Source: Nitrospira sp. | Lineage (GTDB): Bacteria; Nitrospirota; Nitrospiria; Nitrospirales; Nitrospiraceae | Direction: 5' to 3' | Assembly: GCA_030444405.1 (NCBI GenBank) | Contig: JARFPM010000021.1 | Coordinates: 1 to 33,690, forward strand | DNA: 33,690 nucleotides | Shown here: in pieces, positions 1 through 33,690 of the stretch | Numbering within the stretch: the stretch's first letter is position 1 | Layout of the letters: every line of letters starts with the position of its first letter | Translations under genes and position numbers: made by a program | The notes under the pieces: model-generated | The model's database searches: none | Seen by the model: only the letters and a program-made list of their open reading frames with translations | Told to the model about the DNA's origin: nothing

Positions 1-20
1 AATTGCGCTGCTTTCTTCAT
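1..20 (-). CDS. 5' end of an unidentified gene running off the left edge
   Basis: Only the first codons (Met-Lys-Lys-Ala-Ala-Gln) are inside the window. The call rests on a textbook Shine-Dalgarno on the minus strand, AAGGAGG at 34 to 28, seven bases from an ATG at 20-18. The Lys-Lys-Ala start would suit a signal peptide, but too little is visible to say more. The gene would lie inside the integrated element defined by the integrase and tRNA to its right. Its leader contains the 11-bp hairpin at 43-76. Function unknown. Confidence 0.5.
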
Positions 21-42
21 CCGAGTTCCTCCTTCAAAGATG

Positions 43-76
43 TGCCCCACCCCGCACAAGGCCAGGGGGTGGGGCA
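43..76. other. Perfect 11-bp inverted repeat (GC-rich hairpin)
   Basis: TGCCCCACCCC at 43-53 is exactly complementary to 66-76, with a 12-base loop. It sits directly upstream of the Shine-Dalgarno of the gene starting at 20 on the minus strand, so it would form in that gene's leader. No T-run follows on either strand, so a simple intrinsic terminator is not well supported. A leader structure or the end of an upstream minus-strand transcript are both possible. Confidence 0.5.
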
Positions 77-147
77 GAAGGAGGAGGAGGGCACAGCGCG
101 CTCGCAGCGGGCAGGCCTGAACGGAGGGAAAGAGCACCCAGCAGCTT

Positions 148-444
148 TCAGGAAGGCCTGAGTCGCTGCTCTTCAGCGATGGCCCGCCACCACTGAGGGT
201 TGAGTCTTCGCTTCTCGCCGGCGGTGACGCGGGCGCCTCTCAGGGGAACGGGGGTGTCGCTAGACTCCCCCGATTCGACATGTAGAGCATGGATGGAAAG
301 TCCGTTTGGAGCGCCATGAACAAAGGCGTCCCCGAGGTTCTTATCTGGAAGGATCGCAACGGCCCGCTTGGTGATAGACGCTTGAGAATTGTCGATCGCT
401 ACGTACGGTTCGAGGATCTGGATCTGTGAAAGTCCGAAGTATCA
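148..444 (-). pseudogene. Long open minus-strand frame with no start codon
   Basis: The minus-strand frame from about 444 to a TGA at 148-150 stays open for 98 codons with coding-like composition and a sensible C-terminus (ending near Trp-Trp-Arg-Ala-Ile-Ala-Glu-Glu-Gln). However, it contains no ATG, GTG or TTG before its last third. It may be the 3' remnant of a gene whose start was lost when the element was assembled, or simply the antisense shadow of the small plus-strand frame at 289-429, which shares its codon register. No function is proposed. Confidence 0.2.
289..429 (+). CDS. Possible 46-residue protein coupled to the excisionase gene
   Basis: ATG at 289 opens a 46-codon frame that ends with TGA at 427-429, overlapping the GTG start of the next gene (426) in a GTGA arrangement typical of translational coupling. 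The peptide is rich in charged residues and reads plausibly (ends Arg-Phe-Glu-Asp-Leu-Asp-Leu). No convincing Shine-Dalgarno precedes it, a stop lies two codons upstream, and the antisense frame is also open. I do not recognise a family. It could be a small element-encoded regulator or a chance frame. Confidence 0.35.
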   Translation: MDGKSVWSAMNKGVPEVLIWKDRNGPLGDRRLRIVDRYVRFEDLDL

Positions 445-695
445 ATGAGCCTGGCTATTTCGATCTCCAGGCACTAGCCGTGTACTCATGCTGCTCCGTT
501 CGGTGGTTGCGCAACCGGCTGGTGGACCAACAGCAGCCGCTTCCACACTACCGAGTGGAAGGCAAGGTCTTGGTAAAGCGTGAGGAGTTCGATCAGTGGA
601 TGACGATGCACCGGACGATGCAACCGGCCAACGACTTGGCTGAGCTGGTGGAGTCGGTCGTGTCCCAGATGCAGAAGCCGCAGCGGAGAGCTTGA
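426..695 (+). CDS. Excisionase/MerR-like helix-turn-helix DNA-binding protein
   Basis: This 89-residue protein has the layout of the excisionase-type HTH family (HTH_17/AlpA-like). A helix-turn-helix occupies roughly residues 13-35 (Leu-Gln-Ala-Leu-Ala-Val-Tyr then Ser-Val-Arg-Trp-Leu-Arg). A short wing with the usual Tyr-Arg-Val-Glu-Gly-Lys-Val-Leu-Val pattern follows near residues 42-51, then an acidic helix containing Phe-Asp-Gln-Trp. In mobile elements such proteins bind near the att site, steer the integrase towards excision, or repress transcription. The start is GTG, since no ATG is in frame. The integrase gene follows 13 bases after the stop, so the two are probably co-transcribed. 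The family call is fairly safe; the excision role is inferred from position. Confidence 0.75.
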   Translation: MKVRSINEPGYFDLQALAVYSCCSVRWLRNRLVDQQQPLPHYRVEGKVLVKREEFDQWMTMHRTMQPANDLAELVESVVSQMQKPQRRA

Positions 696-708
696 CAGCG
701 AGGGGCTT

Positions 709-2000
<1,292 letters not shown>

Positions 2001-2011
2001 AGTGGGGATAC

Positions 2012-2040
2012 ATGAATCATGTTAGGGCGAGGCTTGTCAA
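2012..2040 (-). promoter_or_regulatory. Sigma-70-type promoter for tRNA-Arg
   Basis: On the minus strand a perfect -35 TTGACA (2040-2035) is followed after 17 bases by a weak -10 ATTCAT (2017-2012). This places the start a few bases before the mature tRNA 5' end at 2000. The perfect -35 box and spacing support it; the -10 is poor. Confidence 0.5.
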
Positions 2041-2064
2041 GGCAGAGGGAGGCGGTCGAGGAAA

Positions 2065-2565
2065 CTACAGTCGTGCCAGAATCTCATCGGCCACTTGCGT
2101 GACAGGCTTTCCATCAGTCTCAATGACATAATCGGCAGCTGCCTGATACTTCGGTGTGCGCTCACGAAGCACATCTTGAATCTCATCCACGAAAGACTTG
2201 ACTCCAGTGATGGAAGGACGTTCGGTATCGTGAGCGATGCGCTCAGTAATCGTGCTCACTAATGCGGTCAGCCAGAATAGTCTCCCTGTTTCTTTTAACA
2301 CCTCAACATTTCGCGATCGAAGGATCGCTCCCCCGCCCGTATCGATGACCAGTCCATTCCGACCGGCCAATTCTTGACAGACCTTGGATTCGAAATCACG
2401 AAAGTGCTCCCACCCATGTTGCTCAACGATCTCGGAGATGCTCTGACCAGCTACCTTCACGATCTCGGCGTCGGTGGACACAAGGAGGCGCCCAAGACGA
2501 GCTGCCACTATTTTGCCGACGGTGCTCTTTCCCGTACCACGATAGCCGATGAGCACCACATTCAT
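2065..2565 (-). CDS. aroK: Shikimate kinase
   Basis: This 166-residue enzyme phosphorylates shikimate at the 3-hydroxyl using ATP, the fifth step of the cytoplasmic shikimate pathway. The P-loop is residues 7-15 (GYRGTGKST), the shikimate-binding Asp is at 32 (STDAE), and the Gly-Gly-Gly shikimate-binding turn follows a LVIDTGGGA segment. The lid Arg lies in the TERPSITG region. Length is normal for AroK/AroL. The start ATG overlaps the aroE stop by four bases (ATGA), so the two are translationally coupled and catalyse consecutive steps. The other aromatic genes are about 20 kb away. Confident. Confidence 0.95.
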   Translation of the reverse strand: MNVVLIGYRGTGKSTVGKIVAARLGRLLVSTDAEIVKVAGQSISEIVEQHGWEHFRDFESKVCQELAGRNGLVIDTGGGAILRSRNVEVLKETGRLFWLTALVSTITERIAHDTERPSITGVKSFVDEIQDVLRERTPKYQAAADYVIETDGKPVTQVADEILARL

Positions 2566-3416
2566 CGGAAGTGAGACTCCAATACCGTACGCATCACATC
2601 AACCGGAGCAGGCTGATTGGTCCAGAGCTCAAATTGAGCGACAGCCTGATGAAGAAACATCTCCAACCCCGGAATTGTCTTACATCCTGCATGCTTCGCA
2701 TCTTTGAGCAGTCTGGTTTCGAGTGGGTTGTAGACAATATCCATGACAGAGAGGCTGGCGTGTAGGAGTGAAGCGGGAACGCTGGTGGTATCTGCGTTCG
2801 GAGACATGCCGACAGGAGTGCAATGAATTAACACGTGCGCCTCAGGAAGAGCCCGACGAAGGGTGGTTTCATCAAGATGAAAGTCCTCAACCGTCAACGC
2901 GGACTGAGAACGAATATCCTGAGCCAAAACGGTCCGTTCAGAGTCGTCGATTCCCAGCAGCGTCAATCTTTGCACACCGGCTTCAACTGCCAGTGCGAAG
3001 GCAATTGCTCGAGCGGCACCTCCCGAACCGAGGACGACGATGTGTCTGCCCTTTAGCTCAACTCCGCCCTCCTTTAATGCCCTTAGAGCACCTGTCGCGT
3101 CCGTGTTATACCCGGTTAGCTTCCCCTTTTCAGCAACGATGGTGTTGATTGCACCGATCCGTTGAGCCGTCATCTCCACATGATCGAGAAACGGTATGGC
3201 GGCCACCTTGTGAGGAATCGTCACACTCGCTCCGCGAAAGTTTCCCAACGCCCGGAGTCCCTTGATGGCATCACCGATCGTTTCCACTTGCCAGGCAAGA
3301 TAGACAAAATTGAGCCCCAATTTGCGGAACGCGGCATTGTGAATGGCGGGCGACAGCGAATGACCAACCGGATTGCCGATCACTCCGCAAAACTGTGTCC
3401 GAGCATCAATGTCCAT
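2562..3416 (-). CDS. aroE: Shikimate dehydrogenase (NADP+)
   Basis: AroE reduces 3-dehydroshikimate to shikimate with NADPH. The 284-residue protein has the shikimate-binding N-terminal signature NPVGHSLSP (Ser20, Ser22), the catalytic Lys in VTIPHK (near residue 70) with Asn/Asp partners in NTDATG, and a Rossmann glycine motif GSGGAARA. A Shine-Dalgarno-like AGGTGAAGA sits just before the ATG. It follows the SDR gene by 44 bases and overlaps aroK by four, so the order trmI-SDR-aroE-aroK is read as one minus-strand run. Length and motifs are typical of the AroE branch rather than YdiB or SdiA. Confidence 0.95.
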   Translation of the reverse strand: MDIDARTQFCGVIGNPVGHSLSPAIHNAAFRKLGLNFVYLAWQVETIGDAIKGLRALGNFRGASVTIPHKVAAIPFLDHVEMTAQRIGAINTIVAEKGKLTGYNTDATGALRALKEGGVELKGRHIVVLGSGGAARAIAFALAVEAGVQRLTLLGIDDSERTVLAQDIRSQSALTVEDFHLDETTLRRALPEAHVLIHCTPVGMSPNADTTSVPASLLHASLSVMDIVYNPLETRLLKDAKHAGCKTIPGLEMFLHQAVAQFELWTNQPAPVDVMRTVLESHFR

Positions 3417-3460
3417 TCTTCACCTGGAACGGAGTTGTTATTGCCGGTTGGCAGCAACCA

Positions 3461-4222
3461 CTATCCTTTATAAACGGTCATGCCCCCGTCAATCGGGAAA
3501 GTCGCCCCAGTCACCCAGGCTGCTTCATCCGAGGCCAAATACAAAACCATATTCGCCACTTCTTCTGGTGTCCCAGGACGACGAATCGCATATTGCGAGA
3601 GAAGCGACTGGAGCATGTCCGGGTTCGCCATGAGGGGTGCCGCCATTGGAGTATTGATCAGAGCCGGATTGACCACATTGCAGCGGATCCCGTCTTTGGC
3701 ATAATCGATGGCAAGCGCCCTTGTAAGCGCATCGAGTCCACCTTTTGAAGCTGTGTAGGCGGATAACCCGGGGATACCAACCAAACTGGCAACGGACGAG
3801 ATGTTCACAATGGAGCCGCGTCCTTGTTTCAACATCTGCGGAACAATCGCCCGCGTCATTCGAAAAACGCCGGTGAGATTGATATCTAAGACGGTGTTCC
3901 ATGTCGCATCATCGGTCTCGTGCAACCGCTTTCCGAAATCGCCGAGCCCAGCATTGTTCACTAGGATATCAATCCGACCGAAGCTGTCGACGGTTTTTTG
4001 CACCACATCTTGCACATGCCTCTCGTCCGTGACGGACCCGGCAATAGCCAGGACTTTCCCGTTGCTCTGCTGAATAATCTTCCCCACCCGATCCAACTCC
4101 GATTGTCGGCGACCGGTTACCACCACTGACGCCCCTTCCATAGCAAAACGCTTGGCCACTGCCTCCCCAATCCCTGCATTCCCCCCCGTGATAACGGCTA
4201 CTTTTCCTTCCAACCGCTTCAT
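3461..4222 (-). CDS. SDR-family NAD(P)-dependent oxidoreductase
   Basis: A classical short-chain dehydrogenase. It has the cofactor loop TGGNAGIG at residues 12-19, NNAG at 89-92, a catalytic Ser143/Tyr156/Lys160 triad (ISS, YTASK), and the C-terminal Asp-Gly-Gly-Met segment common in FabG-like members. Arg residues after the second strand (TGRR) suggest NADP(H). Residue numbers use the ATG at 4222, which has GGAGG about nine bases upstream. A GTG at 4231 would instead overlap the trmI stop by four bases. The substrate cannot be read from the sequence. FabG, glucose dehydrogenase-like and 3-hydroxyacid dehydrogenase annotations are all possible. Its place between trmI and aroE is not informative. 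Confidence 0.88.
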   Translation of the reverse strand: MKRLEGKVAVITGGNAGIGEAVAKRFAMEGASVVVTGRRQSELDRVGKIIQQSNGKVLAIAGSVTDERHVQDVVQKTVDSFGRIDILVNNAGLGDFGKRLHETDDATWNTVLDINLTGVFRMTRAIVPQMLKQGRGSIVNISSVASLVGIPGLSAYTASKGGLDALTRALAIDYAKDGIRCNVVNPALINTPMAAPLMANPDMLQSLLSQYAIRRPGTPEEVANMVLYLASDEAAWVTGATFPIDGGMTVYKG

Positions 4223-4227
4223 TCTGC

Positions 4228-5094
4228 TCACTCCTCCTCCTCGCGTTCCGGCCCATTGACTGAAACATCCTCAGCCATTCCCCGCTCTTGCCTAGAGGTC
4301 AGTAAACCCGGCTCCACTTTCCTTGCCACCGTGATGAACCCTGAATGGGCGACCATGCGATGATCAGGCCGCACGCTCCTGCCCTGCACAGACCAGGTTC
4401 GTAGCAACGTTTCAAACGTTTCGATCATCCCGAACACCGTTGCACGTTCTAGCGCCTCAACCGTTTGTATGACTTGGGGCACGGTGGGGACAAAGCTCAA
4501 ATAGATGCCGCCCGATCGAAGCGCGGTAGCTGCATGAGGGATCACCTGCCAGGGCTCAGGTAAGTCGAGCACGACGCGGTCGAACGGCAGACCGTCTTCG
4601 AGTAACTCAAGCCCTTCGTAGGCATTCCGTCGCAGTGGGACAAGATTCGGTGGCGTCCCCAGATAGCGTTCGATGTTGGTCAACGCGGTCCGAGCAAAGT
4701 CTTCCCTCGCTTCGTAAGTCACCACCGTTCCTCGTGTCCCGACCGCCCTCAACAAGGCCATGGTCAATGCGCCAGACCCTGTACCGGCCTCAAACACACG
4801 GGCCCCGGGATACACATCGGCCCACATCGGAATCAACGCCAAGTCCTTGGGGTAGAGCACCTGAGCTCCACGCGGCATCTTCAGCACGTAGTCTCCGAAA
4901 GTAGGCCGGACAGCCAACATCTTTTTCCCGCCCGACAGGACGACGATGCTCCCATCCGGCCGCCCGATAATCGCGTCGTGAGCGATCTTCTGGCCGCTGA
5001 ATTGATAGGTTTCACCCGCCTTCAACGTCAGGGCATACTGGCGACTTTTGTGATCGACAAGATGGATGCGTTCGCCACTGGAAAATTGAGACAT
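4228..5094 (-). CDS. trmI: tRNA (adenine-58-N1)-methyltransferase, TrmI family
   Basis: This SAM-dependent methyltransferase modifies A58 in the tRNA T loop. It begins with a small beta domain (SGERIHLVDHKSRQYALTL), then a Rossmann fold with the SAM motif EAGTGSGALT, an acidic second-strand end (VTYEARED) and the LDLPEPW motif typical of the TrmI/Gcd14 group. Three in-frame starts exist: 5142, 5103 and 5094. None has a good Shine-Dalgarno. The last puts the family-typical 'GERIHLVD' a few residues from the N-terminus and gives 288 residues, so I prefer it. The tail ends in a Glu run that doubles as the GGAGG ribosome site of the SDR gene. Head-to-head with nfeD. Confidence 0.88.
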   Translation of the reverse strand: MSQFSSGERIHLVDHKSRQYALTLKAGETYQFSGQKIAHDAIIGRPDGSIVVLSGGKKMLAVRPTFGDYVLKMPRGAQVLYPKDLALIPMWADVYPGARVFEAGTGSGALTMALLRAVGTRGTVVTYEAREDFARTALTNIERYLGTPPNLVPLRRNAYEGLELLEDGLPFDRVVLDLPEPWQVIPHAATALRSGGIYLSFVPTVPQVIQTVEALERATVFGMIETFETLLRTWSVQGRSVRPDHRMVAHSGFITVARKVEPGLLTSRQERGMAEDVSVNGPEREEEE

Positions 5095-5233
5095 GGCGGG
5101 CATTCTAGGAGGTTCGTTCCGAGGTTTGCAACCGACTACCATTTCGTGACAGCATATGAAAAATAGGATCGCCAGATCTACTCGCTTTTCACACCTTCAG
5201 CGCCTGTGGCGCCTTGCGCGCATGGAGTTCTCA

Positions 5234-6571
5234 ATGCGTGGCAACATTCTTCGGTACAGAGCTTCCGGCAGACAAGCTCTTGCAGTGGCGATTCTATGGA
5301 CAGTCATCGCCCTGCGCCTGATCTTCACCGGCAGCCCGACCTATGCCGAGGAATTCGTCCTCGCCAGTTATGAGGGAGTGATCAACCCGGTGGCAGCGGA
5401 GTACCTGCACGACGCCCTCGCCTCTGCCCACTCATCGGGTGCCCAGGCTCTGATTTTCAAACTCGATACGCCCGGAGGATTGGACACCTCCATGCGCCTG
5501 ATGATCAAAGACATGACCGCCTCACCTATCCCAGTGATCGTCTTTGTAGCGCCATCTGGAGGCCGGGCTGCCTCTGCAGGCGTCTTCATTACGATGGCGG
5601 CCCATGTGGCCGCTATGGCACCCGGGACCAACATCGGAGCAGCACACCCGGTCGCAATGGGCGGCGGTGAGATGGACAACACGATGAGGGAGAAGGTGGA
5701 AAACGATGCGGCGGCTTACATCAAGAGTATCGCGGAACAGCATGGACGGAACGTATCGTGGGCCGAAGATGCGGTTCGAAAGAGCATTTCCGCAACAGAG
5801 CAAGAAGCCTTAAAACTCAAGATCATCGATATGGTAGCTGAGAACATTCCTGCTCTTTTAAAACAGCTGAATGGAAGGAAGATCTCCCTTTCGAGCGGAT
5901 CATTGACGCTATCAACCGAGGCCGCAACGCTCCACGAATTCCCGATGGGAACCCGTCTGGAATTGCTCAAGACGTTGAGTGATCCCAACATCGCCTATCT
6001 CCTGATGTCCATCGGAACCATCGGAATCATGGCGGAACTTTACAGTCCCGGGGCAATCCTGCCCGGTATCATCGGTGCCATCAGTTTGATCCTAGCCTTC
6101 TATTCACTCCAGTCACTCCCCGTGAACTACGCTGGTGCCCTTTTGGTGATACTCGGCGTCGTGTTCCTCTTGCTCGAAATTTCAGTGACCAGTTACGGAT
6201 TACTTGCACTCGGTGGCTTGGCTGCCATGACCTTAGGTGGTCTCCTCCTCATCAAGAGTGATGCACCGTTCATGCAGGTCTCCTTGTCATTTCTGTTGCC
6301 GACCGTCATAACGATCGGTGCCCTGGTCGGAACCATCATCTGGATGGTCGCCAAGGGTGGGCGCCGCGGACCAGTGACAGGAGTGGAAGCCATGATCGGA
6401 TCGATCGGGATTGCGAAAACGGATCTCAACCCGCGCGGCCAGATCGCGTTACATGGAGAGATCTGGGAGGCAATCAGCCAAACCCCGATTCGACAGGGGG
6501 AGGCCGCGCAAGTGACGTCGGTCGAAGGGCTGACAGTGAAAGTGGCCCCTTCCCACAAATTGAATGACTGA
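5234..6571 (+). CDS. nfeD: NfeD-type membrane-bound serine protease (ClpP class)
   Basis: Long-form NfeD: a signal or anchor helix (about residues 14-38), a ClpP-fold protease domain (about 40-230) with the nucleophile Ser in GRAASAG (Ser114) and a candidate basic partner in the VRKSIS segment, four to five transmembrane helices (about 255-375), and a C-terminal OB-fold NfeD domain. The family clips hydrophobic C-terminal segments of its partner stomatin and acts in membrane quality control. I place the start at ATG 5234, with GGAG six bases upstream. An ATG at 5156 would add 26 arginine-rich residues and lacks a ribosome site. The slipin gene follows 15 bases later, the classic pairing. Its promoter would lie in the 140-base divergent gap shared with trmI. 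Confidence 0.92.
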   Translation: MRGNILRYRASGRQALAVAILWTVIALRLIFTGSPTYAEEFVLASYEGVINPVAAEYLHDALASAHSSGAQALIFKLDTPGGLDTSMRLMIKDMTASPIPVIVFVAPSGGRAASAGVFITMAAHVAAMAPGTNIGAAHPVAMGGGEMDNTMREKVENDAAAYIKSIAEQHGRNVSWAEDAVRKSISATEQEALKLKIIDMVAENIPALLKQLNGRKISLSSGSLTLSTEAATLHEFPMGTRLELLKTLSDPNIAYLLMSIGTIGIMAELYSPGAILPGIIGAISLILAFYSLQSLPVNYAGALLVILGVVFLLLEISVTSYGLLALGGLAAMTLGGLLLIKSDAPFMQVSLSFLLPTVITIGALVGTIIWMVAKGGRRGPVTGVEAMIGSIGIAKTDLNPRGQIALHGEIWEAISQTPIRQGEAAQVTSVEGLTVKVAPSHKLND

Positions 6572-6586
6572 AGACAAGGAGCCGTT

Positions 6587-7333
6587 ATGTCGTTGCTTAT
6601 ACCGTTGGTCTTATTGGGGTTTGTTCTCTATGCCAGCTTCAAACGTGTCATGGAATACGAGCGGCTCGTGGTCTTTGTGCTCGGTAAGTTTCAGACGGTG
6701 AAAGGGCCCGGCATCAGACTGGTGGTGCCAGTACTCCAACAGATGGTACGGGTCAACCTACAAACCGTCACAATGGAAGTCCCCTCACAAGATGTCATCA
6801 CGCGGGACAACATTTCCGTGAAAGTGAACGCCGTCATCTTCCTCAGGGTGGTTGACCCCCAACGGGCCGTGCTCGCCGTTCAAGATTATCTGTATTCCAC
6901 GTCGCAAGTGGCCCAAACCACCCTGCGCAGTGTGCTTGGCCAAAGCCAATTTGACGATCTGCTATCGAAGCGCGACGACATCAATGCCGAACTACAACGG
7001 ATTATCGATCAACAGACCGAGCCATGGGGTGTCAAAGTCGCCGCTGTCGAGGTGAAGAACGTAGACATTCCCCAAGACATGCAACGCGCGATCGCTCGGC
7101 AAGCGGAAGCCGAGCGAGAACGGCGGGCCAAAATCATCCATGCTGAAGGCGAGTTTCAAGCCGCGCAGAAGCTTGCTGAAGCCGCGAACGTTATCAGTCA
7201 AAATCCTGCCGCCCTTCAACTGCGCTACCTCCAAACGCTTGTAGAAATCGCGGCCGAAAAGAACTCGACCACCATTTTCCCGATCCCGATTGACACGCTT
7301 GCACCATTCATCAAGGGACTGCTCCAAAAATAG
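6587..7333 (+). CDS. Slipin (stomatin-like SPFH/band 7 membrane protein)
   Basis: A 248-residue SPFH protein with a short N-terminal membrane hairpin (about 1-17) and the band-7 signature ([35 protein letters not shown]). A coiled coil rich in Ala, Glu and Arg ([22 protein letters not shown]) and a short hydrophobic C-terminus ([10 protein letters not shown]) follow. The latter matches the segment that NfeD proteases cut in studied pairs. Such proteins form oligomeric rings in membrane microdomains. AAGGAG precedes the ATG at good spacing, and the gene lies immediately after nfeD, so the two are almost certainly one transcript. Closer to bacterial/archaeal slipins than to HflK/C or flotillin. 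Confidence 0.92.
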
Positions 7334-7440
7334 TGTGGCATTTCAGCCTGATCGTTGATGCCGATCCTACATAGATGCCGCATAAGTGCGACAGTTCTTC
7401 CATCGTTTTCTCATTAGTCCGGTCTAATCTTTCTGATTAT

Positions 7441-7469
7441 TTGAGCTGATCACACTCGCAATTTCTCAT
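7441..7469 (+). promoter_or_regulatory. Candidate promoter for the sigma-factor gene
   Basis: TTGAGC (7441-7446), a 17-base spacer and TCTCAT (7464-7469), each 4 of 6 against the sigma-70 consensus, lie in the 261-base gap between the slipin and sigma genes. The implied leader of about 120 bases contains a 7-bp inverted repeat (GGTTGAA 7523-7529 with TTCAACC 7570-7576) close to the ribosome site. The rest of the gap shows nothing recognisable. Confidence 0.3.
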
Positions 7470-7594
7470 CTTCGATCCAGCATCCCTTTTGCTTCGTAGA
7501 AGCAGTACGCAGATGATAACTCGGTTGAATCTTTTTGGCTCAATAGGGCTCAAACAAGGGTAGGTGATGTTCAACCAGAGCAAAGGGTGACACG

Positions 7595-8851
7595 ATGAAA
7601 GAAGAACTTCGATCCTCTGAGGGACTGGATATACGGACAAGGTTCGCCCCCGATGTCGATGCCGATGACGCAAAAGCAAGTGGCATGCTGGGAATGATCG
7701 GCCGTGTTGAGGCTGAGGAATCCGGCTCGGATGAGAAGACACAGACGGTCATGCGTACGAGCCGCGGCGCCAGCCCGTTTCTTTTAGAATCCCTATACTT
7801 CCGGTCGTTCGGCGAACGGGGGCTCTTGACTCGAGAAGAAGAGACCGCGATTGCGAAGCGTGTGGACCATGGAACACGTCGCATTCGGGGTGCCCTGCGT
7901 CAAGCTGTACGAGCCTTGTTCAAATCCAAACGGACGTCCGTTCTTGCAGACAGCGCTAAAGTGCTCCAAATGGTCAAGCGATTGAGCGGGCTTTCGGCTA
8001 CTGCGTTGGACAATGCCGAGAAGGCCTTAAGCACGGCCTTGAATGCGTCAGAGCCTGACTTCAAACCTGCAGCAGCCACAGCAAAGACACTGAAAACATC
8101 GCTCGATGAAATCCGCGCCGCGAGGGTCATCCTGGAGCAAGGGAAGGATGAGCTCGTGCGGTGCAATCTTCGTTTGGTGGTGGATGTTGCCAAACATTAC
8201 ACAGGGCGGGGATTGAGTCTGCTGGATCTCGTACAAGAGGGCAACATCGGCTTGATGAAAGCTGCTGAACGATATCAGTATCGAAAGGGATTCAAATTTA
8301 GCACCTACGCAACATGGTGGATTCGACAGGGCATCACTCGGGCGATTGCGGATCAGTCAAGAACGATTCGCATTCCGGTCCACCAAACCGAAGCGTCGCA
8401 TCGCATCCTCCGTGTGATGCGGAGACTTGCGCAGCAGTTTGGACGGCCCGCGCGCTTGGAAGAGATCGCTCATGTGCTGCGCATGAGACCAGAGCGGCTC
8501 CGCGAGACTGTACTGGCCTTTCAAGAACCGGTGGCCTTGGAAACTCCGATCGGTGATGGGGATACGCAGTTTGGGGATATGATTCCAGACCAGCAGGCAG
8601 TTCCACCCGACGCTCATGTCAACCGAAGTGAACTAACCGACCAACTGGACCGTATCCTAAGTACTCTCACGCCTCGCGAGCAAACCGTCATCAGGCTCCG
8701 GTTCGGGATCGGCTACGATGAAGCCAGCACCTTGGAGCAAGTCGGTCAAAGTTTGTCCGTGACACGCGAGCGTATCCGTCAAATTGAAGCAAAAGCGCTC
8801 AAGAAACTGAAGACCCCTGAAATCAAGGAGCTCTTCGCCGCCATCAAGTAG
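7595..8851 (+). CDS. Sigma-70 family RNA polymerase sigma factor (RpoD/RpoS-like)
   Basis: A 418-residue sigma factor. Region 1.2 is near residues 50-90 (LLTREEETAIAKRV). Region 2 follows at about 175-250, with NLRLVVDVAKHY, DLVQEGNIGLMKA and the -10-recognising FKFSTYATWWIRQ. Region 3 starts at IRIPVHQTE, and region 4 ends with the -35-binding helix VTRERIRQIEAKALKKLK. Region 1.1 is absent, which favours a group 2 (RpoS-like) or short primary factor. Roughly 80 residues between regions 1.2 and 2.1 are Lys/Ala/Ser-rich and not conserved in pattern. AAGGGTG precedes the ATG. A 12-bp terminator hairpin ends the unit, so it is monocistronic. Whether it is the housekeeping factor depends on whether another rpoD exists in the genome. 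Confidence 0.92.
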   Translation: MKEELRSSEGLDIRTRFAPDVDADDAKASGMLGMIGRVEAEESGSDEKTQTVMRTSRGASPFLLESLYFRSFGERGLLTREEETAIAKRVDHGTRRIRGALRQAVRALFKSKRTSVLADSAKVLQMVKRLSGLSATALDNAEKALSTALNASEPDFKPAAATAKTLKTSLDEIRAARVILEQGKDELVRCNLRLVVDVAKHYTGRGLSLLDLVQEGNIGLMKAAERYQYRKGFKFSTYATWWIRQGITRAIADQSRTIRIPVHQTEASHRILRVMRRLAQQFGRPARLEEIAHVLRMRPERLRETVLAFQEPVALETPIGDGDTQFGDMIPDQQAVPPDAHVNRSELTDQLDRILSTLTPREQTVIRLRFGIGYDEASTLEQVGQSLSVTRERIRQIEAKALKKLKTPEIKELFAAIK

Positions 8852-8868
8852 ACTCTTTGATTCACGAA

Positions 8869-8910
8869 GTTGCGAGGGTAGGTCTGTTACCCTCGCAACC
8901 CGACTTTCCT
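8869..8910 (+). terminator. Rho-independent-type terminator after the sigma-factor gene
   Basis: GTTGCGAGGGTA at 8869-8880 pairs perfectly over 12 bp with 8888-8899 across a 7-base loop, 18 bases past the stop. The following tract (CCGACTTTCCTCTT) is pyrimidine-rich rather than a pure T-run, so termination may be less than complete. Confidence 0.7.
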
Positions 8911-9050
8911 CTTGATGGTGAGTTATGCGACAATATTCCCACCATGCAGAGCCTGCTCTTTCACTCCACTACCTTCACCCTGGGAGCTGACGCGTGGTTG
9001 GCGTTTTACCCTCCTCAAGGACGGACCCGTCCCTTTGAGCGTGTAATCCC

Positions 9051-9764
9051 GTGATCGATGCGAATACCGTCACGACGCCGGATTTGAACTCTCTCCACAT
9101 TCACGAGGGTGTGGTGCGTGTTTTTCCAGAACCGGTCCCCTATCTCATTGCGTGGGAAATACAGTCTCGCTTGCATGAGGAACGTCTCCTCGATCTCCAA
9201 GTGGATACGGTCCTGATTCTTGAACATCCACCCGTCTATACGCTCGGACGCAGGACCGGCCTGTCACATTGGGGAGGCAGTGAATTCGCACTATGCAAGG
9301 ATGGAGCGGAACTGTATCACGTGAACCGCGGTGGATCTGTGACCTTTCACGGCCCTGGACAGATTGTGGTCTACCCCGTAGTGAAACTTGATCGGTATGC
9401 AGCAGGGCCCAAGCAACTGGTCTGGTTACTGGAAGAGGTGATCATTCGGGTGCTTGGGCTCTGGAACATTACCGGCTGCCGTATTGCTGGTAAGCCAGGC
9501 GTGTGGGTCATGACGCCTGAGCCTCATAAGATCGCATTTCTGGGCATACGAATTGAGCATGGCGTGACATTGCACGGGTTCGCCCTGAACGTTGATTTGG
9601 ATCTGACACCGTTCCAACGGATCCATCCCTGCGGATTTCCTGATTGCCGTGTGACATCCATGGCGGCGGTATGCCAAACATCCGTCGCAGTTTGCGACGT
9701 CAAGCAAAAACTCGCTCAGACCTTCGCAACGGTGTTTGCCCTCAACCCGACGACTGTTGTATGA
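9051..9764 (+). CDS. lipB: Octanoyl-[acyl-carrier-protein]:protein N-octanoyltransferase
   Basis: LipB moves octanoyl from ACP to the lipoyl domains of 2-oxoacid dehydrogenases or GcvH, the first step of lipoate assembly. The 237-residue protein shows RGGSVTFHGPGQIVVYP (from residue 93), the general-base Lys160 in PHKIAFLGIR, and the thioester Cys194 in IHPCG, all at expected spacing. The GTG start at 9051 has a weak ribosome site. A GTG pair near 9108-9113 would start directly before the conserved core. The gene lies about 140 bases past the sigma terminator and 45 bases before the dehydrogenase gene. lipA is not in this window. Confidence 0.93.
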   Translation: MIDANTVTTPDLNSLHIHEGVVRVFPEPVPYLIAWEIQSRLHEERLLDLQVDTVLILEHPPVYTLGRRTGLSHWGGSEFALCKDGAELYHVNRGGSVTFHGPGQIVVYPVVKLDRYAAGPKQLVWLLEEVIIRVLGLWNITGCRIAGKPGVWVMTPEPHKIAFLGIRIEHGVTLHGFALNVDLDLTPFQRIHPCGFPDCRVTSMAAVCQTSVAVCDVKQKLAQTFATVFALNPTTVV

Positions 9765-9809
9765 CCGGCCAGTGTACAAAGATGCCTGGCGTTTGCGCAG
9801 AGGAATCCT

Positions 9810-11060
9810 ATGCTGGAACTTGATACACCGACCTTTCGCCTGGCAGTCGCACAGTTCGATCAGGCAGCAGAGGCGATGGGGCTTGACCCAAACCTCCGCG
9901 AACGCCTGAAACTTCCCCAGCGATCTCTCGTCGTCAGCCTTCCAGTTCGGATGGACGACGGGCACGTGGAGGTCTTCACGGGTTACCGTGTTCAACATGA
10001 TTCATCACGGGGTCCGTCCAAGGGAGGCGTGCGTTACCATCCCGACGTGAATCTCGGTGAAGTGGCCGCCCTTGCGATGTGGATGACGTGGAAATGTGCG
10101 TTGGCCGGTTTACCGTACGGAGGGGCCAAAGGCGGAGTGACGGTTGCGCCGAAACAACTGTCACTCGCCGAGTTACAGCGGCTGACCCGACGATACGCCG
10201 CGGAGATTTTCCCATTGATCGGTCCGGACAAGGATGTCCCGGCGCCAGACGTGGGAACCGATGCTCAGATCATGGCATGGATAATGGACACCTACAGCCA
10301 GCAAGTCGGCTACGCCGTTCCTGGAGTGGTGACCGGCAAACCGCTCTCGATCGGGGGGAGCTTGGGCCGTGAAGAAGCGACGGGACGTGGTGTCATCTAT
10401 GTAACGCAAGAGGCACTCCGTCACCTCAAGTTGTCGATTGAAAATGCCACCGTGGCGATTCAGGGATTTGGAAATGTCGGTTCACACACCGCTCGGATCA
10501 TGCAGCAACAAGGTGCGAGGGTTCTTGCCGTCAGCGATGTACATGGTGGAATTTACAACCCCAAGGGGTTGGATGTTATGGAATTGCTTCATCGGGATCC
10601 TAGCCAACCGCTGCATGACACCAAGCTGGGGGATGCGATCACAAATGAGGAGCTCCTGCGACTGGAGTGTACTGTTCTAGTACCCGCCGCCCTCTCGGAA
10701 CAGATCACTAGCAAGAATGCGGATTCTTTGAGGTGTCGGATCCTGTCAGAAGGCGCTAACGGTCCGACGACGCTGGAGGCCGACCGCATCCTTGCAGACA
10801 AAGGCATCTTCGTAATCCCCGATATTCTCGCCAACTCGGGCGGCGTTATCGTCTCGTACTTCGAATGGGTACAGGACCTTCAGCGCTTTTTTTGGAACGC
10901 AACAGACATTCAAAATCGGCTGCAAGACATCATCACGTCCGCCTTTCAGCGGACACTACATTTTTCTACCGAACGCCGAGTGTCGATGCGCATGGCCGCG
11001 CTCATGAGCGGAATCGATCAGGTCGCTCAAGCCCATCTCCAGCGAGGGCTCTATCCCTAG
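9810..11060 (+). CDS. gdhA: Glu/Leu/Phe/Val-family dehydrogenase (probable glutamate dehydrogenase)
   Basis: This 416-residue enzyme catalyses reversible oxidative deamination of an amino acid, most likely glutamate to 2-oxoglutarate and ammonium. The N-terminal substrate domain has GPSKGGVRYHP, the catalytic Lys107 (PYGGAKGGV) and Asp147 (PAPDVGTD). The nucleotide domain has GFGNVG at 219-224, followed by an acidic end (VSDVHG) that favours NAD. Length matches hexameric type-I-like bacterial and archaeal GDHs. Leu or Val activity cannot be excluded from motifs alone. AGAGGAA precedes the ATG. It follows lipB on the same strand, possibly sharing its promoter. In a nitrifier-like cell it would link ammonium to central carbon. 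Confidence 0.9.
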   Translation: MLELDTPTFRLAVAQFDQAAEAMGLDPNLRERLKLPQRSLVVSLPVRMDDGHVEVFTGYRVQHDSSRGPSKGGVRYHPDVNLGEVAALAMWMTWKCALAGLPYGGAKGGVTVAPKQLSLAELQRLTRRYAAEIFPLIGPDKDVPAPDVGTDAQIMAWIMDTYSQQVGYAVPGVVTGKPLSIGGSLGREEATGRGVIYVTQEALRHLKLSIENATVAIQGFGNVGSHTARIMQQQGARVLAVSDVHGGIYNPKGLDVMELLHRDPSQPLHDTKLGDAITNEELLRLECTVLVPAALSEQITSKNADSLRCRILSEGANGPTTLEADRILADKGIFVIPDILANSGGVIVSYFEWVQDLQRFFWNATDIQNRLQDIITSAFQRTLHFSTERRVSMRMAALMSGIDQVAQAHLQRGLYP

Positions 11061-11177
11061 CTTTGAGCCCCTCGTTCCTGGTCATGCACCCCGCTGTCCA
11101 GCTGCTTGCTCTACCGTTTTCCAGTGCGCTAGGCTGAGTCGCCATTCCCCCACCCCGAAGAGACAGAGGAGCCCCTC

Positions 11178-11471
11178 ATGACTCGACAGACCATCGCAAC
11201 GGCATGGGAACACCATTGTCAAGATAGCTGGCCTCAATTCTCAAGTCCGAATCAGGGGCAACTCATGACACTCGACACGGTTATCAGCGGCTGTGTCGTG
11301 TATTACTTGGATAGTCCTGATGGACTCGACGATCAACGGATTGCCATCGTCAACGATTGTTTGGGAGATCTTGATGATCTGACCGGGGAGTTGGACCCCG
11401 AGTCTCAAACCTATTTTCACCGCCTTCGGGAACTCGGTGAGATGCTGCTGAAGGCCGATCAACCAGCATGA
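11178..11471 (+). CDS. Uncharacterised acidic 97-residue protein
   Basis: A small, acidic, mostly helical-looking cytoplasmic protein with no signal peptide, membrane segment, Cys pair or motif I recognise. The C-terminal half (DLDDLTGELDPESQTYFHRLRELGEMLL) looks like an amphipathic helix-turn-helix hairpin. A good Shine-Dalgarno (AGAGGAG) precedes the ATG, which supports expression. It stands alone between gdhA (117 bases upstream) and a secreted-protein gene (160 bases downstream). No function is proposed. Confidence 0.75.
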   Translation: MTRQTIATAWEHHCQDSWPQFSSPNQGQLMTLDTVISGCVVYYLDSPDGLDDQRIAIVNDCLGDLDDLTGELDPESQTYFHRLRELGEMLLKADQPA

Positions 11472-11522
11472 CGCTGTGCTATTCCGCTCTCCATGGAATG
11501 CGCCTACCCGTCCGCGCGTTCC

Positions 11523-11551
11523 TTGCAGGTTCACTATCCGTTCGATACAAT
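11523..11551 (+). promoter_or_regulatory. Promoter for the secreted-protein gene
   Basis: TTGCAG (11523-11528), a 17-base spacer and TACAAT (11546-11551, 5 of 6) put a start near 11558 and leave a leader of about 75 bases before the ATG at 11632. A perfect 10-bp palindrome, GTGAGCTCAC (11621-11630), sits against the start codon where the ribosome site should be. It could be an operator or chance. Confidence 0.5.
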
Positions 11552-11631
11552 GCTAGCTATGTTCCTGAATACCCTACCACCTCCGAACACCCAGACACCC
11601 CATTGATTCACACGAAAGATGTGAGCTCACG

Positions 11632-12162
11632 ATGAGAACGAAGATGGTTCTGCGGATCGTTATATGGACCTGTATGAACGTGCTGGTCGCCATGAGCCTG
11701 GTGAGTGCGGAGCCGTATGAATTGAGTGAGAGTGACGTCACAGAACCAAAAGGTATTTCGAGCGCGACCGTCTCCCTCTACAGCGTGAAACTCGGGGATC
11801 CTGAAACGAAAGCCATCGATACATTAGTGAAGAAGACCCTCATAGGCATCAAGACGGAACAGGAAGCAGCATTCATTTTCCTGCTCGACCAGCGGAAACC
11901 GACCGGCCCCATGGCTGGAGTGCGTATTCAGGATGGGAAAGTTGATCTCATTTTCATCAACAATCGTTTTGCGCATAAAACTAGAGGCATCTTCCGAAAC
12001 GTACTCAACAGTGAAAGCCCTGAAGAAATCCGGAAGTTATTGGGGCAAGAGGAGTATGGTGACGAGAACGTCATGGGTGCAGTGCTGGCCTACGACAAGC
12101 AGGGGTTCCAAGTGAATTACCTCGGCAAAGACGTCAACATCGAATTTGCACAACCGCGTTAG
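11632..12162 (+). CDS. Uncharacterised secreted/periplasmic protein, 176 residues
   Basis: The N-terminus is a standard Sec signal peptide: basic start (MRTK), hydrophobic core to about residue 24, and cleavage after Val-Ser-Ala (26). The mature part, about 150 residues, is a mixed alpha/beta-looking domain with no Cys and no motif I know. It ends in a likely beta-rich segment. No clear Shine-Dalgarno is visible; the palindrome GTGAGCTCAC occupies that position. A candidate promoter lies 80 bases upstream and a short hairpin follows the stop. It faces the GspE-type ATPase gene convergently. No function is proposed. Confidence 0.7.
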   Translation: MRTKMVLRIVIWTCMNVLVAMSLVSAEPYELSESDVTEPKGISSATVSLYSVKLGDPETKAIDTLVKKTLIGIKTEQEAAFIFLLDQRKPTGPMAGVRIQDGKVDLIFINNRFAHKTRGIFRNVLNSESPEEIRKLLGQEEYGDENVMGAVLAYDKQGFQVNYLGKDVNIEFAQPR

Positions 12163-12174
12163 TTCCCGTACTGC

Positions 12175-12200
12175 TCCACCAATCTATCGGTGGACTTTTC
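12175..12200. terminator. Short hairpin between convergent genes
   Basis: TCCACC (12175-12180) pairs with GGTGGA (12189-12194) over an 8-base loop and is followed on the plus strand by CTTTTC. It lies 12 bases past the stop of the secreted-protein gene and 14 bases before the end of the convergent ATPase gene. The 6-bp stem is weak. Confidence 0.4.
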
Positions 12201-12207
12201 TCAAGGA

Positions 12208-13950
12208 TCAAATCGCCACTCGGAACACTTCTTCGACGGTGGTCTCTCCCATGAACGCCTTGGCCAGTCCGTCTTGAAACATGGTCTTCATCCCTTTCAT
12301 GATAGCGGTCGAGCGAATGAACGATGCCGGCCTTCGCTGCATGATCAGATCTCGAATATCTTCATCGACTTCAAACAGCTCGAACAGACCCACACGACCG
12401 GTGAAACCGCTTCCCTGACATTGTGCGCAACCTTTTCCTTGATACAATCGAACGCCGCTAAGCCCATCATGTGTTGTTCGAAGGATGCCTTGCCGCTGTA
12501 ACATGGCAACGGTCTCGGAATAGTCGCTCCTGGATTGAATGGATTCTAGGGCCCGCGCGCTAGGGGGCACACTTTCCCGGCAGTTCTTGCAAATTCGTCG
12601 AACCAGCCGTTGCGCCACCACAAGAGATAACGACGACGACAGCAGATACGGTTCCACACCAATGTCGAGCAGTCGAGGAACGCTTCCGGTCGCATCGTTC
12701 GTGTGTAGCGTGGACAGGAGGAGCCGGCCAACCAGGGCAGCTTGGACGGCAATCTCCGCAGTTTCGCGGTCGCGAATCTCTCCGACCATGATCACGTCTG
12801 GGTCTTGGCGAAGGAGCGCCCTCAGGCCCGTGGAAAATAGAACGCCCGTTTGATGATTTACTTGGGTCTGGTTGACTCGGGGGATCGAATACTCAACGGG
12901 TTCTTCAATCGTTGAAATATTGACGATGTTCTGTCGCTCTGTCCCAATCCGCATCAGCATGGCATAGAGCGTGGTCGACTTGCCCGATCCGGTAGGACCA
13001 GTGATGAGCACCATACCGAACGGCCGGAGAATATTGCGAAGCACGATTTCATAGTCCGAGGGGATCAAACCAAGATCCTCCAGATCGATAAGGACATTGT
13101 CCTTTGAGAGGATCCGGAGCACAAGCTTTTCACCCCATTGCGTAGGAACCGAGGCCACGCGAAGATCTATTTTGAACCCGTCGAGATCGGCCTCGAATCG
13201 CCCGTCTTGTGGAATGCGACGCTCATCGATCCGCATCCCGGACAAAATCTTAATGCGCGAGACCAGAGGGAGATGGAGCATCGACGCCAGACTGAAGACT
13301 TCACGCATCACTCCATCCACGCGGTAACGGATTACGGTTTCAAGCTCAAACGGTTCGATATGGATGTCGGATGCCCGTGTGACAGCGGCGTAGAGCAGGA
13401 TGCGCTGAGCGGCCTCCACGATGGTGGATTCGTTGGCCTCCTGCTGCCTGGCTGGAGTCAGGTCGGTAGTCTTCTCCGTCGTCGCTCGATCGAGAATTTC
13501 TCGCAGTTCTTTCCTATATAAGAGCTGGGCGCGCTTGATCGCAGCCTCCGTGGCCAAGAAGGGACGTACGCGCAGGCCTGTCAGCCGTTCCACCTCATTC
13601 ACGACTTTCAGCTCCCGAGGATCCATCATGGCCACGTGCAACTGTGTTCCCTCGCGCTCGAACGGGATAAGGACTTGTTTACGTGCGAAGGTCTCTTGCA
13701 ACAAATTGATTGCATCGCTCTTGACCTGGCCGATCTTCAAATCAACAAAACTGACATTCCAACTACGCGCAAGTTGGTCCAACAGGAAAACCTGCGGGAT
13801 TCGGCCTTGCTCGACCAAGGTGTGCATGAGCGGCACTCTCAGTCGCTTGGCCAACTTGGCCGCTCTCTCGAAGTCCGTCTGGTCGATAACCCCGAGATTT
13901 TCTACGAACAATGATCGAAGTTCTTCTTCGTTGATCAGTAATTCCGCCAT
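12208..13950 (-). CDS. GspE/PilB-family assembly ATPase with N-terminal MshEN-like domain
   Basis: A 580-residue secretion/pilus ATPase that powers pseudopilus or type IV pilus polymerisation at the inner membrane. The N-terminal T2SSE_N/MshEN-like region is residues 5-150, with an RLRVPLMHTLVEQG stretch resembling the c-di-GMP-binding repeat. The ATPase core has Walker A GPTGSGKST (318-326), an Asp box with acidic Glu349/350, Walker B VIMVGEIRD (386-394) and a His box STLHTND. A tetracysteine zinc site comes from Cys454/457 and Cys508/511. The start overlaps the response-regulator stop by one base (TGATG), indicating coupling. No other pilus or T2SS gene is in the window, so the machine it serves is unknown. 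PilB, GspE or MshE are all possible. Confidence 0.9.
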   Translation of the reverse strand: MAELLINEEELRSLFVENLGVIDQTDFERAAKLAKRLRVPLMHTLVEQGRIPQVFLLDQLARSWNVSFVDLKIGQVKSDAINLLQETFARKQVLIPFEREGTQLHVAMMDPRELKVVNEVERLTGLRVRPFLATEAAIKRAQLLYRKELREILDRATTEKTTDLTPARQQEANESTIVEAAQRILLYAAVTRASDIHIEPFELETVIRYRVDGVMREVFSLASMLHLPLVSRIKILSGMRIDERRIPQDGRFEADLDGFKIDLRVASVPTQWGEKLVLRILSKDNVLIDLEDLGLIPSDYEIVLRNILRPFGMVLITGPTGSGKSTTLYAMLMRIGTERQNIVNISTIEEPVEYSIPRVNQTQVNHQTGVLFSTGLRALLRQDPDVIMVGEIRDRETAEIAVQAALVGRLLLSTLHTNDATGSVPRLLDIGVEPYLLSSSLSLVVAQRLVRRICKNCRESVPPSARALESIQSRSDYSETVAMLQRQGILRTTHDGLSGVRLYQGKGCAQCQGSGFTGRVGLFELFEVDEDIRDLIMQRRPASFIRSTAIMKGMKTMFQDGLAKAFMGETTVEEVFRVAI

Positions 13951-14339
13951 CAGTTCCGTCCTTGAATGAGTGCCGTTTCAACCTGTTTGACCAACTCACC
14001 GAGAGAAAACGTAGACTTATTGAAATAGGCGACCGCTCCAAGGCTCAGCGCTTCTTGCTTATCCCGATCCTGGGCAAGGCTGCTCAACACAATCACGGGT
14101 ATGGACGATGTCTGGGCATCTTGCTTGAGTGTCTGAAGCACGTCGAACCCCTGGACCTTCGGCATGATCAGATCGAGCACGATGATATCGGGCTGTTCCG
14201 AACGAATGAGGCGAAGAGCCTCCTCTCCGTCGGAAGCTGTCGATACAACATAACCATGACGACGCAGGGTCGTTTCAGTCGCCTTGCGAAGCATCCGGTC
14301 ATCATCCGCCACGACAATCTTTCCCACTGGTGCATCCAT
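13950..14339 (-). CDS. Single-domain response regulator (CheY-like receiver)
   Basis: A 129-residue protein consisting only of a receiver domain. The acidic pocket is Asp12-Asp13-Asp14, the phospho-acceptor is Asp56 (VLDLIMP), the switch Ser86 lies in VIVLSS and the invariant Lys is 108. There is no output domain, so it must act by protein contact or as a phosphorelay intermediate. It is translationally coupled (TGATG) to the GspE/PilB-type ATPase and lies 38 bases after a stand-alone HPt gene, which suggests it signals to or through both. A kinase is not encoded here. Confidence 0.92.
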   Translation of the reverse strand: MDAPVGKIVVADDDRMLRKATETTLRRHGYVVSTASDGEEALRLIRSEQPDIIVLDLIMPKVQGFDVLQTLKQDAQTSSIPVIVLSSLAQDRDKQEALSLGAVAYFNKSTFSLGELVKQVETALIQGRN

Positions 14340-14377
14340 TCCTTAGCCTATTTGTCTGCAGAGAAAATCTCCGCAAG

Positions 14378-14806
14378 CTACGAGACAATCTGCCAATCTA
14401 TCTTCTTGAGATGTTCGAGCACATGCGACAACTCATGTACCATTCGCGGTAAGAGAGCAGCGGCCTCTGAAACTTGTCCGCTTCGCCCGAGATATTCCAT
14501 CTCCTGCGTCAGCGCTTTGGCCTGATCCGCCCCAAAGCAGGAGACCATTCCCTTGAGGCTATGCGCAACTTGCCTAATCAGATTTGAATTACCTTCCCAT
14601 ACAGCCAGCTCCAGCTCCTTCATCCGCTGCGGGCAGTCCTCGACAAACGTCTCCGTGATTTCGGCGAGCAACGATCGATCCCCGTCCGCCCAGCGTAGGG
14701 CCGATGAACAGTCAACGGGTGTGGCCGGGGTAACGTTTGGGATATTTCCTGAAGCCATCGATTTGAGCTGACCTATGGCACGATCCGCATCAATGCGAAC
14801 CTGCAC
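14378..14806 (-). CDS. Histidine-containing phosphotransfer (HPt) protein
   Basis: A 142-residue four-helix HPt protein with the phospho-acceptor His82 in AHSLKGMVSCFG and the usual flanking helices (about 45-135). HPt proteins pass phosphate between receiver domains of hybrid kinases and response regulators. The start is uncertain: GTG at 14806 (GGGAA upstream) gives 142 residues, while ATG at 14758 gives 126 and still includes the whole domain. The two genes downstream, a lone receiver and a secretion/pilus ATPase, form a natural three-gene unit with it. Confidence 0.9.
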   Translation of the reverse strand: MQVRIDADRAIGQLKSMASGNIPNVTPATPVDCSSALRWADGDRSLLAEITETFVEDCPQRMKELELAVWEGNSNLIRQVAHSLKGMVSCFGADQAKALTQEMEYLGRSGQVSEAAALLPRMVHELSHVLEHLKKIDWQIVS

Positions 14807-14823
14807 CGGATTCCCGTTGTATA

Positions 14824-14866
14824 TCGGTAGCCTTAATCGATGACTTGAGCCGACCCTGGCTACCGA
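14824..14866. other. 9-bp inverted repeat upstream of the HPt gene
   Basis: TCGGTAGCC (14824-14832) is the exact complement of 14858-14866 across a 25-base loop, in the 95-base gap between the dacA-type gene and the HPt gene. There is no T-run on the minus strand. It could be a transcript end, a regulator binding site or a leader structure. Confidence 0.4.
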
Positions 14867-14901
14867 CTCACGACTAGATGCTTAACAAACAGATGCAGCG
14901 G

Positions 14902-15834
14902 CTATTGGAGGGGGCCGGTGAGGCGAAAACCGTAATCGATCAGGCTCTTGGCAGTATTCCAACGTCGGTTGGAGTTGAGGATGACGAGCAGGAGATCTCT
15001 CCCATCTTGGGAAACCTTGGCGATCAGACAGCGACCAGCTTTTGAAGTGAACCCCGTCTTCACCCCTTCCACACCGGGGATGCGTCCAAGCAAACGGTTC
15101 GTATTGTGGAGGACATATGCACGATACCCGCTGACGGGCGTGATAATTTCTCGTTCTTCTCTCACGAGCTCCCGGAACCCGGCATTCCTCATGGCCACTT
15201 CGCTGAGCTTCGCGAGGTCTTCTGCCGTCGAGTAGTGGTCTGGGCCGTCGAAACCGCATCCATTGCTGAAGTGCGTGTCCGATAATCCAAGGGCAACAGT
15301 CTTGGCGTTCATCAACTTCACAAACTGCTCTTCATCGCCTCCGACATGCTCAACAGCCGCCAGACAGGCATCATTGGCCGACACCATCATCATCGCCTTG
15401 AGCAAATCGCCAAGGCGGAACACTTCCCCGACTCTCAGCCGCAGGTGAGTCTTGGGCGCTCTCGCCGCATTCCTGCTCACTGTTACCAGATCATCCAGGC
15501 GGCCTTTCTCAAGAATGATTAGTGCCGACATAATCTTAGTCAGACTGGCCGGCGACAGACGTTTCTCCACCTCGTGCTCGAACAGGATACGGCCTGATCG
15601 CAATTCCTTCAGGAGAATGCTGTGTGCCGGGATTCGCTTCCATGGGAGAGGTGGCGGAACATAACTGACAGGATGGGTGGTCTGGTTCCGAGACTGATGC
15701 TCCATCCCCGTGGCTGGGCATATCGAGAACGCGAGGAACGAAAGAGAGACGACCAAAACTAGGACAAGGCGGGGGGAGGCACCGCCCCGGCTATGTCTGT
15801 GATAATCGGGCGGGATATGGTCGTACCGTGCCAC
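14902..15834 (-). CDS. D-alanyl-D-alanine carboxypeptidase (PBP5/DacA type, peptidase S11)
   Basis: This enzyme trims the terminal D-Ala from peptidoglycan stem pentapeptides in the periplasm. All three penicillin-binding motifs are present: Ser97-Leu-Thr-Lys100, Ser152-Ala-Asn154 and Lys259-Thr-Gly. An N-terminal hydrophobic segment (about residues 22-40) acts as signal or anchor. The protein ends soon after the catalytic domain (310 residues) and lacks the beta-rich C-terminal domain and amphipathic anchor of E. coli PBP5. It therefore resembles shorter DacB/DacF-like S11 enzymes. The GTG start has GAGGCGG upstream. It follows the zinc-ribbon gene by 15 bases in the same operon. Confidence 0.92.
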   Translation of the reverse strand: MARYDHIPPDYHRHSRGGASPRLVLVLVVSLSFLAFSICPATGMEHQSRNQTTHPVSYVPPPLPWKRIPAHSILLKELRSGRILFEHEVEKRLSPASLTKIMSALIILEKGRLDDLVTVSRNAARAPKTHLRLRVGEVFRLGDLLKAMMMVSANDACLAAVEHVGGDEEQFVKLMNAKTVALGLSDTHFSNGCGFDGPDHYSTAEDLAKLSEVAMRNAGFRELVREEREIITPVSGYRAYVLHNTNRLLGRIPGVEGVKTGFTSKAGRCLIAKVSQDGRDLLLVILNSNRRWNTAKSLIDYGFRLTGPLQ

Positions 15835-15849
15835 AAACGACCGCCTCTT

Positions 15850-16038
15850 TTAGAATATGAACGATTCACGCACTTTATCACCTTTCCGCCCACTATCAAG
15901 AACTTTATAAAAAAATCGGAGGAGATCGGCCAGGTCAATCCAGAACCCGCAATTGAGGCACCGTGCGTATATCCGTCTGTTGATGAGGGTATAGTGGCGT
16001 TCCACGAGCATGAACCCTTTGCACTTGAGGCACTGCAT
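15850..16038 (-). CDS. Small zinc-ribbon protein, 62 residues
   Basis: ATG at 16038 gives a 62-residue protein with two Cys-x-x-Cys knuckles (Cys3/Cys6 and Cys28/Cys31) separated by a basic strand region. This is the pattern of a rubredoxin-like or zinc-ribbon fold, followed by a hydrophobic/aromatic helix (LADLLRFFYKVL) and a basic tail. The same frame stays open further upstream, but that part is antisense-like overlap with the preceding membrane-protein gene, so I do not use it. GGGAA and GGAG lie within the 20-base gap before the ATG. Function unknown; a DNA-, RNA- or protein-binding role is only a guess. Confidence 0.65.
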   Translation of the reverse strand: MQCLKCKGFMLVERHYTLINRRIYARCLNCGFWIDLADLLRFFYKVLDSGRKGDKVRESFIF

Positions 16039-16058
16039 ACATTTCCCATTCTCTCCGA

Positions 16059-16265
16059 TTACCGAAGGCGATTCATGATTAAGGCGACGCACCCAGCGAG
16101 CAAACCGCCGCCGATGAGCGTCGTTCCAAAATACACGAATACGTTCGTACCCCCAGAGGGTTGCGTTCCTTCCCATAAGTCTCGGACTCCACCCTGGACC
16201 ATGAGGACCGAGAGTGTCATCAGAGCCCCAATCATGAACCACCATGCAAAGGATCGAAGTGCCAT
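16059..16265 (-). CDS. Small two-helix membrane protein, 68 residues
   Basis: Two hydrophobic segments (about residues 5-24 and 43-64) flank a short polar loop containing a DLWEGTQPSGGT stretch, so both ends should lie on the same side of the membrane. It is first in an operon with a zinc-ribbon protein and a DacA-type carboxypeptidase, 33 bases behind a near-consensus promoter. The Shine-Dalgarno is weak. No family recognised; an envelope role is suggested only by its neighbours. Confidence 0.65.
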   Translation of the reverse strand: MALRSFAWWFMIGALMTLSVLMVQGGVRDLWEGTQPSGGTNVFVYFGTTLIGGGLLAGCVALIMNRLR

Positions 16266-16304
16266 CGTAATGCCCGAAATCTTGGGCTGTTTTACCCGAC
16301 GGTC

Positions 16305-16333
16305 ACTCTAGCGAAGGCCCTCCTGGCTGTCAA
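16305..16333 (-). promoter_or_regulatory. Near-consensus sigma-70 promoter
   Basis: On the minus strand, TTGACA (16333-16328, perfect) is followed after 17 bases by TAGAGT (16310-16305). The predicted start is near 16298, 33 bases before the ATG of the small membrane protein at 16265. It should drive the three-gene membrane protein / zinc ribbon / carboxypeptidase operon. Confidence 0.7.
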
Positions 16334-16357
16334 GAATAGACGGCGAACGCTCGCTTC

Positions 16358-17548
16358 CTACTCGCTTGCCTTCGACTTCGCAACTGGTTTGAGTCCACGG
16401 TGAAGGAAGATCGAGACGCTACCGCTACCGTTGTCGGCAATCGCCAGTCCCGGTTCCTCCAGCCCGGCGGTTGTGACACGAAAAGATGAAAGCGCAAACG
16501 GACCGGCCTTCGTGCGGTAATTTCTCGGCGGGTAATGAAAGGTGCCATCGCCTTTCCCAAACAAGATCGACAGATCATTTGACTGGAGATTGACGATCGC
16601 GACGTCCTCTAACTGATCGCCATTGAAGTCTCGCGCCAACCCAAAGTTGGGACCGGCATCAGCCCCGGAATCCTTACCTGGCCGGAATGTCCCGTTGCCG
16701 TCGCCGAGAAATGTCGTGAAACTATCCTTTTCCCCGTTGATGACCAGTAGATCCTTGCGGTGATCGTTATTGAAGTCGGCAAGACTCACGCCAAGAGGTC
16801 GGCGGCCCGTCGGATAGTCTTTGGGATCACGAAAGGAACCGTCACCGTTCCCCAGCCAAATGGAAACGGCATTCGACATAGGTCCTCCATTCGTCACCAC
16901 CAAGTCCAATTTCTCGTCGGCGTTAAGATGTGACAAGGCAATTGATGTGGGAGTGTCTCCATGTTCGTACTGAGCACCGTGGCGAAATTCTCCGGTCCCG
17001 TTCCCTAGAAAGACTTTGACCTTGTCGTTCCGGAGAGCGACGACAAGATCTGTGTGATGATCGCCGTTGATATCGTCGGCGGCCAGTGCAATCGGTGAAC
17101 GATGCACCGGATAACGTGGGCCCTCTTCAAACTTTCCATCTCCATGGCCGAGCAAAATCATGACCTCGTCGCCACCAGAGCATGCCAAGGCCACATCGGC
17201 GTGTCGGTCTTGATTGAAATTGCTCATCACGAGGGAACGCGGTTCCTGACATACAGCGAGCTGAACCTGATCTCTGAATGTGCCGTCACCATTCCCCAAC
17301 AATATCGAGAGAGTATTACTCGCAATATTGGTGGTGACAAGATCGGTGAATGAGTCATGATTAAGGTCTTCGGTGGTAATAGTGGTGGGATTCTTGCCGA
17401 CCTTGTAGCTGGCAAAATAATAAAACGGGTCAGGAGGGTTATAGGGCTCGCTCTTGGAACAGGCCCACAGGCCGTGGCCGATGACAAGAGACAGGAGGAA
17501 GAGAGGCAGCGCGGCTGCGTCCGATTTCCTCTTAAAAAGAGTGCTCAA
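16358..17548 (-). CDS. FG-GAP/VCBS-repeat lipoprotein, predicted seven-bladed beta-propeller
   Basis: A 396-residue exported protein. The signal peptide ends in a lipobox (Leu-Trp-Ala-Cys30), so it is likely lipid-anchored. The rest is a row of about seven repeats of 50 residues. Each has a calcium-binding-type loop (Asp-x-Asn/Asp-x-Asp-x-x-x-Asp-Leu) and most a Leu-Gly-x-Gly-Asp-Gly-x-Phe signature; the seventh is degenerate. This predicts an integrin-alpha-like beta-propeller, usually a surface binding or scaffolding module with no catalysis. The start is TTG with no strong ribosome site. It is monocistronic and divergent from the 106-residue gene at 17720. Ligand unknown. Confidence 0.85.
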   Translation of the reverse strand: MSTLFKRKSDAAALPLFLLSLVIGHGLWACSKSEPYNPPDPFYYFASYKVGKNPTTITTEDLNHDSFTDLVTTNIASNTLSILLGNGDGTFRDQVQLAVCQEPRSLVMSNFNQDRHADVALACSGGDEVMILLGHGDGKFEEGPRYPVHRSPIALAADDINGDHHTDLVVALRNDKVKVFLGNGTGEFRHGAQYEHGDTPTSIALSHLNADEKLDLVVTNGGPMSNAVSIWLGNGDGSFRDPKDYPTGRRPLGVSLADFNNDHRKDLLVINGEKDSFTTFLGDGNGTFRPGKDSGADAGPNFGLARDFNGDQLEDVAIVNLQSNDLSILFGKGDGTFHYPPRNYRTKAGPFALSSFRVTTAGLEEPGLAIADNGSGSVSIFLHRGLKPVAKSKASE

Positions 17549-17665
17549 AGCCTGTGATACCCCAATACTGATGGACCAATGGGCCTATGGATGGTGAAAT
17601 CCAGAAGGCCCAGTATACAGAGGCATCTTCCCCCTCGCAATCTGCCGGCAGGACTTCATCAGCCT

Positions 17666-17695
17666 TTGAATTTCGCCTTCCGCTTACGTTATGAT
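17666..17695 (+). promoter_or_regulatory. Promoter of the 106-residue protein gene
   Basis: TTGAAT (17666-17671), an 18-base spacer and TATGAT (17690-17695, 5 of 6) put the start about 18 bases before the ATG at 17720, with GGAGGAG in the short leader. This also argues against any start upstream of 17720. Confidence 0.65.
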
Positions 17696-17719
17696 GCGAC
17701 CTTGCTTTTAGGAGGAGTC

Positions 17720-18040
17720 ATGAGCAAAATTATGAATGTTGATATCACGATGTACGGAATTGCCGAAGTTCTAACCTGGTGTCATGATCGGAACAAGGGG
17801 CGCATCCCGGGCGTTGATACGCCGGGCTTCAAAAAAATGCAGGAGTTGTTGGCACAGAAGCCTCAGTCGGCGGACTATTTTGCGCTTGATCAATTCTGGA
17901 AGAAAAAGGTGACGTTGCCGTTAACCGAAGACGAAGTCGCGACGATCGATCGTTGTCTATACGACATTCCCAATTTTGACAATGAACCGCTCCCTCAGAT
18001 CCGGCACAAGTTTTGGCCTCGGCAGGCTGAAGCTCTCTAA
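17720..18040 (+). CDS. Uncharacterised 106-residue protein
   Basis: The ATG at 17720 is chosen because GGAGGAG precedes it and a promoter lies just upstream. The frame is open back to 17579 but that part includes the promoter. The protein is soluble, without signal peptide or membrane helix, and has a mixed helical pattern. It has conserved-looking Trp, Cys and Asp residues (EVLTWCHDRNKG near the start, DRCLYDIPNFDNEPLPQ near the end) but no motif I can name. The strong translation and transcription signals suggest it is well expressed. The only plus-strand gene in a large minus-strand region. Confidence 0.75.
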   Translation: MSKIMNVDITMYGIAEVLTWCHDRNKGRIPGVDTPGFKKMQELLAQKPQSADYFALDQFWKKKVTLPLTEDEVATIDRCLYDIPNFDNEPLPQIRHKFWPRQAEAL

Positions 18041-18114
18041 AGAGAAGCTCCGATCCGGGCAGTCGGATGTTCGCGGAACCACGTTGGAATTGACGGGCGA
18101 AGAGCTTCAGGCTG

Positions 18115-19116
18115 TCAGAGTGTTCCTTCGCCTTTGAGATATCTGCGGAAACGATCCATGAGTTCCGCTCCCAGGGTCCCACCTTCAGGCTTCTTCGTCG
18201 ACGGTTCGGCAAAGTGTCCCCGGATTTCCTGGAGGCGCTTCTCCGCCTGATCATTACCCTGCAGGCGTTTGGTTTTCTGAAGGGCGGTATCAAAGGCATC
18301 GAATGTCAATTCATGATAACCGAATGAGCGGATACGCTTGACGGCTTTCATCATCGCCTGATTCCGAAACGTCGTCAAATGGTCGGAATCGACCTCTTTC
18401 AACCCCAGTTTCCGAGCTCGCCGTTCGGCTGCTTTTCTGATCCCACTGCGCACGAAATCCGGAGAGGCCTGAAGCCGCTTCCATGCCTCGTCGCTCCAGG
18501 CAATTCGTTCCTGAGGTGCTTTCCATAGGTCCTGCAGAAGCGATGCATCGATGTGGAACAGCTTTTTGGCCCTCGCGAGATCTTCCGTATCTCGCTTCAA
18601 CATATCGGTCACGAATTCCAGTGCGATGGGCGGTGATTGCTTTAACTTGTCTTGAAGCAGTGCCAATGCTTCGTCGCTCCATTCCATCGGAGGTCCGCCC
18701 TCCTCGTGAAGGTCACCAAGCGCTTCAACTTTTTCAAACAACTCGACGTTCACTTCGAGATGCCCCCGTTCCTTTGCGATTTCCTCGGCAATCTGCTTAA
18801 TCATCGCCCGCATAAATTCTGGCACCGTATCCAACCGTTCGTTGGCGGCGGCGGTCCATGGAAGACGGCCATTGGCCATCTCTTCGACAGCAGATGCCAT
18901 ACCGGCTTTACCACCCATGCCTCCCATCACCTGTCCCTTAAACTGATCGAGAAGATCTTCGGTGATTACCTCGTATCCCAATTCACGCGTTTTCTTTTCA
19001 GCCAAACGACGGACCATGCCGCGCAGAAATATCGGTGCACGCTCCATTCGTTTGAGCGCACCATCGGTCCAACGGATTTCCGTTGTATTCGTTCGCGAAG
19101 AATCTGATGCCGACAT
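18115..19116 (-). CDS. Tandem PCP_red-domain protein (four repeats)
   Basis: The 333-residue protein has four repeats, each starting with Trp-Ser/Thr-x-x-Ala (Trp16, Trp87, Trp146, Trp207). They continue as Arg-Leu-x-x-x-Pro-x-Phe-x-Arg-x-x-x-(8-12)-Glu/Ala-Arg-x-x-Gly. This is the small helical domain known from the C-terminus of the light-independent protochlorophyllide reductase subunit ChlB/BchB ('PCP_red'). Repeat 3 is divergent. No catalytic subunit or Fe-S ligand accompanies it, and the protein lacks Cys, so a reductase role is unlikely; annotators' 'PCP reductase family protein' reflects the domain only. The start at 19116 has AGAGGG five bases upstream; 19131 lacks one. It follows the IHF/HU gene by 27 bases. 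Function unknown. Confidence 0.8.
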   Translation of the reverse strand: MSASDSSRTNTTEIRWTDGALKRMERAPIFLRGMVRRLAEKKTRELGYEVITEDLLDQFKGQVMGGMGGKAGMASAVEEMANGRLPWTAAANERLDTVPEFMRAMIKQIAEEIAKERGHLEVNVELFEKVEALGDLHEEGGPPMEWSDEALALLQDKLKQSPPIALEFVTDMLKRDTEDLARAKKLFHIDASLLQDLWKAPQERIAWSDEAWKRLQASPDFVRSGIRKAAERRARKLGLKEVDSDHLTTFRNQAMMKAVKRIRSFGYHELTFDAFDTALQKTKRLQGNDQAEKRLQEIRGHFAEPSTKKPEGGTLGAELMDRFRRYLKGEGTL

Positions 19117-19143
19117 TGGTTCCCTCTTCATCCCAAACGATCG

Positions 19144-19422
19144 CTATTGATTGAGCAATTCCTTCAGCTCTTTGCCGGCTTTAAAAAATGGGACCCGCTT
19201 GGCCGGTACCGCAACCGTCTCTCCGGTCTTTGGATTCCGCCCTTCCTTCATCCGACGAGCCCGCAACCGAAAGCTGCCGAAGCCGCGAATCTCAGTCTTA
19301 TCCCCGTTTTTCAGCGAATCCCTGACACAATCGAAAATGGTGTTGACGACCACTTCCGCCTGTCGCTTCGTCAAAGTGGTGACTTGCTCACAAACTTTTT
19401 CGATGATCTGCGCCTTGGTCAT
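19144..19422 (-). CDS. HU/IHF-family DNA-bending protein (IHF-beta-like)
   Basis: A 92-residue nucleoid protein with the full HU/IHF fold: helical dimerisation body (TKAQIIEKVCEQV...), GFGSFRLRAR, and the DNA-inserting arm GRNPKTGETVAVPAKRVPFFKAGKELKE. The arm Pro is present. ATG 19422 has AAGGGAG seven bases upstream; a GTG at 19428 is too close to that site. The position after rpsA (with sppA between) matches the conserved rpsA-ihfB order of Gram-negatives, which favours an IHF-beta role, though HU cannot be excluded. It may serve the neighbouring integrase element among many other sites. Confidence 0.92.
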   Translation of the reverse strand: MTKAQIIEKVCEQVTTLTKRQAEVVVNTIFDCVRDSLKNGDKTEIRGFGSFRLRARRMKEGRNPKTGETVAVPAKRVPFFKAGKELKELLNQ

Positions 19423-19470
19423 ATCCACGCTCCCTTCGTCGCGCTTAGCGCCGCACTTTCACGAACACTG

Positions 19471-20373
19471 CTAGAAAGCCATAAGGTATTTCAAACTGAC
19501 GCCCGGCTGGATATCCAACTTTGGAAACATCATGCTGAGTTTCGAGTCCAGAATCTCACGAAGGGAAAAACGGCGGCGTGGCTCGACGACCTTAGGTTCT
19601 CCCTCAATCCCTACCACCTCCGCAGCTAATTGAATGGCATCTTCCAAATCGCCCAGCTCATCGACCAACTTCGCTTCCTTCGCCTGGCGTCCGGAAAAGA
19701 TTCGGCCGTCGGCCAACGCTTGGGCAGCCCGAAGTTCGAGTGAACGGCCTTCCGCCACCGCTTCGATAAACTGCTTGTGGACATCATCCATCACGGCTTG
19801 CAACAAACCTTTTTCGTCCGCACTCATCTTCCGGAGTGGAGAACCCACATCCTTATATTTCCCGCTCTTAATGACGACCCCTTCCACACCGATTTTCTGG
19901 AGTAATCCCTCCACGTTGGCCGTTTCCATGATGACTCCGATGCTACCGGTCAGAGTCCCAGGGTTGGCCACAATCCGATCCGTTGCGGCAGCGATGTAAT
20001 ACCCTCCCGACGCGGCAACACTCCCCATCGATGCGATAACCGCCTTATTGTGCTTGCTTCTGACCCGCTTGACTGCATCGTGAATCTCTTGCGACGGCAC
20101 GACGCCGCCGCCGGGACTATCAATTCTTATCACGATGGCCTTGACGGACGGATTCTCGCCGAATCGCTTCAATTCTCCGATGGTCGTCTGAGAATCCAAA
20201 ATAACTCCTTCGACTCGAATCAGAGCGATTCGCTCCTCGGTCGACAGATCAAGATCGGGGAAAAAGAGATTGATCAGAATCAAGACCCCCAGCCCCATCG
20301 CGAAAAGCCAAAAGGCTTTCCGCAATAGATGGCGCTTTGGGGGGCGTTCCGTCTGTGTCACATCATCCGCCAT
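19471..20373 (-). CDS. sppA: Signal peptide peptidase SppA (peptidase S49)
   Basis: A short-form SppA of 300 residues with one membrane helix (about 19-38) and a single S49 domain facing the periplasm. It degrades leftover signal peptides in the membrane. The nucleophile Ser122 is in VAASGGYYIA, the general-base Lys172 in KSGKYKD, and the oxyanion segment is SPGGG near 86-90. Length fits half-size SppA enzymes that act as octamers, like the Bacillus protein, rather than the doubled E. coli form. It lies 36 bases after rpsA and 48 before the IHF gene. Confidence 0.92.
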   Translation of the reverse strand: MADDVTQTERPPKRHLLRKAFWLFAMGLGVLILINLFFPDLDLSTEERIALIRVEGVILDSQTTIGELKRFGENPSVKAIVIRIDSPGGGVVPSQEIHDAVKRVRSKHNKAVIASMGSVAASGGYYIAAATDRIVANPGTLTGSIGVIMETANVEGLLQKIGVEGVVIKSGKYKDVGSPLRKMSADEKGLLQAVMDDVHKQFIEAVAEGRSLELRAAQALADGRIFSGRQAKEAKLVDELGDLEDAIQLAAEVVGIEGEPKVVEPRRRFSLREILDSKLSMMFPKLDIQPGVSLKYLMAF

Positions 20374-20409
20374 TACCTCTATCCCGCACCGTTACTCGAA
20401 CATGCCGGC

Positions 20410-22125
20410 TTAGTCTTGATCGTCCGATTGCGACCGTTTCCGGCTCTGCTTGGCGGCCCGCCCAAGACTCTGGTCCAGCGCGCCTTGTGCCGAGTGATAG
20501 TCATCAACCTGCTTACGCTCCCAGTCCAGTTGATGGTCCCGAAGGCTAAGGGCGATCTTGCGTTCCTCTCGGTCGACTTTGATTATCTTCGCCGTTACGT
20601 CGTCCTGCAACTTAAACTTTTCTTCCGGCTTTGCGGGAGGCTCAAGACCCGATTCGCTAACATGGATTAAGCCCTCTACGCCACCGTCCAATTCGATGAA
20701 GATTCCAAAATCAGCGACTTTCGACACCTTGCCGGTCACAGAGTCACCGACGTGATACCGCGATGGGATCACCTCATCCCAGGGATCACGGGCCAGCTGT
20801 TTGTACCCCAACGAGAGCCGCTCTTTCTCTTTGTCGATGCGCAACACGACAGCTTCCACTTTTTGCCCTTTTTTGAACAGCTCTGAGGGGTGCTTGATAT
20901 GTTTCGTCCATGACATGTCCGAAATATGGATGAGCCCGTCGATCCCCTCTTCAAGTCCGACAAAGGCACCGAAATCGGTCAGGCTCTTCACCTTTCCTTC
21001 GATACGGGTCCCGGTCGGATATTTTCCCTCGATCATGTCCCAGGGATTCGGCGCCGTCTGTTTCATGCCCAATGAGATCTTGCGACTCGCTGGATCGACG
21101 TTGAGCACCGCGGCTTCCACTTGATCACCAACCGCCACGACTCTCGACGGATGTCGGACTTCATGCGTCCACGACATCTCTGAAACATGCACCAATCCCT
21201 CAACTCCCGGCTCAAGCTCCACGAACGCTCCATAATCGGTCAGACTGACCACACGACCACGCACCCTGGTACCGATGGGATACTTGCCGGCAACATTAGT
21301 CCAGGGATCCGCACTCTTCTGCTTGAGCCCCAAGGAAATACGTCCCGTTTCACGATCATATTTCAGTACCGTGACTTCAACCTTGTCTCCGACCGTAAAC
21401 AGCTCCGATGGGTGTCCGACTCGCCCCCAGGACATGTCGGTAATGTGTAGCAACCCGTCAATACCACCGAGGTCGATGAACGATCCGTAATCAGTGATGT
21501 TCTTGACGGTACCCTGAATGAGCTGCCCTTCCTTGAGAGTGGCCAGCGTCGTCTGCCGCTTTTTGTCCCGTGTTTCTTCCAACAACACACGGCGCGACAC
21601 AACCACATTGCCTCGTCTGTGGTTGATCTTGATGATCTTGAGGGGGAACGTCTTTCCAACCAGCCCATCCAGGTCACGAACCGGATGAAGATCAATCTGC
21701 GAGCCAGGCAAAAACGCTTTAACGCCGATATCGACCATCATGCCGCCCTTGATGCGCGAGACAATCTTGCCTTCGATGCTCTTCTCTTCTTTGTAGAGCT
21801 TTTCGAGTTCTTCCCAAATCTTCATCTTGTCCGCTTTTTCCTTGGAAAGAACGAGATTGCCGTCCGCATCTTCACATTCTTCGATATAGACCTGGAGCCG
21901 GTCGCCGATCTTGAGGTTCTGAAGCTCCTCGGAAGAGAACTGATCGCCCAGGATCATGCCCTCTGATTTGTAACCAATATCAACGATGACCTTGTCCTTG
22001 GTCAGGGCCACCACACGACCTTCTGTAATCGTGCCTTCTTCCAGGTTACGGAAGGTTTCTTCGTACAATGCCGCTAAGGCATTGCGGTCTAACTGAGCGT
22101 CACTGCTGTTGGATGCCGTACCCAT
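20410..22125 (-). CDS. rpsA: 30S ribosomal protein S1
   Basis: A 571-residue S1 with six S1/OB domains. The first two (to about residue 190) are the divergent ribosome-binding pair, and four RNA-binding ones follow with the repeating signatures TDYGSFIDL, TDYGAFVEL, TDFGAFVGL and ADFGIFIEL. The tail is charged. It brings mRNA to the 30S subunit and helps unfold structured starts. AGGA lies eight bases before the ATG, and a small CCGAC/GTCGG hairpin (22143-22156) stands just upstream, where S1 autoregulation might act. Neighbours (cmk and plsC before, sppA and IHF after) follow a widely conserved order. Confidence 0.96.
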   Translation of the reverse strand: MGTASNSSDAQLDRNALAALYEETFRNLEEGTITEGRVVALTKDKVIVDIGYKSEGMILGDQFSSEELQNLKIGDRLQVYIEECEDADGNLVLSKEKADKMKIWEELEKLYKEEKSIEGKIVSRIKGGMMVDIGVKAFLPGSQIDLHPVRDLDGLVGKTFPLKIIKINHRRGNVVVSRRVLLEETRDKKRQTTLATLKEGQLIQGTVKNITDYGSFIDLGGIDGLLHITDMSWGRVGHPSELFTVGDKVEVTVLKYDRETGRISLGLKQKSADPWTNVAGKYPIGTRVRGRVVSLTDYGAFVELEPGVEGLVHVSEMSWTHEVRHPSRVVAVGDQVEAAVLNVDPASRKISLGMKQTAPNPWDMIEGKYPTGTRIEGKVKSLTDFGAFVGLEEGIDGLIHISDMSWTKHIKHPSELFKKGQKVEAVVLRIDKEKERLSLGYKQLARDPWDEVIPSRYHVGDSVTGKVSKVADFGIFIELDGGVEGLIHVSESGLEPPAKPEEKFKLQDDVTAKIIKVDREERKIALSLRDHQLDWERKQVDDYHSAQGALDQSLGRAAKQSRKRSQSDDQD

Positions 22126-22142
22126 ATGAACGTCCTACTCTT

Positions 22143-22156
22143 CCGACTCTCGTCGG
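22143..22156. other. Small hairpin in the rpsA leader
   Basis: CCGAC (22143-22147) and GTCGG (22152-22156) form a 5-bp stem with a 4-base loop a few bases upstream of the rpsA Shine-Dalgarno on the minus strand. It may contribute to translational autocontrol by S1, but a stem this short can occur by chance. Confidence 0.3.
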
Positions 22157-22180
22157 GTGCTGATGGTGAAGTCGCCGAGT

Positions 22181-22873
22181 TCACTCAGCGTTGTGAGCAT
22201 CGGCGGTCGGCCTGTTCGGTGTTTCGGTAGCCAGGTCATCCTTCCCCCGCGGGACGGGAACTTGACCTAAGGCCGCAATGTGCTCGATCACCGTACGACT
22301 GACCTGTTGATAAAACTGTTTCGTTTCCGCCCTCTCTTTTTTCTTCGCTGTTTCGAACTGAATAGGATCCCCAAATCGTACCGTGATCTGGCGCCACCGC
22401 GGCCAGCGAGCACCCCGAGGTAATACGTCGAAGGTCCCCTTCAGATACGCTGGAACCACCGGGCACCCAGTCTGCGATACGATCACTCCAATACCCGCTT
22501 TCGGTTGCCGAAGGTGGCCATCGTGGCTCCGTCCTCCTTCCGGGAAAATGACCACGACGCTACCTTCTCGAATCAGGTTGATCGCCTTTCCAAATGCTTC
22601 TCGGTCGAGGCGCCCCAGTCTTACCGGTATCCAGCCCAACGATTGCAAAATACCGTTCAATACTGGGATCGGGAACAAGTCATTCCGTCCCAAGTACCAG
22701 GCTCTTCGATTCATCCCGCAGCCGAGTAGCGGAATGTCGAGGTAGCTGGCATGGTTTGCGGCGATCAGCACCCCTCCGGTGCGAGGAACCTGACCTTCGA
22801 CGCGATACCGAAAGCAGACCCACGCGACGACTCGTGCCAAAACCCACAAAATTCCATAGGCAACGCTGCTCAC
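22181..22873 (-). CDS. plsC: 1-acyl-sn-glycerol-3-phosphate acyltransferase
   Basis: PlsC adds the second acyl chain to lysophosphatidic acid at the inner membrane, giving phosphatidic acid. The 230-residue protein has an N-terminal membrane helix (about 5-20), the catalytic His41-x4-Asp46 (NHASYLD), the glycerol-phosphate-binding FPEGGRS at 110-116 and the KAGIG and PVVPAYLKG motifs in the usual order. The ATG overlaps the cmk stop by four bases. cmk-plsC-rpsA is a common bacterial arrangement. Substrate preference cannot be read here; a lysophospholipid acyltransferase role is the alternative. Confidence 0.9.
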   Translation of the reverse strand: MSSVAYGILWVLARVVAWVCFRYRVEGQVPRTGGVLIAANHASYLDIPLLGCGMNRRAWYLGRNDLFPIPVLNGILQSLGWIPVRLGRLDREAFGKAINLIREGSVVVIFPEGGRSHDGHLRQPKAGIGVIVSQTGCPVVPAYLKGTFDVLPRGARWPRWRQITVRFGDPIQFETAKKKERAETKQFYQQVSRTVIEHIAALGQVPVPRGKDDLATETPNRPTADAHNAE

Positions 22874-23529
22874 GACTCGGTCGACACAGCCGCGATCATC
22901 TGATCCACCACTTGATCGGGGCTCAGTGCAGAAGTATCGATTAATCGTGCGTCATCCGCTGGGACCAATGGATCGACCGAACGGGTCCGATCCTGTCGAT
23001 CTCGCTCCGACAGATCCCGGAACGTCGTGTCAACCGTCCCACCATGTCCCGCAGCTACCAGTTCACGGTGCCGTCGCGCGACTCGAACATCTGCATCCGC
23101 ATCCAAGAAGAATTTAAATGGAGCCGAAGGAAAGACCTTTGTTCCGACGTCGCGTCCTTCTGCGACCACCGAGCCTCGTCGGCCGATCCGACGCTGGATC
23201 GGCAGCAGCCATTCACGGACGGCTGGAATAGCGGACACGATGGAGGCGGCTGCCGTGACTTCGCGTGTACGGAGTTCCCCCGTGACATCGATGCCATCGA
23301 CCAAGACCTGTATCGCGCCATTGTGAAACTGCATGTGAATCGTGGTGGTCGGCAATAACCCTGTCACCTGCTCAAGATCAGTCGGACGTATCCTCGACTG
23401 CAAGGTTTTCCATGCGAAGGCTCGATAGAGTGCCCCGGTATCGAGATAGAGATAGCCAAGGCGAGCCGCCAATAATTTGGCCACTGTACTCTTCCCCACT
23501 CCTGCTGGTCCATCAATCGCGATAATCAC
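22870..23529 (-). CDS. cmk: Cytidylate kinase
   Basis: A 219-residue (d)CMP kinase producing (d)CDP. The P-loop is GPAGVGKST (7-15), followed by LYLDTGALYRA, the nucleotide-binding GRDVGTKVFPSAPFKFFLDAD lid region and the Arg-rich RDLSERDRQDRTR segment. All match bacterial Cmk. It overlaps plsC by four bases (ATGA) and starts 23 bases after aroA. The aroA-cmk-rpsA order is conserved across many Gram-negatives, so the assignment is supported both by motif and by position. Confidence 0.95.
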   Translation of the reverse strand: MIIAIDGPAGVGKSTVAKLLAARLGYLYLDTGALYRAFAWKTLQSRIRPTDLEQVTGLLPTTTIHMQFHNGAIQVLVDGIDVTGELRTREVTAAASIVSAIPAVREWLLPIQRRIGRRGSVVAEGRDVGTKVFPSAPFKFFLDADADVRVARRHRELVAAGHGGTVDTTFRDLSERDRQDRTRSVDPLVPADDARLIDTSALSPDQVVDQMIAAVSTES

Positions 23530-23552
23530 TCAACGTGTCTCCGTTTCAAAAC

Positions 23553-24875
23553 TCACGCAGGATGCGCCAACAAACTGACGAGCGCTTCCTCAAAGTTGGG
23601 GAACGAGGTGTTCACGCAACCCGTATCAGCAATGGTCATACTCTGTTCTGCCGTCAGTCCACCGATGGCGAGAGACATGGCCACACGATGGTCTCCATGG
23701 CTCTGGGGCTTGCCTGCAGCTTTCAGTCGGCCGTTCTCTCCCCCTTGCCCTAACCCGCGGATGACCATTCCGTCCGGCCGTTCTTCGATGAGAGCTCCCA
23801 TCGCTCTTAACTCGCGGCCCATGGTCGCAATCCGATCGCTCTCTTTGACCCGTAGTTCCTCTGCTCCGGAAATCACGGTGTCCCCCTCCGCCACGGCGGC
23901 AGCCACGCATAGCACGGGAAATTCATCGATCGTTTTCGGAATGATGTCGTGGCCGATCGTCACGCCCTTCAGTGCTGATGACTTCACACGAAGATCCCCG
24001 ACCGGTTCGCCGGCCGCTTCTCGCAGACCCAGAACCTGAATGTCGGCCCCCATCTTTCTCATGACCTCAATCAGGCCGGTCCTGGTCGGATTCATCCCGA
24101 CATTGTAAATGGTGATATCGGATCCTTGCACAATCGTGCCTCCGACGATGAAGAACGCCGCGGCCGAGAAATCGCCGGGAATGGTCACTTGCACTCCCCG
24201 CCATCCGATTGACGGTCGCCCTTGTAAGACCAGAGTATCCCCTTCTTTCGTGAGAGGGATTCCAAAGAACTGAAACATCCGCTCCGTGTGGTCTCGTGAC
24301 AGACTTGGCTCCTTATACCGAGTCTGCCCTTGAGCAAAGAGGCCGGCGAGCAGGAGCGCCGACTTAATCTGCGCGCTAGCCACCGGTGACGCGTACTCGA
24401 TCCCGTGAAGGCCGGCTCCTGTAATCGCCAAGGGAGCCAGTTCTCCGCCTTTCCGGCCCCCAATCACCGCACCCATTTCGCGCAGCGGCTTGACGACCCG
24501 TCCCATTGGGCGCCGTCTGATCGATTCGTCGCCCGTGAGGATTGAGAAAAAATCTTGCCCGGCCAAGAGGCCCGTGAGCAAGCGGATACCGGTTCCGGAA
24601 TTGCCGCAATCGATCGGAGCGCTTGGTTCGGATAACCCCCAAAACCCCTTCCCGCAGACGTGCAATTCGGTTGGAGTCTGCGTAATGGGAATCCCCAGTC
24701 CCTGAAAGGCCCTCATCGTGTTCAGACAATCCTCTCCCTGGCAGTAGCCCTCTATCGTGCTCGTTCCTTCCGCCAGTGCGGTGAGGATGATGGCCCGATG
24801 GGTGAGAGACTTGTCGCCGGGAACTGTGGTCGTTCCCCTGAGCGGCCGGCCCGGGATGATCGTCAATGAGGTCAT
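23553..24875 (-). CDS. aroA: 3-phosphoshikimate 1-carboxyvinyltransferase (EPSP synthase)
   Basis: AroA joins phosphoenolpyruvate to shikimate-3-phosphate. The 440-residue two-domain protein has the N-terminal GDKSLTHRA (phosphate-binding Lys and Ser), DCGNSGTGIRLL and TGDESIRRRPM. In the C-terminal half it has DEFPVLCVAAA with catalytic Asp, and VKESDRIATM. The Gly in the NSGTG-type loop is present; class I versus class II glyphosate behaviour cannot be decided reliably by eye. The ATG overlaps the tyrA stop by four bases. It follows the DAHP synthase, HisC, PheA and TyrA genes in one run, so its transcription is likely tied to the pheA promoter. Confidence 0.96.
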   Translation of the reverse strand: MTSLTIIPGRPLRGTTTVPGDKSLTHRAIILTALAEGTSTIEGYCQGEDCLNTMRAFQGLGIPITQTPTELHVCGKGFWGLSEPSAPIDCGNSGTGIRLLTGLLAGQDFFSILTGDESIRRRPMGRVVKPLREMGAVIGGRKGGELAPLAITGAGLHGIEYASPVASAQIKSALLLAGLFAQGQTRYKEPSLSRDHTERMFQFFGIPLTKEGDTLVLQGRPSIGWRGVQVTIPGDFSAAAFFIVGGTIVQGSDITIYNVGMNPTRTGLIEVMRKMGADIQVLGLREAAGEPVGDLRVKSSALKGVTIGHDIIPKTIDEFPVLCVAAAVAEGDTVISGAEELRVKESDRIATMGRELRAMGALIEERPDGMVIRGLGQGGENGRLKAAGKPQSHGDHRVAMSLAIGGLTAEQSMTIADTGCVNTSFPNFEEALVSLLAHPA

Positions 24876-25765
24876 GAGTTGCTCGGAGAGGAACTATTCA
24901 ACTTGTCACGCTCACCTTTGGCCCGCTCGAGCACCTTCTCGATTCCGCTTGCATCCCCGGCCTTGATTAGTTGCTTCAATTCTTCCAGGGCCCGCGCATA
25001 TCTGTCGATATAGGACACCACATTATCCCGATTCCACAAGAAAATGTCTCGCCACATTTCCGGAGAACTCGCGGCGATCCTGGTCGTATCCCGTAGTCCT
25101 CCCCCGGAGTGACCGGCAAGATCCAATGAGGGTACCTGCTGATCGCGAAGCTCGGCCAAGGCATTCATAAGAGCAAAGGCGACCACATGGGGCAGATGAC
25201 TGACTGCGCCCAGGATCTGATCGTGCAGATGCGGATCCATCGTTAAGACAATCGAACCGGTCTCTTCCCACAGTTGCCTAACCCGATTAAGTGCCGTCGG
25301 ATCCGTTCGTTTTGTCGGCGTCAGGATACAGCGTGCGCCCTTGAACAATTGATCGGACCCGGCCGCAACTCCCGTCTTTTCTTTCCCCGCGATGGGATGA
25401 GCCCCAACAAAATGCACACCCGCTGGCATGGCCGCTTCCGACCGTTCAACCAAGGTTCCTTTCACACTGCCCACATCACTGATGATCGCGCCGGGAGCAA
25501 GACAATGAGCCCATTCATGGAGGTGTCGCTCATAAGTATCGACAGGCGTCGCAAGGACCACCAAATCCGCCCCACGCACACCCTCTTGAGGATCGGCCAC
25601 GTATCGATCGATCGCACCCAAAGCAACCGCGGTCTTGAGGTTCTCAACACGACGGCCGACGCCGACCACGTGATCGGCTAACGCCTTTCGCCGGAGGATC
25701 ATACCGAGTGATCCACCGATCAGCCCCACACCGATAATCGCGACGTGCTTGAAATGAACCGCCAT
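24872..25765 (-). CDS. tyrA: Prephenate dehydrogenase
   Basis: A 297-residue TyrA. The NAD-binding motif is GVGLIGGSLG at the N-terminus. The catalytic His lies in VGAHPIAGKEKTG and the second conserved His in SHLPHVVAFAL; the prephenate-binding Arg is in GLRDTTRIA. It oxidatively decarboxylates prephenate to 4-hydroxyphenylpyruvate. It lacks both a fused chorismate mutase and an ACT domain, so feedback control may rest on AroF and PheA. An arogenate dehydrogenase activity is possible. It starts seven bases after aroF and overlaps aroA by four. Confidence 0.94.
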   Translation of the reverse strand: MAVHFKHVAIIGVGLIGGSLGMILRRKALADHVVGVGRRVENLKTAVALGAIDRYVADPQEGVRGADLVVLATPVDTYERHLHEWAHCLAPGAIISDVGSVKGTLVERSEAAMPAGVHFVGAHPIAGKEKTGVAAGSDQLFKGARCILTPTKRTDPTALNRVRQLWEETGSIVLTMDPHLHDQILGAVSHLPHVVAFALMNALAELRDQQVPSLDLAGHSGGGLRDTTRIAASSPEMWRDIFLWNRDNVVSYIDRYARALEELKQLIKAGDASGIEKVLERAKGERDKLNSSSPSNS

Positions 25766-25772
25766 AGCGCTT

Positions 25773-26786
25773 CTACAACTCTCTGCCCACAGCTTTCGCG
25801 ATATTTCTGAGATCAGTCATCAAGGCTTTGAATTTCGAGGGCTTGATGGATTCCTCACCGTCACAGAGTGCGCATTCCGGGTTCGAATGAACCTCGATGA
25901 GCAGGCCATCGGCACCGGCCGCGACCGCCGCTTTTGACATCGGAGCCACAAGATCCCACTTTCCCGTGGCATGGCTGGGGTCAACGATGACGGGGAGATG
26001 TGAGAGCTCTTTCAACGTGGGAATGGCCGCGAGATCCAGCGTGTTGCGATATTGAGTTTCAAACGTACGAATGCCCCGCTCGCACAGCATCACGTTCTGG
26101 TTACCGCGTGACATGATGTACTCGGCCGACAGGAGAAATTCTTTGATCGTTGCCGACAGGCCTCGTTTCAGGAGTACCGGCTTATCGTAGGCGCCGACCT
26201 CCTTGAGGAGTTCGAAGTTCTGCATGTTCCGGGCGCCGATCTGAATGATGTCCGCCTTCTCGAGAAAGAGTTCGATATCCCTCGTATCCAAGATCTCACT
26301 GACGACCGGCAACCCGGTCTGTTTTCTTGCTTCGACCAAGTAGTCCAGCCCCTCACGACCCAATCCCTGAAAGGAATAGGGCGAGGTTCTGGGCTTATAG
26401 GCCCCACCACGCAGAATCGTGGCCCCCGCGGCCTTTACTTCATGCGCAATCCCGACGGTGAGTTCAAGCCGTTCGACTGCGCAGGGTCCCGCCATGATGG
26501 CCAGCTTATTAGCACCGATTTTGACGCCACCGACGTCGATGATCGTCGCGTCCTTCTTAAACTCGCGGCTGACCAGCTTCCAAGGGGCAAGGATGGGCAG
26601 AACACTTTCCACCCCCGGAAGCGCCGTCAAGGGCTGATTGTGCAGGATCCTGTCGTCTCCGATCACACCGATGATGGTGCGCTCCTGGCCGGTGGAGATT
26701 TGAGACTTCAAGCCAAGATCCCGCAGTCGCTCGATAATGTGGTCTACTTCACTTTCTGAGGCTTCGGGTTTCAACACAATGATCAT
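25773..26786 (-). CDS. aroF: 3-deoxy-7-phosphoheptulonate (DAHP) synthase, type I-beta
   Basis: This enzyme condenses PEP with erythrose-4-phosphate, the entry step of the shikimate pathway. The 337 residues divide into an N-terminal ferredoxin-like/ACT-like regulatory domain (about 1-70, [12 protein letters not shown]) and a TIM barrel with [23 protein letters not shown], the metal and substrate residues of VDPSHATGK, and [13 protein letters not shown] near the end. The layout matches the Thermotoga-type I-beta enzyme, which is inhibited by Tyr and Phe through the N-terminal domain. It lies 17 bases after hisC and seven before tyrA. Gene symbol follows common usage; aroG would be equivalent. 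Confidence 0.94.
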
Positions 26787-26803
26787 GATTCCCTCACTAT
26801 TTC

Positions 26804-27895
26804 CTACGTGCCTCCATCCAAGACTTTCCTGAGAGCCTGGAGGAAGGCCGCATTTTCATCAGGTTGACCGATGGTGACTCGCAGCATGGTTCCGTCGATA
26901 TGTCGGACAATAATCCCTGCTCGGAGCAATGCTTCGAACACCACTCGCCCATCTCGTTTGGCATCAAAATAAAGAAAATTGGTCTCGCTCGGAATGGGGA
27001 TCACTCCCAGTTCGCGCAGCCCTTGACCCATCTGTTCCATCCCAGCTGCATTGACCGCTCGACTCTTGGCCACATGCTCGTCATCTCCCAATGCAGCCAG
27101 CGCGGCTTTCTGTGCAAGACTGTTGGCATTGAATGGAGGCCGAACTCTGTTCAGGTAGTCGATAATCTCCGTTGTGCTAATGCCGTACCCAATTCGTAAT
27201 CCCGCCAGTCCATAGATCTTGGAGAATGTCCGTAAGACAATCGCGTTCCGCCCCTGCTTCACATATGCCATCGCCTCGGGAAATTGCGGACTGCGGACAT
27301 ACTCAAAGTAGGCTTCGTCGAACACGACGACGACGTCTTCAGGCACTCTGGCCATGAGTCGATCGACCGCCTCCGCTGTTACGATAGTCCCGGTGGGATT
27401 ATTTGGATTACAAAGAAAGAGTAATCGTGTTCGCGGCGTAATGGCACGCACCATTGACGCGAGGTCGTGTGTCCAGTTGACGAGTGGTACGACCACCGGC
27501 TTGCCGTGGACGGCCGTCACTTCCATCTTATAGATCACGAATGTGTGATCGGCCATGATGGCTTCATCACCAGGAGTCATGAACGTCCTGGCCAACAACC
27601 CAAGGATCTCGTCGGACCCGTTGCCTAGAATGACTTGCTCTCTTGCCACTTTCCAACGATCAGCAATCGCCTGCCGAAGTTGGTAGGCACCCCCATCCGG
27701 ATATCGATGCAGCATATCCTGCGCACCACTCACTGCTGCCAAGGCCTTCGGTGAAGGCCCCAGCGGATTCTCGTTGGAGGCAAGCTTGATCACGCGGGTA
27801 AGCCCAAGTTCCCGTTGCAGTTCATCGATCGGCTTACCAGGAACGTACGGACTCAGAGATCGGATGTCAGGGTGGACCTGTAGTGCCATGATCAA
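26804..27895 (-). CDS. hisC: Histidinol-phosphate/aromatic aminotransferase
   Basis: A 363-residue fold-type I PLP aminotransferase of the HisC family: N-terminal YVPGKP, NENPLGPSPKA, the GNGSDE loop, FDEAYFEY, the PLP-lysine in RTFSKIYGLAGLRIGY, and VTIGQPDENAAFL at the end. The family makes histidinol phosphate, but several members also transaminate phenylpyruvate and 4-hydroxyphenylpyruvate. Here it sits between pheA (four-base overlap) and aroF, with no his gene nearby. The context therefore points to the last step of Phe/Tyr synthesis, perhaps alongside a histidine role. Confidence 0.9.
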   Translation of the reverse strand: MIMALQVHPDIRSLSPYVPGKPIDELQRELGLTRVIKLASNENPLGPSPKALAAVSGAQDMLHRYPDGGAYQLRQAIADRWKVAREQVILGNGSDEILGLLARTFMTPGDEAIMADHTFVIYKMEVTAVHGKPVVVPLVNWTHDLASMVRAITPRTRLLFLCNPNNPTGTIVTAEAVDRLMARVPEDVVVVFDEAYFEYVRSPQFPEAMAYVKQGRNAIVLRTFSKIYGLAGLRIGYGISTTEIIDYLNRVRPPFNANSLAQKAALAALGDDEHVAKSRAVNAAGMEQMGQGLRELGVIPIPSETNFLYFDAKRDGRVVFEALLRAGIIVRHIDGTMLRVTIGQPDENAAFLQALRKVLDGGT

Positions 27896-28968
27896 CTATG
27901 GACGGGGTAGGAGCCTAAAATCTTCATAAAGAGACAGCGCGCCTTCACTTCTTCGACGGCCTTGTTGACCCGGTCTTCATTGATATGTCCTTCGACATCT
28001 ACGAAGAAGATATACTCCCACGCTTTGCGCTGAGAGGGACGGGATTCGATCTTCGTCATATTGATTCCGTGCGAGGCGAACGGACGCAGCAGGTCATAAA
28101 GGGCCCCGACTTTATCCTTCACCGACAGCATCAATGAGGTTTTATCTTTCCCCGTCCGCTCCGATGGTTTCTGAGACAGAACCAGGAAACGAGTGAAATT
28201 GTTCAAGTTGTCTTCGATACGGGCCTTAATCACTTTAAGTCCGTAGAGTTGGCCGGCCAACTCCGACGCAATTGCAGCCGAGGCTGGTTCATCGATGCAC
28301 AGTTCGGCGGCCCGAGCAGTGCTGGCCACTTCGACCGCTGGGACATGCGGGAGATTGGTCTCAAGCCAATTCCGGCATTGCGCAAGGGCATGAGGATGAG
28401 AGTAGATTTTCTTTACGTCATCGACAAGTCCCGATTTTGACAACAGATGGTGTGAAACCTCTTGTAGAATCTCTCCATAAATCAGTAAGTTGGAATCGAT
28501 AAACATGTCGAGGGTGTGATTCACGACACCCTCTGTAGTGTTTTCAATCGGTACCACCCCAAAATTGGCCCGGCCTCGCTCAACTTCGCTGAATACCTCT
28601 TTAATACTATGAACAGGCACATACTGGACGGACGAACCGAATTTCTGCATGCAGGCCATGTGAGTAAAGGTAGCCCGCGGCCCCAGATACGCTACCTTCT
28701 GGGGAGCCTCGAGCGACAGGGAAGCCGACATGATTTCTCGATAAACCGATCGGATGGCCTCGCTGGGGAAAGGGCCTGGGTTGAGATTCGTAAGCCGTTC
28801 GATGATCTCAGCCTCCCGACCCGCGGTATGGAGGTTGGCATCAGCATCCTTTTCTTTCTTGAGCTTTCCGATTTCGATGACACTTTTCGAGCGCTCATTG
28901 AGCAGCCGAATGATTTCGTCATCGATCCTATCGATTTCCTTACGATATTCAGACATATCTCTAGGCAT
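27892..28968 (-). CDS. pheA: Bifunctional chorismate mutase / prephenate dehydratase (P-protein)
   Basis: A 358-residue P-protein. The AroQ-type chorismate mutase domain occupies about 1-90 (RKEIDRIDDEIIRLLNER, KLKKEK). The prephenate dehydratase domain follows at about 92-270, with VAYLGPRATF, VVPIENTTEGVV and the catalytic NNFTRFLVL. The ACT domain lies at about 280-355, with ESRPSQRKAWEYIFFVD, the Phe-binding feedback site. First gene of the aromatic run; the next gene, hisC, overlaps by four bases. Starts at 28968 or the ATG four codons in are both possible. The leader carries a good promoter and competing hairpins, described separately. Confidence 0.95.
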   Translation of the reverse strand: MPRDMSEYRKEIDRIDDEIIRLLNERSKSVIEIGKLKKEKDADANLHTAGREAEIIERLTNLNPGPFPSEAIRSVYREIMSASLSLEAPQKVAYLGPRATFTHMACMQKFGSSVQYVPVHSIKEVFSEVERGRANFGVVPIENTTEGVVNHTLDMFIDSNLLIYGEILQEVSHHLLSKSGLVDDVKKIYSHPHALAQCRNWLETNLPHVPAVEVASTARAAELCIDEPASAAIASELAGQLYGLKVIKARIEDNLNNFTRFLVLSQKPSERTGKDKTSLMLSVKDKVGALYDLLRPFASHGINMTKIESRPSQRKAWEYIFFVDVEGHINEDRVNKAVEEVKARCLFMKILGSYPVHS

Positions 28969-28983
28969 GCTAAGCCTCGCCTC

Positions 28984-29029
28984 GGGAACCCGATTGCGGG
29001 AGGGCTTCCCCGTCCCTGTAAGGGAAAGC
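28984..29029 (-). promoter_or_regulatory. Competing hairpins in the pheA leader (attenuator-like)
   Basis: Three short blocks can pair in two exclusive ways. GGGAACCCG (28984-28992) with CGGG plus TTCCC (28997-29010) gives a 9-bp hairpin with one bulge next to the ribosome site GAGGCGAGG. The same TTCCC block with GGGAA and following GC (29022-29029) gives a 7-bp hairpin instead. No U-run follows, so any effect would more likely be on translation or need a factor. A leader ORF from ATG 29036 has only two early Phe codons and no Tyr. Confidence 0.35.
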
Positions 29030-29051
29030 TGATCATAGAGACAAGGGTGGA

Positions 29052-29081
29052 ATTCTACAGGAAGGATTGAATCTATTGCAA
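29052..29081 (-). promoter_or_regulatory. Promoter of the pheA aromatic operon
   Basis: On the minus strand, TTGCAA (29081-29076) is followed after 18 bases by TAGAAT (29057-29052, 5 of 6). The predicted start is near 29045, giving a leader of about 77 bases before pheA that contains the competing hairpins. Confidence 0.55.
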
Positions 29082-29131
29082 GGATAGCGCTTGGATATCA
29101 GGTGTTTTGAAGAATTTGGAACATGCAGGTC

Positions 29132-30136
29132 TTACATCAGCAAGGCAGAAGGCCGTTTAAAGTGATCGTAGACCAAACGAGTCACTTGCCGGCCACGACC
29201 GGTACGATCCATGAAACCGGCTTGGATCAGGTAGGGCTCATACACATCCTCGATTGTGCCCTTGTCTTCCTGGACCGCTGCGGCCAAGGACTCCACCCCG
29301 ACCGGTCCCCCATTGAACTTCTCGATAATGGTCAGAAGGATCTTACGGTCCATATCGTCGAAGCCTGCTTCATCGATCCCTATCCAGGCTAATCCCTCCT
29401 TCGCGACCTGTCCGGTGATATACCCATCAGCCTTGATTTGGGCATAGTCCCTGATCCGCCTAATCAGCCTATTAACTATCCGCGGGGTTCCACGCGCTCG
29501 GCGCGAGATTTCCGCCGCACCGGCCCGATCAATCCCAATACCTAGGACTGCGGCCGAGCGCGTCACAATCGCCTCTAGCTCGGACGGCCCATAGAACTCC
29601 AGCCGATAGACTAGGCCGAATCGGTCCCGCAGCGGGGACGTGAGAGAACCAGCTCTGGTCGTCGCCCCCACGAGCGTGAAACGAGGCAAATCAAGCTTGA
29701 CCGTTCTCGCGGCAGGCCCCTGTCCGATCACCAGGTCCAGCTGAAAATCCTCCATGGCTGGATACAACGCTTCCTCAACGGACGCGGGCAAGCGGTGAAT
29801 CTCATCGATAAACAGCACATCATGTTCCTGAAGATTGGTCAGAATCGCCGCCAAGTCGCCGGCATGGGCTAAGACCAGCCCCGACGTCGACCGCAATGTC
29901 GCGCCCATCTCCCTAGCGATAATGTGGGCGATGGTCGTCTTTCCGAGACCTGGCGGTCCATAGAAGATGGCATGGTCGAGTGCCTCTTCCCGCTGCTTGG
30001 CCGCTTCGATACAAATTCGGAGCGACTCCTTCATTTTTTCCTGGCCGACGTACTCATCGAGCGTCTGAGGTCGAAGAACGTTTTCCTGACCCCGCTCTTC
30101 GTCCGTGGCGCGATTGGTCACGAACCGCTCAGTCAT
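29132..30136 (-). CDS. ruvB: Holliday junction branch-migration ATPase RuvB
   Basis: The hexameric motor that, with RuvA, drives branch migration in recombinational repair. The 334-residue AAA+ protein has [11 protein letters not shown] at the start, Walker A GPPGLGKT (60-67), Walker B LFIDEIH (108-114), sensor 1 LVGATTRAG, the sensor 2 region [12 protein letters not shown] and a C-terminal winged helix ending in [10 protein letters not shown]. It follows a Cys-rich secreted-protein gene by 16 bases, and that gene separates it from ruvA. The ribosome site is weak, so coupling to the upstream gene may matter. Confidence 0.96.
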
Positions 30137-30152
30137 GGTGCGACGCCCATAT

Positions 30153-30641
30153 CTACTTGCCCTCCGGTATCTGTTGATACTTCGGGGGAGGCGGCAGAGC
30201 CCCTCGACCGGGCTGGGCCGTACTGCCGCAATCGGGAGGACAGGTCTTATATCCTTGGGTCGAGTCAGGAAAATTGTGCTCCATTTTCCTCAACTGGCAT
30301 TGCGTCAGCCGGCCACCGTCTTTGTTCCCGCATCGAGCAGGAACTGAGGAACTTCCGATTTCGGCATAACCGTCAGGACAGGCCCCACACACACCCAGCA
30401 TGTTTGCCCCCAGCGGCACACATTGCACGAGAGTCGGGTCGCCGTCTTTGCAGATTTCAGGAGATTGGGTGACGCCGGTCGTCGCATAACCATCCGGGCA
30501 CGTTCCGCAGGTCATTCTGATACTTTTCTGCTCCGTGGCTTCTTGCGCGATACCCCGAGACGGAAAGGCGACCACGAGAACAGCCACGAGAGAGAAACTG
30601 TACGCGAGCATTTTGCCGAAGTTTCTGACGTCGCGCGGCAT
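30153..30641 (-). CDS. Cys-rich secreted protein with two 4-Cys repeats, between ruvA and ruvB
   Basis: This 162-residue protein has a Sec signal peptide (cleavage near Gly-Ile-Ala-Gln). Two tandem repeats of about 37 residues follow, of the form Cys-Gly-x-Cys-Pro-Asp-Gly-Tyr-Ala-x-x-Gly-(6)-Pro-x-x-Cys-(8)-Gln-Cys. A partial third Cys-Pro-Pro-Asp-Cys and a Pro-rich tail complete it. There is no CxxCH, so it is not a c-type cytochrome; paired disulfides are expected. Start ATG 30641 has AAGGGGG seven bases upstream; a TTG at 30659 would overlap ruvA. An exported protein inside the ruvAB unit is unexpected; it probably rides on this transcript without a DNA-repair role. Family not recognised. 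Confidence 0.75.
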
Positions 30642-30645
30642 AGGC

Positions 30646-31248
30646 TTACCCCCTTGCAAGTTCCTTGAGCCCTTCGCGAATGAGCTCTTTTAGAGCCAAC
30701 GATTCGGTCGCCGCCTTTGTCACCCGCTTCAAGGCTTCCTTGGCATCCTGAGCACGATAGCCCAAGTTTACCAGAGCGGAGAGTGCGTCCTCGTAAGGGC
30801 CATCCAGCTCGGGCGCGGCAGAGGCTTGAGGACGAGCACCGTGGATTTTGTCCACCTTGTCTTTCAGTTCAAGCGCAATGCGCCCCGCCGATTTCTTCCC
30901 GATCCCGGGAACGGTGGCAAGCTTTTCGACATCCTCAGACTGAATCGCATGGGCAAGATCCGTGACCGACAGGCTCGAAAGCACACTGAGGGCGAGCTTC
31001 GGGCCGATACCCGACACGCTGGTCAGCAGCAAAAACGATTCCTTTTCGCTTTGTGAGAGAAAGCCGAAGAGCTGAATGGCATCTTCACGGAGATGCGTAT
31101 GAATATTCAGCGCGGTAACTTCGTCGAGATTCGGCAGGGCGTAATAGGTGCTCAGTGGAATATGAACTTCGTACCCGACACCCTGCACGTCGAGCGTGAG
31201 GTGGGTGGGTGCCTTGAAGGCTAACCGCCCCGTGAGAAAGGCGATCAT
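30646..31248 (-). CDS. ruvA: Holliday junction DNA-binding protein RuvA
   Basis: RuvA binds four-way junctions as a tetramer and loads RuvB. The 200-residue protein has the OB fold (MIAFLTGRLAFKAPTHLTLDVQGVGYEVHIP), two HhH motifs (SVSGIGPKLAL and VPGIGKKSAGRIALELKDK), a linker, and the RuvB-binding C-terminal three-helix domain (DALSALVNLGYRAQDAKEALKRV). All domains are present at family-typical length. It lies 48 bases after yebC with no ruvC between them, and four bases before the Cys-rich secreted-protein gene. Confidence 0.96.
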   Translation of the reverse strand: MIAFLTGRLAFKAPTHLTLDVQGVGYEVHIPLSTYYALPNLDEVTALNIHTHLREDAIQLFGFLSQSEKESFLLLTSVSGIGPKLALSVLSSLSVTDLAHAIQSEDVEKLATVPGIGKKSAGRIALELKDKVDKIHGARPQASAAPELDGPYEDALSALVNLGYRAQDAKEALKRVTKAATESLALKELIREGLKELARG

Positions 31249-31296
31249 GTCGTCTTGTTATCCGAGTGACATGACGATGTTGGTTGGCCGACCTCG

Positions 31297-32055
31297 TTAT
31301 CCCGCTGCGGTTGCGGCCACTTTCTCCATGACTTCGTCCGGGATATCAAAATTCGCGTGAACTTTCTGCACATCATCGTGCTCGTCCAAGATTTCCATCA
31401 GCTTGAGCATCTGTTCGGCAGATTTTTCGTCCAGACGGATCGTATTCTGCGGGATGAAGGTGATTTCGGCCAGGACTGTGTCGATTTTGGCATCGACCAA
31501 CGCCTTCTTCACCGCCTCAAAATCTTGAGGACTGGTGAGGACCTCATAACTCTTCTCACCGACCTTCACGTCTTCCGCCCCGGCGTCGAGAGCCAGCGAG
31601 AGCAGGGTATCTTCATCGACCTTCCCCTTCTCAATCGTGATGAGCCCCTTCTTCTGAAACTGCCAGGCAACGGCGCCTGCCTCCGACATATTCCCGTGAT
31701 TTTTCGTGAGGAGACTGCGAATCTCCGCGACGGTCCGGTTCCGGTTGTCGCTCGTAATCTCCAGAAGAAGTGCAGTCCCTCCGGGGCCATACCCTTCTAA
31801 AGGAAATTCCTCATAGGTCACACCGGGCAGTTCTCCCGTCCCTCGCTGGACGGCTTTCTTCATCGTATCGCCAGGCATATTGGCTTCCTTGGCCTTGGCG
31901 ATGGCCAGACGCAGCCGGGGATTTCCGTCTGGGTCACCGCCTGACCGAGCCGCAATGGTGAGCTCCCGGATGATTCGCGTGAAGATCTTCCCGCGCTTCG
32001 CGTCCTGGGCTCCTTTGTGCCGTTTAATCGTGGCCCAGTGACTATGTCCACCCAT
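31297..32055 (-). CDS. yebC: YebC/PmpR-family protein (TACO1-like)
   Basis: A 252-residue YebC with the invariant start MGGHSHWATIKRHKGAQDAKRGKIFTR-type segment, the central EGYGPGGTALLLEITSDNRNRT, and the C-terminal acidic domain. The family was first described as transcriptional regulators; recent work ties members to ribosome function at stalling sequences. AGGAGG lies seven bases before the ATG. yebC directly upstream of ruv genes is a common order, and RuvC normally lies between; here it does not. A TTGACA at 32166-32161 on the minus strand may be part of its promoter, though no clear -10 follows. Confidence 0.94.
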   Translation of the reverse strand: MGGHSHWATIKRHKGAQDAKRGKIFTRIIRELTIAARSGGDPDGNPRLRLAIAKAKEANMPGDTMKKAVQRGTGELPGVTYEEFPLEGYGPGGTALLLEITSDNRNRTVAEIRSLLTKNHGNMSEAGAVAWQFQKKGLITIEKGKVDEDTLLSLALDAGAEDVKVGEKSYEVLTSPQDFEAVKKALVDAKIDTVLAEITFIPQNTIRLDEKSAEQMLKLMEILDEHDDVQKVHANFDIPDEVMEKVAATAAG

Positions 32056-32195
32056 GTGTTCCTCCTCTACCCTGGCTCGAACATCTACGAGCTAGTTAGA
32101 GATGTGTAATAAAGGAGCAATAACAGCAAGGCTGTACAGGTAGCATAGGCTTCAGAAAGGTGTCAAATGACATTGGAGGACTCGGCACATCCCGT

Positions 32196-32525
32196 TTATT
32201 CGGAATAGTCGAGCAGCAGAAGCCCAAAGAGCACATCACATAGTCCGGCGAAGTGATGATTGAACTCGGAATATGCAATCCCTTCTGATGATCCTTCCCA
32301 ACCTCCACTGGCATCGCCACCTTGATGATCATGTGCTGGATCTGTTTGACTCGAGCGATCGTGACGTTGTGAATGTGATTGTGCCTGTACTTCTGAAATC
32401 CAGGTGAGCGCGACAATGACGAACAGGAGGACGGATATCGGATAGGACCACCGCTTGACACGCAAGCCTCTCCGCTCGTAGGAGCGTGGACGATCCATAT
32501 AGATTAGAGGACACGCCCCATTCAT
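32196..32525 (-). pseudogene. Truncated paralogue of the His-rich membrane protein
   Basis: This 109-residue frame copies the N-terminal part of the next gene upstream (32526-33281): signal peptide ending Val-Gln-Ala-Gln, a His/Ser/Asp-rich linker, Trp-Glu-Gly-Ser, then Ala-Tyr-Ser-Glu-Phe-Asn-His-His-Phe-Ala-Gly-Leu, identical over that block. It stops after half a membrane helix (LLLLDYSE). DNA divergence is substantial, so the duplication is not recent. The first ATG directly follows the stop of the full gene, but the aligned start of the signal peptide lies about 24 codons further in, at a weak TTG. It is either a decayed copy or a short secreted/anchored His-rich protein that retained this motif. 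I lean to remnant. Confidence 0.6.
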
Positions 32526-33281
32526 CTACTCGAAATACAAGAGAAGCTGAATGCCTATTACGATCAAGAATCCCGCCCAAGCCACTTCCCACCGCTTCAC
32601 TGGATGAGTCGAGGCACCGGCAGCCCACGAGACCATCGCATTCGAGATGGCGGCCCCAACACCGAGGCTTCCGAGAAGTGCATGGTGCAGTTCGATCGTG
32701 TGATTCGCCGGGTGATTCCCATGTGAGTGGACAAAGAGCAACAGCGCTCCGGTGAAGCCAAAGAACAGCAACGGAGCCGCCCAGGCCGGATGGCGAGCCC
32801 AACCGATTCGACGAAGCGTCTCGCTCACCGCTGCGGTCAAAGCAAACAGTCCATAGAATTTATGCTGGAGCATTTCTAGATCTTGTCCGGAAAATGTCTG
32901 AACAAAACTCAGTGACCCGATCGGCCAAGCCTCATGGTCACTCCAGACCAGCAGATAGGTTCCGATGACTCCGAGTGCACTGGGCAGAACGAGACGAGTC
33001 CAGGATGGCAACGGATACCGCAGCGCATGCCCTAACTCAGCAAAACCAAACAGCAGCACGAATAACCCCGCGAAGTGATGGTTGAACTCCGAGTAGGCGA
33101 CTCCTTGAGCCGACCCTTCCCACTTTTCACCGCCATGCGTGCCATGAGAACTATGCGCGGCGCCTCCCTCATCGGAGATCTCGGGGTGACTAGACAGTTG
33201 CGCTTGTACGTTGGACAGCCAGTTGAACGGAATGACGACTAGGATGAAAACCGACAACAAACAGAGCCAAAACTTCTTCAT
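32526..33281 (-). CDS. His-rich six-helix membrane protein, internal triplication
   Basis: ATG 33281 (GGGAG nine bases upstream) gives 251 residues. A signal peptide runs to about residue 27 (VQA-Q). A His/Ser/Gly-rich outer segment follows (30-58), then six predicted membrane helices. These fall into three two-helix units, each led by His at the membrane edge: HHFAGLF (69-), QHKFYGLF (140-) and HHALLGSL (199-). Each unit's second helix starts near a Trp. A HSHGNHPANH cluster lies between helices 4 and 5. The pattern suggests metal or heme coordination, as in copper- or cytochrome-b-type membrane proteins, but I cannot name a family. A truncated copy follows directly. Confidence 0.75.
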   Translation of the reverse strand: MKKFWLCLLSVFILVVIPFNWLSNVQAQLSSHPEISDEGGAAHSSHGTHGGEKWEGSAQGVAYSEFNHHFAGLFVLLFGFAELGHALRYPLPSWTRLVLPSALGVIGTYLLVWSDHEAWPIGSLSFVQTFSGQDLEMLQHKFYGLFALTAAVSETLRRIGWARHPAWAAPLLFFGFTGALLLFVHSHGNHPANHTIELHHALLGSLGVGAAISNAMVSWAAGASTHPVKRWEVAWAGFLIVIGIQLLLYFE

Positions 33282-33317
33282 ACGAAAGAACTCCCGAACA
33301 GATAAGCCCAATAATCC

Positions 33318-33349
33318 GAAGGCCCATCCAGACGGCCAGATGGGCCTTC
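33318..33349. terminator. Strong 11-bp hairpin between PCP_red and membrane-protein genes
   Basis: GAAGGCCCATC (33318-33328) pairs exactly with 33339-33349 over a 10-base loop. It lies 27 bases after the stop of the minus-strand PCP_red gene. On that strand a T-run (GTTTTTGG) comes before rather than after the stem, so it may stop transcripts imperfectly or act mainly as an mRNA 3' end. Confidence 0.55.
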
Positions 33350-33376
33350 CAAAAACCTGATGCATGCTGCTCTGAA

Positions 33377-33690
33377 CTACATGAACTTCATGAACTTGTC
33401 TTTCGCTTCATCCATCACCTGGGCGGTGATGGTCGACACCCCACGTTCCTTGGCCAGACGCTCAACCTCTTTTCGAGCCATGGGACGTATAAAATCTGGG
33501 ATATTGTCAAGTCGTTGTTCCGCCTCGCGTGACCACGTCATGCCATCGGGCGAATCATTTTTCGAATCGTCCATCACTTGCAGCGTGATGGTCTTGAAAC
33601 CCTGTTTGCGCGCATAGGTCTCCACGCTGCTCTGGACCATCGGTTTTACGAAGGCTGGAAGCCGGTCGAGCTTCTCCTTGGCGTCGGGCG
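33377..33690 (-). CDS. PCP_red-domain repeat protein, N-terminus beyond the window
   Basis: The C-terminal 104 residues are visible; the frame is open through 33690. It holds two tandem copies of the same domain as the gene at 18115: Asp-Ala-Lys-Glu-Lys-Leu-Asp-Arg-Leu-Pro-Ala-Phe-Val-Lys-Pro-Met at the window edge, and Trp-Ser-Arg-Glu-Ala-Glu-Gln-Arg-Leu-Asp-Asn-Ile-Pro-Asp-Phe-Ile-Arg-Pro-Met at 33538 and below. Each is followed by a helix and a Gly-x-x-x-Ile-Thr-x-Gln-Val-Met-Asp strand-helix unit. These copies are more regular than those in the other gene. No catalytic residues are visible. An ATG at 33640 would cut a domain in half, so the real start is outside. Confidence 0.8.
   Translation of the reverse strand, partial: PDAKEKLDRLPAFVKPMVQSSVETYARKQGFKTITLQVMDDSKNDSPDGMTWSREAEQRLDNIPDFIRPMARKEVERLAKERGVSTITAQVMDEAKDKFMKFM

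Follow-up and report, generated by a model that had tools for sequence, protein, structure and literature searches.

A gene lying close to one end of a stretch of Nitrospira DNA raises the question of what a membrane protein whose odd-numbered helices are each headed by His residues may be, how it arose, and what these residues may bind. The gene belongs to the window, i.e. the whole stretch of 33,690 nucleotides that was analyzed, which comes from a Nitrospira-type assembly of 3.46 Mb. The protein is common in nitrite-oxidizing Nitrospira and their kin and lacks a curated family model. The features discussed below are collected in Table 1.

Table 1. Features of the window that bear on the six-helix membrane protein
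Feature	Position	Strand	Remarks
Six-helix membrane protein gene	32526..33281	-	251 aa; N-terminal signal or anchor segment and six helices
N-terminal hydrophobic segment, residues 1-30 (signal peptide or anchor)	33192..33281	-	Predicted helix 2-30; from sequence
His-rich extracytoplasmic tail, residues 31-56	33114..33191	-	12.7% His over 45 homologs; low model confidence
Hairpin unit A, residues 57-126	32904..33113	-	H68-x3-G72, then W94 and W119-P120; hhalign
Hairpin unit B, residues 127-191	32709..32903	-	E136, H140-x3-G144, E154, then H185-S-H187; hhalign
Hairpin unit C, residues 188-251	32529..32720	-	H200-x3-G204, Y249; hhalign
Perfect 11-bp stem-loop GAAGGCCCATC...GATGGGCCTTC	33318..33349		Separates the target gene from its upstream neighbor; kept in L004
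Upstream neighbor (cut by the window end)	33377..33688	-	PCP_red repeats; conserved; complete copies have a zinc-ribbon-like segment before them
Downstream conserved neighbor, YebC-like	31297..32055	-	Named by sequence and gene order
Second tandem copy, remnant	32196..32525	-	109 aa, in frame; the two ends of the paralog are fused and the intervening helices are missing
CTCTTTGGGCTT, 12 bp, single copy at the deletion junction	32220..32231	-	Comparison with L004

Topology, distribution, and conserved residues

An alternative, longer ORF of the gene begins at 33365 on the reverse strand. The start at 33281 (codon 1) is favored because the stem-loop, likely a terminator or leader element, sits between both. 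In the AF2 model of the protein (mean pLDDT 77.6, higher in helices), the N-terminal helix is followed by six others, at residues 58-86, 93-113, 135-159, 165-183, 193-223, and 228-247. Basic residues are scarce in the loops after helices 2 and 4 (mean K+R of 0.4-0.6 vs 1.2-2.8 in the loops after helices 1, 3, and 5), which, by the positive-inside rule, argues for a periplasmic His face and supports a topology in which the N terminus and these two loops would lie on the periplasmic side. An earlier note on this DNA had placed the His residues that start the odd-numbered helices on one face of the membrane and had described a His-rich extracytoplasmic head; both features agree with this charge distribution and with the His content, which over the 45 homologs reaches 12.7% in the tail ahead of helix 1 and 20.8% in the loop after helix 4.

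No model of Pfam, NCBIfam, or PHROG covers the protein, and no solved chain was matched by sequence. When 84,980 species genomes were scanned with the window protein as the sole query, 35 loci came up, all in Nitrospirota, and a profile search found the family in 107 of 395 Nitrospirota genomes and 23 of 169 genera, nearly all of one order. The distribution is mainly within Nitrospirales and, in a search conducted mostly within the phylum, confined to Nitrospirota; the plasmid and phage collections searched contained no relatives. The protein represents a hitherto undescribed family of six-helix inner-membrane proteins without a curated model. LiaF-TM was considered as an assignment and rejected: it matches 21 of 32 members weakly (the best E value, 1.5e-5, remains below its cut-off) and over single hairpins only, as generic helix pairs would. 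The remotest standalone relative, L073:6784-7536, comes from another family of the phylum and carries a Met-rich insertion ahead of its last His.

In an alignment of 45 sequences, H68, H140, H185, H200, W119, and P120 are invariant, and H187, G72, G122, E136, G243, L246, and Y249 are kept in 44. The partner of the leading His in the HH pairs is poorly kept (H69 in 24 of 45 and H199 in 28 of 45). A second alignment (n = 32), with identities down to 18%, gave the same six invariant residues.

One hairpin repeated three times

The earlier note had read the protein as a two-helix hairpin repeated three times, each unit led by a His-containing block. The three blocks are indeed present at the head of the odd-numbered helices, namely HHFAGLF (from H68), QHKFYGLF (H140), and HHALLGSL (H199/H200), and the second helix follows a Trp-containing loop as described, with a Trp in each hairpin turn or at the start of the second helix (W94, W161/W167, and the RWEVAW segment). 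The repeat itself was examined by hhalign self-comparison, for which the 45-sequence profile was cut into units A, B, and C, units B and C as tested sharing four residues at their ends. The null consisted of 60 block-column shuffles per pair, with local composition kept. Units A and B align with a probability of 95% (E 3.8e-8, score 39.8 vs 26.6 for the best shuffle), A and C with 89% (E 2.2e-6, 31.6 vs 26.8), and B and C with 76% (E 2.3e-5, 26.6 vs 21.3), so that for every pair none of the 60 shuffles reached the observed score. Furthermore, control hairpins taken from CopD, the one unrelated membrane family available, scored at most 15.7 in 27 comparisons, against 26.6-39.8 for the units. 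The motif common to the three units is H-x3-G (H68/G72, H140/G144, and H200/G204), which is in register in the hhalign alignments.

The main observation of the earlier note is right because the units align significantly, with H68, H140, and H200 in register, and none of the known non-repeated families was clearly matched; such a match is what the note had named as contrary evidence. As judged from its sequence, the protein is one two-helix hairpin present three times by way of two duplications, and it offers a clean example of a membrane protein built in this manner in which every unit has retained a His.

Predicted fold and closest structural relatives

With VIA-align, the best match of the window model is a designed six-helix barrel (8qad, Z 16.4), followed by human TMEM45A (7oqz) as best natural chain (Z 15.1, rmsd 3.0 over 168 residues) and then by SatP and UreI at Z of about 12, rhodopsins staying below 8. 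Foldseek compares the same model with TMEM45A at a probability of 0.99 and an E value of 0.36, which is not significant. A replicate model was made for the C-terminal domain of L070, a CopD fusion protein presented below; this domain shares 22% identity with the window protein, and the input alignments of the two models share sequences. It has a pLDDT of 86 (above 93 in helices), and here TMEM45A ranks first with Foldseek (probability 1.00, E 0.066), ahead of UreI, while VIA gives Z 14.1 for TMEM45A over 171 residues, with 19% identity against 7-11% in the rows just below, Z 12.9 for UreI, and 11.8 for SatP. Two viral entries of BFVD, A0A3G5AC47 from Hyperionvirus and A0A1B3AYD7 from Gordonia phage Bantam, both uncharacterized, also match the L070 model with Foldseek probabilities of 1.00 and 0.99, respectively.

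The similarity to TMEM45A covers all six helices, with His residues opening helices 1, 3, and 5 in both proteins, and extends to an H-x-H after helix 4 that is found in TMEM45A and TMEM45B. Both structural alignments open with H68/H43 on the first His of TMEM45A, plus or minus one residue, and the Gly that follows this conserved His by four positions likewise falls on its TMEM45A counterpart to within one residue. In a forced in-order alignment, H68, H140, H185, H187, and H200 correspond to H6, H94, H140, H142, and H152 of the TMEM45A chain, with a score that is not above shuffles. At the sequence level, comparison with two TMEM45 sequences gave an hhalign probability of 0.4% and, in two kinds of profile alignment, z of 0.8 and 0.5 vs block shuffles, and hmmsearch without filters was not significant between TMEM45 and the window family. 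The TMEM45A sequence was taken from the PDB alignment; for TMEM45B, we used what we take to be its sequence, which matches the TMEM45A chain strongly. PF04819 (DUF716) does not match the window protein, nor does any of 20 related genomes have a match above its cut-off. In a ranking by a TMEM45 profile, members of the family make up 64 of the top 100 vs 95 of 1087, for which hydrophobicity may account. The two also differ in that TMEM45 has a seventh helix, whereas the window protein stops at helix 6, and in that TMEM45 has neither a signal segment nor a His-rich tail. We regard TMEM45 as nearest in structure to the window family, and common descent of the two is likely but unproven.

TMEM45 is a eukaryotic endomembrane protein whose biochemical function is still called unknown in a 2026 review (PMC13056615). 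Since TMEM45A, the top structural match, has no known activity (PMC13056615), an enzyme is possible, and the His residues, E136, and W119-P120 might then form the periplasmic-face active site of a membrane metalloenzyme, either a hydrolase or an oxidoreductase. The near invariance of the His residues, the acidic residue, and the W-P motif across 18-77% identity would suit such a site; however, no enzyme family was matched by sequence or fold, and we regard this explanation as distinctly unlikely.

The earlier note knew of no named family with exactly this layout, a statement that does not hold for the arrangement of the helices. The three-hairpin layout has precedents because published accounts depict both UreI and SatP as sets of three two-helix hairpins: UreI has six helices, periplasmic N and C termini, and two periplasmic loops (PMC12087780), and SatP has threefold pseudo-symmetric hairpins around a six-helix pore (PMC4602095). 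To these is added TMEM45A as best natural match to two models. Helicobacter pylori UreI (3ux4, 6nsj) thus has in common with the window protein the three hairpins and the sidedness of termini and loops, but it shows no sequence match, and the H-x3-G pattern and the H-x-H are not described for it. SatP (5ys3, 5zug) has the same threefold hairpins and six helices, again with no sequence match, and we know of no His cluster in it. The Pfam models AmiS/UreI (PF02293) and SatP/AceTr (PF01184) do not match the window protein at E up to 10.

These precedents give rise to another explanation, in which the protein may conduct small solutes in the manner of UreI and SatP, the barrel being a pore and the periplasmic His residues pH sensors for gating rather than ligands. 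Helix number, termini, and loop sidedness are those of UreI (PMC12087780), and the structural scores over both models (Z 12.2-12.9 for UreI and 11.6-12.3 for SatP, whose hairpins are likewise threefold pseudo-symmetric; PMC4602095) are in line with it. However, five conserved His residues arranged as H-x3-G and H-x-H look more like a ligand set than a gate, Pfam scans gave no match to a UreI or SatP model, and the CopD fusion described hereafter suggests a metal, so that we consider a channel of this type unlikely.

Relation to copper proteins

In four genomes of a neighboring family (f2), the domain forms the C-terminal part of a protein of 540-555 residues (L069-L072) whose N-terminal part is CopD (PF05425, E 1e-15 to 3e-19), the CopD match being confined to the latter. 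Furthermore, in L070 and L071, a CopC gene (PF04234, E 8e-19 and 1e-19) ends 11-16 bases upstream of the fusion. The resemblance to CopD and CopC-CopD uptake systems such as B. subtilis YcnJ, in which both the CopC and CopD domains are required for copper supply to an oxidase (PMC13344008), resides in this fusion partner in four genomes and in the adjacent CopC in two. The domain itself is unlike CopD, as comparisons of CopD hairpins with the units stay at background and the CopD model (PF05425) has no match in the window protein. The fusion proteins form a separate, distant clade with 18-22% identity to the window protein; because of this separation, function is carried over to the window gene only by inference. 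A CopD protein encoded by the same genome as the window gene (L101:792-2807, contig C13; 671 aa) was considered as a carrier of the hairpin domain; this proved wrong, as what it has instead is a CxxCH resembling that of cytochrome c and a thioredoxin-like region at the C terminus, a combination also present in L103.

Elsewhere, the CopD slot is fused to copper-delivery domains, as in the CopD-CtaG fusion of Corynebacterium (PMC13344008), and CtaG, a His-containing membrane domain that is CopD-fused in other bacteria (PMC13344008), is in these respects similar to the domain studied here. The slot that CtaG occupies in Corynebacterium is the one taken by the domain in L069-L072, and the CtaG model (PF09678) has no match in any of 198 Nitrospirota genomes, a control being detected in two named genomes. 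The protein could accordingly be a copper-delivery factor for an oxidase or another periplasmic copper enzyme, standing where other phyla have CtaG. However, PF09678 is also unmatched in the four fusion proteins, and the window gene does not adjoin an oxidase; we hold such a role to be very unlikely.

A candidate metal site

The CopD fusion in four genomes and the adjoining CopC gene in two are the reasons why a site for copper, or for another metal, at the periplasmic face of a channel-like three-hairpin barrel is favored here; we put it forward tentatively, with a confidence somewhat short of even. The earlier note had suggested that the His residues would suit intramembrane metal or heme binding. 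The metal part is plausible on indirect grounds, i.e. the fusion to CopD and the adjacent CopC in relatives, whereas nothing was found in favor of heme. Indeed, a heme or quinone redox protein akin to cytochrome b561 could be imagined from the paired His residues in membrane helices and from the eukaryotic cytochrome b561 model (Cytochrom_B561, PF03188), whose single hit among 29 members has an E value of 0.03, but the His residues lie near helix ends on one face and form no membrane-spanning pairs, and no b561 structure appears in the top structural rows. We consider it highly improbable.

In the favored metal-site reading, the three hairpins would encircle an axis, an arrangement also seen in UreI, SatP, and human TMEM45A, and we infer that the five His residues (68, 140, 185, 187, and 200) group at the periplasmic mouth of the barrel, with W119-P120 and E136 near in sequence. 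They would serve as ligands of a transition metal, our best guess being copper. The His-rich tail may capture the metal and feed the site, from which it could be stored, passed on, or let through with partners of the CopC/CopD type, in a role in copper supply or detoxification. Metal binding, the identity of the metal, and a preference for transport over storage, chaperoning, or catalysis are presumptive in this scheme. The following observations count against the argument: the neighbors of the window gene (the PCP_red gene, mrp, cysDN, yebC, and ruvAB) are not copper-related; the CopD fusion occurs in a distant clade only, the CopD gene of the window genome being located elsewhere; and, as regards the fold, Z values up to about 13 between helical barrels can reflect a common arrangement.

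Should common ancestry explain the resemblance to TMEM45A, the CopD fusion of a bacterial relative would suggest metal handling as the first hypothesis that can be tested for TMEM45/DUF716. The broader proposal would be that the family is a bacterial branch of TMEM45/DUF716 and that the five shared His residues form one metal (copper) site as the ancestral function of the superfamily, human TMEM45A and TMEM45B included; we regard this as rather doubtful.

Gene neighborhood and paralogs

In Nitrospira, the usual gene order is cysD-cysN, mrp-like ATPase, zinc-ribbon/PCP_red gene, target gene, yebC, ruvA, a small Cys-rich gene, ruvB, and pheA, several of these names resting on sequence and gene order. 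This conserved order indicates that the target gene is an old, mostly vertically inherited resident.

The gene is directly followed by the remnant of a second copy. Intact tandem paralogs occur in several relatives (L004, L006, L026, and L088), where they form a supported clade of their own. In the intact copy L004:5726-6517, CTCTTTGGGCTT is present twice, near helix 1 and in helix 6, at the ends of the stretch that is missing in the window, so that the remnant apparently results from a deletion between two direct repeats of CTCTTTGGGCTT. A third copy, of which the C-terminal 90 aa are encoded at the edge of contig C69 of the same genome (L086:2-271), belongs to the second paralog clade by its residues.

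Other genes of the window deserve mention. A Cys-rich exported small protein is encoded between ruvA and ruvB (30153-30659, reverse strand); it is found in 22 loci and has no Pfam match. PCP_red repeats, named after the C terminus of protochlorophyllide reductase, occur here in a non-photosynthetic genome, and the product of 18115-19131 (reverse strand) looks like a longer relative of the PCP_red repeat protein upstream of the target gene. At the other end of the window, the end of a tyrosine-recombinase-like integrase ORF (709-1989, forward strand) overlaps a tRNA-Arg(tcg) gene (1924-2000, reverse strand), a layout typical of the attachment of an island or a prophage.
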